The notes under the pieces were generated by a model, which saw only the letters and a list, made by a program, of their open reading frames with translations, ran no database searches and had not been told where the DNA came from. From NCBI GenBank assembly GCA_020723345.1, contig DYJA01000046.1:1-49578 (forward strand): DNA of 49,578 bases. Direction: 5' to 3'. The stretch is from Candidatus Aquidulcis sp. (GTDB lineage: Bacteria > Chloroflexota > Anaerolineae > UBA4142). Numbering within the stretch: the first letter of the stretch is position 1; each line of letters starts with the position of its first letter. A program made the translations under genes and the position numbers. This document shows, piece after piece, positions 1 through 49,578 of the stretch.

Positions 1-53
1 CCGTTTGTCCCTGCCACGAACTCAACTCAACCGGCTACCGGCTGAGTAGTAAC
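1..53. mobile_element. end of an insertion sequence (terminal inverted repeat), left window edge
   Basis: Reading the minus strand, the RHS coding sequence stops matching the RHS pattern at base 53, where GTTACTACTCAGCC begins. The same 14 bases occur on the plus strand at 49526-49539, also starting exactly where an RHS fragment ends. Beyond the 14 bases the two ends differ, as expected for the left and right ends of one IS. The bordering octamer AGTACTTG (54-61) is repeated at 49518-49525 and behaves as an 8-bp target duplication. An 8-bp duplication is usual for IS66-type elements, but no transposase is present here, so the family is inferred. Both IS overhangs are exactly 53 nt, which looks like an assembly stopping inside a multicopy element. 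Confidence 0.75.
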
Positions 54-3000
54 AGTACTTGGTGACCGCGCCGCTGTTCGTCACCTCAAACCAGTTGCCG
101 ATGTAGTACGTGGTGACGCCGCTTTCGGTGCGCTTGATGCGCGCGCCGTCCGCGTTGTACGCGTACGTCGTCGTGCTGCTGCCCGTGACCTGGGTCAGAC
201 GGTTCTCCGCGTCGTAAGTGAGCGTTTGCCCGTTGCGCGCGGTCATGTTGCCGTTCGCGTCGTAGGTGTACGTCGCGCTGCCAGCACTCGCGACCGCGTG
301 TTTGTGATTCGCGTCGTAGGTGTAGTTGGCACCGTTGAACTGCGTGATATTTCCAATCGCATTATACTCCCAACTCTGGGAATATGCACCACTCGCAGTT
401 TTCAGCCGGTCGAGGTCGTCGTAAACAAAGTTGGACACTTCGCTGCGGACTGAATCGGTAATTGTTTTTACATTGCCGACTTTGTCGTACTCGTAGCGCA
501 GGTTTTGCAAGTTGTTGGTCGTCGTCAATTGCGTGAGCCGCTGCGTCTTGGAGTCGTACGCATATTCCGTCACGACCGTGTTGCCAAATTTCAACCAGGT
601 CAGTTGGCTGGCGGGGTTGTACTGAATCTCCGTCACGTACGGCAACATCGTCGCGGGTCCTTGCTGGTTGTACGTCGTCGGGACGACTTCGCCGCCGGGA
701 TATGTCATCGTGAGGACACGATCCATCGCGTCGTACGTCCAATTCGTCGTGTACGAACTCGGCGCGCCAGTAATGGTGTTGGTTTGCGCGGTGACGCGCC
801 CTTGCTTGTCGTACACCCAGGAAGTCGTATCGACGCCGGAAACGCTCATGCCCGTGCGGCGACCGATGCCTTTGTTGCCGCTCGCCGTGCTGTCGTAGGT
901 GTAACTCGTCGTGTACGAATTCGGATCAGTCGTCGGGCAATTGACATCGCTTCGATAATTCTTGCCCTTGAGCCGATTCAATTGATCGTAGTAGAAACAC
1001 GTCGTCTGACTCTTCGCGTCAGTCTGCCGCGTCAAATTACCTGCATCGTCGTACCCGTAACTCCACGCGCCCATATCGGGATCGCTCATCGTGAGTTTCC
1101 GCCCGAGCCAGTCGTAGGTCATCGTCGTGATGTTGCGCGGGCTTGCCGCATCTTGCACCTGGGTCAACCGATTTAGCACGTCGTAACTATAATCGGTTGT
1201 GTACCAACTGCCTTGATTCAACTCCTTGACCTGAATCGTCCGCCCGAACGCGTCCGCGACCGTTTGCTTTTGATGTCCCATTGCATCGACAAGCGTCATC
1301 GTCCAGCGATCATAGATCATCGTTTGGGAAATCGTCGGATCGGGATTGATCGTCTTGATCGCGCGACCGAGCGCGTCGTACTGATGCTCGGTGAATGGCT
1401 TGCTCCAATCCGGCGTTCGGTACGTCCCGCCGCCCGTGGGGTCCGGCGTGGGCGTCGGAGTCGGCGTGGGCGCCACGCCGCCCGCGCCACCGTTCAGCAT
1501 GGGCGCAAACGAGCGATAGCGATAGGCGAGTGGCTCGATGGCGCCGGCGCTATATGGATTCGAGGTCTTGGAAACGCGACCGACGAGATCGTACGCGGTA
1601 TTGACGAGAGTAATTGTGTTGTTCATCCCCTGTGTCTGCTGTTGGATCACGCGCCCCAGTCCATCGTAGAACCACCAGGCGGATTGATACGTCGCAGTAG
1701 TTTGTCCACCCGCATCATTCCGCACCTGCACGCGTACCATCGATGGCGCGGTCGTGTTCAGGGTGTAGATGTACATCGCGGTCGGCGCATATCCTTGGTC
1801 GAGGGGTGAGGTGATCGCAATCGTTCTGCCGAACACATCGTAGCCATACGAGGTGGTCGCGCCGTTTGGATCGGTCGTGCTTGAGAGTTTGCCCAAACGA
1901 TAGTCGTAGTTGTTCGTCGTCGTTTGATTCTTCGCGTTCGTCACGCTAACTGGAAAGGTGTTGTAGGTTGTATCGTAGGTGGTCATCGTCACGCGTCCGA
2001 GCGCGTCTGTCGTGCGAATGCGATTACCGTACGCGTCGTACGCGTGTGTTTCGCGCGTGAACGAAGTCGTACTGTCCTTCCACACATCCACGCGCGTTAG
2101 ATCGCCTTTCGTCGCGGGCGTTTGAAAATCGGCGGCGTTATCGTAAAAATAACGCGTGCGCGAAGTAACAGTGACGCCGTTCTCAAGAATTCGCTCGACG
2201 CCCAACTTGTTCACAATCCACGCGGTCGTGTTCGGATAGTAGGTATGCTCAGTGCGCCGATACACACTCGCGCCATCGCCCCACTCTTCGACGTTGCTGA
2301 CGTTGCCATAGTCATCATACGTGTACACCGTCTTGGCGCGTTTGTACGTCGCCTGCCCGTCGTACGTGTCGCGCAGGGTTTGACTGATGTACACAAAATT
2401 CGATTGATCACCGCTCGCGATTTGCGCGACCGAAATTCCACGCGCCGCCCACGTATGTTCGGTTTGCGTGTACTTGGTGTTGCTCGCGTCGAGTTGAATC
2501 GTTTTCCACAACCGTCCCAAATACACGTCCTCCTGTTTGAAACTCGATTCGGTTTTTCCGCTCAGCGGGTCGGTCACGGTGACTTTTGAATGACCCCAGA
2601 ACTGGGTGTACCACGGGTGACGCGAGGTCCATGTGCTGGCGGTGGAATGGGCGGGGTCGTTGAGCGTCGCGCCTTCGTAGGTGTATGTCCAAGTCGCGGA
2701 ACTGCCCAATCCGTTGAGGAGCGTCCGGCTCGTCACGCGCGTGTACGTCGGCGCGAGTTTCAGAGTCGCGTAGCGCAACGCGGCAGTTCCATTGTCGACG
2801 TAGATGCGCATTTGGAGCGAGGTGCTCCCAGCGGGCAGTTGAAACCAGTAACAACTCCCACCGCCAAAACCTGGGTTCGTCCAATCGGAAATGCCGGTTT
2901 CCGAACTGCCGTCGAACGAGACGGCGAGGCGCACCGTGCCATCGAGCGCGGGACAGAAGGTGTGGTACGCGCCGGGCGTCAAATTGAACGCATTCAAGTA

Positions 3001-5619
3001 CGCATACTGACCGCTCGACGTGGTCGTAATGTACATCGCGTCGATACCGTCACCATTTTGACCGAATCCCACGCTGGCAGTTCCCGAACCATAACTGCCA
3101 TAGCATCCCCCCGAACCGCCGGCGCAGCCGGTATAATCCCAACTGGCTGTGTCGCGCAATGCCTGGAAATTGGCGAACCACGCGTTTTCGTAGGTGAGCG
3201 ATACCGTCCCGCCAATGCCATTCGCGATCTGCGCCAGGCGATTGCCGCTGTAGAAAAAAGTTGTGATCGGTGGAAATTGCGTGTTGTCTTTGCCAAAACG
3301 CGTAACGCTTTTTAGCGTCAGCCGCCCCCACTGATTGGTGCCCGGACCCCACCATTCTCCGGGATAGGTCGAGTAGTCGTACGCGAAGGTGTAGGCGCGC
3401 GTCAATTGCATCGTGTCGTAGTTGTCCTTCGTCCGCACGTCGACGCGATCCAATTTGTAGCGCTGCGACGGCGCGGCGCACTGGGTGTTGGTCCGCACGA
3501 GCGCATAATCGCCGCGCAAAGTGTAGGTCAAGGCGATCTCGGTGAGGTAGGTTGAACCGACATTGTTGTAGCGAATGGATTGCGGATAGAGCGCGGCATC
3601 GAACGGATGACTATTGCCGTCCAGGTTGCAATTATCCTCCATGCGGTCGCGCAGGTAGTCGTACTTGATTTCGTTGTTGTGCGTGTCGATGACCTTTTCC
3701 AACCACCAGGTGTAGGTTTCTTCTTTTGTTTGTATACCGCTATCGCGGCGCCACAATTTCGCGCGGCTGGCGGAGGTGTAGCCAAATTGGTATTGCGTTC
3801 CGTCCGTTGTCGTGACGGTCCAGCGATCAATCGCCGACTCGTACTTAATCCGCCAGTACTGCTCGCTCCAAGTATGATAGATGGTCGCATCTTGGCTGTC
3901 TTGCACCAAAGCGTTCCCCGCGCCATTCAAGACCAAGGTAAACACATCGTCGCTCGAATCATACGTGTCGCGCACATCGCGTGCGATGTAACTCGTACTG
4001 AACGACCAGCCCGCGCCGACGAAGGAGGCTTGCTGAAGATGTCCCATCATGTCGGTTGCCGCGCTGGAGTAGGACAAGCCCAATTTGGGCGCCAAGCCGT
4101 TGCGTCCCGGTGGCGCTTCAATCGGGTAGTCTGTCGCAGCGGAGCCCAAGAAGAGATTCGGTTCGGTTGCCTCCAACCTGGGCAAGTAATCTTGAATCGC
4201 CGGCGCGGAGACCAAACCAAAGTCGGTAAAGTGATTCGTCTGCGCGGTCACCGTATGTAGAGTCCGATCGACTTGGCTGGGAATCAGAATCCAATCTTTT
4301 TTGCTCGCGTCCCAATAGGCGAGCGCCAGGTCTTGTTCGCGTACGCCGCGCAGCGTATTTGGATCGTAGCGGATCGTGATCGTCACGGGCTTTTTGAATT
4401 GCTTGGTCTCTTTGGTCAGATTGGCGCGTTCGAAAGCGCGCAGCGAGAATTGATTCAGCACCAACCGCCGCGAACGTTCGTCCGGGAGCATTATTGCATT
4501 AGGACGCGCAGCAGGAGGATTGGCGATGGTGCGCGGAGTCGCCGTGGGCGTTGTCCGAGCACGCGGATTGGTCGTCGGGGTTGCGCGCAGTCGCGGCGTC
4601 GCAGTCGAGGTATTGGCGGGTGCCATATCCCAACTCGCGAGTTGTATGAACATTTCCGCGCGCGGAGTGGGTATCCCGGTCGCGGTCGAACGTACCGTCG
4701 GCGTTAGGGTTGCCGCTGGACGCGTTGTGGAAGTAGCCGGCGCGTTGGGAGAAACTGTCGGGGTCAAAGTCGCAGTGGCGCGCAACGTGGGAACAAGAGT
4801 CGCGCTCGAACGCGGACTGGGTGTGGCTGTTGCGCTGGGGCGTATTGTTGGCGCTGTCGTCGCGCTCGACAATGGCGCAGACAAAGAAGATGCTCCATTG
4901 GGTCCCAGACGCTCGAACCGGACCCGGTGTTGAACGTTGAACGTCCCCGCCGGAAAGCGCACGGTGATCTCGCCATTGCGGATCGACATGTTCACGTCGC
5001 GATCTGGCTCGACGTCGAGTTCTTGAACCGTCGCGGTTAAACTACGCGTCGCGGTCACGGTAGTGGTCGGGGTGAAGGTCGGCGTGCGCGTAATCGTCGC
5101 GGTGAAGGTGAGCGTCGGCGTGACGGTAATCGTCGCGGTTGTCGTCACGCTCGGCGTGCGTGTGATCGTCGCGGTGGTTGAGAGCGTGGGCGTTCGAGAG
5201 AGAGTCGCGGTCACGGTTCGCGAACTCGTCGGCGTTGGTGATTGGGTCGCGGATGTCGCGCGCGTCGCGCTGGCGGTCGCGGACGCTGCGGGCGTAGCGG
5301 AACTCGCCGCGGTCTTGACCAAGGTGTTCGTCGCCGTCTTCGACGCCGTGCTCGTCGGCGTGGGGGTTGAGGTCGTCGACGTGAGCACGCGCGTAGAAGT
5401 GACGTTGGGGGTCCACGTTGCGCCCTGAGCGGCAGTCGAAGGGGGCGTCAGCGTGTTGGTGGATGTGCCCGCGAGGATGTTTGCAAGCACCGGTGAGACG
5501 CCATCCTCATTGGGAACGATGGCAAAGGCAGTCAAGCCGCTGATGAGAAAAATACCGCAGACGAGCAGAATACCCCAATGCGCATGAGCGGGACGTGGGG
5601 TGGCATTTGGACGCGACAT
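22..5619 (-). CDS. giant exported RHS/YD-repeat protein, C-terminus cut by an IS
   Basis: About 1866 residues from ATG 5619, chosen because GGGAG sits 7 nt upstream. An N-terminal hydrophobic segment (about 16-36) acts as signal or membrane anchor. Two Thr/Ser/Pro-rich stalks (about 46-190 and 243-366) enclose a short beta domain, and another beta domain follows (about 393-470). A SpvB-like entry motif (YPIEAPPGRNGLAPKLGLSY, about 498) precedes a long region ending in many YD repeats of the YDxxGRxxxxxD type (about 1190-1860). RHS proteins form a hollow shell around a variable, often toxic, C-terminal tip. Here the frame ends a few codons after VTKY, where IS sequence supplies SAGSRLS and a stop. 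The missing continuation (YYFGGKRVAMRAPSG...) is at the other window end. The core is certain; surface display is inferred. Confidence 0.93.
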   Translation of the reverse strand: MSRPNATPRPAHAHWGILLVCGIFLISGLTAFAIVPNEDGVSPVLANILAGTSTNTLTPPSTAAQGATWTPNVTSTRVLTSTTSTPTPTSTASKTATNTLVKTAASSATPAASATASATRATSATQSPTPTSSRTVTATLSRTPTLSTTATITRTPSVTTTATITVTPTLTFTATITRTPTFTPTTTVTATRSLTATVQELDVEPDRDVNMSIRNGEITVRFPAGTFNVQHRVRFERLGPNGASSLSAPLSSATTAPTIRPSATATPSPRSSATLVPTLRATATLTPTVSPNAPATSTTRPAATLTPTVRSTATGIPTPRAEMFIQLASWDMAPANTSTATPRLRATPTTNPRARTTPTATPRTIANPPAARPNAIMLPDERSRRLVLNQFSLRAFERANLTKETKQFKKPVTITIRYDPNTLRGVREQDLALAYWDASKKDWILIPSQVDRTLHTVTAQTNHFTDFGLVSAPAIQDYLPRLEATEPNLFLGSAATDYPIEAPPGRNGLAPKLGLSYSSAATDMMGHLQQASFVGAGWSFSTSYIARDVRDTYDSSDDVFTLVLNGAGNALVQDSQDATIYHTWSEQYWRIKYESAIDRWTVTTTDGTQYQFGYTSASRAKLWRRDSGIQTKEETYTWWLEKVIDTHNNEIKYDYLRDRMEDNCNLDGNSHPFDAALYPQSIRYNNVGSTYLTEIALTYTLRGDYALVRTNTQCAAPSQRYKLDRVDVRTKDNYDTMQLTRAYTFAYDYSTYPGEWWGPGTNQWGRLTLKSVTRFGKDNTQFPPITTFFYSGNRLAQIANGIGGTVSLTYENAWFANFQALRDTASWDYTGCAGGSGGCYGSYGSGTASVGFGQNGDGIDAMYITTTSSGQYAYLNAFNLTPGAYHTFCPALDGTVRLAVSFDGSSETGISDWTNPGFGGGSCYWFQLPAGSTSLQMRIYVDNGTAALRYATLKLAPTYTRVTSRTLLNGLGSSATWTYTYEGATLNDPAHSTASTWTSRHPWYTQFWGHSKVTVTDPLSGKTESSFKQEDVYLGRLWKTIQLDASNTKYTQTEHTWAARGISVAQIASGDQSNFVYISQTLRDTYDGQATYKRAKTVYTYDDYGNVSNVEEWGDGASVYRRTEHTYYPNTTAWIVNKLGVERILENGVTVTSRTRYFYDNAADFQTPATKGDLTRVDVWKDSTTSFTRETHAYDAYGNRIRTTDALGRVTMTTYDTTYNTFPVSVTNAKNQTTTNNYDYRLGKLSSTTDPNGATTSYGYDVFGRTIAITSPLDQGYAPTAMYIYTLNTTAPSMVRVQVRNDAGGQTTATYQSAWWFYDGLGRVIQQQTQGMNNTITLVNTAYDLVGRVSKTSNPYSAGAIEPLAYRYRSFAPMLNGGAGGVAPTPTPTPTPDPTGGGTYRTPDWSKPFTEHQYDALGRAIKTINPDPTISQTMIYDRWTMTLVDAMGHQKQTVADAFGRTIQVKELNQGSWYTTDYSYDVLNRLTQVQDAASPRNITTMTYDWLGRKLTMSDPDMGAWSYGYDDAGNLTRQTDAKSQTTCFYYDQLNRLKGKNYRSDVNCPTTDPNSYTTSYTYDSTASGNKGIGRRTGMSVSGVDTTSWVYDKQGRVTAQTNTITGAPSSYTTNWTYDAMDRVLTMTYPGGEVVPTTYNQQGPATMLPYVTEIQYNPASQLTWLKFGNTVVTEYAYDSKTQRLTQLTTTNNLQNLRYEYDKVGNVKTITDSVRSEVSNFVYDDLDRLKTASGAYSQSWEYNAIGNITQFNGANYTYDANHKHAVASAGSATYTYDANGNMTARNGQTLTYDAENRLTQVTGSSTTTYAYNADGARIKRTESGVTTYYIGNWFEVTNSGAVTKYCYYSAGSRLS
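5042..5460. repeat. degenerate tandem repeat encoding Thr/Pro stalk
   Basis: Inside the RHS gene, imperfect units encode TATITRTP / TATITVTP-type peptides several times, followed by further Thr/Ser/Ala-rich sequence. The DNA repeats GTCGCGGT and GGCGT(G/A) blocks on the plus strand. Such tracts normally form extended O-glycosylatable cell-wall or surface spacers and are prone to slippage. They also create long spurious frames on both strands. Confidence 0.7.
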
Positions 5620-5785
5620 CGCGAATCTCCCGTAAAGAATGTACAGCAAGATCGAGAGCGTTCAGTTTGAGGTAGTGCCACGTTCAGTAGTGCCCGGGGT
5701 CAAAGAAAGAAAGTGCCTGCCGCGACCGGATCACGGCAAGTGCTCATCACCTGCCATATCTCGGTGGCGTGTATACATTGCGAAC

Positions 5786-5833
5786 AATATAAAGCAACAA
5801 TGTCAATATTTCAACCTGTGGATTTCCGCAGGT
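5786..5833 (-). promoter_or_regulatory. RHS promoter with abutting lux-box-like operator
   Basis: On the minus strand a near-consensus promoter reads TTGAAA (5809-5814), 17-nt spacer, TATATT (5786-5791). Immediately upstream, sharing one base with the -35, lies the 20-bp inverted repeat ACCTGTGGATTTCCGCAGGT (5814-5833). It matches the classic lux-box layout (ACCTGT...CAGGT ends, 20 bp) and the position, next to -35, used by LuxR-type activators. The promoter reads toward the RHS gene, leaving a leader of about 160 nt. The LuxR-type HTH gene directly upstream is the obvious candidate regulator; that link is inferred. Confidence 0.7.
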
Positions 5834-5856
5834 ATACGAATAACACCAAGCCACAC

Positions 5857-6099
5857 TCATCTATCTTGCCAGCCCGATTCTTCCCGATGACTTTGGCTGT
5901 CGATCCATCCACTGTTCACCGCCCACACTGCCACTTGAATTCGGGAAGCAAAACCCAGTTTTTTGAACACATTGCCGAGGTGGAACTCGACTGTTCTCTC
6001 TGCAATACCTAGTTCGTGCGCAACCTCCCTGTTGGTCTTGGCTGCCACCAACAAATTGATCACTTTCCGTTCTCGCTCTGTCAATCTGGCATTCCCCAT
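5857..6099 (-). CDS. small stand-alone LuxR/GerE-type HTH transcriptional regulator
   Basis: 80 residues from ATG 6099, chosen over a longer open frame because GGAGGAAG lies 5 nt upstream. Nearly the whole protein is the LuxR C-terminal helix-turn-helix: LTERERKVINLLVAAKTNRE, then AHELGIAERTVEFHLGNVFKKL. The conserved T-x-RE-x-V start, the NxE(V/I)A turn and TVxxHLxNVxKKL recognition helix are all present. There is no N-terminal receiver or autoinducer-binding domain, so any signal input must come from a partner or from expression level. It precedes the RHS gene on the same strand by 237 bp, and that gap contains a lux-box-like palindrome at the RHS promoter. Confidence 0.88.
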   Translation of the reverse strand: MGNARLTERERKVINLLVAAKTNREVAHELGIAERTVEFHLGNVFKKLGFASRIQVAVWAVNSGWIDSQSHREESGWQDR

Positions 6100-6341
6100 C
6101 GCTCTTCCTCCATGTAGTGGATGTACTAGCCCTCGAAACGTGCGACACGAAAATGTGAACGCAAACTTGATAACAAAATCAGGGATAGCGGGCATCATCA
6201 CTCTGAAATATACCACACGGGTACTCACGAAGTACTCACGGTACCAATTCACGCGAAACAGGATTCATCGGCAATATAGTCAATTTTTTTCCAAAGTCAA
6301 AAAAGAGCCGCGCGAAAGGTAAAAATTCTTTAACCGCGTGC

Positions 6342-6369
6342 TTGCCGATTTTCTCACCCGGAATATAAT
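6342..6369 (+). promoter_or_regulatory. promoter placing the transcription start at the ATG (leaderless mRNA)
   Basis: TTGCCG (6342-6347), 16-nt spacer, TATAAT (6364-6369). The ATG at 6377 begins 8 nt after the last base of the -10 box, where RNA polymerase normally initiates. No Shine-Dalgarno sequence precedes it. The same TATAAT-to-ATG spacing and a similar local sequence (TATAATGxCGxCGATG) recur at 25593-25608. Confidence 0.55.
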
Positions 6370-6376
6370 GACGCCG

Positions 6377-7330
6377 ATGAATGAGAAAAATCTCCCGCTG
6401 CCCTTCCTCGCCCGCCTGCCGCGCCTCGTCCCCGCCGATCAACTCGACGCGGTGACGCGCGCATTCGCGCGTCGCCCGACGACGTTCCGCGTCAACACGC
6501 TCAAGACGACGCGCGACGCGGCGCAGTCGCAATTGTCCGCGCTCGGTTTTCAGGTGGACGACGTGCCGTGGTACGCCGACGCGTTCATTCTTCGCAACAA
6601 GTCCAAGCGCGAACTACTCGCGACCTCGCTGTACGCGAACGGCGAAATCTACGTGCAGAGTTTGTCGAGTATGCTGCCGCCGCTCATTCTCGACCCGCAG
6701 CCCGGTGAGCGCATCTGCGATCTCACCGCCGCGCCCGGCAGCAAGACGACGCAAATCGCCGCGCGGATGAACAACACCGGCGAAATCGTCGCAAACGATC
6801 GCAGCAAAATTCGATTGAGTAAACTGGTCGCGAATTTGAAACTGCAAGGCGTGACGAACGCGCGGACGCGTCTATCGTCCGGCGAAGATTTGTGGAAACG
6901 CTTCCCGGAATACTTCGACAAGGTTTTGGTCGACGCGCCGTGCAGTTTGGAAGGACGCTTTGAAGCGGGGAATCCCAAATCGTTTGGCGATTGGTCGCTC
7001 CGCAAAGTGGAATTTCTCAGCGCGATCCAATGCCATCTTTTGCGCTCGGCGGTGACGATGACGAAACCCGGCGGCGTGATCGTCTACTCGACGTGTACGC
7101 TGTCGCCGGAGGAAAACGAGCGCGTGATCGATTGGGTGCTGAACAAAGAACCCGGCGTCGTCGAGATCGAGCCGATCAATCTGGCGATTGACAATCTTTT
7201 GCCGGGCATCCCGCGTTGGGAACGCGAAGAATTTTCGCCGCAGGTGCGCGCGACGATTCGGATTCTTCCCTCCGAACTGTTGGAAGGATTTTTCGTAGCC
7301 AAGTTACGCAAACAACCGCGCAGTCAGTAG
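6377..7330 (+). CDS. RNA (cytosine-C5)-methyltransferase, NOL1/NOP2/Sun (RsmB/RsmF) family
   Basis: 317 residues. It methylates C5 of a cytosine in rRNA or tRNA using S-adenosylmethionine. Visible motifs: VQSLSSMLPPLIL substrate region, the SAM motif DLTAAPGSKTTQIAARM, the acidic VANDRSKIRL motif, the PC motif DAPCSLEG, and YSTCTLSPEENE with the catalytic cysteine. No N-terminal NusB domain and no obvious C-terminal PUA domain are seen, so it is a compact member; the target base cannot be read from sequence. ATG 6377 is preferred because the promoter implies a leaderless transcript; ATGs at 6368 and 6338 are in frame. It is monocistronic and ends inside a terminator hairpin. Confidence 0.88.
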   Translation: MNEKNLPLPFLARLPRLVPADQLDAVTRAFARRPTTFRVNTLKTTRDAAQSQLSALGFQVDDVPWYADAFILRNKSKRELLATSLYANGEIYVQSLSSMLPPLILDPQPGERICDLTAAPGSKTTQIAARMNNTGEIVANDRSKIRLSKLVANLKLQGVTNARTRLSSGEDLWKRFPEYFDKVLVDAPCSLEGRFEAGNPKSFGDWSLRKVEFLSAIQCHLLRSAVTMTKPGGVIVYSTCTLSPEENERVIDWVLNKEPGVVEIEPINLAIDNLLPGIPRWEREEFSPQVRATIRILPSELLEGFFVAKLRKQPRSQ

Positions 7331-7348
7331 CGACTGCGCGGTTGATTT
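7313..7348 (+). terminator. intrinsic terminator overlapping the methyltransferase stop codon
   Basis: Perfect 13-bp stem CAACCGCGCAGTC / GACTGCGCGGTTG (7313-7325, 7332-7344), 6-nt loop AGTAGC, then ATTTTG. The stop codon TAG (7328-7330) lies in the loop. It also separates this gene from the convergent PA14 gene ending at 7371. Confidence 0.75.
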
Positions 7349-7370
7349 TGAGCGAACTGATGTGGGCGCG

Positions 7371-8723
7371 CTAGTAAATCTGCACGACGACCATCGCGCC
7401 CAAGTAGCGATTGTAGTACTCGACCGTGAAACTGTGCGCGCCCGCGGTCAGATGGCGCACCGTGCTAAAAGTCGCGGGTCCGTGATCGTAAAAACCGTCG
7501 ACCACGAGCGCGCCGTCCACCCACACGCGCACGCCATCGTCCGAAGTTGCGCTGATGACGTAATCGCGCGAGACCGGAATATTTTGAATCGAGTCCCAAC
7601 GCACCGAAAAATTGTCGTGCGGCACACCCGGCGCGGGCAGGGCTGCCTCGCCCCAATTGAAACTGATCACCGAATCGTCACGCACATACGCCGGCGAGCC
7701 GGAGAACGAAATGTTGTTGAAATAATATCCGCGCCACACACCCATGGTCGACGGACCCGGCGCGACGCCGCCTTGCGTGATCGAAATACTGATCAGCGCG
7801 CCGTAATCGAGTTGATAGTACTCGACGTGAAACGCGTGCGCGCCCGCGGCAAGCGTCCGCACCGCCGTGTACGTAATCGGCGGATGATTCCCCCACCCGT
7901 CGATGACGAGCGCGCCGTCGATCCACACGCGCACGCCATCATCCGAAGTCGCGGTGATCGTATAATCCGCGGTGACCGGCAGGTTCTGCGTTGAGTCCCA
8001 CTTTGCCGAGAAATAATTGTGCGGCACGCCGGGCGCAGGTCGGATTGTCTCGCCCCAGTTGAAATTGAGCGCCGGATCGGTACGGACGTACACCGGCGAA
8101 CCGGACAAGGTCATGTTGTTGAAATATTGACCGTACCATCCACTTGTTGGGAAAGGCGGAACCGGTGGAACCGGCGGAATCGGCGGAACCGGCGGAATTG
8201 GTGTGATCGGTCCGGGGATTGGTCCGGGCGAAGCCGTGGACGAAACGACCGCGGTGCCGGCGTTCCAACGATTGTAGTACTCGACGCGCACGGTGTGCGT
8301 GCCGGTCGTGAGCCACGTCGTCGCGGAATACGCCGTCGGACCTTGATCCCAAAACGCCCAGAGGATCAGATTGTTATCCACCAGCACATTCATCCCATCG
8401 TCAGTCGTGACGTAGAATGTGATGTTGCTGTCCGAGGTGACGTTGATCGAGCACGTCCAGCGCACGGAATAATTGTTCGTGGGCAAGCCCGACGCGGGCG
8501 CGACGTTTTCGCCCCAAAAGAAATTGATACTGGCATCCGTGCGCGTGAGCACCGGCGTACCCGTGATCGTCGTGTTGTTGAAATATTCGCCGGTGCAATT
8601 CGTCAAGGCGCCTTGCCATGCCGGTCGCGCCGGCGGACTGGCGTTCGCCATCGGCGCAAAGGTAAAGAGCACGGTCAACGCAACCAGAATCAGAACAAAG
8701 CGAATCGAATAGACACGCAACAT
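7371..8723 (-). CDS. exported protein with three PA14 domains
   Basis: 450 residues from ATG 8723, chosen for AGGAGG 4-5 nt upstream and because it starts directly before a clean signal peptide (LRVYSIRFVLILVALTVLF, cleavage near ANA-SPP). Three PA14-type carbohydrate-binding beta domains follow, at about 38-155, 190-310 and 330-450. Each has the hallmarks G-x-YFNN, F-x-WGE, SVRW, a TSDDG(V/M) calcium/sugar loop, and HxFxVEYY near its end. A Pro-Gly-rich hinge (about 166-186) separates the first from the others. No catalytic domain or cell-wall anchor is seen, so it is probably a secreted glycan- or surface-binding protein. It stands alone between a terminator and a 220-bp gap. Confidence 0.88.
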   Translation of the reverse strand: MLRVYSIRFVLILVALTVLFTFAPMANASPPARPAWQGALTNCTGEYFNNTTITGTPVLTRTDASINFFWGENVAPASGLPTNNYSVRWTCSINVTSDSNITFYVTTDDGMNVLVDNNLILWAFWDQGPTAYSATTWLTTGTHTVRVEYYNRWNAGTAVVSSTASPGPIPGPITPIPPVPPIPPVPPVPPFPTSGWYGQYFNNMTLSGSPVYVRTDPALNFNWGETIRPAPGVPHNYFSAKWDSTQNLPVTADYTITATSDDGVRVWIDGALVIDGWGNHPPITYTAVRTLAAGAHAFHVEYYQLDYGALISISITQGGVAPGPSTMGVWRGYYFNNISFSGSPAYVRDDSVISFNWGEAALPAPGVPHDNFSVRWDSIQNIPVSRDYVISATSDDGVRVWVDGALVVDGFYDHGPATFSTVRHLTAGAHSFTVEYYNRYLGAMVVVQIY

Positions 8724-8945
8724 TTTGACCTCCTGGGGTCTCCACCTCGCCAATCGTGCGGAATTCGACCTGGGAATAGACGCTTTGGTACACATATAGA
8801 ATATACCGAAATCGCTTCAAATGCAAGGTACGGCGGGAAACCTGAGAAAACACTAATGCGCCGCCGCGAGCGTCGGATCCGCCGCCACTCCCCCGGCGAT
8901 TCGCGCGCCCAAACTATTGACAAACATTAGACAACGCGGTGACTC

Positions 8946-10031
8946 CTATTCCAGCAATTTCCGCAGCAAGAATTGCGCGACGACGCGCCCCGTCGCCAAG
9001 ACCGGCGCGGCGAGAAAAATGCCGAGTACGCCGGCGATGCTTGCGCCCGCCAACGCGCCGATCAAGATCACGACCGGCGGCAAATCGACGCTCGAGCCGA
9101 TGACCTTGGGAACGATGATGTGATTTTCCAATTGCTGAATCACGAAATACGCGGCGATCACGATCAACGCGAACGCGACGCGGTCAATCGCCCAGTGCGT
9201 CGATCCTTGCAACAGCGCGATCAGCACCGCAGGAATCATCGCCAGCAGCGGACCCAAATTCGGAACGACTTCGAGGATGCCGGCGAGGATACCTAACAAG
9301 AGCGCATTCGGCACGCCCAAAATCGCCAGCACGACAAAGACCACCACACCGATGACGATGGCGAGGATCACTTGCCCGCGCAAAAAACTCGACCAGATGC
9401 GATTGAATTCCGTCTTGATGCGCTGCCATTCCTCGCGATATTCTTCCGGAATCGCGTTGTCGATGTTGCGGCTGATCGTTTCGGCTTCGAGCAGCAGGTA
9501 GAACGACAGGACGAGCGCGAGCACCGCGCTCAAGACGCCCGATGCCGCGCCCACCACGACGCGCGGCATCGCGGCGAACAGCGTCCGCAGTTCCGCGCCG
9601 AATTGACTCGCGAGCGAATTCGCGTCCGCGCGAATGCCGAGCGATTCAAGCCACGGCATTTGGCGCAGCAGCGCGCCCGTCTGATCGAGCACTTGATCCA
9701 AGTCGACCGTCAACGTGCGCGCTTGACGCACCAGCACCGGCACGCCCGCGCTGAACACCGCGATCAGCAACACGATCAACGCGAGATAGACGGCGACAGT
9801 CGCCAACGGACGCGACCAGCGCGCGCGGTGTTGCAGCGCGACGACGAGCGGGTTGAGCAAGTACGCGATAAGCAGCGCGAGCACAAGCGGCGGCAGAATT
9901 TCGCGCAACTGAAAGATCAACAGCGCGCCCAAGCCGATCAAGCCGATAATGATCCAGCGGCGCGTCTCCGCGCTCCACGCGCGCGCGCGCGGGGAAGACG
10001 CAGTGGCGTTCGTCGGTTGTTCTGTTTCCAT
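8946..10031 (-). CDS. AI-2E/PerM family membrane permease
   Basis: 361 residues from ATG 10031 (AGGAGTGA upstream; a longer upstream frame lacks a ribosome site). Eight or so hydrophobic segments in the family pattern: two N-terminal helices (WIIIGLIGLGALLIFQL; LPPLVLALLIAYLLNPL), a soluble middle (about 115-170), then helices with the conserved FLRGQVILAIVIGVVVF, a GILAGILEVVPNLGPLLAMI motif and C-terminal IFLAAPVLATGRVV. The family exports small solutes or acts as a Na+/H+ antiporter; substrate cannot be assigned, and quorum-signal transport should not be assumed. Same strand as terC, separated by a strong inverted repeat. Confidence 0.88.
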   Translation of the reverse strand: METEQPTNATASSPRARAWSAETRRWIIIGLIGLGALLIFQLREILPPLVLALLIAYLLNPLVVALQHRARWSRPLATVAVYLALIVLLIAVFSAGVPVLVRQARTLTVDLDQVLDQTGALLRQMPWLESLGIRADANSLASQFGAELRTLFAAMPRVVVGAASGVLSAVLALVLSFYLLLEAETISRNIDNAIPEEYREEWQRIKTEFNRIWSSFLRGQVILAIVIGVVVFVVLAILGVPNALLLGILAGILEVVPNLGPLLAMIPAVLIALLQGSTHWAIDRVAFALIVIAAYFVIQQLENHIIVPKVIGSSVDLPPVVILIGALAGASIAGVLGIFLAAPVLATGRVVAQFLLRKLLE

Positions 10032-10052
10032 GGGGCAATCACTCCTAGAAAG

Positions 10053-10083
10053 AATTGCGGGCAAGAAATCCTTGCCCGCAATT
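10053..10083 (-). terminator. inverted repeat between terC and the permease, likely terminator
   Basis: Perfect 13-bp stem AATTGCGGGCAAG / CTTGCCCGCAATT with a 5-nt loop, 22 bp after the terC stop codon. In the minus direction it is followed by CTTTCT, a weak U-tract. It may instead be a repeat of the short inverted type that is frequent in this window. Confidence 0.5.
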
Positions 10084-10105
10084 TTACTCCATCTTTGCAA
10101 TTTTG

Positions 10106-11053
10106 TCATTCGCCCTGTGCGGAAACGCTCCCCGGCTTGATGCGCCGCGCGCGCCACAGCGAAGCCAGCACGGCGGCGATGAGGATCGTCGCGATCACGC
10201 TCAACGAAAACGCGACGGGAATTTTGTAGACCTCGATCAACGCCATTTTCGCGCCGACGAAAACGAGGATTGCCGACAGCCCCAATTTGAGGTAGTAGAA
10301 TTGGGCGACCGCGCCTGCTAGCACAAAGTACAGCGCGCGCAGCCCGAGAATCGCAAAGACATTCGACGTGTAGACGATGAACGGATCGCGCGTGATCGCA
10401 AAGATCGCCGGGATCGAGTCCACCGCAAACACCACGTCGGTCGTCTCGACGACGAGCAGCACGAGCAGCAAAGGCGTCGCGAACAACTTGCCGGCGCGGC
10501 GCACGAAAAAGCGCGTGCCTTCATAATCCGCGGTCATCGGCAGAAAACGCCGCGCCCATTTGACCACCGGATTGTGTTCCGGGCGCAATCCCTCATCGCG
10601 ATGAACTGCCATGCGAATTCCGGTGAAAATCAGAAACGCCCCGAACAGGTAGATGATCCAGTGAAATTGTTCGAGCAGCGCCGCGCCGATGACGATAAAG
10701 AGACCGCGCATCACGAGCGCGCCCAGCACGCCCCAGAAGAGAACGCGGTGTTGATAGAGCGCCGGCACTTTGAACGCGGAAAAAATCAGGACGAACACGA
10801 ACAGGTTGTCCACGCTGAGCGATTTTTCCAGCAGGTAACCGGTGAAAAATTCGAGCGCGGTTTCGGCGCCCTGCCAAAAGTACACCGCCAAGTTGAACGA
10901 CAGCGCGAGCGCAATCCAGACGATACTCCACAGCGCGGCTTCTTTGATCGAAACCGCGTGCGCCCGGCGATGAAACACTCCCAGATCGATCGCGAGCAGC
11001 GCGATCACCAAGAGATTAAAGCCGATCCACAAACCGACCATGTCAAAACTCAT
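10106..11053 (-). CDS. TerC-family integral membrane protein (likely Mn2+ exporter/metal homeostasis)
   Basis: 315 residues from ATG 11053, preceded by AGAGGAAAG. About eight membrane helices. The TerC hallmark acidic intramembrane motifs are present: LEKSLSVDNLFVFVLIF (about 70-86) and ETTDVVFAVDSIPAIFAI (about 195-212), with paired Asp residues in membrane context. Family members protect against Mn2+ or tellurite and can metallate exoenzymes. Metal-dependent expression is directly supported here by the yybP-ykoY-type leader upstream. The C-terminus is basic and short. Confidence 0.9.
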   Translation of the reverse strand: MSFDMVGLWIGFNLLVIALLAIDLGVFHRRAHAVSIKEAALWSIVWIALALSFNLAVYFWQGAETALEFFTGYLLEKSLSVDNLFVFVLIFSAFKVPALYQHRVLFWGVLGALVMRGLFIVIGAALLEQFHWIIYLFGAFLIFTGIRMAVHRDEGLRPEHNPVVKWARRFLPMTADYEGTRFFVRRAGKLFATPLLLVLLVVETTDVVFAVDSIPAIFAITRDPFIVYTSNVFAILGLRALYFVLAGAVAQFYYLKLGLSAILVFVGAKMALIEVYKIPVAFSLSVIATILIAAVLASLWRARRIKPGSVSAQGE

Positions 11054-11083
11054 TGTCTTTCCTCTCTCGCGTTCGCCGCGGCG

Positions 11084-11131
11084 GAAACAAGAAACGAGAC
11101 CGCCGCGACAATGAATGTCGTGTTGGTCTCG
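11084..11131 (-). terminator. expression-platform terminator of the yybP-ykoY riboswitch
   Basis: On the minus strand GGCGAGACC (11125-11133, the 3' closing strand of the aptamer) can pair with GGTCTCG (11095-11101), with an inner CGACA/TGTCG hairpin. TTTCTTGTTT follows. The same bases therefore either close the aptamer or form a terminator, the usual ON-with-Mn2+ logic of this riboswitch class. The terC start codon lies about 40 nt further on. Confidence 0.65.
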
Positions 11132-11222
11132 CCAGTAGTGTTCGATCACATACGCTCAACCGGGAGCAAAACTCCGGAATGACGATTGAGCGGCTCGCGG
11201 ATGCGAGTGGCTACTCCCCAAT
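11123..11222 (-). promoter_or_regulatory. yybP-ykoY (Mn2+) riboswitch aptamer
   Basis: On the minus strand the leader starts with TTGGGGAGTAGCC, the invariant 5' signature of this class, and ends with CTACTGGCGAGACCAA, the invariant 3' strand. The two ends pair as stem P1. Between them are two GC-rich helices: CTCGCATCCGCGAG, and a CCGGAG...CTCCCGG hairpin. The class senses Mn2+ and very often controls TerC-like exporters, as here. A sigma-70 promoter ends about 10 nt upstream. Confidence 0.85.
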
Positions 11223-11230
11223 CCAATTGA

Positions 11231-11258
11231 ATAGTAATCAATTGCGGAAAATTGTCAA
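11231..11258 (-). promoter_or_regulatory. sigma-70-type promoter for the terC riboswitch leader
   Basis: Minus strand TTGACA (11253-11258), 16-nt spacer, TACTAT (11231-11236). The -35 is consensus and the predicted start falls just before the GGGGAGTAGC aptamer signature. It lies directly after the stop codon of the anti-sigma gene, so terC is a separate transcription unit. Confidence 0.75.
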
Positions 11259-11262
11259 GCCC

Positions 11263-12045
11263 CTACAGATTTGTCCCCATCATTTTGGGTCCGGTCGGCT
11301 TGGGGCTGCCGCCCTCCGGCTCATTCGTGATGCCAATGCCTTGATAAGTGTTCAACGGCTTCGGCGACCAGATGTACACCCACGCGCGTCCGTGTTCATC
11401 CACGGTGAATGTGCCGCCGCTCGTCCGCTCGCCGACCGGATCGATCAGCCAAATCTGATAGACGCGCGCGGGCTCCAGCACGGGCATGTCGTACACAATC
11501 AGCGCGAGCGCGTTCAGTTCCGGTGCGGCAAACAATCGTCCGATGGCTTGCGGCGCAACCTCCGTCGCCTGCAAGCGCTTGGGCTGCGTTTCGGCGTACG
11601 CAATCGTGCTGACAAGCGCGCGTTGCCGCCCCATGTCGGACTGCATCTGCCGATTGGACGCGGCGAGTTGCGCGATTTCGTTTTGCAGCGCGAAATTCCA
11701 CACGCCCAGCGCGGCGACGAGCACGAACATCGCGGCGGCGAACGCGGGCGCGCGAAAGAAAGAACCGATCTGAGATTGGAGATTCGAGATTAGCGATTTG
11801 CGCGCTTGCGCCGGTTTGGCTTTGAGCAGCGCGGCGGCGAGAACGCGATATTTCAAACTAGCCGGTGGCTCGATTTGCGGCGGCGCGTACGCCAACGCCG
11901 CAACGACGGGACGATAGCGCGCGACAAGTTCGGCGCACGCCGGACAGCGCGCCACGTGCGCCTCGATGCGCGCGCGGTCGCGTTCGCTCACCGCGTCGAG
12001 CGCAAACGCCGGAATCAATTCTTCTAATTCATTACAGAGCGACAT
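11263..12045 (-). CDS. membrane anti-sigma factor (RskA type)
   Basis: 260 residues. The N-terminus (about 1-60) is a zinc-binding anti-sigma domain: CNELEELIPAFALDAVSERD followed by the HVARCPACAEL metal motif (H-x3-C-x2-C). One transmembrane helix follows (about 95-118), then a coiled segment and an extracytoplasmic RskA-like domain ending IWSPKPLNTYQG. It should bind the ECF sigma factor encoded 46 bp upstream and release it on an envelope signal. Residues about 83-92 (SLISNLQSQI) come from an in-frame short repeat (GAGATTGGAGATTC-like) found also at 12653-12690. This lengthens the cytoplasmic linker. Confidence 0.88.
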   Translation of the reverse strand: MSLCNELEELIPAFALDAVSERDRARIEAHVARCPACAELVARYRPVVAALAYAPPQIEPPASLKYRVLAAALLKAKPAQARKSLISNLQSQIGSFFRAPAFAAAMFVLVAALGVWNFALQNEIAQLAASNRQMQSDMGRQRALVSTIAYAETQPKRLQATEVAPQAIGRLFAAPELNALALIVYDMPVLEPARVYQIWLIDPVGERTSGGTFTVDEHGRAWVYIWSPKPLNTYQGIGITNEPEGGSPKPTGPKMMGTNL

Positions 12046-12091
12046 TTCAACAAAAATCCTTGTCCACCTAACATACGGAAAGCATCCGGTT

Positions 12092-12652
12092 TTAGATTCG
12101 TTCTTCCGCCAACAACACTTTCAACTTTTGCATGCCCAAGCGCATCCGCGTCTTGACGGTGCCGAGCGGTTCGCCCAAGCGTTCCGATATTTCCTCCTGC
12201 GTGTATCCTTCAAAGTACGCCATCTCGATGCAGCGACGTTGCTCGACGGGAATGTCTTGCAGCGCATCCAAAATGCGCCGGCGTTCGAGACTGGTTTGCG
12301 CGGCATCGTCCGGCGAGGGTGCCGTCGTGGCGATATTGGCGAGCGCGTCTTCATCGTCGGACGCCACCGGACGCGCGCGGCGGCGGCGCAGTTCGTCAAT
12401 CGCGTGATGGTGCGTGATGCCGGTGAGCCACGCGGAAAACTTGCCGCGCTGCGCGTCGAACTCGCGCGCACGCCGCCACACCTTGACAAACACCTCTTGC
12501 GCCACTTCTTCGGCGGCGGCGCGGTCGTTCAACATTCTGAGCGCGAGCGAATAGACGAGGCGAGCGTAACGATCGTACAGCGCCGTCATCGCCCACGTTT
12601 CGCCGCGCGTCAACGCGATTATCAGTTGCTCGTCGGTGTAAACGGAAGACAT
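12092..12652 (-). CDS. ECF RNA polymerase sigma factor (SigK/RpoE type)
   Basis: 186 residues. Region 2 (about 20-90): ALYDRYARLVYSLALRML, then EEVAQEVFVKVWRRAREFD, the -10-recognising helix. Region 4 (about 125-180): LQDIPVEQRRCIEMAYFEGY, then EEISERLGEPLGTVKTRMRL, the -35-recognising HTH. A variable linker separates them. It pairs with the downstream anti-sigma gene. No ribosome site precedes the ATG; the 35 nt upstream is the short repeat CCAATTTCCAATCTCCAACC, which lies between this start and the RelE-like gene. Confidence 0.92.
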   Translation of the reverse strand: MSSVYTDEQLIIALTRGETWAMTALYDRYARLVYSLALRMLNDRAAAEEVAQEVFVKVWRRAREFDAQRGKFSAWLTGITHHHAIDELRRRRARPVASDDEDALANIATTAPSPDDAAQTSLERRRILDALQDIPVEQRRCIEMAYFEGYTQEEISERLGEPLGTVKTRMRLGMQKLKVLLAEERI

Positions 12653-12687
12653 GGGGAATTTGGAGGTTGGAGATTGGAAATTGGATC

Positions 12688-12963
12688 CTAACGCCGTTTG
12701 AGTTTGCGGTACGCCGCGTCGTGTTTGTCAACGTCTTCGACGAAGATCGTCTGATTGGTGCGATCAACCATGTACGGAATTCGATACTGCCCAGAATGCA
12801 AACTGGACTCGAGCCGCCCCACCAAACGCTCGTGAGCCACAGTCTCCGCGTTTCGGGCAAGCCACTCTACCTTCTCGAAAATGTCTCGCGCAATTTCCGG
12901 ATTCCGCCGCGTTAATTTCTCAAGCTGGTTTTTGGCGCGATTACTCCACTCAACCCGGAACAT
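12688..12963 (-). CDS. RelE/ParE-superfamily toxin-like protein
   Basis: 91 residues with the compact RelE fold pattern: FRVEWSNRAKNQLEKL at the N-terminus, a helical middle with EWLARNAETVAHERL, and the C-terminal beta strands YRIPYMVDRTNQTIFVEDVD ending AAYRKLKRR. RelE-type proteins are ribosome-dependent mRNA endonucleases or gyrase poisons. Its start codon overlaps the stop of the upstream 122-residue gene by one base (TGATG), giving translational coupling as in antitoxin-toxin operons. Toxicity is inferred from family and layout only. Confidence 0.72.
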   Translation of the reverse strand: MFRVEWSNRAKNQLEKLTRRNPEIARDIFEKVEWLARNAETVAHERLVGRLESSLHSGQYRIPYMVDRTNQTIFVEDVDKHDAAYRKLKRR

Positions 12964-13331
12964 CAGACGCGCACTCCGCGCGACCGCAACACCTCGCGGA
13001 CTGCTTCGTGCGAGACGCGTTGCTCTTTTTGCGCCGCGTCTAGCTCCCGCGCCTTTTTCGGCGTTGGCTCATAGTCGCTGTACCGGACGCGAAAACCTTG
13101 CGGATCAATAAAGATCGCTTTGACTTGGCTCGGCAACTTGTCCGGTTGCGTCTTCAGGTACACCACGTACTCGGCTTCATTCGGAAAGATCAAGTATCCG
13201 CGCGAATCCAAATGCACTGCTTGAATTTCTTCGCGCAACACTTTACGCGCAATCGCGCGCATTCGTTGTTCCGCTTCAGCCCAAGAAAAGCGAGGGGTTG
13301 AACGCCTAGTCTTCACACTCAGCGCACCCAT
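12963..13331 (-). CDS. unrecognised 122-residue protein, candidate antitoxin of the RelE-like protein
   Basis: The product has a basic N-terminus, a helix-rich start (WAEAEQRMRAIARKVLREEI), a middle with DSRGYLIFPNEAEYVVYLKT and an Arg/Glu-rich C-terminus (QKEQRVSHEAVREVLRSRG). No known DNA-binding fold is recognised. It is joined to the downstream RelE-type gene by a one-base TGATG overlap, so co-translation is near certain. Its order before the toxin suits an antitoxin, but this is larger than most RelB/Phd partners. The role is not established. Confidence 0.5.
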   Translation of the reverse strand: MGALSVKTRRSTPRFSWAEAEQRMRAIARKVLREEIQAVHLDSRGYLIFPNEAEYVVYLKTQPDKLPSQVKAIFIDPQGFRVRYSDYEPTPKKARELDAAQKEQRVSHEAVREVLRSRGVRV

Positions 13332-13335
13332 TGGT

Positions 13336-13420
13336 CACCCACCTTTGTCATTTGTTCACACTTGCCCTGGCGGGAACGCAAGTGCCAGGGTTTGTCATTT
13401 GTCATTTGTCATTCCGACTG
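13336..13420. repeat. short inverted/tandem repeat cluster providing the lipA stop region
   Basis: Contains TTGTCATTTG copies (13347; a run of three TTTGTCATTTGTCATT at about 13390-13411) around a hairpin (TGCCCTGGC...CAAGTGCCAGGG). The tandem copies run into lipA and encode its last residues MTNDK plus stop. Confidence 0.6.
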
Positions 13421-14300
13421 CCGCCTCCCACGCCTTGTACGAACTTCGCACGAGCGGACCGGACGCGACGTACTTGAAGCCGAGATTCATTCCCGCTTCG
13501 CGATAACGCGCGAATTGCTCCGGCGTTACGTACTCGACGAGCGGCAAGTTGCGCTTGTTGCGCGTCGGCTGCAGGTACTGACCGACGGCGAGCAAATCCA
13601 CATTGACCGCGCGCAGATCGCGCATCGTCTCGATCACTTCGTCCGGCGTTTCGCCCATGCCGACGAGGATCGAACTCTTGGTGCGTTGACGCGGATCGAT
13701 CTCTTTTGCGATTCGCAAAACGTCGAGCGTTTGTTCGTACCCGGCGCGGCGGTCGCGGACGACGTGCGTCAACCGGCGTACCGTTTCGACATTTTGTCCG
13801 AACACATCCGGCTTGGCATCGATCACGGTTCGCACGCATGCGCGCGCGCCGCGAAAATCGCCCGTCAGCACTTCGACTCGTGTGCGCGGCGATTTCGTTT
13901 TGATCTGGCGAATCGTCTCCGCAAAAATCGCCGCGCCGCCATCCGGCAAATCATCGCGGTCCACCGACGTGACGACGACGTAGTTCAATTGCAGATCGGC
14001 AATCGCATCCGCGACGCGCGCGGGTTCGGCGGCGTCCACCACACCGCGCGGGTTGCCGGTCTTGACCGCGCAAAAGCGGCACGCGCGCGTACACACGTCG
14101 CCGAGGATCATGATCGTCGCGGTGCCCGCGCCCCAGCACTCGCCGATGTTCGGGCAGAGCGCTTCTTCGCAAACGGTGCGCAACTGCAAACCGCGCACGA
14201 GTCCTTTGAGATGCGTATATTTTTCGCCAATCGGCGCGCGCACGCGAATCCAGTCCGGGTGGCGCGGGCGCGTGATGGTCGGAGTAGCAAGTTCTTCCAT
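13395..14300 (-). CDS. lipA: lipoyl synthase
   Basis: 301 residues. A radical-SAM enzyme that inserts two sulfurs into octanoyl groups on E2/GcvH proteins. The auxiliary [4Fe-4S] cluster motif is Cys44/Cys49/Cys55 ([12 protein letters not shown]). The radical-SAM motif is Cys70/Cys74/Cys77 (CTRACRFC). The family's [15 protein letters not shown] and GQNVETV(R)RLT motifs and the C-terminal RSSY are all present. The final MTNDK is encoded by a tandem repeat and is not family sequence. No lipB or lipoylated-complex gene is adjacent; the neighbour korAB uses ferredoxin instead of lipoate. Confidence 0.97.
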
Positions 14301-14303
14301 TTC

Positions 14304-14375
14304 AAATCAAGACAGCGGGATGAAGGATGAAGGCGGAAAGAACTTCATCCTTCATCCTTCCGCCTTCTGCCTTTC
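14304..14375. repeat. hairpin-forming tandem repeat (GGATGAAGGATGAAGG)
   Basis: GGATGAAGGATGAAGGCGG (14318-14336) is followed by an inverted copy (CTTCATCCTTCATCCTTCCG, about 14341-14362). The two arms make a long near-perfect stem. It fills the gap between korB and lipA and may attenuate readthrough. The same CATCCTTCATCC unit occurs in frame inside the GT-C gene at about 26290. Confidence 0.7.
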
Positions 14376-15257
14376 CTATCGCATGTATTTTTCCATGATC
14401 TCGCGCACGCCGTAGTCGGGCTTGGTTACCCGCGCGCGCATCGCGGCATAACCATCGTCGAACGTCGCGCTCTCCTCTTGGTAGAATAAACCCAGGTATT
14501 GCGTTTCTTCTTCCATCGCGTACTTGAGCGCGCTTAGCCGGTCGTGCGGGTTGTGCTCGGCGGGCAAAGGTTTGGCGATCGATTTAAAGTGATCGTACGT
14601 ATCGTAGAACGTCACGCACGGCGACAACACTTGCAAGAGCGAAAAGCCCTTGTGCTGAATCGCCGCCTTGATCAACTCGCCCAGTTCTTTCGGCTTGCTC
14701 GAAAAACCGCGCGCGACCCAGGTTGCGCCGCACGAGATCGCGAGTTGCAGCGGGTTGATCGGACGTTCGACGGTGCCGTACGGCGATGCTTTCTTTTCGA
14801 TGCCGACCGGGCTCGTCGGCGACGGTTGACCTTTGGTCAAGCCGTAGATCTCGTTGTCCATCACGATGTACGCAATGTCCATATTCCGCCGAATCGCGTG
14901 CGGAATGTGTCCCATGCCGATACTGAACGCGTCGCCGTCGCCGCCGACGGTGACGACGACCAAGTCCGGGCGCGCCATTTTGATCCCGGCGGCAATCGGC
15001 AGCGCGCGTCCGTGGGTACCGTGAAAACCATACGCTTCGACGAACGCCGGAAAGCGGCTGGAACAACCGATGCCGGACACGATTGCCAATTGTTCGCGCG
15101 GGATGCGCAGTTCAGAAATCGCGCGCAAGAAACTGGCGAGCACGCCATAGTCGCCGCAACCGGGGCACCAGACGGGCGGCAAACCGCTTTTGTATTCATT
15201 CGGCGCAAGCGTCGCCGGTTCGAATTTGAATTTGGGTGGTTCAAGTGTCATTACCAT
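14376..15257 (-). CDS. korB: 2-oxoacid:ferredoxin oxidoreductase, beta subunit (2-oxoglutarate type)
   Basis: 293 residues from ATG 15257, with GGAGG 8 nt upstream inside the end of korA. It binds thiamine diphosphate: GDGDAFSIGMGHIPHAIRRN, then VMDNEIYGLTKGQ, the canonical ThDP/Mg motif. WCPGCGDYGVL near the N-terminus supplies the cysteine pair, and IGCSSRFP adds another. These subunits lack ferredoxin domains of their own, as here. With KorA it converts 2-oxoglutarate (or another 2-oxoacid) plus CoA to the acyl-CoA with reduced ferredoxin. The substrate is inferred from the family. Confidence 0.93.
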   Translation of the reverse strand: MVMTLEPPKFKFEPATLAPNEYKSGLPPVWCPGCGDYGVLASFLRAISELRIPREQLAIVSGIGCSSRFPAFVEAYGFHGTHGRALPIAAGIKMARPDLVVVTVGGDGDAFSIGMGHIPHAIRRNMDIAYIVMDNEIYGLTKGQPSPTSPVGIEKKASPYGTVERPINPLQLAISCGATWVARGFSSKPKELGELIKAAIQHKGFSLLQVLSPCVTFYDTYDHFKSIAKPLPAEHNPHDRLSALKYAMEEETQYLGLFYQEESATFDDGYAAMRARVTKPDYGVREIMEKYMR

Positions 15258-15262
15258 TTCGA

Positions 15263-17077
15263 TCACCTCCGCGCCTTTTTCTGCGGCGCGCCTTTTTTCG
15301 CGGTCACTTTTTTCGCGACCGGTTTCTTTGCGGATTTTTTCAGTTCCGCATGCACGCGCATGATCTCGTCGTACACTTCGCGCGTCTTGAACGGCGTGCC
15401 GCCGAATTTACGCAGACTGATCACCTCGCGCCAAAACTCGGCTTGGATCATCCGCGCGAGTTGCCCAACGTAGTTCAACTCCGGCACGATGATCGCTTTG
15501 CGCTTGGCGATAAATTCTTCGATCAAGGCGTGGTGCAAGGGATATATCATCTTGATGTACAAAACGGCGACCTTGATCCCTTCGGCTTGCGCGCGCTCGA
15601 CCGCTTCCATCACGGGACCAATCGTCGAGCCCCAGCCGAGAATGCAGATCTCCGCGTCCGGGTCGCCAAACCGCTCGTACAATTTGAGCGCTTCCACCTC
15701 TTGCACCGCGAGGCGAACTTTGCGCGCGCGCTTTTCCATGTTCGTCGTGCGCCACTCCAGATCATAGTTCGGTTCGCCCTCGGCATTGTGCTCCAATCCT
15801 TCGGCGACGTACTGCCCGCCCTTCATTCCCGGCAGCGACATCGGCGACACACCATTGGGCGTGTCCTTGTAGCGTTGGTATTTTTCGCCGCCGTCCGGAT
15901 CCCACAGCAAGCGCGGCTCGAGTTTCACGCGCGAGAGATCGAACGCGGGAATCGTCTGCATCCGGACGGACATATCCTGATCGCTCAGGAAGATGACCGG
16001 CACCTGATATTTTTCCGCGAGATTGAAGGCGTGGATAATTTGATAGAAATTATCTTCGACGGAAACCGGCGCGAGGACGATGTGCGGCGCGTCGTCGTTC
16101 GTGCCAAAGACCGACATGCGCAGATCGCCTTGGGTCACTTTGGTCGGCATGCCGGTCGAAGGTCCCGCGCGTTGCACATCGACGATCACGACCGGCAATT
16201 CGGTCATCGCCGCGTGTCCGATCAGTTCTTGCATCAACGCCAAGCCGGGACCGGAGGTCGAGGTCATCGCGCGCGCGCCGCCGTACGCCGCGCCCAGCAC
16301 CATCGCCAGCGCCGCCATTTCGTCTTCGGCTTGGATCATCGTCCCGCCGACGCGCGGCAATTCCGCCGCGAGAAATTCCATGATGTCGGATGCGGGCGTG
16401 ATCGGATAACCGGCAAAAAAGCGGCAGCCCGCGGCAATCGCGCCGACGGAGAGCGCTTGATTGCCGCTCAGGACAAGGCGCTCTTCCTTTGTCGCGCCGG
16501 CGCGCGCTTGCAGATGGTACGGCGCGGTCTGGGTAATGTTTTGTTCGACGTACTCATAGCCGGTCTTGAGCGCGAGCAAGTTTTGATCGAGCAGTTCTTT
16601 CTTGCGTCCGAGTTGTCTTTCGACGACGTCGGTCGCGGTCTCAAAGGACAATCCGAACAGTTTGACAAGCGCGCCAATCGTGATAATGTTGCGCCCGCGC
16701 TGGAAATTGATGCCCTTGGCGAGTTCGTTCAGGGGCAAGGCGTACTGCGTGATGCCGTCCGGCATCGACGGTTTGCTATCGTTGGAATTGTACACCAAGA
16801 TTCCGCCGGAACGAACCATCGCGAAATAACGGTCGATGGATTCCTGATCGAACGCGACGAGCATGTCCAACTCATCGCCTTGCGACCAGACTTGCGTCGG
16901 CGCGATGCGCATCTGGAACATGACGTGCCCGCCTTTGATTTCGGCGGGAATCGTGCGCGTGGTGTACACCTCCAGCCCGGCATACGCGGCGATGCGCGCG
17001 AACACTTCGCCGGTGGTGACGATCCCACCGGCGGCGGAATCGCCGCCGACACGAACAGTTAACGTGTTACTCGACAT
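15263..17077 (-). CDS. korA: 2-oxoacid:ferredoxin oxidoreductase, fused gamma-alpha subunit
   Basis: 604 residues from ATG 17077 (GGAGG upstream). The gamma domain (about 1-190) starts VRVGGDSAAGGIVTTGEVFA. The alpha domain contains FAGYPITPASDIMEFLA, an EDEMAALAMVLGAAYGGARA helix and TSTSGPGLALMQELIG, typical of KorA/VorA proteins. The last 30 residues are an unusual Lys/Ala-rich tail (KKSAKKPVAKKVTAKKGAPQ) not part of the fold, resembling histone-like tails; it may bind nucleic acid or be tolerated drift. Five bases separate its stop codon from the korB start, so the two are co-translated. Confidence 0.93.
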   Translation of the reverse strand: MSSNTLTVRVGGDSAAGGIVTTGEVFARIAAYAGLEVYTTRTIPAEIKGGHVMFQMRIAPTQVWSQGDELDMLVAFDQESIDRYFAMVRSGGILVYNSNDSKPSMPDGITQYALPLNELAKGINFQRGRNIITIGALVKLFGLSFETATDVVERQLGRKKELLDQNLLALKTGYEYVEQNITQTAPYHLQARAGATKEERLVLSGNQALSVGAIAAGCRFFAGYPITPASDIMEFLAAELPRVGGTMIQAEDEMAALAMVLGAAYGGARAMTSTSGPGLALMQELIGHAAMTELPVVIVDVQRAGPSTGMPTKVTQGDLRMSVFGTNDDAPHIVLAPVSVEDNFYQIIHAFNLAEKYQVPVIFLSDQDMSVRMQTIPAFDLSRVKLEPRLLWDPDGGEKYQRYKDTPNGVSPMSLPGMKGGQYVAEGLEHNAEGEPNYDLEWRTTNMEKRARKVRLAVQEVEALKLYERFGDPDAEICILGWGSTIGPVMEAVERAQAEGIKVAVLYIKMIYPLHHALIEEFIAKRKAIIVPELNYVGQLARMIQAEFWREVISLRKFGGTPFKTREVYDEIMRVHAELKKSAKKPVAKKVTAKKGAPQKKARR

Positions 17078-17155
17078 TCCAAATCCTCCATAGTCAAAGG
17101 TTGATTACGGTGCGGCGCTACCCAATCCATCTCCCGAGAGAAAACCTGGCGCGTT

Positions 17156-17398
17156 TCAATTCCGACTCGCGCACGTACTACAAGCCGTACTGCTGCACGA
17201 ACCACAGCCCCCGCCACTGCCTAACGCGCTGACGCTTCCCCCTTCGCCGTGACTGAACGCGATCACTTGGGAAATCTGGCGCGCGACGCGACTGCCGCGA
17301 CAATGCGGACAATGCGCGGGATCGTCAATCTGTTTGATCGAGCGGCGCAGTTCGAACCGCGTGCTGCAATCCGAACAAACATATTCGTACGTTGGCAT
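17156..17398 (-). CDS. FmdB/CxxC-type zinc ribbon protein
   Basis: 80 residues, AGGAG upstream. The N-terminal zinc ribbon has two knuckles: YEYVCSDCSTRFE and CPHCRGSRVAR. The C-terminal tail is Gly/Ser/Cys rich (GGGCGSCSSTACSTCAS), which may hold a second metal. FmdB-type proteins are often regulatory or maturation factors of unknown mechanism. It sits between def and korA on the same strand. Confidence 0.82.
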   Translation of the reverse strand: MPTYEYVCSDCSTRFELRRSIKQIDDPAHCPHCRGSRVARQISQVIAFSHGEGGSVSALGSGGGCGSCSSTACSTCASRN

Positions 17399-17458
17399 TC
17401 GATACTCCTATCTCTTTCTTTCCTGCGCTCATTTTACTCGGTTTTGCGACGTTATGCA

Positions 17459-17494
17459 AACAGGTCGCAGACACCTTGCGTGACGTGCGACCTG
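17459..17494. repeat. inverted repeat between def and fmdB-like gene
   Basis: ACAGGTCGCA (17459-17468) and TGCGACCTGT (17485-17494) form a perfect 10-bp stem with a 16-nt loop. No U-tract follows in either direction, so it is listed as a repeat and not a terminator. Confidence 0.5.
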
Positions 17495-17556
17495 TTGCTT
17501 GATACCCGTGTCCCGTTATCCAATACAATTTCGTACGGTCAGGACAAGCCACATCC

Positions 17557-18150
17557 CTACGCAAGTTCTTTCTTCTTCGCCGCCTGCGTCGCGTCGCCTT
17601 GAAACGCGGGCACGCGTCCTTCTTCCGTGACGCGGTACAAGTCCTCCGGCTTTTCCAACCGGTCGGTGAATAAAATCCCATCGAGGTGATCGATCTCGTG
17701 CTGAAACGCGCGCGCGAGCAATCCTTCACCGGTCAGTTTGACTTCTTTGCCTTTGCGATTCAAGCCCTTGACGATCACTTTTTCCGCGCGCCGCACCATT
17801 CCGACGTAACCCGGAATCGAAAGGCAACCTTCTTCGCCAAACTGCTCACCTTCCGCTTTGACGATTTCGGGATTGATCAACGCGATCGGTTGACCGCTGT
17901 ACGCGACGCGGCGTTTCTCGCGCGGCTGCGCCTCGACTGTGTCGTCCGTATCGTCCTTCGGCATTTCGACGATAAAGACGCGCAACCCCACGCCGATTTG
18001 CGGCGCGGCAAGCCCGAGTCCGTGCGCTTCGTGCATCGAATCGAACATGTCGTCAATCAGTTTTTCTATCGCCGCGTCGACGCGCTTGATCTTTTTTGCT
18101 TTTTGCCGGAGCACCGGATGCTCCGAGGTGAGTATTTCTTTGATAGCCAT
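17557..18150 (-). CDS. def: peptide deformylase
   Basis: 197 residues. It removes the formyl group from nascent N-termini. All three metal/active-site motifs are present: GLGLAAPQ (44-51), EEGCLS (106-111, Cys109 metal ligand) and QHEIDHLDG (150-158, His151, Glu152, His155). There is a slightly acidic insertion before motif 2 and a short C-terminal extension (FQGDATQAAKKKELA). No Shine-Dalgarno is visible, because a run of TATTCAGTGTTCAGT-type repeats directly precedes the ATG. Confidence 0.96.
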   Translation of the reverse strand: MAIKEILTSEHPVLRQKAKKIKRVDAAIEKLIDDMFDSMHEAHGLGLAAPQIGVGLRVFIVEMPKDDTDDTVEAQPREKRRVAYSGQPIALINPEIVKAEGEQFGEEGCLSIPGYVGMVRRAEKVIVKGLNRKGKEVKLTGEGLLARAFQHEIDHLDGILFTDRLEKPEDLYRVTEEGRVPAFQGDATQAAKKKELA

Positions 18151-18159
18151 TGTATCGGT

Positions 18160-18238
18160 ATTCAGTATTCAGTGTTCAGTATTCAGTATGCAGTGCTCAG
18201 TACACCGAATACTGAACGCTATCTCCCACTGACCTAGT
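18160..18238. repeat. TATTCAGTGTTCAGT tandem repeat with inverted arm
   Basis: GTATTCAGTATTCAGTGTTCAG is repeated with variation, then an inverted arm CGAATACTGAACG at about 18203. It lies immediately 5' of def. The same unit recurs at 28190-28240 (ATTCAGTTTTCAG ... CACTGAATACTGAATAC) and, as a GTGAACAGTGAACAGT variant, at 48717-48735. Confidence 0.7.
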
Positions 18239-18254
18239 GGCGATGCTCCGCGCC

Positions 18255-18743
18255 TCAACCCGGACGAAACGGCGGGTTGCCATCGTCGTCGCGCGCGATG
18301 ATCGACGCGCCGACACCCAACCGCGCGGCAATCGTGTCCGATATGCGATTCAGCCCCGCTTTGTCGAATGAGACGACGCGCTCGACGATTTTGTTATCGG
18401 CGTCGATCAAGAACAATGTCGGCACGACTTCGGGATCGTACTGTTTGGAGACGCGCCAATCCGCATCAATCAAAATCGGAAACGTACTGCCGTATTTAGA
18501 TGCGAATTTTTCAGAAGCGTCGCGTTCGTGCTGCGAAACGCCCCACACATCAAGCCCCGCGTCTTTGTACGTTTGATAAATCTTTTCGATATAGAGCCAC
18601 GCCAGCGCGCAAACCGGGCACGTCGTCTTGAAAAATGCGGCGAGCGTTAGCCGCGCGCCGCTGGCGTTCAATGCGTACGATTTGCCGTCAATCCCGCACA
18701 ACGAAAACGCGGGCGCAGTCTTGCCGACGGAGAGAGTCGCCAT
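18255..18743 (-). CDS. thioredoxin-fold peroxiredoxin/TlpA-like protein
   Basis: 162 residues, no signal peptide. FFKTTCPVCALAW supplies a CPVC redox motif (about residues 42-45), where thioredoxin has CGPC. The cis-Pro motif VVPTLFLID follows about 65 residues later, with a GLDVWGVSQHERD segment between them. This combination fits AhpC/TSA-like thiol oxidoreductases in the cytoplasm. The electron donor is unknown. AGGA lies close to the ATG. Confidence 0.8.
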   Translation of the reverse strand: MATLSVGKTAPAFSLCGIDGKSYALNASGARLTLAAFFKTTCPVCALAWLYIEKIYQTYKDAGLDVWGVSQHERDASEKFASKYGSTFPILIDADWRVSKQYDPEVVPTLFLIDADNKIVERVVSFDKAGLNRISDTIAARLGVGASIIARDDDGNPPFRPG

Positions 18744-18848
18744 TTCCTAATTCCCCATCACACAGCGCAACGGCGGACGAACAGAAAGTTATTTCCAATT
18801 GCCAGCCGTCTCGCCGTTGTCGTGGTGCGCGTGTTTCACTTTGTTCTT

Positions 18849-19058
18849 CTATGCTCTGGCTGCCACTTTGTATTGAGCAATTATCTCACGGATGACAGGC
18901 ATCAATTCGACAGGCACTTCAATAACCGCTCGTTTCCTGCTCTTGAATGCCGCGTCGTCCTCGGCGGCGGCTTGTTCATCAGTTTGCTTTTCGTAGTGGG
19001 ACAGAACTCGTCGCACTCGTTTTTCATTCCATCCTGGGGGAAAATGTTTGTTTCTCAT
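18849..19058 (-). CDS. small antitoxin-like protein paired with a DUF4258-type toxin
   Basis: 69 residues, CAGGAGG upstream. A basic N-terminus (NKHFPPGWNEKRVRRVLSHY) with an acidic middle (EQAAAEDDAAF), then a helix ending VPVELMPVIREIIAQYK. This resembles the DNA-binding/neutralising partners of DUF4258 toxins. Two bases separate it from the upstream toxin-like gene. The family call is moderate. Confidence 0.62.
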   Translation of the reverse strand: MRNKHFPPGWNEKRVRRVLSHYEKQTDEQAAAEDDAAFKSRKRAVIEVPVELMPVIREIIAQYKVAARA

Positions 19059-19060
19059 TT

Positions 19061-19345
19061 CTACCTCCTGCGCCTGCGACGATAAGCGGTCAATGCCTTC
19101 CCACGCAAATCATACGACGTTATCACAAAGACGCTGCCTGGCTCTGGATCAGGTACGTATATGACTCGAAGATAGCGTCCCGTCTTAGTCTGCCCAATGG
19201 CTACTCGCGATCCTTCTTCTCCTTGACGATCCTCACCGGGTCTCGCCAATACTTCTTCCACCTCATTCTCGTTGACGTTATGACGGTAGATGTGTGGCAA
19301 GCCCGTTTCTGGATCGATGTGGTAGCGAACGTTCCGAATAGCCAT
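19061..19345 (-). CDS. DUF4258/BrnT-like toxin candidate
   Basis: 94 residues. VRYHIDPETGLPHIYRHNVN, then VEEVLARPGEDRQG, TKTGRYLRVIYVPDPEPGSV, and a strongly basic C-terminus ending RRRRRR. The H-N-V-x-E-x-E-V-E-E-V-L element plus a GRxLRVIYVxD strand is typical of DUF4258 proteins of the RelE superfamily. It precedes its putative antitoxin, the reversed order seen in BrnT/BrnA-like pairs. Activity is inferred. Confidence 0.68.
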   Translation of the reverse strand: MAIRNVRYHIDPETGLPHIYRHNVNENEVEEVLARPGEDRQGEEGSRVAIGQTKTGRYLRVIYVPDPEPGSVFVITSYDLRGKALTAYRRRRRR

Positions 19346-19361
19346 ATAGATGGCTCCCGTA

Positions 19362-19994
19362 CTACGCTTTCTTCTTCGCTTCTTTCGCTTTGCGTTCTTC
19401 TTCCTCGTGTGCCCAATCGGTCGGGTGAATCTTCGCGTGGTACGCCGCGGGCTTGGACAAAACGTTGATGTCGTAAATGTGGCTGACGTGCCGCTCGTAA
19501 TTCGAGAGTTCGTAATCGTGATCCATCTTGATCGAATCGAACGGGCAGAATTCGGCGCAAAGACCGCAGTTCATACACACGTCAATGTCAATGTAAAATT
19601 CGGCGGGTTGCGGTTTCGGTTTGCCTTCGGGCGTTGTCGCGCGCACGATCCAGATGCACTGCGGCGGACACACTTTGGCGCAAATGCCGCACGCGGTACA
19701 CTTTTGTTTGCCAATCGCTTCTTTGCCCGTCTTGGGATCGATGACCGGTTTGCCATCCGCATCGAGCGCGGGTTCGTACACCAGAAATGGAATGAAGCGA
19801 AAATTCTCCGGCACCGGCAATTTCTCTTCGGGATATTGCACCGTGAAAATGCCGCTCCCTTTGACGCTCTGGCGTTCCATGAACAACTTGTCGTTGTACC
19901 GCCGACCGAGATGTTTGAAATCGCCCACGTAGGTTTTGAATACGCGGGTCGCCGTTATGCGTAATCCGTTGAGTAATCCGAGTCCGTATGCCAT
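19362..19994 (-). CDS. nuoI: NADH-quinone oxidoreductase subunit I
   Basis: 210 residues, GAGGAG upstream. It carries the two [4Fe-4S] clusters N6a and N6b: Cys99-Cys102-Cys105-Cys109 (KCTACGICAKVCP) and Cys140-Cys143-Cys146-Cys150 (CMNCGLCAEFCPF). It wires electrons to NuoB. The C-terminus ends in a Glu/Lys-rich helix (HEEEERKAKEAKKKA). Last gene of a nuoB-nuoCD-nuoI set. Confidence 0.95.
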   Translation of the reverse strand: MAYGLGLLNGLRITATRVFKTYVGDFKHLGRRYNDKLFMERQSVKGSGIFTVQYPEEKLPVPENFRFIPFLVYEPALDADGKPVIDPKTGKEAIGKQKCTACGICAKVCPPQCIWIVRATTPEGKPKPQPAEFYIDIDVCMNCGLCAEFCPFDSIKMDHDYELSNYERHVSHIYDINVLSKPAAYHAKIHPTDWAHEEEERKAKEAKKKA

Positions 19995-20019
19995 TTTAAC
20001 TCCTCTGCTATGAGGTCTT

Positions 20020-20101
20020 GTCGCCCGCCGGCGGCAGACCGCAGACCGCCGCTGCTTTCCTGAGAAGGATCAGCGGTCAGCGGTCGGTGGTCGGCGGTCA
20101 G
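20020..20101. repeat. GCGGTCAGCGGTCGG repeat between nuoCD and nuoI
   Basis: Tandem GGTC/GACC units: GCAGACCGCAGACCGCCG (20036-) followed by the inverted AGCGGTCAGCGGTCGGTGG. The unit recurs in frame in the GT-C gene near 26918-26940. It ends exactly at the nuoCD stop codon. Confidence 0.65.
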
Positions 20102-21859
20102 TTAGCGATCCACTTCGCCCATCACGATGTCGATCGAGCCGAGAATCACGACCATATCCGCGATCTTGTAGCCGACGCACATATCGTTCAGCGCAGTCAG
20201 GTTGATAAACGACGGCCCGCGCACGTGATAACGATACGGATTTGGCGTGCCATCGCTGACGACGTAAAATCCCAGTTCGCCTTTCGGGTTCTCGGCGCGA
20301 CCGTATGCTTCGCCTTTCGGCACGCGAACCTGGTAATTCTTTTTGCCGGTCTGAATTTCGCCCGCCGGAATTTGAGCGAGCGCCTGTTTGAGAATCTTGA
20401 GACTCTGGCGCATCTCCGCCACGCGGACGACAAAACGATCGTACAAATCGCCGACGGTGCCGGTGGGAATGTCAAAGTCGAAGCGATCATAGATCGAGTA
20501 CGGTTCGGCGCGACGGATGTCATACTTGACGCCGGACGCGCGCAGGACGGGTCCCGCAGTGCTGTAGTTGATCGCGAGATCGCGCGGCAAGATGCCGACG
20601 TTCTTGGCGCGCGCATGGAACAGTTCGTTTCCGACCATGTACGCTTCCAGTTCGTCGGTGCGGCGCGGCAAACGTTCGTCGACGAGGTACTTGCACTTCT
20701 CGATGAAATCGTCGGTCACGTCGCGCGCGACGCCGCCAAAGCGCATATAATTGCACATCATGCGCGAGCCAGAAGTCGCTTCGAATAAATCCAGAACCAG
20801 TTCGCGTTCTTCCATCGCGTAAATCAACGGTGTGTAGAACGCGCCGAGATCGTTGTAAATAAAACCCAGCGCGATGGCATGATTTTGCCAACGCGTCAGT
20901 TCCGCCATGATCACGCGAATATATTCCGCGCGTTCGGGCGGCTTGACGCCCATCAACTTTTCGACCGCGAGCGCGTACGCAAGATTGTTCGCCATCGAAC
21001 TGAAATAATCAAGGCGATCCGTGAACGGCATATTGCCGAGGTACGTGTTGCGCTCGCCGATCTTGTCGTGGTTGCGATGCAGATAACCCAGAATCGGCTC
21101 GACGCCGCGCACGACTTCGCCTTCGAGCGTGACGCGCAAGCGCAAAACGCCGTGCGTCGACGGATGCTGCGGGCCGACGTTCAAAACGATTTTGTCGGTG
21201 TGGATGCGCGATGCCGTCGCTTCTTCGACGCTGATCGGTTGAATGTGATCGCGCGGCGGTTTGTACGCGACGGCGTCAAAGTTCGCGGGGTACTGAACAT
21301 TATCGTGCCACGGATTGCGATCTTCCGCGATGACGTGATACCCCTGATCCCACCGCGAGCCGAACGGCTTTTTCTCTTCTTCGTAGTACGGCTCTTTGTA
21401 ATCTTTGCGAAGCGGATACCCCTCGAAACCATCCCACAGCAAAATGCGGCGCAAGTTGGGATGCCCCGCAAAGCGAATGCCCATCAAGTCGTACACTTCG
21501 CGCTCTTGAAAATCCGCGCCGCGATAAACCGGGACGAGCGATGGCACGGACGGATTGTCGCGCGCGGCGTTCACCTTCAACGTAATCGGCGCGCCGCCGC
21601 GATCCATCGAGGTCAAATTGTAGACAACCTCGAATCGGTCTTGCCAATCCACGCTCGTCACGTTGTTCAAATAATCGAAGGCAAGTGAATCGCGCAAATA
21701 GCGCGCCACGTCGAGCAGTTTGTCGTTCTTGACGACAATCCCTTGCGCGCTGACCGACTCGACCGCGTCGGGATGCTGCGTCTTGATTTGCTCCGCGACA
21801 ACTTGCGGATCGTTCAAGTTGAGTTGTGTTTCCGGTACCACTGGTGCGTTGACAGCCAT
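20102..21859 (-). CDS. nuoCD: NADH-quinone oxidoreductase fused subunits C and D
   Basis: 585 residues, AGGAG upstream. The N-terminal 30-kDa domain (about 1-205) has the marker [13 protein letters not shown], with [20 protein letters not shown], the classic NuoC block. The NuoD domain (about 215-585) has the quinone-site sequence [13 protein letters not shown], the [12 protein letters not shown] motif, and the C-terminal [13 protein letters not shown] and [16 protein letters not shown]. Fusion of C and D is known in several phyla. It is central to quinone reduction at the base of the peripheral arm. Confidence 0.96.
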
Positions 21860-21873
21860 TGTCGGACTCCTGA

Positions 21874-22596
21874 TTATTCTTTTTTCTCGGCTTTCGCGGG
21901 TTTCTGGAATTTCACCGCGCGCGCGGCGAGTTTCTCTGGATCGCCAGAGAGCGCGGTGATTTCTTCGAGGCGGCGCGCGTCGATCAAATCGGGACCGAGG
22001 ATCGGTTCGGGCACGCCTTCCGCAACGCCTTTGCGATACCAGGGCGCATCGCGCAGCGACTGCTTGTCAATTTTTTTCTGGAGTTGCATCAAACCGTAGA
22101 GTAACGCTTGCGGAGTCGGCGGACAGCCAGGAACGTACACATCGACGGGGAGCAGTTTGTCAACCCCCGAGACGACGCTGTAGCCCTCTTTGAAGGGGCC
22201 ACCGCCCGTCGCGCACGCGCCCATCGCGAGGACGTACTTGGGTTCCGCCATTTGGTTGTAGAGACGGACGATGGCGGGCGCGATTTTTTTGGTGACGGTG
22301 CCGGAGACGAGCATCAGATCGGCTTGGCGCGGCGACGCGCGAAACAATTCCATGCCGAAACGCGCGATGTCGAAGCGGGTCGCGCTGGTGCAGATCATTT
22401 CGATCGCGCAGCACGCCAGCCCAAAGCCCATGGGCCAAACGGAATTGCGACGCCCCCAATTGTAAATCGGATCGAGCAAGTCGAGCAATTTGTTCCACGG
22501 CCCCGTCCAAACCGTGCGGCGCACTTGTTCGTCAATCCATTCCTGTTCGCTGTTCGCGACTTGCAACGATGACGTTTGCGGTTTTTCTTCCGACAT
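21874..22596 (-). CDS. nuoB: NADH-quinone oxidoreductase subunit B
   Basis: 240 residues, GGGAG upstream. It holds cluster N2, which passes electrons to quinone: Cys62-Cys63 (GLACCAIEM), Cys128 (GACATGGG) and Cys158 (PGCPPTP). There are short N- and C-terminal extensions, the latter basic ([12 protein letters not shown]). It overlies the quinone cavity with NuoD. Only B, CD and I are here; A, E-H and J-N must be elsewhere or absent. Confidence 0.96.
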
Positions 22597-22639
22597 ATCT
22601 TCTCCCTCGCTGGAGTTTTTCTAGCACATTACTTTTTCC

Positions 22640-22668
22640 ATTATATCATCATCCGATTATATCAGCAA
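22640..22668 (-). promoter_or_regulatory. possible nuoB promoter (two TATAAT copies)
   Basis: On the minus strand TATAAT occurs at 22640-22645 and again at 22656-22661. A weak TTGCTG lies 17 nt upstream of the first. The region is AT-rich relative to its surroundings. The -10 boxes are convincing, the -35 boxes are not. Confidence 0.4.
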
Positions 22669-22751
22669 ACTTGTTAGACAAGCGCGAGAAATCCAAAAGC
22701 AAAAGTTAGAGTGACGTTAAAACGAAAAGGGAAACGCGTGTGAACCAGAAT

Positions 22752-22779
22752 TTTACGCTTGCGCGAATAGGAGTATAAT
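22752..22779 (+). promoter_or_regulatory. promoter of the aldolase-phosphofructokinase genes
   Basis: TTTACG (22752-22757), 16-nt spacer, TATAAT (22774-22779). It gives a leader of about 40 nt before the ribosome-site-backed ATG 22827. It is divergent from the nuoB region. Confidence 0.5.
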
Positions 22780-22826
22780 AGACCGTGACTGCAGCGCAGC
22801 AGAATCACAATTATTCGGAGTATCCT

Positions 22827-23780
22827 ATGATTGTCACAACTTCTCAACTATTCAAAGTCGCGTACGGAAAATTCGCCATCGGCGCGTACAACATCAACAA
22901 CGCCGAGCAAGCTCTGGGTCTGTTCAGCGGCAACGTCGAAGCCGATGCGCCGTTTATCGTTCAAATTTCCAAAGGCGCGCGCAAGTACGCGGGGGTTCCG
23001 ATGCTCGAAGGGATCCTGCGCGCGGCGGAAAAACAGTACCCGCAAGCGATCTTCGCCGTTCACCTCGATCACGGCGACGAGAAAACTTGCTACGATTGCA
23101 TCGACTCGGGATTCTATTCGTCGGTGATGATCGACGCGTCGCACGAGCCGTTCGAAAAGAACGTCGAGATCACAAAGCGCATCGTCGAGCGCGCGTATGC
23201 CAAAGGTCTCTCGGTCGAAGCGGAACTCGGGCGACTCGGCGGCGTCGAGGAGCACGTCGCGGTGGACGAAAAACACGCGAACCTGACTGATCCGCAGGAA
23301 GCCGTCGCGTTCGTCAAGCAGTCCGGCTGCGATAGTCTCGCCGTCGCGATTGGGACAAGCCACGGCGCGTACAAATTCAAAGGGCATCAATCGCTCGCGT
23401 TCGACCGCGTCGAAACGATCCAAAAACTTTTGCCCGGTTTCCCGCTGGTGATGCACGGTTCCAGTTCCGTGCCGCAAGAAGAAGTCCAGCGCATCAACGC
23501 CGCCGGAGGCAAACTCGATCCGTCGGCGCGCGGCGTGGACGTGGACGAACTTTTGCGCGCGGCGAAACTCGGCGTCACCAAGATCAACATCGATACCGAC
23601 GGTCGCCTGGTGTGGACGCGCGTGCATCGCGAATATTTTCGCGATTATCCCGCGGAATTCGATTTCCGCAAACCCGGCGAAGTCTTTGTCAAAGAGTACG
23701 CCAAGTTCATCGTCCACAAATCGCAAAAACTTGGCGCGGCAGGACAACTGCCGGTAGTGCGAAAGGCGCTTGGAGTGTAA
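22827..23780 (+). CDS. class II fructose-bisphosphate aldolase
   Basis: 317 residues from ATG 22827 (CGGAG upstream). Zn2+-dependent aldolase linking fructose-1,6-bisphosphate with glyceraldehyde-3-P and dihydroxyacetone-P. Asp81 and His82 lie in AVHLDHGD (catalytic and zinc). ASHEPFEKNVE, a glutamate-rich VEAELGRLGG, GTSHGAYKF and MHGSSSVP supply the rest of the site; NIDTDGRL binds phosphate. Related ketose-bisphosphate aldolases (tagatose) cannot be excluded, but the adjacent phosphofructokinase supports the glycolytic role. Confidence 0.9.
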   Translation: MIVTTSQLFKVAYGKFAIGAYNINNAEQALGLFSGNVEADAPFIVQISKGARKYAGVPMLEGILRAAEKQYPQAIFAVHLDHGDEKTCYDCIDSGFYSSVMIDASHEPFEKNVEITKRIVERAYAKGLSVEAELGRLGGVEEHVAVDEKHANLTDPQEAVAFVKQSGCDSLAVAIGTSHGAYKFKGHQSLAFDRVETIQKLLPGFPLVMHGSSSVPQEEVQRINAAGGKLDPSARGVDVDELLRAAKLGVTKINIDTDGRLVWTRVHREYFRDYPAEFDFRKPGEVFVKEYAKFIVHKSQKLGAAGQLPVVRKALGV

Positions 23781-23807
23781 ACCGAAAACCCCAAAGGAGA
23801 TGATATT

Positions 23808-25010
23808 ATGGCTAATGTCAGCACCAAAAAAGGCACCATCGGTATTCTCACCGGCGGCGGCGATGTGCCCGGTCTCAATCCGGCGATTCGCGCGGTGACG
23901 TTTCGCGCGCTGCGCGAGGGCTATCAAGTCATCGGCATTCGCCACGGCTGGGGCGGCGCGGTCGGGATCATCCGCGATGAAAAAGTAGACAACAGCGACA
24001 ACTATCAGATCCTCACCGAAGAAGTTGTCAATCGCGCGGGACGCACCGGCGGCACTTTTTTGCACACCTCGCGCACGAATCCGATCAACGTCAAGAAAGC
24101 CGATGTGCCCGCGCATTTGCAGGGCACGTACAACGCGGAGAAGAACGACTTGACTGCCGAAGTGATCAAGAACTTGGACTGGCTCGGCATTGATTATTTG
24201 ATTCCGATTGGCGGCGATGATACGCTCTCTTTCGCGGTGCGCTTGTACAAACAAGGCGTCAGAGTCATCGCGATTCCCAAGACAATGGACAACGACGTGC
24301 CCGGCACCGATTACTGCATCGGTTTTAGCACGTGCGTCAGTCGCACTATCGAACTCGCCAATCGCCTCCGCACCACGGCTGGCTCGCACGAACGCTTTCT
24401 CGTCATCGAAGTCTTTGGGCGTTACGCGGGTTTTACCGCGATGCTGCCGACGATGGCAGGCGCGGCAAATCGCTGCGTGATTCCGGAATACAAATTCAAC
24501 ATCGAGCGCCTCGCCGAATTGGCTTCGGCTGATCGCGCGCGCAATCCCAGCAAGTACTCCGTCGTCATCGTCTCCGAAGGCGCGATGTTCGAAGGCGGCG
24601 AAATGGTCTTTGAGAGTTCGACGACGGACGCGTACGGTCACGCGAAATTGGGCGGCATCGGCGACATGGTCTCCGCGCAACTCGCCGTGCTTTCCGCCAA
24701 ATACAACCAGGGCAAGACGATCAACGTCATCAATCAACGTCTGGGGTATCTCGTGCGCGGCGGCGAGCCGGACGCGATTGATTCAATCGTGCCGATGGCT
24801 TATGGCAACCTCGCGCTCGATTTGATCTTGGACAAAATTCACGGACGCCTGGTCGTGCTGAAAAACGGACGCTACGATAACGTGCCGGTCGACGTGGTGA
24901 CCAGCACCAAGAAAAAAGTCAACGTCGATATCTACTACAACAAGGAACGCCTGCGCCCGAACTTTAGCAGTTTCGAAATGCGCCCGCTGTTCATCATGAC
25001 GAGCGATTGA
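23808..25010 (+). CDS. 6-phosphofructokinase, pyrophosphate-dependent type
   Basis: 400 residues, AGGAG upstream. The phosphoryl-donor loop is GILTGGGDVPGLN (Gly16-18). Two residues that separate PPi from ATP enzymes are visible. GGDDT (135-139) has Asp where ATP enzymes have Gly, and PKTMDND (157-163) has Lys158 where ATP enzymes have Gly. Both are the PPi-type residues. MDND supplies the catalytic Asp161. The enzyme should phosphorylate fructose-6-P reversibly and so work in glycolysis and gluconeogenesis with the upstream aldolase. Length is within the PPi-PFK/long-clade range. Confidence 0.9.
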   Translation: MANVSTKKGTIGILTGGGDVPGLNPAIRAVTFRALREGYQVIGIRHGWGGAVGIIRDEKVDNSDNYQILTEEVVNRAGRTGGTFLHTSRTNPINVKKADVPAHLQGTYNAEKNDLTAEVIKNLDWLGIDYLIPIGGDDTLSFAVRLYKQGVRVIAIPKTMDNDVPGTDYCIGFSTCVSRTIELANRLRTTAGSHERFLVIEVFGRYAGFTAMLPTMAGAANRCVIPEYKFNIERLAELASADRARNPSKYSVVIVSEGAMFEGGEMVFESSTTDAYGHAKLGGIGDMVSAQLAVLSAKYNQGKTINVINQRLGYLVRGGEPDAIDSIVPMAYGNLALDLILDKIHGRLVVLKNGRYDNVPVDVVTSTKKKVNVDIYYNKERLRPNFSSFEMRPLFIMTSD

Positions 25011-25492
25011 TGCGTTCCGTCGATCGCGTGCGCGAATTTTTTGCCCAGCGTGACTTGACGATTGAAGTAAAAGAGTTGGCGGCGAGCACGCGCACCGCGC
25101 AACTTGCCGCCGACGCGGTGGGCGCGCCGCTTGGCAGCATCGTCAAGTCGCTGATCTTTATCGCCGACGACGATCGCACGATTCTCGCGCTCGTCGCGGG
25201 CGATCAGCGCGCCGATCCGGCGAAAATCGCGCGGCGCGTCGGCGCGCAAACCGCGCGCATCGCGACCGGCGAAGAAGTACGCGCGCGCACGTCGTACGCG
25301 ATTGGCGGCGTGCCGCCCGTCGCGCATGTAACACCACTCGAAACGCTGATCGACGACACGCTCTTGCGCTTTGAAACGGTGTGGGCAGCCGCCGGCGCGC
25401 CGAACGCGCTCTTTGCAATTTCCACGAAAACGCTTTTGGAATTGACCCGCGGGCGCGTGGATGAGATTGTAGAAAGGATGACGACGGACTAG
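25010..25492 (+). CDS. YbaK/ProX-type aminoacyl-tRNA deacylase domain protein
   Basis: 160 residues from ATG 25010, which overlaps the phosphofructokinase stop (TGATG), implying translational coupling. The YbaK fold is shown by VKELAASTRTAQLAADAVGA, IVKSLIFIADDDRTILALVA with the conserved Lys, and the YAIGGVPPVAH loop. Such enzymes hydrolyse mischarged Cys- or Ala-tRNAs; the editing target here is not known. Coupling to glycolysis has no obvious meaning. Confidence 0.82.
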   Translation: MRSVDRVREFFAQRDLTIEVKELAASTRTAQLAADAVGAPLGSIVKSLIFIADDDRTILALVAGDQRADPAKIARRVGAQTARIATGEEVRARTSYAIGGVPPVAHVTPLETLIDDTLLRFETVWAAAGAPNALFAISTKTLLELTRGRVDEIVERMTTD

Positions 25493-25592
25493 AAACAGAT
25501 TCGGCGGACGGACGCAGACAAAGCGCGGTTTGTCCGTCAAATCCGATCTCGTCCGTTGTCATCCTTTATTTATGCTTTTCCCGATTCTCTGC

Positions 25593-25598
25593 TATAAT
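25593..25598 (+). promoter_or_regulatory. -10 box implying a leaderless transcript
   Basis: Consensus TATAAT. ATG 25606 starts 8 nt after its last base, the normal transcription start. No Shine-Dalgarno precedes either nearby ATG (25597, 25606). The -35 is poor. The same geometry occurs at the methyltransferase gene (6364-6377). Confidence 0.55.
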
Positions 25599-25605
25599 GG
25601 CGACG

Positions 25606-27264
25606 ATGTCGTTGTCGAACACGCGCCATAATGGGTTTGCACTCTCACGCCGCGCGGCGATTTCCTCCCGCGCGGTCTTTTTCACTACCAGCGCCCTCGT
25701 TTACACCGCCGCGATTGTTTCCGCCACGCTGACGCTCAATCCGTACTTTTCGCAAACGTGGGACGTGAACACGTTCATCCACGCGGCGCGCACTTTGTCC
25801 GACGGCAGTCCGTTCGATTTGTACGCGCAAACGCGCGCCGCGCAAACCTGGCCCTACGCGTATCCACCGCTCCACGCGTTCGTCGTCGCGCTCGCGCTCT
25901 TCATCGGCGACCTGACGCGCGTCCTGCCCGATTACGTCTGGGCGCGCGCGCCGGTAATTGCCGCCGACATCGGCGTCGCGCTCGTGCTATTCCGCGTCGT
26001 CCTGCAAAAATCGAACGACGAAACGATTGCGCGCGCGGCGGCGCTGGTGTGGCTGTTCAATCCGATCACGTTTTACGATACGGCAGTGCAAGGTCATTTC
26101 GAAAGCGAGTGGCTGGTTTTTGTTTTGCTCGCGTACACGTGGCACGAAGACGCGCGACACGTTGCGCTGCCAGCCATCGCGCTTGCGCTGGCGGTCTTGT
26201 TCAAGCAAACCGCGCTTGTATTTGCGATTCCGCTATGGGCAGAAATGATAAAGGGAGAAGTTAGAAGGACAAAGGATGGAGTTCTTCATCCTTCATCCTT
26301 CATCCTTCATCCATTCCTTTTCGCGATCATCATCGGCGCGGTTTGCCTGCCCTTCCTTCTGTACTCCAACGACTTTGTATTCATGAACTTGACTTACGTC
26401 GAGGACGTGCCGGTGCAAACCGCGTCGTGGATCATCGCACTCTTGGGCGTCACGCGCGCCGCGCCGGACGCGCTGACGAGCGATTTCTTTTTGCTGCGTT
26501 ATCAAGCCGTCGTGACGATGCTCGCGGCGGTCGTCATCGCGTTTATCGGCGCGCGCCGCGGCTGGAGTTTGTATCTCGCCGCGACGCTGATCGCCGTCGC
26601 GTTTTTCCTCACGTCGAAAAAAGTGATGGGCTATTACTACGTGATGCTCTTGCCGTTTCTACTCGCGGAGGTTTTGCCCAAACGCCGATTCGATCTTGCG
26701 CTGATCACGCTGGTCGTGACATCGTACATCGCGCTTGCGCCGTACTACGCCGCGTGGACGAATCACGCGCATTGGTGGGTGTACGCAATTCTTGGAACGG
26801 CGAACAGTTTGTTTTTTGTATGGTTGTTCGCGCAACTGATCGCCGACCGCCGACCGCATCCTGAGCGGACGCTGAGCGAGCAGAGCGAGTCGAAGCGGGA
26901 GTCGAAGGATGCGGCGGTCAGCCGTCTGCGGTCGGCGGTCGTGCTCTCGCTTGGCTTGTTCGCGACGGCGACGATTGCCGCGTGGTTGCAGCCGCTCTTG
27001 CCGAACAACGGCAGCCCGATTCGCGCGCCGCTCGTCGCGCCGGGCATGGAAGTAAACGCGCTCGTCACGCTCGCCGCGCTGATCGGATTGGCGATCGGCG
27101 CGCTGTTCGTCGTACGCGCTTTAGCGCGACTGACCGGCGCGCGCACAATTATCGCCGCCGGAAGCAGCGTTTTGATTTTTGCGCCATTGTTCTTTTCGGT
27201 TTATACTCTGACGAAAGAAACCACCGCGATTTTTGAAATCGCGCTGAAATTATTGGGAGTGTGA
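25606..27264 (+). CDS. multi-pass GT-C glycosyltransferase (polyprenyl-phosphate-mannose type)
   Basis: About 552 residues with 11 or more membrane helices. WDVNTFIHAARTLSDGSPFD after the first helix is the catalytic acidic loop expected for GT87-like mannosyltransferases, and YPPLHAFVVA follows. Two in-frame short repeats insert non-family peptides: residues about 220-232 (RTKDGVLHPSSFILHP, from the CATCCTTCATCC repeat) and about 418-445 (ERTLSEQSESKRESKD, from the CTGAGCGnnGTCGAAG repeat). They fall in loops. Next to a GT2 and a flippase-like gene, it likely builds a cell-envelope glycan or glycolipid. Confidence 0.85.
   Translation: MSLSNTRHNGFALSRRAAISSRAVFFTTSALVYTAAIVSATLTLNPYFSQTWDVNTFIHAARTLSDGSPFDLYAQTRAAQTWPYAYPPLHAFVVALALFIGDLTRVLPDYVWARAPVIAADIGVALVLFRVVLQKSNDETIARAAALVWLFNPITFYDTAVQGHFESEWLVFVLLAYTWHEDARHVALPAIALALAVLFKQTALVFAIPLWAEMIKGEVRRTKDGVLHPSSFILHPFLFAIIIGAVCLPFLLYSNDFVFMNLTYVEDVPVQTASWIIALLGVTRAAPDALTSDFFLLRYQAVVTMLAAVVIAFIGARRGWSLYLAATLIAVAFFLTSKKVMGYYYVMLLPFLLAEVLPKRRFDLALITLVVTSYIALAPYYAAWTNHAHWWVYAILGTANSLFFVWLFAQLIADRRPHPERTLSEQSESKRESKDAAVSRLRSAVVLSLGLFATATIAAWLQPLLPNNGSPIRAPLVAPGMEVNALVTLAALIGLAIGALFVVRALARLTGARTIIAAGSSVLIFAPLFFSVYTLTKETTAIFEIALKLLGV
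26253..26325 (+). repeat. in-frame CATCCTTCATCC repeat inside the GT-C gene
   Basis: GGACAAAGGATGGAGTTCTT (about 26268-26287) is followed by the run CTTCATCCTTCATCCTTCAT. It can fold into a hairpin. It encodes SSFILHP-type peptide and matches the intergenic repeat at 14318-14362. Confidence 0.7.
26848..26941 (+). repeat. in-frame CTGAGCG...GTCGAAGGATGC repeat inside the GT-C gene
   Basis: GCATCCTGAGCGG ... GTCGAAGGATGC forms a hairpin, flanked by GACCGCC / GCGGTC units. It belongs to the same CCTGAGCGAAGTCGAAGG family as the 25-nt insert at 49422-49446. It adds about 28 polar residues to a cytosolic loop. Confidence 0.7.
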
Positions 27265-28182
27265 ATGACGATTCGCTGCAGTGTGGGCATTACCGCGCAT
27301 AATGAGGAAGCGAACATCGGCAAACTGCTTGCCGCGATGCTCGCGCAAGAATTACACAGAGTCGAAATTACCGAGATCATCGTCGTCGCGAGTGGATGCG
27401 ACGACGGCACGTTGCCAATCATTCAGGAGTACGCCGCCAAAGATCCGCGCATCAAATTGATCGCGCAAGAGAACCGCGAAGGCAAGACGTCGGCGATCAA
27501 TCAGTTCTTGCGAAACGCGCGTGAAGAGATTTGCGTTTTGGAAAGCGGCGACACGCTGCCGCGCGCCGACAGCATCGAAAACATGGTCAAGTTGTTTGAA
27601 GATCCGACCGTGGGGATGACCGGCGCGCAAAAAATCCCGGTCAATGTGCCCGAACACGTGATCGGCTACATGTCGCATTTGCGTTTGCAACTGGAGCATC
27701 AACTCTGTCTGGAAATTCCGCGCTTGGGCGAACTGATCGCGTTTCGCAAAGTCTTCGATCAGTTGCCGCCGGATGTCGCGATGGACGAAGCGTTCGTCGA
27801 GGCGCTTGTGATTCGACGCGGCTTGCAAGTGCGTTACGCGCCGGATGCAGTCGTCTACAACATGGGTCCCGAAACGCTCGGCGAATTTATCATGCAGCGC
27901 CGTCGCAACTATGCCGGACATTTGCACCTCGTTCGCAAATACGGCTATCGCGTGTCGAGTTTGGAGACGGGGCGCGTCGCACGCATCGCGGCGGACGAGA
28001 TCAGCAAAGCGATTCGCTTGATCGTCACACTGGTCTCGCTCGCGCTCGTCGAAGCGTTCGCGCGCTTGCTTGGCACGTACGATTACTACGTCAAAGGCGA
28101 CAAGCACGTCGTCTGGGATATCGCCTGGACGACGAAGAAAGTTGAGAACGGCAAACAGTCAACAGTCAACAGTCAACAGTGA
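27265..28182 (+). CDS. GT2 family glycosyltransferase
   Basis: 305 residues, GGAG upstream. GT-A fold: N-terminal VGITAHNEEANIGKLL (nucleotide-sugar entry), VVASGCDDGT, then VLESGDTLPRADSI, the metal-binding acidic position. A C-terminal amphipathic/hydrophobic helix (RLIVTLVSLALVEAFARLL) suggests membrane attachment. The last residues QSTVNSQQ are encoded by a CAACAGT tandem repeat, not family sequence. The gene follows the GT-C gene directly, so the two are co-transcribed; it may make the polyprenyl-P-sugar donor. Confidence 0.85.
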   Translation: MTIRCSVGITAHNEEANIGKLLAAMLAQELHRVEITEIIVVASGCDDGTLPIIQEYAAKDPRIKLIAQENREGKTSAINQFLRNAREEICVLESGDTLPRADSIENMVKLFEDPTVGMTGAQKIPVNVPEHVIGYMSHLRLQLEHQLCLEIPRLGELIAFRKVFDQLPPDVAMDEAFVEALVIRRGLQVRYAPDAVVYNMGPETLGEFIMQRRRNYAGHLHLVRKYGYRVSSLETGRVARIAADEISKAIRLIVTLVSLALVEAFARLLGTYDYYVKGDKHVVWDIAWTTKKVENGKQSTVNSQQ

Positions 28183-28245
28183 GGCAGTATTCAGTTTTCA
28201 GATTGCAAGTTGCTACCGAACACTGAATACTGAATACTCTCCGCC
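28150..28245. repeat. GTCAACAGTCAACAGT / ATTCAGT repeat
   Basis: Three CAACAGT copies at the end of the GT2 gene, then ATTCAGTTTTCAG and an inverted CACTGAATACTGAATACT arm. Related to the repeats at 18165 and 48717. Confidence 0.7.
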
Positions 28246-28260
28246 GTTCACCGCCCGATA

Positions 28261-29262
28261 ATGAAAAACCACCTCCTCAATCTCATCAAAATCGTCGTGA
28301 CCGTTGCGATCATCGCGTTTCTTTTCATGCGCGTCGATTTGCAGGTCATGGCGCAGCATCTCGCCCGCGCGAATGTCGCGCTGCTGCTCGCCGCGCTCGC
28401 GCTGTATTTCGTCGCGATTGCGTTGAGCGTGGTCAAGTGGCAAATCCTCGTCCGCGCGCAAAACATTCCCGCGGCGTTTGGCGATTTGCTCGTCTACTAT
28501 TTCGTCGGCTTGTTCTTCGGCAATTTGCTGCCCAGCAACGTCGGCGGCGACGTGGTGCGCGCGTACGGTCTCGTGCGCGCGAGCGGCTTTGCCCGCGCTG
28601 AAGCCGCCGCGATTTCCGTGCTGGTGGATCGACTGATGGGCTTGGTCGCGTGGTTCGGCGCAGCCGTCGTGATGGCAATTCTCGCTACGGCGACTCTGAC
28701 GCGCGGCTCGGAGTTGGAGCAGATCGAAATCGCGACGATGGTCGTCGCCGCGCTGTTCCTTTTCGCCGCCGCGTTGATGTTCAGCCGCCGCATCTCCCAG
28801 CGCGTCAAGCGCATTTTCGATTTTGCGCCCCTGCGCCCGCTGCAACCGATCGCGCAACGCGTGTACCACGCCTTGCAAGTCTACCGGCAAAGTTACCGCG
28901 CGCTCGCGCTGAACGTCGCGCTCTCCGCCGGCATCGTCGTCGTCACGACGCTGGTGTGGTACCTCGTCGCGCGCGCGCTCGGCGAATCCATCCCGATCTT
29001 TTACTTTTTTCTGTTCAACCCGCTCCTCGTGTTCGTCCTGTTGATTCCAATTTCGTTCAACGGTTTGGGAACCAAAGAAATCGCGGTGGTTTTCTTTTTC
29101 GGCTTAGTCGGCATGTCGGGCGAAGTCGCGTTCTCGATGTCCCTGATCTTTCATCTGATCGTCGTGCTGATGAGTCTGCCCGGTGGCGTAATGTGGTGGC
29201 GCGAACGCGCGCTCGCGCCGAGCGCCCCGCGCCCAGAACCCTGGGGACAACGGGGCAATTGA
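28261..29262 (+). CDS. flippase-like/lysylphosphatidylglycerol synthase transmembrane (UPF0104) protein
   Basis: 333 residues with about eight membrane helices. The UPF0104/LPG-synthase TM domain markers are visible: FFGNLLPSNVGGDVVRAY, a RAEAAAISVLVDRLMGLVA motif with conserved Arg/Asp, and a C-terminal PGGVMWWRERAL. Only the membrane domain is present; the aminoacyl-transferase domain of MprF is absent, so it is probably a lipid or polyprenol-sugar flippase. It follows GT-C and GT2 genes. Confidence 0.82.
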   Translation: MKNHLLNLIKIVVTVAIIAFLFMRVDLQVMAQHLARANVALLLAALALYFVAIALSVVKWQILVRAQNIPAAFGDLLVYYFVGLFFGNLLPSNVGGDVVRAYGLVRASGFARAEAAAISVLVDRLMGLVAWFGAAVVMAILATATLTRGSELEQIEIATMVVAALFLFAAALMFSRRISQRVKRIFDFAPLRPLQPIAQRVYHALQVYRQSYRALALNVALSAGIVVVTTLVWYLVARALGESIPIFYFFLFNPLLVFVLLIPISFNGLGTKEIAVVFFFGLVGMSGEVAFSMSLIFHLIVVLMSLPGGVMWWRERALAPSAPRPEPWGQRGN

Positions 29263-29287
29263 CTTAACACAAGATTAAGGGTATAAT
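29259..29287 (+). promoter_or_regulatory. sigma-70-type promoter of the DUF4388-GTPase-V4R operon
   Basis: TTGACT (29259-29264), exact 17-nt spacer, TATAAT (29282-29287). The -35 overlaps the stop codon of the flippase-like gene. Transcription should start near 29294, 20 nt before the ATG. Confidence 0.75.
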
Positions 29288-29313
29288 TTCGACAGTCCCG
29301 TTAGGTTGGTGGC

Positions 29314-30138
29314 ATGGCACTCAAAGGAAACCTCAAAGACGTTGGTCTAAACCAACTGCTCAACCTCATCTACCTGGCGCACAAGACCGGCGCCCTCACG
29401 ATTCAACGCGACGGCGGAGGCACCGCCGCGCGCTTGTATTTCCGCGAAGGGAAACTCATTCAAGCCGCGATGGATGGTCAAACCGCGCGTCTGACCGATA
29501 TTATGGTGCAAGTCGGCAAATTAACTGCCGATCAAGCCAAAGCGATTCGCGCGCGCTCCAAAGTGGACACCGACAAAGAACTCGGTTTGTTGATGATTCA
29601 GAACAACGTGCTGAATCAAACCGACATTGTGCAGGGCGTCAAGAATTATCTCCTCGAATCGGTGTACACCCTCTTCACTTGGCACACCGGCACATTTCGC
29701 TTCGATCCTAATGTTTTGCCGCCCGAAGAGCGCATCACCGTCGCCGTCAGTCTCGATCATCTCATTATCGAAGGCAGCCGCCGCGTTCAAGAGTGGGAAC
29801 ATTTGCGCGACGAATTGCCCGACCTCGACGTGCCGCTCAAGTTTGCCGAACGCCCCGACGTGAATATTCGCAATATCAATCTCAGCGTCGAACAGTGGAA
29901 AGTCATTTCGTTTATCAATGCGCGCAATACCATTCGCCAGATCGCTAGTTTTCTCAAGGTGGACGAATTTCAAATCCGGCGGATCGTGTACGGCTTGCAG
30001 ACCGCGGGCTTGGTTGACGTGCTGCCTTCTACTTTGCCGCCCGGCGCGACCGCCGCGGTGCCCCTGCCGCCGCCGGCAGCGCCGCCGGTCGGACGCGGCG
30101 TGTTGATGCGCGTCATTGATCGAATCCGGAAAATTTAG
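29314..30138 (+). CDS. DUF4388/PATAN-domain protein
   Basis: 274 residues. The N-terminal domain (about 1-100) has the DUF4388 signature: LKGNLKDVGLNQLLNLIYLA, KTGALTI, ARLYFREGKLIQA. A second helical region (about 100-190) contains the LFTWHTGTFRFDP strand typical of these proteins. A winged-helix-like segment (about 195-250) has LSVEQWKVISFINARNTIRQ and FQIRRIVYGLQTAG. A Pro/Ala linker precedes a basic C-terminal helix. PATAN proteins serve as adaptors in two-component, polarity and motility systems. It is the first gene of an operon with a small GTPase and a V4R protein. Confidence 0.85.
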   Translation: MALKGNLKDVGLNQLLNLIYLAHKTGALTIQRDGGGTAARLYFREGKLIQAAMDGQTARLTDIMVQVGKLTADQAKAIRARSKVDTDKELGLLMIQNNVLNQTDIVQGVKNYLLESVYTLFTWHTGTFRFDPNVLPPEERITVAVSLDHLIIEGSRRVQEWEHLRDELPDLDVPLKFAERPDVNIRNINLSVEQWKVISFINARNTIRQIASFLKVDEFQIRRIVYGLQTAGLVDVLPSTLPPGATAAVPLPPPAAPPVGRGVLMRVIDRIRKI

Positions 30139-30193
30139 GCGACCGCAAGGTTGGGCTGAACTTATTTTGCTCGATAGGTAACTGTAGGTCATC

Positions 30194-30751
30194 ATGCAAA
30201 CTGTTAAAATGGTCGTGACGGGTCCCTTTAGTTCCGGCAAGACCGCGTTCATCGGCAGCGTGAGCGAAATTCCGGTTGTCCGCACCGAGCGCAAAGTCAC
30301 CGATGGGACACGCAGCGTCAAAGAACAAACTACCGTCGCGATGGACTTTGGTCGCATCACGGTGGACAAAGATTTGTCTTTGTATCTTTTCGGCACGCCG
30401 GGACAAAAGCGCTTTGACTTTATGTGGGAGATTTTGTCCGAAGGGATGCTGGGCTTTGTCGTACTGGTCGACAGCGCGCGCCCGGAAACTTTTCGCGAAG
30501 CGCGGCGCATTCTGGATACCTTCCGCAGTTACAGCAATACGCCGTACGTCATCGGCGCGAACAAGCAAGACGACGAAGACGCCTGGCCCCCCGAAGATTT
30601 GAAGATCGCGCTCGGCTTGGATCAAAACACGCGCGTGCTGCCGTGCGTCGCCACGCAAAGAGAAAGCGTCAAGAGCATCCTGCTCGAGTTGCTCTATGTG
30701 ATTCTGGAAAACGCCGCAGAAGAACCATCGCCGCGCAGCCGCAAGAAATAG
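30194..30751 (+). CDS. small Ras-like GTPase, CvnD/MglA-type
   Basis: 185 residues. G1 P-loop GPFSSGKT (10-17), G3 FGTPGQKRF (66-74), G4 NKQD (123-126), with VKEQTTVAMDFGRITVDKDL (about 41-60) as switch region. This sequence style (TxxTTVAMDFGR) matches the GTPase of Streptomyces 'conservons' (CvnD), which works with roadblock and sensor proteins. The GTPase-activating partner is not in the window. A spacing of 55 bp separates it from DUF4388 and 21 bp from the V4R gene. Confidence 0.88.
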   Translation: MQTVKMVVTGPFSSGKTAFIGSVSEIPVVRTERKVTDGTRSVKEQTTVAMDFGRITVDKDLSLYLFGTPGQKRFDFMWEILSEGMLGFVVLVDSARPETFREARRILDTFRSYSNTPYVIGANKQDDEDAWPPEDLKIALGLDQNTRVLPCVATQRESVKSILLELLYVILENAAEEPSPRSRKK

Positions 30752-30772
30752 CGGAGGATAAAGGAGAAACTC

Positions 30773-31393
30773 ATGCCTGAAGACCGCAAGATGCCGAATG
30801 ACGCGTTACGTCTGTTTTTTCTCGCCATCGAAGAGGTGATGGGAAAAGACGGAATGCGCGCGGCACTGCACGGCGCGAAACTCGACAAGTACATTGACAA
30901 TTATCCTCCCAAGAATTTGGAATTGGGCGTCTCCATGAGCGAATATGGTTTGGCGGAGCAAGCCGTCGAGGACTTTTATGGGGCGCGCGGCGCGCGCGCG
31001 ATGCTCCTCCGCGTGGGACGCGCGCTGTTCAACTATGGCATGAAAGAGCAATCCACCGTCCTCGGTCTGGCGGGGCAAGCCCTGAAATTGATGCCCGTGC
31101 CGATGACCGCCAAAATGAAATTGCTCCTCGAACAAATGGCAGCCGCCGGAAATAAAACCGTCAATCAGCCGGTTACGCTGGAGGAGGACGCCGACGCGTT
31201 CTACCTGGTCTACAGTGTTTGCATGTGTCAGTATCGCCCCAAACATCAGAACCCCTGCTGCTATATTACGGTGGGCATTCTGATGGAGGGGATGAAATGG
31301 CTGACGGATAAAAACTTTGCCGTGCAGGAAGTCACCTGCGCGAATCTCGGCGCAGAATCATGCCGCTTTAAGATCCCTAAAACACCCGAATAG
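30773..31393 (+). CDS. V4R (vinyl-4-reductase/hydrocarbon-binding) domain protein
   Basis: 206 residues, AGGAG upstream. The C-terminal half contains the V4R signature with six cysteines: VCMCQYRPKHQNPCCYITVG and, after LTDKNFAVQE, CANLGAESCRF, a likely Zn or Fe-S binding set. The N-terminal half is helical (LGVSMSEYGLAEQAVEDFYG). V4R domains bind small hydrophobic ligands or act as sensor modules. In this operon it could be the sensory input to the GTPase. No DNA-binding domain is seen. Confidence 0.8.
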   Translation: MPEDRKMPNDALRLFFLAIEEVMGKDGMRAALHGAKLDKYIDNYPPKNLELGVSMSEYGLAEQAVEDFYGARGARAMLLRVGRALFNYGMKEQSTVLGLAGQALKLMPVPMTAKMKLLLEQMAAAGNKTVNQPVTLEEDADAFYLVYSVCMCQYRPKHQNPCCYITVGILMEGMKWLTDKNFAVQEVTCANLGAESCRFKIPKTPE

Positions 31394-31430
31394 AACAAGC
31401 GAGTGCTCGACTGAAAATCACGGATCGGAG

Positions 31431-31461
31431 GAGACCAGGTTTCGCAGTGAAACCTGGTCTC
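31431..31461 (+). terminator. terminator-like GAAACCTGG hairpin after the V4R gene
   Basis: Perfect 13-bp stem GAGACCAGGTTTC / GAAACCTGGTCTC with loop GCAGT, 37 bp after the operon's last stop. No long U-tract follows. The AAACCTGG core recurs in hairpins at 33321 and 33600, so it may be a mobile repeat. Confidence 0.55.
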
Positions 31462-31499
31462 TGAGTCTCTGACTGTTTGCAGCCAGCAAGGATGCCTGC

Positions 31500-33221
31500 A
31501 TGGTAGAGAACAACAACCACAATCACCTCGTCCAAGAATGTGAACATCGCCAAGATGTGCAGGTGCGTTTCAGCGACGGGCGCGTCTTTTGCGCGCCGGG
31601 CGGCACGCGCCTCGAATCCTTCGTCAAAAAAGCATTTCCCCCCAACGGCGTGCCCGTCGTCGGCGCGGTCGTCAACGGGCGCATCGCCGAACTGAGCGAA
31701 CCGCTGATCGCCGACGTGGATGTCGAACCGATTTCGCTCGCGACCGAAGACGGGATGCGGATGTACCATCGCGCGCTCACGTTATTGCTCGAAGTCGTCG
31801 CGCGCGAATTGTTCCACGCGCACATCGCGGTCGATCATTCGCTCACCTTCGGCGGAATCTTTTGCCGCGTCCTCGACCGCGAACCGTTCACCGAAAAAGA
31901 GATCGCGCAGATCGAAGACCGGATGCGCGTCCTCATCGCCGAAAACTTGCCGATCACACGCGAGACCATGCCGATCGCGCAGGTGATCGCGAACGCACGC
32001 GCGCAGGGCGACGATTCCCAGGTGTTGTTGCTCCGCCAAACCGAACGCCAGGAAGCGCGCGTCCATGTCCTGCGCGGCGTCAAGCACTATTTCCTCGGTC
32101 GCATCATGGCGCCCTCGACCGGCTATCTCAAACACTTTCGCGTGCAAAGTTACCCGCCGGGCTTTGTCCTCCAATTTCCGCGCCGCGACCGCCCGATGGG
32201 ACTCGACCCGATTCAGCACTCGCCGAAAATCACCGCGGTCTTTCGCGAGTACGGCGACTGGCTCGCGCGGCTCGGCATTTCCGACACCGGCGCGCTGAAC
32301 CAGGATATTCTCGAAGGGCACGCGCGCGAAATCGTCCTGGTCGCCGAAGCGCTGCACGCGCAACGCATCGCCGAAATCGCGTCGACGATTGCCGCGCGAC
32401 GCGAGCGCGCGCGCCTCGTCACGATTGCCGGTCCTTCGTCGTCCGGCAAGACGACGTTTGCGCGGCGGCTGACGATCCAACTTTTGGCGAACGGCTTGCG
32501 CCCATTTCCCATCGGGCTGGACGATTATTTTCTTTCGCGCGAAGACACGCCGCGTGACGCCAACGGCGAATACGATTTCGAAAATCTGCGCGCGCTCGAT
32601 TTGGAGCTGTTCAATCAACAATTGGTCGCGCTCGTCAACGGCGAACGCGTCACCCTGCCGCGCTACAATTTCGAGACCGGCGAACGCGAAACGGGTCCCA
32701 CCGTGCAACTCACGGCGCACCATGTGCTTTTGATCGAAGGGATTCACGGCTTGAATCCGAACCTGGTCACGCAAATTCCGCGCGATCACATCTTTCGCAT
32801 TTACGTTTCCGCGCTGACGCAACTCAAACTCGACCGGCTCAATCGCGTCGCGACGAGCGATACGCGTTTGGTGCGGCGCATCGTCCGCGACGCGCGCGCG
32901 CGCGGCTACTCCGCCGGGCAAACGATCACGCGCTGGGAAAGCGTCCGGCGCGGCGAAGACCGCAATATTTTTCCATACCAAGAACAAGCCGACGTCATGT
33001 TCAACTCCGCGCTCGTGTACGAAATGTCGGTGCTGAAACCGCTGACGGAACCGCTGCTGCGCCAGGTGGAGCCAGGGACGCCGCAGTACATCGAAGCGCG
33101 CCGCCTGTTGACGTTTCTCGAATGGTTCGAACCCGCCGATGCGACCTTCGTGCCCGAAGATTCGATTCTGCGCGAATTCATCGGCGGCTCGGTACTCGCT
33201 GATTTCGTACCGCACTTGTAG
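31500..33221 (+). CDS. TGS/ThrRS-like N-terminus fused to uridine kinase-type nucleoside kinase
   Basis: 573 residues. Residues about 18-90 resemble a TGS domain, followed by a ThrRS second-additional-domain-like part (HSLTFGGIFCRVLDREPFTE). Its normal zinc-binding HxxxH/Cys editing set is not convincingly complete. The kinase domain has Walker A IAGPSSSGKTTFARRL (about 309-324), a DDYF substrate motif (GLDDYFLSRED) and LLIEGIHGLNP. This architecture occurs widely in anaerobes and thermophiles as an unusual nucleoside kinase; the substrate is unproven. It is not an aminoacyl-tRNA synthetase. Confidence 0.85.
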   Translation: MVENNNHNHLVQECEHRQDVQVRFSDGRVFCAPGGTRLESFVKKAFPPNGVPVVGAVVNGRIAELSEPLIADVDVEPISLATEDGMRMYHRALTLLLEVVARELFHAHIAVDHSLTFGGIFCRVLDREPFTEKEIAQIEDRMRVLIAENLPITRETMPIAQVIANARAQGDDSQVLLLRQTERQEARVHVLRGVKHYFLGRIMAPSTGYLKHFRVQSYPPGFVLQFPRRDRPMGLDPIQHSPKITAVFREYGDWLARLGISDTGALNQDILEGHAREIVLVAEALHAQRIAEIASTIAARRERARLVTIAGPSSSGKTTFARRLTIQLLANGLRPFPIGLDDYFLSREDTPRDANGEYDFENLRALDLELFNQQLVALVNGERVTLPRYNFETGERETGPTVQLTAHHVLLIEGIHGLNPNLVTQIPRDHIFRIYVSALTQLKLDRLNRVATSDTRLVRRIVRDARARGYSAGQTITRWESVRRGEDRNIFPYQEQADVMFNSALVYEMSVLKPLTEPLLRQVEPGTPQYIEARRLLTFLEWFEPADATFVPEDSILREFIGGSVLADFVPHL

Positions 33222-33227
33222 TCGCAT

Positions 33228-33306
33228 GTCATTTCGAGCGGCGGTTTTTGCCGCGAGAAATCTCGTTATTCGAACTGACGAGATTTCTCACTTTGTTCGA
33301 AATGAC
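33228..33306. repeat. MITE-like palindromic repeat, copy 1
   Basis: 79 bp with 10-bp perfect terminal inverted repeats GTCATTTCGA / TCGAAATGAC and an internal pair (GAGAAATCTCGT / ACGAGATTTCTC). Homologous in ends and core to the copy at 36562-36641. Confidence 0.8.
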
Positions 33307-33318
33307 AAGGGCAAAAAA

Positions 33319-33350
33319 AACCTTCCAGGTTTTTTGAAACCTGGAAGGTT
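33319..33350. terminator. bidirectional hairpin between convergent genes
   Basis: Stem AACCTTCCAGGTTT / AAACCTGGAAGGTT, 14 bp, 4-nt loop TTTG. It lies between the nucleoside kinase (plus) and a small gene (minus), the place expected for a two-way terminator. A-tracts and T-runs border the stem. Confidence 0.6.
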
Positions 33351-33359
33351 CTTGACCGG

Positions 33360-33539
33360 CTATTTCCTTCTGCGCCGGCTCGATAGTCCCAATTCCATCG
33401 CCTTGGACTCGACGGCGACCAGCGTGCGTTTCAACTGGGCGGCAATGACGCGATGCAGCGTGCCTTTGCGATAGTGCTCTTTCAGCGACGCGATCTCTTG
33501 CTTCGACCAGGGTTTGCCGTGCTTGCTTGGTTTTGCCAT
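33360..33539 (-). CDS. small Myb/SANT-like HTH protein
   Basis: 59 residues from ATG 33539 (AAGGAGG upstream). WSKQEIASLKEHYRKGTLHR, then LKRTLVAVESKAMELGL: a SANT/Myb-like three-helix pattern, ending in a basic SSRRRRK tail. Probably DNA-binding. A clean promoter of its own (33559-33586) drives it, with only a short leader. No partner is evident. Confidence 0.72.
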   Translation of the reverse strand: MAKPSKHGKPWSKQEIASLKEHYRKGTLHRVIAAQLKRTLVAVESKAMELGLSSRRRRK

Positions 33540-33558
33540 TGGAACCTCCTTCATCTTT

Positions 33559-33586
33559 AGTATAACACAATTTCCAACTTTGACAA
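33559..33586 (-). promoter_or_regulatory. promoter of the small SANT-like gene
   Basis: Minus strand TTGTCA (33581-33586), 16-nt spacer, TATACT (33559-33564). Predicted start about 13 nt upstream of ATG 33539, just before AGGAGG. Confidence 0.65.
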
Positions 33587-33599
33587 GGGGGGATCCCCA

Positions 33600-33636
33600 G
33601 AAACCAGGTTTCGACCTTGCTGAGAAACCTGGTTTC
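33600..33636. repeat. GAAACCTGGTTTC inverted repeat 5' of argH
   Basis: GAAACCAGGTTTC (33600-33612) and GAAACCTGGTTTC (33624-33636), each itself nearly palindromic. 17 bp upstream of the argH ATG. Same core as 31431-31461. Confidence 0.65.
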
Positions 33637-33653
33637 AGATTGCCGGAGGAATT

Positions 33654-35042
33654 ATGTGGGGCGGACGATTTTCAAAAACGCTGGACGACCAGTTCGCGCA
33701 ACTCAACGCCTCGTTTCGTTTCGATTGGCGCTTGTATGACGCGGATATTCGCGGCAGCATCGCGTACGCGCGCGCGCTCGCGCGCGCCCAAGTCATCCGC
33801 GACGCCGAACGCGACGCGCTGATCGACGGCTTGGTTCAGGTGAAGCAAGAATTCTACAACGGAACGTTCACCGCGCAACCCAGCGACGAAGACATTCACA
33901 CCGCCGTCGAGCGACGCCTCGGCGAACTCGTCGGCTCCGTTGCCGGGAAATTGCACACCGGGCGCAGCCGCAACGATCAGATTGCCACCGACACGCGCTT
34001 GTTCACACTCGACGCAATACGCAACACGCAACACGCAATACTCAATGCGCAACACGCCTTGATCGAAAAATCCGAGCAGCACCTCGACGTGTTGATGCCT
34101 GGCTATACGCATCTTCAGCGCGCGCAGCCGATTTTGTTCGCGCACTGGCTCATGTCGTACTTTTGGATGTTCGAGCGCGATTACGCGCGCCTGACCGATT
34201 GCATCACCCGCGTCTCCGTTTTGCCACTCGGTTCGGGTGCGCTCGCGGGAAACGCGCTGGCGATTGACCGCGAATTTCTCGCGCGCGAACTTGGCTTTGC
34301 GCGCGTCGGCGAAAACAGCATCGACGCGGTGAGCGACCGCGATTTTATCGCCGAGTTTTTGTTCGACGCCGCGCTGCTTGGCGTGCATCTCTCGCGCTTG
34401 GGCGAAGACTTGGTGCTGTACTCGTCGGCGGAATTTGGTTTCGTTACCATGGACGACGCGTACGCGACCGGGTCGAGCATCATGCCGCAAAAGAAAAACC
34501 CGGACGCGATGGAATTGGCGCGCGGCAAAGCCGGGCGCGTCATCGGCGATCTGGTTACGCTGCTGACCGTGCTGAAAGGACTGCCGTCGTCCTACGACAA
34601 AGATTTGCAAGAGGACAAGGAGCCGTTGTTCGACGCGGTGGACACGCTCGGCGCGCTGCTGCCGGTGGTTGCGGGTGTCATTCGTACGATGCGCGTGAAC
34701 GCGGACAAAATGCGCGCCGCGCTCGACGCGGCAATGCTCGCAACCGATCTCGCCGACTATCTTGTCCGGCGCGGTGTGCCGTTCCGCGAAGCGCATCGCT
34801 TGGTCGGCGCGGCGGTCAAGACCGCGGAAGCGCGCGGCGTCGCGCTTGCCGATCTGTCGCTGGACGAGTATCAAAAAATCGCGCCTGAGTTTGGCGCGGA
34901 CGTGAAAACTATTTTCGATTTTGCGCGCTCGGTCGCGTCGCACGAAATCGGCGGCGGCACGGGACCGAACGCGGTGCGCGCGCAAATCGCGCAGGCGCGC
35001 GCGGTGATGAACAGAAGGGAGCAGAAGGCAAAGAAGGGATAA
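33654..35042 (+). CDS. argH: argininosuccinate lyase
   Basis: 462 residues, GGAGG upstream. It releases fumarate and arginine in the last step of arginine synthesis. Superfamily signature GSSIMPQKKNPDAMELARGK is present, with TGRSRNDQIATD (substrate) and MPGYTHLQRAQP. The segment about 123-136 (IRNTQHAILNAQH) comes from an in-frame ACGCAACACGC repeat that replaces normal helix sequence. The C-terminal NRREQKAKKG tail is also repeat-encoded. No other arg gene is adjacent. Confidence 0.96.
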   Translation: MWGGRFSKTLDDQFAQLNASFRFDWRLYDADIRGSIAYARALARAQVIRDAERDALIDGLVQVKQEFYNGTFTAQPSDEDIHTAVERRLGELVGSVAGKLHTGRSRNDQIATDTRLFTLDAIRNTQHAILNAQHALIEKSEQHLDVLMPGYTHLQRAQPILFAHWLMSYFWMFERDYARLTDCITRVSVLPLGSGALAGNALAIDREFLARELGFARVGENSIDAVSDRDFIAEFLFDAALLGVHLSRLGEDLVLYSSAEFGFVTMDDAYATGSSIMPQKKNPDAMELARGKAGRVIGDLVTLLTVLKGLPSSYDKDLQEDKEPLFDAVDTLGALLPVVAGVIRTMRVNADKMRAALDAAMLATDLADYLVRRGVPFREAHRLVGAAVKTAEARGVALADLSLDEYQKIAPEFGADVKTIFDFARSVASHEIGGGTGPNAVRAQIAQARAVMNRREQKAKKG

Positions 35043-35170
35043 GAAGACGCAGAAGGCATCAGAAGGCAAAGAGGCAAAGAGGGCGAAGAGGGTGCGCGCC
35101 TTCTTCGCCTTCTCCAGCCCTCTTGTGCCTCCTTCTCCCCTCTGCTCCCCTCTCAACCCCTCTCCACAAA
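35020..35170. repeat. AGAAGGCAAAGAGG repeat with long inverted arm
   Basis: AGAAGGCAAAGAAGG / AGAAGGCATCAGAAGGC / AAGAGGCAAAGAGGG units, then inverted CCTTCTTCGCCTTCTCC and CTCCTTCTCCCCTCTGC arms. It supplies the tail of ArgH and would add 27 spurious residues to the MATE pump if the upstream ATG were used. Confidence 0.7.
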
Positions 35171-35172
35171 CA

Positions 35173-36549
35173 ATGCGAACCTTTCTCCACGACGAAGAAT
35201 TTCTCGGCACTCTGCTCAAACTTTGGTTTCCGATTGCGCTGCAACAATTGATCTTTTCGCTGCTCAATTTGTTGAGCATGATGATGATCGGGCAGTTGGG
35301 CGATACAACCGTCGCGGCATTCGGACTTGCCGCGCAGATCGGCTTTTTGTTCCAACTGTTTTTGTTCGGCGTCAGCAGCGGCTCCGCAATCTTTGTCGCG
35401 CAGTTCTGGGGCAAGCACGATGTAAAAAATATTCGCCGCGTGTTGGGCGTCTCGCTGACGCTGGGGCTGATCGGCGCGGCGTTCTTTGCTTTCGTCGCGC
35501 TCGCGATCCCGGAATTCGCGCTCGGCATCTATTCGACGGATCGCGCGGTGATCGCGCTGGGCAGCGAATATCTGCGGATTGTCGGCGTCGGCTATCCGGC
35601 GATTGCGATCACGACGAGTTACGCGGTGACGCTCCGCAGTACGGGCAACGTCCGCCTACCGGTCACGATCAGCGTGATTTCGCTGGGGCTGGGCGTCGCG
35701 CTCAACTACGCGCTGATCTTTGGACAATTTGGTTTGCCCGCGCTGGGCATTCGGGGCAGCGCGATTGGCACGCTCATCGCGCGGTGGCTGGAGTGCGCGT
35801 GGCTGCTCGCGATGATTTACACGCGCGCGTCCGTCGCCGCCGCGAGCGCGCGCGAAATGTTCGCGTTCGACGCGGCGTTCACGCGCCGCGTGCTCAAAAC
35901 AATTTTGCCGGTGATGGTCAACGAGATCGTGTGGTCGACCGGCATCTCGACGTACAATTTGATCTACGGCAGAATCGGCACCGAAGCGGTCGCGGCAGTA
36001 AGCATCGCGGGGACAATCGAAAATCTCGCGTACGTGCCATTCGTCGGGCTGGCGAACGCCGCGGCGGTGATGATCGGCAATCGCATCGGCGCGGACGAAG
36101 AACACAAAGCGTTCGCGTACGCCAAACGACTCTGGCAAATCGTCGTGCTGCTCGCGATTGGCATCGGCGGAATTATTTTCGTGAGCGCGGACAGCATCCT
36201 GGGTTTCTACAAGATCGACGCGGCGACACATTCGTTCGCGCGCAACATTTTGACGGTGATGGCGGGCGGGCTGTGGATCAAAGCGTCGAACATCGTGCTC
36301 ATCGTCGGCGTGTTGCGCGCGGGCGGCGACGCGCGCGTCAGCGCGATCATCGACGTTGCGCCATTGTGGTTGATTGGCATTCCGTTGGCGGCAATCGGCG
36401 CGTTCGTGTTCGGCTTGCCGGTGTACTGGGTGTACCTGTTGACGTTGAGCGACGAAGCGGTCAAGTGTTCGCTCGCGGGCTGGCGGATGCTTTCGAAAAA
36501 GTGGATCACCAATCTCGCGCAGCAGCATCGCCAGACGAGCGCGGCATAG
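35173..36549 (+). CDS. MATE family multidrug/cation antiporter
   Basis: 458 residues from ATG 35173; an in-frame ATG at 35092 lies in repeat DNA. Twelve membrane helices in two halves (about 1-220, 230-445). Family features: MMMIGQLGDTTVAAFGLA, a GSAIFVAQFWGKHD loop, GNVRLPVTISVISLGLGVAL. The second half has the similar VNEIVWSTGISTYNLIYG and IGNRIGADEE. It exports drugs or metabolites using Na+ or H+. No regulator is adjacent. Confidence 0.9.
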   Translation: MRTFLHDEEFLGTLLKLWFPIALQQLIFSLLNLLSMMMIGQLGDTTVAAFGLAAQIGFLFQLFLFGVSSGSAIFVAQFWGKHDVKNIRRVLGVSLTLGLIGAAFFAFVALAIPEFALGIYSTDRAVIALGSEYLRIVGVGYPAIAITTSYAVTLRSTGNVRLPVTISVISLGLGVALNYALIFGQFGLPALGIRGSAIGTLIARWLECAWLLAMIYTRASVAAASAREMFAFDAAFTRRVLKTILPVMVNEIVWSTGISTYNLIYGRIGTEAVAAVSIAGTIENLAYVPFVGLANAAAVMIGNRIGADEEHKAFAYAKRLWQIVVLLAIGIGGIIFVSADSILGFYKIDAATHSFARNILTVMAGGLWIKASNIVLIVGVLRAGGDARVSAIIDVAPLWLIGIPLAAIGAFVFGLPVYWVYLLTLSDEAVKCSLAGWRMLSKKWITNLAQQHRQTSAA

Positions 36550-36561
36550 TGCGAGTTTTGT

Positions 36562-36641
36562 GTCATTTCGAGGAGACGTTTTTTTGTCGACGAGAAATCT
36601 CGTGATCGCCGTCGCAGATTTCTCGCTGCGCTCGAAATGAC
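36562..36641. repeat. MITE-like palindromic repeat, copy 2
   Basis: 80 bp with the same GTCATTTCGA / TCGAAATGAC ends as copy 1 at 33228 and a similar inner GAGAAATCTCG / AGATTTCTC pair. Inserted between the MATE gene and its downstream promoter. Confidence 0.8.
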
Positions 36642-36656
36642 AAAAGTGTGTGAGTT

Positions 36657-36685
36657 TTGACCGCGCCGAATTCCTGTGCTATATT
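36657..36685 (+). promoter_or_regulatory. sigma-70-type promoter upstream of the 259-residue membrane protein
   Basis: TTGACC (36657-36662), exact 17-nt spacer, TATATT (36680-36685). The leader is about 60 nt, ending in GGAGGGACA before the ATG. Confidence 0.7.
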
Positions 36686-36749
36686 CTACCCTGCCAGCGC
36701 CCGGATTCGCCGCTGACAATTCATCCACCCCATCTGCGCCGGAGGGACA

Positions 36750-37529
36750 ATGCCTGACCTCGAAGTTCCACCGCTGTTCCAAAATGTCATTGGCTTGGGC
36801 AAGCCGGAGCGCGTTCACCAAGCCGCGAAACTAAAGCGGGGCTGCCTTTTTCTTTTTTTTGTGGCGATTTGTCTTCTGCTCGCCATCGTGTGTTTCGCCG
36901 CCGCGTTCGATCGCTCCGTCAAGGTAACGCCCATCATGTCAATTGCGGCGGGCTGCCTCTTTCTGATCGGCGTCGTGTACGGATCGTACATCGGTTTGCG
37001 ACGATGGAATCACATCGCAGTAGTTTATACCGACGGTCTCGCGTACTTTAACGGCAGAACGATTCTCGTCTTCAAGTGGAACGAGATTGCGTCGCTCACG
37101 ATGCACGTGGTTCGAACCTATTACACTTTTATTCCCGTCGCCAAATCGCACGAGTATACGATTACGCATTTGAACGGCAAGAAAATCGTTCTCGACGACA
37201 CGTTCAACAAAGTCGAAGACCTGTTCGATCACATCCGTCGGCAATCGTTTCAGCCGATTCTGGTTCGCAGTTGCCAAGCATTCGATTCCGGCGATCTGGT
37301 TCGGTTCGGTGCGTGCGCGCTCGGCGCGTTGCAGGGGATCCAAATCGGCAAGAAAAAATTTGCGTGGCAGGACGTTGGCAAGATTTCGGTGGAGCAAGGC
37401 AACGTGATTGTCAATCCGAAAAAAGGCGGACTGTTCGGCGGAGCGAGCGCGCAGGTTCGCCAGATTCCCAACCTGGATGTGTTTCTGACGATGGCAAACG
37501 AGATGATCAAGAGCCAGTCCAATCCCTAG
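36750..37529 (+). CDS. membrane protein with PH-like C-terminal domain (DUF6585-like)
   Basis: 259 residues. Two membrane helices (LFLFFVAICLLLAIVCFAAA and IMSIAAGCLFLIGVVYGSYI, about 33-80) precede a cytosolic domain of paired beta hairpins: VYTDGLAYFNGRTILVFKWN, then ITHLNGKKIVLDDTFNKVED, and a third WQDVGKISVEQGNVIVNPKK set. This matches PH-like DUF6585-type proteins of unknown function. Own promoter; the following GT39 gene is 46 bp on. Confidence 0.62.
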   Translation: MPDLEVPPLFQNVIGLGKPERVHQAAKLKRGCLFLFFVAICLLLAIVCFAAAFDRSVKVTPIMSIAAGCLFLIGVVYGSYIGLRRWNHIAVVYTDGLAYFNGRTILVFKWNEIASLTMHVVRTYYTFIPVAKSHEYTITHLNGKKIVLDDTFNKVEDLFDHIRRQSFQPILVRSCQAFDSGDLVRFGACALGALQGIQIGKKKFAWQDVGKISVEQGNVIVNPKKGGLFGGASAQVRQIPNLDVFLTMANEMIKSQSNP

Positions 37530-37575
37530 CAGTAGCTGGACAAGCGATCATCTTTCCGCAGATGAGGAGGATTCC

Positions 37576-39168
37576 ATGAACCACTCCCGTACCTGGCGCG
37601 AAATTATTTTTAGCGACGTCGGTATTCTCATTCTCCTCGCGCTGGCTAAACTTGTCTTCCACATTTTTACGAACGACGCGTACGGTTTTCATCGCGACGA
37701 ACTGCAGTTGCTCGACGACGCGCGCTATCTCGATTGGGGCTATGTCGAGTTTCCGCCCGTGACGCCGTTCATCGCGCGCGTCGCGCTGGAATTGTTCGGC
37801 GCGTCGCTCGTCGGCGTGCGCTTGTTTGCCGCGCTGTCGCAGAGCATCGCGATCGTGCTCGCCGGGCTGATCGCGCGCGAGCTGGGCGGCAAGCGGCACG
37901 CGCAACTCCTCGCGGCGGTCGCCGTCGCGATCACGCCGGTCTCGATGGTGTCGAGTTCGATGCTGATGTACGTTTCGCTCGATTATCTGTGGTGGGTGCT
38001 GATCGCATACCTGACGATCCGCCTCCTGAAATCGGACGATGCGCGCGGGTGGCTCGGCATCGGCGCGGTGATCGGCATTGGAATGATGACCAAGTCCACG
38101 ATGGCGTTCTACGTCGTGGGAATTGTCGCAGGCACGCTGCTCACGTCGACGCGGCGGCACCTGACCAGTCCGTGGCTGTGGGGCGGCGTCGCGTTGTCGC
38201 TCTTGATCTTTCTGCCAAATATCATTTGGCAGATTCAACACAATTTCGTTTCGCTCGAATTCCTCGGCAGCATCCACGAACGTGACGTTCGGATCGGACG
38301 CACGAAGGATTTTCTGCCCGATCAACTCCTCACGACGAATCCACTCACGCTTCCGCTGTGGATCGCGGGTTTGGCGTTTTACTTTTTCGGCGTTCGTAGT
38401 CAGCGACGGAGCGAAGCGGAGTCGCGTCCGCCGGGCACGGCACTCCGCTTTGCTGCGCGCCTCACTACAAACGCGCGCTTTCGCATGATCGGCTGGATGG
38501 CGATTGTGCCCTTCGCGATCTTCTGGCTCGCGCAAGGTCGCGGTTATTACACTGGACCGATCTATCCGATGCTGCTCGCGGCGGGCGCGGTCGTGTTGGA
38601 ACGCTGGCTCAGTTCGGTGTCGCGCGTCCGCGCGCGCGTCGTCGCGGGAATCACGTGGAGCGCGCTGGCAATCGGGACCGTAATCGTCGTATTGATCGCG
38701 GTGCCGATCACACCGGTCAATTCCGCGCTATGGGAAACAATCAACGATGTCAACGGCGAGTTCCGCGAACAAATCGGTTGGATGGAACTAACCGAAACGA
38801 TCGCGGGGATTTACAACGGGCTGCCCGCAAACGAAAAAGCGCGCGCGGGCATTCTCGCGGGAAATTACGGCGAGGCGGGCGCGATCAATTTGTACGGCGG
38901 CGCGTACGGCTTGCCGCGCGCGATCAGCGGCATCAATTCGTACTGGCTGCGCGGGTACGGCACTCCGCCGCCGGAAACGCTCGTCGTCGTCGGATTTCAG
39001 ATGTCGGACTTGTCTGCCAGTTTTGAGTCGTGCGCGTTGGCGGGTCGCGTCACGAACAAGTACAACGTGCTGAACGAAGAGACACGCTATCATCCCAACA
39101 TCTACGTTTGTCGCGGGATGAAGCCGTCCTGGGCGGAGTTCTGGAAACGACTTGGATATTTTGGTTAG
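37576..39168 (+). CDS. GT39-type (dolichol-P-mannose/ArnT-like) glycosyltransferase
   Basis: 530 residues, AGGAGG upstream. Multi-pass, with the FHRDELQLLDDARYLDWGYV loop, the acidic catalytic region of GT-C/GT39 enzymes, and EFPPVTPFIARVALELFG. Residues about 274-302 (VRSQRRSEAESRPPGTALRF, then ARLTTNARF) are an in-frame short repeat (GTAGTCAGCGACGGAGCGAAGC with an inverted CACTACAAACG end) and not family sequence. Transfers a sugar from a polyprenyl donor to a lipid or protein; acceptor unknown. Confidence 0.84.
   Translation: MNHSRTWREIIFSDVGILILLALAKLVFHIFTNDAYGFHRDELQLLDDARYLDWGYVEFPPVTPFIARVALELFGASLVGVRLFAALSQSIAIVLAGLIARELGGKRHAQLLAAVAVAITPVSMVSSSMLMYVSLDYLWWVLIAYLTIRLLKSDDARGWLGIGAVIGIGMMTKSTMAFYVVGIVAGTLLTSTRRHLTSPWLWGGVALSLLIFLPNIIWQIQHNFVSLEFLGSIHERDVRIGRTKDFLPDQLLTTNPLTLPLWIAGLAFYFFGVRSQRRSEAESRPPGTALRFAARLTTNARFRMIGWMAIVPFAIFWLAQGRGYYTGPIYPMLLAAGAVVLERWLSSVSRVRARVVAGITWSALAIGTVIVVLIAVPITPVNSALWETINDVNGEFREQIGWMELTETIAGIYNGLPANEKARAGILAGNYGEAGAINLYGGAYGLPRAISGINSYWLRGYGTPPPETLVVVGFQMSDLSASFESCALAGRVTNKYNVLNEETRYHPNIYVCRGMKPSWAEFWKRLGYFG
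38388..38482 (+). repeat. in-frame inverted repeat inside the GT39 gene
   Basis: GCGTTCGTAGT near 38392 and ACTACAAACGC near 38472 border a segment with GCGAAGCGGAGT and the inverted ACTCCGCTTTGC. It inserts about 30 residues in a loop. The region looks like a 90-bp MITE in frame. Confidence 0.65.
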
Positions 39169-39179
39169 CGGAGATAGAT

Positions 39180-40295
39180 ATGCGGATTGCTCCGTTCAAA
39201 CTAGAACGCTATTTCGCCAAATACGAATTCAAGACCAAGTACTTGCTGAGTCCTTCCGATTGCGAAAGTTTCTCGCTGCGCGAATTGCTGGTGATGGCGG
39301 ACGCGGAGGCGCTGGCGTTGTGGGATCAACTGCGATTGGGTTATACCGAATCGCCGGGGCATCCGACCCTCAGAGCGCGGGTGGCGCGCCAATATCAAAC
39401 GATCACGCCCGACGCCGTGGTGATCGCCGCGCCGGAAGAAGCGATCCTGATCGCGCTGCACACGCTGCTCAAGCCGGGCGATCAGGTCGTCGTCCTTTTT
39501 CCCGCGTACCAATCGCTGTACGAAATTCCGCGCGCGATCGGCTGCGACGTGACGCAATGGCAATTCGACTTGGGCGCAAATGGCTGGCGACTCGATCTCG
39601 ATCGGCTGGAGGATCTGCTGACCGATCGAACGCGGCTGCTCGTCCTCAATTTTCCGCACAACCCCACCGGTTATCTGCCTTCGCGCGATGAATTGGACGC
39701 GATCATACAACTCGCGCGCAAGCGCGACATTTACATTTTCGGCGACGAGATGTACCGCGGGCTGGAGTATGAACCCGCGCGTCGTCTGCCCGCGCTGTGC
39801 GATCTGTACGAGAAAGGCATTTCGCTCTCCGGCTTGTCGAAGGCATACGGCTTGCCTGGTTTGCGCCTCGGTTGGCTCGCCACCCAAGAATCGGCGTTGA
39901 TCGAACGCTGGCTCGGCTTTAAAGATTACACGACGATCTGCAACAGCGCGCCCAGCGAAATTCTCGGCATGATCGCGTTGCAGTCGCGCGAAACGATCGT
40001 CGCGCGCAACTTCAGCATCATTCAAGAAAACCTGCGCGTGGCAGATCAATTCTTCGCCGCGCACGCCAATCGCTTTGCGTGGCTCAGACCTCACGCCGGT
40101 TCGATTGCGTTTCCGCAATGGATGGCGGGAACTCCGGTGGAACAATTTTGCCGGGATGTTCTCGAACAGAAACAAGTGATGATCGTGCCCGGCAGCATCT
40201 TTGAGTTTCCCGGCAACCATTTTCGCTTGGGCTTGGGGAGAAGAAATTTCGCGCAGGCGCTCGAACACGTCGGCGATTATTTGCGGGCGCGCTAA
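39180..40295 (+). CDS. class I/II PLP-dependent aminotransferase
   Basis: 371 residues from ATG 39180 (GCGGAG upstream); the longer frame starting at 39030 overlaps the GT39 gene and is rejected. Fold-type I: SLYEIPRAIGCD, FPHNPTGYLPSRDE, FGDEMYRGLEYEP, and PLP lysine in LSGLSKAYGLPGLRLGW. FKLERYFAKYEFKTKYLL at the N-terminus resembles aminotransferases of the capreomycidine-synthase-like group. The substrate is unknown. Confidence 0.88.
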   Translation: MRIAPFKLERYFAKYEFKTKYLLSPSDCESFSLRELLVMADAEALALWDQLRLGYTESPGHPTLRARVARQYQTITPDAVVIAAPEEAILIALHTLLKPGDQVVVLFPAYQSLYEIPRAIGCDVTQWQFDLGANGWRLDLDRLEDLLTDRTRLLVLNFPHNPTGYLPSRDELDAIIQLARKRDIYIFGDEMYRGLEYEPARRLPALCDLYEKGISLSGLSKAYGLPGLRLGWLATQESALIERWLGFKDYTTICNSAPSEILGMIALQSRETIVARNFSIIQENLRVADQFFAAHANRFAWLRPHAGSIAFPQWMAGTPVEQFCRDVLEQKQVMIVPGSIFEFPGNHFRLGLGRRNFAQALEHVGDYLRAR

Positions 40296-40315
40296 TTCGA
40301 AAGTGGAGGATGGGC

Positions 40316-40690
40316 ATGAGTGAAGCGACTTCCGAAGAAATCATCCAACTCGTAACCCAGTTCAACGACGCGCTGAATCGTCACGATGTCGACGCGATGA
40401 TGCAGCGCATGACCGAAGACTGCGTCTTTGAAAACACCGATCCGCCGCCCGACGGCGCGCGGTACGCAGGTCAGCGCGCGGTGCGCACGTTCTGGGAAGA
40501 ATTTTTCCGCGACGCACAGCAGCAAACGATTGAGATCGAAGAAATCTTTGCGACCGGCAATCGCTGCGTGATGCGCTGGGTCTATCGCTGGCAAAGCGCG
40601 GATGCAAAACCAGGACACGTTCGCGGCGTGGACATTTACGCGATTCGCGACGGACGCATCGCGGAAAAGTTGTCGTACGTGAAAGAATAG
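40316..40690 (+). CDS. NTF2-like (SnoaL) fold protein
   Basis: 124 residues from ATG 40316 (GGAGG 6 nt upstream). EEIIQLVTQFNDALNRHDVD, then MTEDCVFENTDPPPDGARYA and FWEEFFRDAQQQTIE: the SnoaL/ketosteroid-isomerase-like cone fold. No catalytic Asp/His pair is distinctive. Possibly co-transcribed with the aminotransferase, which ends 20 bp upstream. Confidence 0.78.
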   Translation: MSEATSEEIIQLVTQFNDALNRHDVDAMMQRMTEDCVFENTDPPPDGARYAGQRAVRTFWEEFFRDAQQQTIEIEEIFATGNRCVMRWVYRWQSADAKPGHVRGVDIYAIRDGRIAEKLSYVKE

Positions 40691-40691
40691 G

Positions 40692-41507
40692 TTACGCGGA
40701 AACGCGATTGTCGATTGTCAGCGCGCCAACCTCGATGCGAACAAGATCGTCCGGCTGCAAAGTAAAATCCTCGCCCGGCACGATGCACGTTCCCGTCATC
40801 AGAAACACGCCACTCGGAAAATCGAGTTCGCGCGTGAGATAGCCGACTAACTCCGGCAGCGTGCGCTTCATCTGCGCGGTTGTCGCCTCGCCTTCAAACA
40901 CGATTCGATTATTGCGCCGGACATGCAATCGGATTTTCAATTCGCCGATCTGATCCGATTCGCACAACAAAATGCCGTGACCGAGCGCGCACGATCCGTT
41001 GTAAACTTTGGCTTGCGGCAGATACAGCGGATTTTCGCCTTCGATGTCGCGCGACGAAACGTCGTTGCCTGCACAATAGCCGACGATTTCGCGGTGGCGA
41101 TTGACGACGATGACCAACTCCGGCTCCGGCACATTCCACCGACTATCGGCGCGGATGCGAATCGGCATCTTCGGCGCGACGACGCGCGAGCCGAGTGACT
41201 TGAAAAAAAGTTCGGGACGCGCAGCGTCGTACACGCGATCGTACACGTCGGCGACCTTGGATTCCGCGCGGCGCGCGTCGCGACTCTGCAAGTACGTGAC
41301 GCCCGCCGCCCACACTTCTTGCAGCGGCTCAATCGGCGCGAGCAATTCGCCACTCGCCGGTTCTGAGCGCGGCATCATCGCCAATGTTTGCAACATCGCG
41401 TCGCGGCGCGATTCAAGCAACGCGCTGAGTGTGAAATCTCGCCATACAAAAAATCCGTCCACCGCCCAGCGCGCGCCTTGGTTTGTTTGATGTCGTGTTA
41501 GCAACAT
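40692..41507 (-). CDS. FAH-family 2-keto-3-deoxy-pentonate dehydratase
   Basis: 271 residues. Fumarylacetoacetase fold. GVTYLQSRDARRAES is the hallmark of 2-keto-3-deoxy-D-arabinonate/xylonate dehydratases. Metal ligands and partners are visible in PEPELVIVVNRH and GNDVSSRDIEGENPLYLPQA. It should dehydrate 2-keto-3-deoxy-pentonate to alpha-ketoglutarate semialdehyde, downstream of the xylonate dehydratase transcribed just before it on this strand (42-bp gap). That pair defines the Weimberg route to 2-oxoglutarate; the final dehydrogenase is not in the window. Confidence 0.85.
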   Translation of the reverse strand: MLLTRHQTNQGARWAVDGFFVWRDFTLSALLESRRDAMLQTLAMMPRSEPASGELLAPIEPLQEVWAAGVTYLQSRDARRAESKVADVYDRVYDAARPELFFKSLGSRVVAPKMPIRIRADSRWNVPEPELVIVVNRHREIVGYCAGNDVSSRDIEGENPLYLPQAKVYNGSCALGHGILLCESDQIGELKIRLHVRRNNRIVFEGEATTAQMKRTLPELVGYLTRELDFPSGVFLMTGTCIVPGEDFTLQPDDLVRIEVGALTIDNRVSA

Positions 41508-41518
41508 ACTTTTCCTCT

Positions 41519-41552
41519 GAAAACGTAGGGCAAATTTCCAATTTGCCCGCTA
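41519..41552. repeat. inverted repeat at the 3' end of the xylonate dehydratase gene
   Basis: CGTAGGGCAAATT (41525-) and AATTTGCCCGCTACG form a stem with a short loop. The right arm carries the TAG stop of the dehydratase gene. It sits in the 42-bp gap before the FAH gene. Confidence 0.6.
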
Positions 41553-43514
41553 CGGTGCATCCGCGTCCGACAATCGTCGGATGATCTCGTCCACGTCGTA
41601 CACGCAGCCGCCCCAGGTTCCGCCGCCGCTGTTTTGCAGCGCCGCCCACAAACGCGTGTCGTCGGGCAAATTCGCATGCGGTTGCAAATCGGGATGCGGC
41701 GAACGCGCCACCAAAATGCGCGCGCCTTCGTTCGCGTCAAAGCGCCGTTCGCCTTCGCCGATCATATCGATACTGCCGACGAGATGGACGCAATCGATCA
41801 CGATTTGAATCGAATCGCCGTCGCGCACACGCCCCAGCGGTCCGCCTGCCAGCGCTTCGGGTCCGACGTGACCGATGCACGCGCCCGCGCTCACGCCGCT
41901 GAAACGCGCGTCGGTGATCAGCGCGATCTGTTTGCCTTCCGGCAGATAGCGCAGCGCGCCGGTCAATTGCAACGTTTCTTCCATTCCCGTTCCCATCGGA
42001 CCGGCGCCGATCAAAACGATCACATCGCCCGGCTTGACCGCGCGGTCACTCAACCCTTTCACCGCGAGGATCGCGGCATGTTCGGATCCAAACACACGCG
42101 CGGGTCCGATTTTGCGGTACACGCCATCCGCGTCCACGACGCTCGGATCAATCGCGGTGCTTTTGACGACCGCGCCATCCGGCGCGAGGTTGCCGGTCAG
42201 AAACGTAAGCGTGCCGGTTACGCCGCGCTCGCGCGCGCGCTGTGGACTCATAATCACATCGTCCGGCGATACGCCGTCGAGATTGGCAAGTCGCTCGCGC
42301 AGTCGGCGGCGGCGTTCGCTCCGTTCCCACTCGTCGAGCGCGTCACCCAACGCGCAACCGTTCACCGTTCGCGCGTTCAAGCGCAGCAAACCCAGGTCGC
42401 GCAGATGCAGCATCACTTCGGGGACGCCGCCCGCGAGAAAAACCTGGACTGTGCCAAAGCCAATCGGTCCATTCGGCAAAACATCTACGAGGCGCGGCGT
42501 TTGCTGGTTGATGCGCGTCCAATCGGCGACGGTTGGGCGCGGCAAATGCGCGGCGTACGCAATCGCCGGAATGTGCAGCAGCAAATTCGTACTGCCGCCG
42601 AACGCCGCGTGCGTGACCATCGCGTTGTGAATCGAGTCCTCCGTCAAAATGTCGCCCATCGTGATCCCGCGCGCTTGCATTTCGATCAGCGCGCGCGCCG
42701 AACGCCGCGCGAGATCGAACCAGATCGGTTGACCCGACGGCGCAAGCGCGGAGTGCGTGACCGCGATTCCCAACGCTTCCGCGACGACCTGACTTGTCGC
42801 GGCGGTGCCGAGAAATTGACAGCCGCCGCCGGGCGACGCGCACGCGCGGCACGCGAGTTCGGCGGCTTGGTCGAGCGAGATCAATCCGTGCGCGAACCGC
42901 GCGCCAAGCGATTGGACTTTGCCCGCGTCTTCGCCTTGTTCCGGCAAAAGCGTCACGCCACCGGGAACGACGATGCACGCGGTTGTTTTTTGCGCGGACA
43001 GCGCCATCATCATCGCGGGCAAACCTTTGTCGCACGTCGCGACACCCAGCACGCCGCGCCGCGTCGGCAGCGAGCGAATGAGCCGACGGAAAACTGTCGC
43101 CGCGTCGTTGCGATACGCGAGACTGTCCATCATGCCCGGCGTGCCTTGCGTGCGACCGTCGCACATATCGCTGACAAATCCGGCGAACGGAATCGCGCCA
43201 AGCCGCGCGATTTCTTCGGCGGCGGCTTGCGCCAACATTCCAATTTCCCAATGCCCGGTATGATACCCGAGCGCGATCGGTTTGCCGTCGGGCGCGCGCA
43301 TGCCGCCCGCCGTACTCAAAATCAAAAACTCTTTCGCGCCCAATCGCTCCGGCGTCCAGCCCATCGCCGCGTCCATCGTCCAGCCGAACAAGTCGCCGCT
43401 CACCGAATCGCGGAGCCATTCAGGTTGTAGCGGCAATCGTCCGGCGGGACCGCGCGCGTGCGTCGTCACGTCGTACAAGTTTTCATCGGTCGAATCAAGC
43501 CAGTTGCGTTTCAA
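41550..43514 (-). CDS. YjhG/YagF-type D-xylonate dehydratase (IlvD/Edd superfamily)
   Basis: 654 residues if translated from TTG 43514, preceded by AAAGGA; the in-frame ATG at 43532 is possible but would place that ribosome site inside codons 3-4. Length and motifs match E. coli Yjh[56 protein letters not shown]-type cluster ligands, [17 protein letters not shown] and [20 protein letters not shown]. It should convert D-xylonate to 2-keto-3-deoxy-xylonate. Promoter at 43632-43660. It faces a LacI regulator and an ABC sugar importer. Confidence 0.93.
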
Positions 43515-43544
43515 AATTATTTCCTTTCGCATCCAAATCGTCCA

Positions 43545-43605
43545 CGAAGGACACGGAGAGACACGAAGGAAAAATTCTGTGTCCTGCGTGAATAATGAAC
43601 TTGTT
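43545..43605. repeat. GACACGGAGAGACACGAAGG repeat in the dehydratase leader
   Basis: CACGAAGGACACGG and GACACGAAGGAAAAATTCTG with an inverted TGTGTCCTGCGTG arm. It forms a stem in the 5' leader of the dehydratase transcript. Confidence 0.5.
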
Positions 43606-43631
43606 TCCGATATGTTTAATCGCACCGCGCA

Positions 43632-43660
43632 AGTATAATGGGAAAAGCAAGGTGCGTCAA
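43632..43660 (-). promoter_or_regulatory. promoter of the xylonate dehydratase operon
   Basis: Minus strand TTGACG (43655-43660), exact 17-nt spacer, TATACT (43632-43637). Leader about 110 nt to the TTG/ATG. No copy of the CAAAAACGTTTTG operator was found in it. Confidence 0.7.
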
Positions 43661-43731
43661 CGCGCGTATTTTGACATTTCCCAAACGCCACACAATAATT
43701 TGCGCCGTACTCCATCCTTGTCCACAAGAGG

Positions 43732-44255
43732 TCTTGGGTCGAAGTCGGCACGAACGAAACTGCGTCGGTTGAGGCAATGGGTGGCAACGCGGCCCAGATG
43801 GGTTTCCTCAATACTTTTGCGATTCTTCTCGCGAAACAAAAGTACGACGTGGACGTTGCCCTGATCGCGCAACGTAGATACGGCGTCCAGAAACCTGATG
43901 GCGCGTATGCGGCGTTCGACCGCGATCCCGACAGAGGGCTTGCTGGACAAATGGCTTCGTTCCACAAATCCGAATACTTTACCAGGGCTGGGTCGGGCAT
44001 CGAGTCGCTGGCGGATGTCAAGGGGAGGAACTTTTGCTTTACCACCGCGAGTTCTACTTCGGGTGGAATCACTCCGCGCGCGATATTCAAAGCGCTGGGG
44101 ATTGACCCAGGCAGGGACCTCAAGAGTGCATACGCGGGTGGACACGAAAGCCGCGATGTCTGTATACCACGGCGAGTGCGACGCAGGCGTGGCTTTCATG
44201 GACATTCGTACCGATCCAGCGACCAATTTGGTTAGCAAGTACCCCCGGTGGAAAA
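43732..44255 (+). pseudogene. relic of a PhnD-like phosphonate/phosphate ABC binding protein
   Basis: No start codon or signal peptide. The plus-strand frame encodes [16 protein letters not shown], then [51 protein letters not shown] and [18 protein letters not shown], all PhnD-family blocks. A one-base frameshift near 44143 moves the homology to another frame, which continues [20 protein letters not shown] to about 44250. N- and C-termini are missing. The fragment retains readable family motifs in both frames, so decay looks recent. Confidence 0.8.
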
Positions 44256-44259
44256 TCGG

Positions 44260-44402
44260 TGGTGAAGAGTATTTATGTGATCATGCACAATTCCTCATTC
44301 AGTCCACCCCGACTCACAGTTGTGCGCGGTGAAACGGTGCAGTGGAATAACAACGATGAAAAAAGTCATACCGTAACCAGTGGGAAACCCGGCTTCCAGT
44401 AA
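44260..44402 (+). pseudogene. cupredoxin (plastocyanin-like) fragment
   Basis: In one frame the DNA reads VKSIYVIMHNSSFSPPRLTV, VRGETVQWNNNDEKSHTVTS and GKPGFQ, then stop (44400-44402). This matches the N-terminal half of blue-copper domains (NxxFSPxxLTVxxGxTVxWxNND..HTVTS), including the first copper His. The C-terminal Cys/His/Met ligands are absent. It is fused directly to the PhnD relic, so it is a rearrangement scar and not a working gene. Confidence 0.7.
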
Positions 44403-44418
44403 AATTCGGACTTGACAC

Positions 44419-44431
44419 CAAAAACGTTTTG
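44419..44431 (+). promoter_or_regulatory. LacI-type operator before the regulator gene
   Basis: CAAAAACGTTTTG, palindromic around the central CG, in the wider context CCAAAAACGTTTTGG. It follows TTGACA (44412-44417) immediately, so a bound repressor would block a promoter there, although no clear -10 is seen. The identical 13 bp occur at 45532-45544. Confidence 0.75.
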
Positions 44432-44441
44432 GGAGAGTAAC

Positions 44442-45467
44442 GTGGCAGTTACGATCCGCGACGTGGCGAAACGGCTGCGCCTTTCCATCACAACCGTCTC
44501 GCGCGCCCTGGATGGCTATAACGACGTATCTGGGAAAACCCGCGCGCGCGTGATCCGCACGGCGCGCGCCATGGGCTATGTGCCCAGCCGCGCCGCGCGC
44601 CAACTCCGCCGTCAGCGCGCCGACGCTATCGGCTACGTCATTCCAGGGCAAGCGCCCTACTTCACCGATCCTTTTTCCTCCGAATTCATTGCCGGGTTGG
44701 GCGACGCCGCCACTTCCCACAACCTCGATCTCCTGATTTCGACGGCTTCGCCGGATTCAGACGCGGAACATCACATTTACGCGCGCTGGACGCAGAGCCG
44801 CCCGGTCGACGGCATCGTCTTGAGTCGACTGCGCTTGAAAGATTGGCGCGCGAAATATCTCGCGCAAAACGATTTCCCCTTCGTCGCGCACGGGCACGCG
44901 CGCCTGCGCCTCGATTTTCCGTACATCGAAATGGATTCACGCGCGGGTTTCGTGCAACTCGTCCAGCATCTCAGCGCGCGCGGACATCGGCGCATCGCGT
45001 ACATCGGCGCGCCGGCAAAGTTCACGCTCCAAGCCGAACGTTTTGCCGGATACCAACAAGGTCTCGCGGACGCCCACCTCGCGTTCGACGCGACGCTCGT
45101 CGCCGAAAGCGATTTGACGCGCACGGGCGGCTATCAAGCCGCGCAGCGCCTGCTCGATTTGAACGCGCGCCCCACCGCGCTCATCTGCGTCAACGATCTC
45201 ACCGCCATCGGCGCGATGCGCGCGGCGCGCGAACGCGGCATCGTCGTCGGGCGCGCTCTCGCGATCGCGGGGTACGACGGCACGGAAGACTCGGAGCACA
45301 CCGACCCACCGCTCACCACGCTTCGCCAGCCGATCTACGACACCGCGCAGCGCCTGGTCGAAATGCTCCTCGACCGCGTTGCGGGAAAACCAATCGTCGA
45401 ACCGCACGTGATCCTTCAACCCGAATTGATCGTTCGCGAATCTACTACTTTCGATTTTTCCTCTTGA
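44442..45467 (+). CDS. LacI-family transcriptional regulator
   Basis: 341 residues from GTG 44442 (GGGAGAG 6 nt upstream). N-terminal HTH: TIRDVAKRLRLSITTVSRAL with the hinge VIRTARAMGYVPSRAARQLR. The C-terminal periplasmic-binding-protein-like sensor has GYVIPGQAPYFTDPF, RPVDGIVLSRL and PTALICVNDLTAIGAMRAAR. It likely senses a sugar or sugar acid. Matching operators at its own start and before the ABC binding-protein gene point to autoregulation and control of the importer. Confidence 0.93.
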   Translation: MAVTIRDVAKRLRLSITTVSRALDGYNDVSGKTRARVIRTARAMGYVPSRAARQLRRQRADAIGYVIPGQAPYFTDPFSSEFIAGLGDAATSHNLDLLISTASPDSDAEHHIYARWTQSRPVDGIVLSRLRLKDWRAKYLAQNDFPFVAHGHARLRLDFPYIEMDSRAGFVQLVQHLSARGHRRIAYIGAPAKFTLQAERFAGYQQGLADAHLAFDATLVAESDLTRTGGYQAAQRLLDLNARPTALICVNDLTAIGAMRAARERGIVVGRALAIAGYDGTEDSEHTDPPLTTLRQPIYDTAQRLVEMLLDRVAGKPIVEPHVILQPELIVRESTTFDFSS

Positions 45468-45486
45468 CGCGCGATCAAATCCAGCG

Positions 45487-45498
45487 AGGAGGTGATCC
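45487..45498 (+). other. orphan perfect Shine-Dalgarno sequence
   Basis: AGGAGGTGATCC is fully complementary to the usual 16S rRNA 3' end. No ATG, GTG or TTG follows within 12 nt, and no gene starts here. It may be a relic of a lost start or a ribosome-standby site for the downstream binding-protein gene, 66 nt on. Confidence 0.5.
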
Positions 45499-45531
45499 CC
45501 AGCCACAACTCGATTTCACCGCGGAACGAAA

Positions 45532-45544
45532 CAAAAACGTTTTG
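45532..45544 (+). promoter_or_regulatory. LacI-type operator before the ABC sugar transporter
   Basis: CAAAAACGTTTTG, identical to 44419-44431. It lies 20 bp upstream of the ATG of the solute-binding-protein gene, so a bound repressor would block transcript extension or initiation. Confidence 0.75.
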
Positions 45545-45563
45545 ACTCGAAGAAGAGATTCAA

Positions 45564-46889
45564 ATGAACAAGCGTTTCTACACTCTCGTCTTGGTCGCGA
45601 CGATTTTCGTCCTTCTCGCGGCGTGCGCGCCCGCCCCTACGCCGACCCCCGTGCCAACTGCCACACCCACGCCGCAGCCGGTGGTTTTCCTCTCAACGCA
45701 GTTGACGCCCGTCGAAGAACAAGAGAAGATGCGCAACATCATCCTCAAGGGCTTTACAAGCGCGAAGACTGATTTCATCTCTGACGCCGAAGGCGTAGTC
45801 GTCGATCGCATTCTGGCGGAACAGAAAGCCAACAAGGTTGTGAGCGGCGCGATCGGCGTCTTGCACGGGACGTTTCCGAATCTGCTCGCGGCGAACGCGC
45901 TCGAAGACCTGACCCCGCTCGTCGCCAAACTCAGCGATCGCCCGATCGTCAAAGAATTCATGACGTTGGGCAAGCTGGGGACCGACAAACAGTACTACAT
46001 CCCCTGGATGCAAGCGACGTACATTATGGTCGTCAACAAAAAAGCGTTGCAGTACTTACCCGCGGGGGCAAATGTCGATTCGCTCACCTATCAACAACTC
46101 GCCGCGTGGGGCAAGAACATTACCGAAAAGACGAAAGAGAAAAAGATCGGCTTTCCCGCCGGTCCTTCGGGCTTGATGCACCGCTTGACCCAGGGCTACC
46201 TCTATCCATCGTACACCGGCGGCTTGGTGACGACGTATCGCAGCGAAGACGCGGTCAAGATGTGGACGGATTTCAAAGCGATCTGGGAGTACACCAATCC
46301 GCAATCCACAACGTACAACAACATGCAAGACCCGCTGCTGTCCGAAGAGGTCGGGATCACGATCGATCACACTGCGCGCATGGTCAATGCGTTCAAGAAC
46401 AAGCCGGACGATTTCGTGGGCGCGCCCGCGCCCGCCGGACCCAAGGGGCGCTACTACATGAGCGTGATCGCCGGGTTGGGCATTGCCAAAGGCGCGCCGA
46501 ACAAAGCCGGGGCGGAAGCGCTGATCGAGTACTTGACGCGTCCCGCGACGCAAGCGGTCACCCTGCGTGAAGTGAGTTTCTACCCGATCGTGGAATCCGC
46601 GCTGCCGACCGATCTGCCCCCGTTCGTTCGTCTCGAAGCGGAAGGCGTTGTCAAGCAGTCCAAGGCGCCCGACGCCAAAGTCGCGCTCTTGCCGATCGGT
46701 CTTGGCGCAAAAGGCGGCGACTTTAACAAGATTCAACAAGACACGTTGACGCGCATCGTGTTGAAAGGCGAAGACATCAAAAAAGTTCTGGATGAACAAG
46801 CCACTGCGCTCAACGCGTTGATGACCGAACTCAAAGCGCCGTGCTGGTCCCCTGATCCGCTGAGCACCGGAGCGTGCCTGGCAAAGTGA
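45564..46889 (+). CDS. extracellular solute-binding lipoprotein (MalE/CUT1 family)
   Basis: 441 residues. Lipoprotein signal: FVLLAAC, Cys21 lipidated, then a Thr/Pro spacer (PTPTPVPTATPTPQP). The mature domain is a cluster-type sugar-binding fold: LILKGF... DRILAEQKANKVVSGAIGVL, YYIPWMQATYIMVVNKKAL, and LTRPATQAVTLREVSFYPIV. It delivers a sugar to the two permeases downstream. Specificity is inferred from the adjoining xylonate genes; sequence does not fix it. Confidence 0.92.
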   Translation: MNKRFYTLVLVATIFVLLAACAPAPTPTPVPTATPTPQPVVFLSTQLTPVEEQEKMRNIILKGFTSAKTDFISDAEGVVVDRILAEQKANKVVSGAIGVLHGTFPNLLAANALEDLTPLVAKLSDRPIVKEFMTLGKLGTDKQYYIPWMQATYIMVVNKKALQYLPAGANVDSLTYQQLAAWGKNITEKTKEKKIGFPAGPSGLMHRLTQGYLYPSYTGGLVTTYRSEDAVKMWTDFKAIWEYTNPQSTTYNNMQDPLLSEEVGITIDHTARMVNAFKNKPDDFVGAPAPAGPKGRYYMSVIAGLGIAKGAPNKAGAEALIEYLTRPATQAVTLREVSFYPIVESALPTDLPPFVRLEAEGVVKQSKAPDAKVALLPIGLGAKGGDFNKIQQDTLTRIVLKGEDIKKVLDEQATALNALMTELKAPCWSPDPLSTGACLAK

Positions 46890-46895
46890 TCTATC

Positions 46896-46929
46896 AGACC
46901 TGTCAGGTTTCCCAAAACCTGACAGGTCT
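46896..46929 (+). promoter_or_regulatory. stem-loop between binding-protein and permease genes
   Basis: Perfect 15-bp stem AGACCTGTCAGGTTT / AAACCTGACAGGTCT with a 4-nt loop CCCA. In many binding-protein operons such an element protects the upstream message and makes the binding protein more abundant than the permeases. The core resembles the AACCTGG hairpins elsewhere in the window, so a repeat origin is possible. Confidence 0.7.
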
Positions 46930-46944
46930 ATCCGCGAGGTTCTC

Positions 46945-47808
46945 ATGCGCGCCAAACTCGATTCTGCATTGCCGTACAGTTTGCTGCTGCCGACGCTCGC
47001 ATTTGTCACGCTGCTCATCGTCGTACCCATCGTTCAAGCGTTCTTGCTTGCGTTCCAAGGCGCGGACGGTTCCTTCACGCTCGCCAATTTCCAAAAGATG
47101 GCGAACGATACCGCTTTTGCGGACGCGCTCAAGTTTACCTTTCTCCTGCTGATTTTCATCGTGCCGATGCAAGTCGTCCTTGCGCTCGTGATGGCGCTGC
47201 TGATTCACACGCGTTTCAAGGGGCACACCTTCTTCCTCTACATTTACGCGATCCCGCTCGCCATTTCCGATCTCGCCGCCGGGATCGCGTGGTTGTCCAT
47301 CTTCACCGAGCGCGGCTATCTCAATTCGATTTTGTTTCAACTTGGATTTCTCGAACGACCATTCTTGTTTCTCTCCTATCAAAACCTGCCCGCGATGTTC
47401 GGCACGATCGTCGTCGCGGAATCGTGGCGCGCGACCGCGATCGTGATGGTGATTTTGCTCGCGGGGCTTCAGGTCATCCCGCGCGATTATTTCGAAGCCG
47501 CCGATGTCTTCGGCGCGACCACGCTCAAGCGCACCTTGTTCGTCGTCCTGCCGCTCTTGCGACCCAGTTTGCAGAACGCGCTCATCATCCGGACGATATT
47601 CGCGTTCCAGACGTTTGCCGTCGTCTTCGCGCTCGCCGGGCGCGTCATCCCAGTGCTCGCCGGCGAATCGTACAACTGGTACGCGACGAATCGCAATCCG
47701 GGCGTCGCCGCGGCGTATGCCGTGCTCGTGCTCGTCTTCACCGTGATCGCGACCTGGTTCTACTTCCGAGTGTTGAAGACCAGCGCGGCGGAAGCGGGGT
47801 ACGATTGA
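46945..47808 (+). CDS. ABC sugar transporter permease (MalF-type)
   Basis: 287 residues with six membrane helices. The coupling (EAA) loop is visible as DYFEAADVFGATTLKRTLFV, with the conserved EAA...G, facing the ATPase. FYIYAIPLAISDLAAGIAWL-like helices precede it. Partner of the binding protein and of the next permease. No ATPase gene is in the window, so a shared MsmK/MalK-type ATPase must act in trans. Confidence 0.93.
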   Translation: MRAKLDSALPYSLLLPTLAFVTLLIVVPIVQAFLLAFQGADGSFTLANFQKMANDTAFADALKFTFLLLIFIVPMQVVLALVMALLIHTRFKGHTFFLYIYAIPLAISDLAAGIAWLSIFTERGYLNSILFQLGFLERPFLFLSYQNLPAMFGTIVVAESWRATAIVMVILLAGLQVIPRDYFEAADVFGATTLKRTLFVVLPLLRPSLQNALIIRTIFAFQTFAVVFALAGRVIPVLAGESYNWYATNRNPGVAAAYAVLVLVFTVIATWFYFRVLKTSAAEAGYD

Positions 47809-47814
47809 CGCCGT

Positions 47815-47876
47815 GTTGCGTATTGTGTGTTCCGTCTGTCCCTACGCAACACGCAACACGGAATACGGAATGAGGT
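47815..47876. repeat. CGTGTTGCGTATTGTGTG / CGCAACACGCAACACGG inverted repeat
   Basis: Two inverted arms fill the 72-bp gap between the permeases. The ACGCAACACGC unit recurs in frame in argH (about 34020-34060). Confidence 0.7.
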
Positions 47877-47880
47877 ATTT

Positions 47881-48708
47881 ATGCGGTCTTCAGTTTCACG
47901 CCGCTATGTTTTCAACCGCGTGCTGCTGTACGGCGCGGCGATCTTGCTCGCGCTCTGGACGCTCGCGCCGCTTTACCTCGTTGCGCTCGCGGCATTCAGC
48001 GCGCGCCAAGCCACCTTTCAATGGCCCAAGCCGCTCCTGCCAACCGACTTTTCGACGGACACGATGGAGTTTTTCGCGAACACGCGCGGGGTGATGGGCT
48101 CGGTCGGGAATAGCGTTGTCGTCGCGCTGCTGACGATCGTAGCCAGTCTGCTGCTCGGCGCGCCCGGCGGGTACGCGCTCGCGCGCTTTCGCTTTCGCGG
48201 CAAGGAAGCGATTTCGATGGGGCTGCTGATCAGCAAAATGTTTCCCACCGCGATCCGCGCCATCTCGCTCGCGGTCGCGTTCATCCAAATGGATCTGTAC
48301 GATACGATCTGGGGCGTCGCGCTCGTTCACACCGCGATGGCGCTGCCGTTCGTCATCATCGTGACTGCCGGGATTTTCGTCGGCGTGCCGCGCGATTTGG
48401 AGGAAGCCGCGCAAACGCTCGGCTGCAATCGCCTGCAAGCGTTCCTGCGCGTCGTCATGCCGCTCGCGCTGCCGGGGCTGGCAGCGGCGGCGATCTTCAC
48501 GTTCGTGATTTCGTGGAACGAAGTTTTCGCCGCGACGATTCTGACGCTGCGGAATCGCACGCTCCCCGCGCAGGTGCTGAGTTCGCTGAACGACTCGCCA
48601 TTGTACTATCGCTACGCGGGTGGCTTTTTCATGATCGTCCCCGCGCTGATTTTCATATTTCTCATTCGCAGGTATTTGTTGAATCTGTGGGGAAGTATCT
48701 CACGATAA
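47881..48708 (+). CDS. ABC sugar transporter permease (MalG-type)
   Basis: 275 residues from ATG 47881 (TGAGGT upstream); in-frame ATG 47827 lies in repeat DNA. Six membrane helices, EAA loop LEEAAQTLGCNRLQAFLRVV. MLISKMFPTAIRAISL-like and VISWNEVFAATILTLRNRTL segments are typical of CUT1 G-type permeases. Last gene of the importer set. Confidence 0.93.
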   Translation: MRSSVSRRYVFNRVLLYGAAILLALWTLAPLYLVALAAFSARQATFQWPKPLLPTDFSTDTMEFFANTRGVMGSVGNSVVVALLTIVASLLLGAPGGYALARFRFRGKEAISMGLLISKMFPTAIRAISLAVAFIQMDLYDTIWGVALVHTAMALPFVIIVTAGIFVGVPRDLEEAAQTLGCNRLQAFLRVVMPLALPGLAAAAIFTFVISWNEVFAATILTLRNRTLPAQVLSSLNDSPLYYRYAGGFFMIVPALIFIFLIRRYLLNLWGSISR

Positions 48709-48738
48709 AGTAAACAGTGAACAGTGAACAGTTAACCG
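48709..48738. repeat. GTGAACAGTGAACAGT tandem repeat
   Basis: AAGTAAACAGTGAACAGTGA, then ACAGTTAACC. Member of the CAACAGT/TTCAGT repeat group. It separates the importer from the IS630 relic. Confidence 0.6.
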
Positions 48739-48739
48739 T

Positions 48740-49305
48740 ATCGTCACATAAATGTTGTTAGAATTTGTCACATAAAGATTGTGAGAATGGTTGAACTATG
48801 TTATGAATCAGGCACAGGAGGTTCAACCATGTCTCGCCAATCGAAAGTTCGTAAACCAAACACGACTGAAATGCGCCAGCTCCGTCAGACGCTGGAGGAA
48901 AGTACCAACGCGCGTCTCTGCCGATGGGCAGAAGCCTTGCTGTTCTATGGCGCTGGCTTGGATGCCCAGCTTATCGCAGACGCATTGGCGGTACACGTCA
49001 ACACGATCTACATCTGCCCGCATCGCTTTGCGCGCATGGGGACTGCATTCCTTCAGCGTCTTCCACGTCAAGGTGCACCATCGCGTATCACCACAGCACA
49101 GGTAGATGAAATTGCTCGAATTGCTGAACAATCCCCGCCGGAATTCGGGTTGCCGTATGGACGTTGGTCGCTCGCGAAGTTGCGCGATTACTTGATTCAC
49201 CAACGTCGTTTATTTAAAGCCATCAGTCGCGAACATCTGCGGCGCGTGCTCAAAAGAATATTCGCTTGCGCCATGTTCAACGCAAGCTCATCAGCCACGA
49301 TCCAC
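48740..49305 (+). mobile_element. IS630-family transposase relic, truncated 3'
   Basis: The coding part runs from ATG 48829 (MSRQSKVRKPNTTEMRQL). N-terminal HTH: ERLR... LDAQLIADALAVHVNTIYIC, then APSRITTAQVDEIARIAEQS and SREHLRRVLK. At AAAAG (49252-49256) a -1 step continues IRLRHVQRKLISHDPQ, standard IS630 sequence, so a programmed slip or a mutation splits the gene there. The DDE catalytic domain is missing: at about 49305 homology ends and an RHS fragment begins on the other strand. Confidence 0.82.
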
Positions 49306-49525
49306 AGCCCGGTGAGGGTGTAGTCGGTTGGCAACGTGCCGCTCGTCGCGCGCACCGCGCCGTACGGGAAGTACGCTTGCGCGCTGGTCGTCGCGCCGCT
49401 CGTCGCGGTGGTGCTGCCCAGTGCCTGTCCTGAGCGAAGTCGAAGGATGGTCGCCGTGCAGGTAGGTGACCGCGCCGCTTGGGGCGCGCATCGCGACGCG
49501 CTTGCCGCCAAAATAGTAGTACTTG
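49306..49525 (-). pseudogene. RHS C-terminal core fragment (broken)
   Basis: Minus-strand frame: KYYYFGGKRVAMRAPSGAVT, YLHGDH, then a 25-nt insert (49422-49446) shifts frame, then GSTTATSGATTSAQAYFPYG and TSGTLPTDYTLTG, where RHS homology ends at an IS630 relic. It starts at the AGTACTTG octamer shared with base 54-61 and continues the RHS gene of the other window end exactly (VTKY + YYFGG). The usual DPLGL-type core end and toxin tip are lacking. Confidence 0.88.
49422..49446 (-). repeat. 25-nt CCTGAGCGAAGTCGAAGG insert disrupting the RHS fragment
   Basis: Plus strand TGCCTGTCCTGAGCGAAGTC, then GAAGG, inserted between CCCAG and ATGGTCGCC. Removing it restores an unbroken YLHGDHLGSTTATSG frame. 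Read in the three minus frames it gives the familiar STSLRTG / LRSGQA / FDFAQDR peptides seen across Anaerolineae proteins (established from published sequences of that group by memory, not searched here). Confidence 0.8.
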
Positions 49526-49578
49526 GTTACTACTCAGCCATGACCGAACTTGAATCGAATTTGTATTGCAAAGCACAC
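49526..49578. mobile_element. end of an insertion sequence (terminal inverted repeat), right window edge
   Basis: GTTACTACTCAGCC (49526-49539) is the inverted copy of 40-53. The following 39 bases are unlike the left edge, as expected for the opposite end of the IS. See the left-edge entry. Confidence 0.75.

Follow-up and report, generated by a model that had tools for sequence, protein, structure and literature searches.

The stretch of DNA analysed here (the window, 49,578 nucleotides) begins at the first base of its contig, so that the 3′ end of the RHS gene discussed below coincides with the contig edge. This gene occupies positions 22..5619 of the minus strand, with its ATG at 5619, and encodes an RHS/YD-repeat protein of 1865 amino acids (Pfam RHS_repeat, E=7e-32; NCBIfam YD_repeat_2x match). 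The protein has a hydrophobic N-terminal segment and a long T/P-rich stretch; by the look of its N-terminus it would be exported. The RHS frame (window 1-120) stops 21 bp from the contig edge, directly past a typical RHS core segment, and the true C-terminus may therefore have been lost in assembly. The next gene upstream (5857..6099, minus strand) encodes a protein of 80 residues with a GerE/LuxR/NarL DNA-binding domain. It is preceded by a good ribosome-binding sequence, GGAGGA (6106..6111, minus strand), 6 nt before the ATG, and by a candidate promoter, TTGACT-16-TATATT (6273..6300, minus strand).

The 80-residue protein scored 67.9 bits against Pfam PF00196 (GerE/LuxR HTH, E=6e-19), above the curated GerE HTH cut-off of 23.5, which places it in the LuxR/GerE superfamily of DNA-binding domains. 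GerE-type HTH models were the only ones it matched in Pfam and NCBIfam. Its relatives in NCBIfam and the PDB are PedR, NarL, VpsT and GerE, the best NCBIfam match being PedR (1.5e-13, below the PedR cut-off). The recognition helix reads TVEFHLGN. The first-pass annotation had described this gene as a LuxR 'solo'. In that group the HTH is by definition accompanied by an autoinducer-binding domain, and a cognate LuxI is lacking (PMC4338825); Pfam and NCBIfam reveal the HTH only and the autoinducer-binding domain is absent, so this label had to be dropped. Assignment to the NarL/FixJ response regulators was rejected as well, since the protein has no receiver domain.

A 20-bp lux-box-like palindrome, ACCTGTGGATTTCCGCAGGT (ACCTGCGGAAATCCACAGGT in the RHS reading direction), is located at 5814..5833, between the two genes and 23 bp from the HTH stop codon; 8 out of its 10 pairs are complementary. 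It abuts a promoter, TTGAAA-17-TATATT, which lies on the minus strand, reads towards the RHS gene and scores 10/12 over both hexamers. The first T of the -35 hexamer (5809..5814) is the last base of the operator, and the -10 hexamer (5786..5791) begins 22 nt past the operator end. RHS transcription is expected to start near 5779-5780; with a start about 7 nt past the -10 box the operator would be centred at approximately -43 to -44. This arrangement of repeat, promoter and upstream HTH gene had been read from the sequence correctly to the base. The palindrome has the length of a lux box, its CTG-N10-CAG pattern and its ACCTG and CAGGT ends, and it overlaps the -35 hexamer as class II lux boxes do. 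The leader that separates the RHS promoter from the start codon contains a terminator-like hairpin with a T-rich tail at 5716-5740 (minus strand); as a whole, this leader folded no better than shuffled sequences, and Rfam gave no match in the window.

Considered alone, as an inverted repeat or as a match to the lux box of V. fischeri, the palindrome is unremarkable and does not exceed chance. In the window, 72 20-mers have 8/10 palindromic pairs or more, against an expectation of about 48, and 73 sites score at least 12/16 on the V. fischeri consensus; for this reason neither inverted-repeat statistics nor the lux-box score was accepted as evidence for an operator. The abundance of such sites would fit a repeat that arose by chance and has no relation to the HTH gene. 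However, 17 of the 18 scored positions match ACCTGTGGANNTCCACAGGT, a consensus built from other genomes, where such sites adjoin related HTH genes; a match with three or fewer mismatches occurs once in the window and in none of 100 shuffles. The similarity to this independently derived consensus is well beyond chance. Near-identical sites are also found beside related HTH genes in many families, with none in the control, and we regard a fortuitous repeat as highly improbable.

The HTH loci were grouped by the residues of the recognition helix, the test group carrying F or Y before H (TV-x-[F/Y]-H, referred to below as [F/Y]H). A consensus-free scan for palindromic CTG-N10-CAG between -60 and +400 of the HTH stop detected it at 13 out of 16 [F/Y]H loci and at none of 41 loci of the class with other helices (p=2e-10; the 16 loci are partly non-independent, two being from one genome and several from family f12). 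Scanning with the consensus ACCTGTGGANNTCCACAGGT (at least 14/18) gave 9/16 and 0/71, respectively. The comparative search suggested in the first-pass annotation thus gave support, as the operator recurs beside related HTH genes; upstream of an RHS gene it was seen only in the window. Over the HTH, the 80-residue protein shares 44-57% identity with its best matches in the class. Loci of the non-FH type that are equally near to it also exist (L035, 54%; L002, 49%), and closeness alone therefore does not explain the split in operator occurrence. Among its relatives with an operator, the majority are response regulators that contain a receiver domain. In the HTH tree (63 columns, little resolved) the window protein is not placed firmly in the main FH clade and the helix label takes 7 changes; a single origin of [F/Y]H proteins is not decided by so few columns. 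Overall, the co-occurrence supports the view that the operator belongs with the HTH type of the 80-residue protein. Where the regulator has TVRFH in place of TV[E/D]FH (L111, L114 and L032), the CTG...CAG sites differ in their inner bases (CCCTGGCTATCTCGCCAGGG, ACCTGTCGAAAGTGGCAGGT and GACTGTCGTTCAAGACAGTG), and these differences hint at a helix-to-site rule.

Starting from the motif instead, a search for ACCTGTRGNNNYCYACAGGT across 298 class genomes located 11 places in 8 of them; the reversed pattern gave none. Seven of the places directly follow an [F/Y]H HTH gene and two precede another gene with a good -10 box (G082:C320:8990 and G108:C197). The place in G048 looks like a chance occurrence with no fitting -10, and at G187:C536 there is no HTH gene within the part of the sequence available. 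When a narrower pattern was applied to the whole phylum, four places were found, of which those in G566 and G405 have no adjoining [F/Y]H HTH. The phylum-wide search does not extend the HTH-operator module, which is so far seen within the class. The G405 place (L176, G405:C84:51145) belongs to another class and is a perfect CCTGTGGATATCCACAGG palindrome between divergent sigma-factor-like genes.

Nineteen promoters were compared. In 16 of them a -10-like hexamer starts 20-22 nt past the promoter-proximal operator (11 at 21, 3 at 22 and 2 at 20), and a further operator, 23-24 nt upstream, is present in many promoters; only one is found in the window and in G003. The distance from the HTH stop to the operator is not fixed and ranges across loci from 11 to 268 nt. 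The module was defined here as an [F/Y]H HTH with an operator at most 600 bp downstream and a -10 box at 20-22 nt, and the window conforms to it. The operator had been called lux-box-like from its 20-bp length, its ACCTG...CAGGT ends and its place at the -35; the description is supported, and the place at the -35 proved to be conserved across the relatives. The operator-to--10 spacing is that of a class II activator, a layout which suggests activation.

The HTH protein might instead be a repressor that, once bound to the operator, keeps RNA polymerase from the -35 of the RHS promoter. The overlap with the first -35 base and the good hexamers of the window promoter would agree with this, and PedR, which is likewise HTH-only, both activates and represses (PMC13421787). 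A repressor, however, needs no fixed spacing such as that kept in the 16 promoters, and tandem operators placed upstream rather than across the start are the usual arrangement for an activator; we therefore consider repression unlikely. It is far less probable still that the palindrome acts as RNA, forming a hairpin between the two genes that terminates or attenuates transcription. A stem of 8 bp could form shortly after the HTH stop, but no T run follows it and the terminator scan made no call. Moreover, the distance that is kept is that to the -10 box and not that to the HTH stop, and the element also precedes targets without an adjoining HTH gene (G082:8990 and G108:C197).

In G003, a genome of the same family and another genus, an HTH-only gene of 68 amino acids with the ribosome site GGAGG was found. 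An operator is situated 11 nt past its stop codon, overlapped by TTGACA, with TATCAT 22 nt on. Downstream are an open reading frame of 229 residues, the C-terminal part of which is rich in cysteine, and an ABC transporter whose membrane and ATPase domains are fused. The window protein is therefore not the lone HTH-only regulator with such an operator. In other genomes the genes after the operator encode mostly exported proteins whose N-terminus carries a signal-like segment, in many cases MRKVKFVSVFVLLALLLS; the majority gave no match in Pfam and two contain TPR repeats. None of these targets is an RHS protein, and the operator pattern is absent from the other RHS genes of the window's own genome.

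Several other features were observed at the relatives' loci. The target mRNAs of L165, L127, L128, L132, L133, L134, L137, L166 and L167 contain a conserved hairpin, TGCCACCGG-AGAGA-CCGGTGAGTATCT, about 6-12 nt past the -10 box and shortly before the ribosome site, with paired changes in the stem (CACTGG/CCGGTG, GCTGG/CTGGTG); neither the window nor G003 has this hairpin. At L131, L133 and L165, in three genomes, the response regulator is preceded by a secreted-looking protein of 482-501 amino acids sharing the start GYWLLPISG, which has no Pfam match and is not a histidine kinase by Pfam. G104 and G082 (L165, L127 and L132) have units of operator and exported-protein gene in a row, with partial HTH genes between some of them, as if these units had been duplicated.

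ACCTG-N10-CAGGT occurs only once in the 6.34 Mb genome, at the window operator (control pattern, 2). The genome has one good operator site, the other (G000:C72:24215) having 3 mismatches, so that the HTH and RHS genes look like a dedicated pair. In the 1000 bp upstream of the HTH gene no good copy was found (best score 10/18). Feedback on the HTH gene through this site is unlikely, because there is no operator copy at its own promoter. No orthologue of the 80-residue protein was found in the genus; the same-genus genomes G001 and G002 keep the NOL1-type methyltransferase gene and have neither HTH nor RHS gene beside it. No close relative keeping both genes was found.

The outer bases of the palindrome are identical to those of lux boxes, and two marginal Autoind_bind matches lie in long open frames of the genome. 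A true AHL quorum-sensing lux box, read by a LuxR-AHL protein encoded elsewhere in the genome, could account for this. No LuxI-type synthase match was obtained, although the control genomes gave none either and its absence is unproved. Against this explanation, the site is the only one in the genome and the operator tracks HTH genes without AHL-binding domains. There is no evidence for AHL signalling at the RHS operator, and we give this explanation very little credence.

We consider it likely that the 80-residue HTH protein is a class II activator that acts locally, through 5814-5833, and is dedicated to the RHS gene. It would be expressed from its own promoter (6273-6300) and bind the operator as a dimer, in the way LuxR binds the lux box; the bound protein would then contact RNA polymerase at the -35 and render the RHS promoter active from the class II position. 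The receiver-domain response regulators of the relatives are presumably gated by phosphorylation. The window and G003 proteins have no receiver domain and their activity is probably set by their own expression level: with neither a receiver nor a ligand domain, regulation is expected to act through protein abundance. Because the HTH tree is poorly resolved, loss of the receiver domain in the window lineage can be proposed only tentatively. The protein appears to belong to a LuxR/NarL-type set in which a gene for a TV-x-[F/Y]-H helix is followed by a ACCTGTGG-like operator and then by the controlled gene, usually one for an exported protein. As this pairing of protein and switch is repeated, promoter spacing included, in many distant relatives within the class, the switch itself appears to be real.

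A wider interpretation, to which we attach about even weight, is that an operator code of the lux-box type belongs to the [F/Y]H helix rather than to AHL quorum sensing. Class-wide, this code would be used both by response regulators and by HTH proteins lacking a receiver to turn on adjoining genes for exported proteins, the window being a stripped-down case with a single-HTH class II activator of an exported RHS gene. From sequence alone, the analysis predicts a triple of regulator, operator and target in uncultured bacteria, about whose regulation next to nothing is known. It also suggests that lux-box sequence is separable from AHL signalling, the same outer bases occurring with response regulators and HTH-only proteins, and that an F or Y preceding the H of the recognition helix may correspond to CTG-N10-CAG in the site. 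Within a partial coverage of the literature, no paper carrying the conserved core TGTGGAAATCCACA or TGTGGATTTCCACA was found.

With the V. fischeri lux box, ACCTGTAGGATCGTACAGGT (PMC4444344), and its LuxR, and with the LasR and RhlR boxes, the window system shares the 20-bp length, the ACCTG...CAGGT ends, the class II position at the -35 and FH in the helix; LasR and RhlR read CTG...CAG boxes and have NFH at the helix position matching the window FH. Unlike these regulators, the window protein has no autoinducer-binding domain, the inner bases of its site are GTGGAAATCCAC and the partner genes are not luxI. The Nitrospira box, ACCTGGCGGTTCCGCCAGGT, which was tested by EMSA, is of the lux-box type outside Proteobacteria and has the same ends as the window operator, but its regulator, NspR1, is a complete LuxR that responds to AHL and has a synthase gene of its own, nspI (PMC8553950). 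GerE of B. subtilis, a PDB match, and cyanobacterial PedR consist of the HTH domain alone, as does the window protein. PedR recognises RWWTRGGYNNYY and uses Cys80 to sense redox state (PMC13421787). Neither this site nor the Cys80 switch applies to the window protein, which lacks cysteine and has a site of another sequence. The NarL/FixJ-type response regulators of G108, G147, G104, G155 and G059 have the [F/Y]H helix, an HTH 43-57% identical to that of the window protein and the same operator and spacing, and differ from it in possessing a receiver domain.
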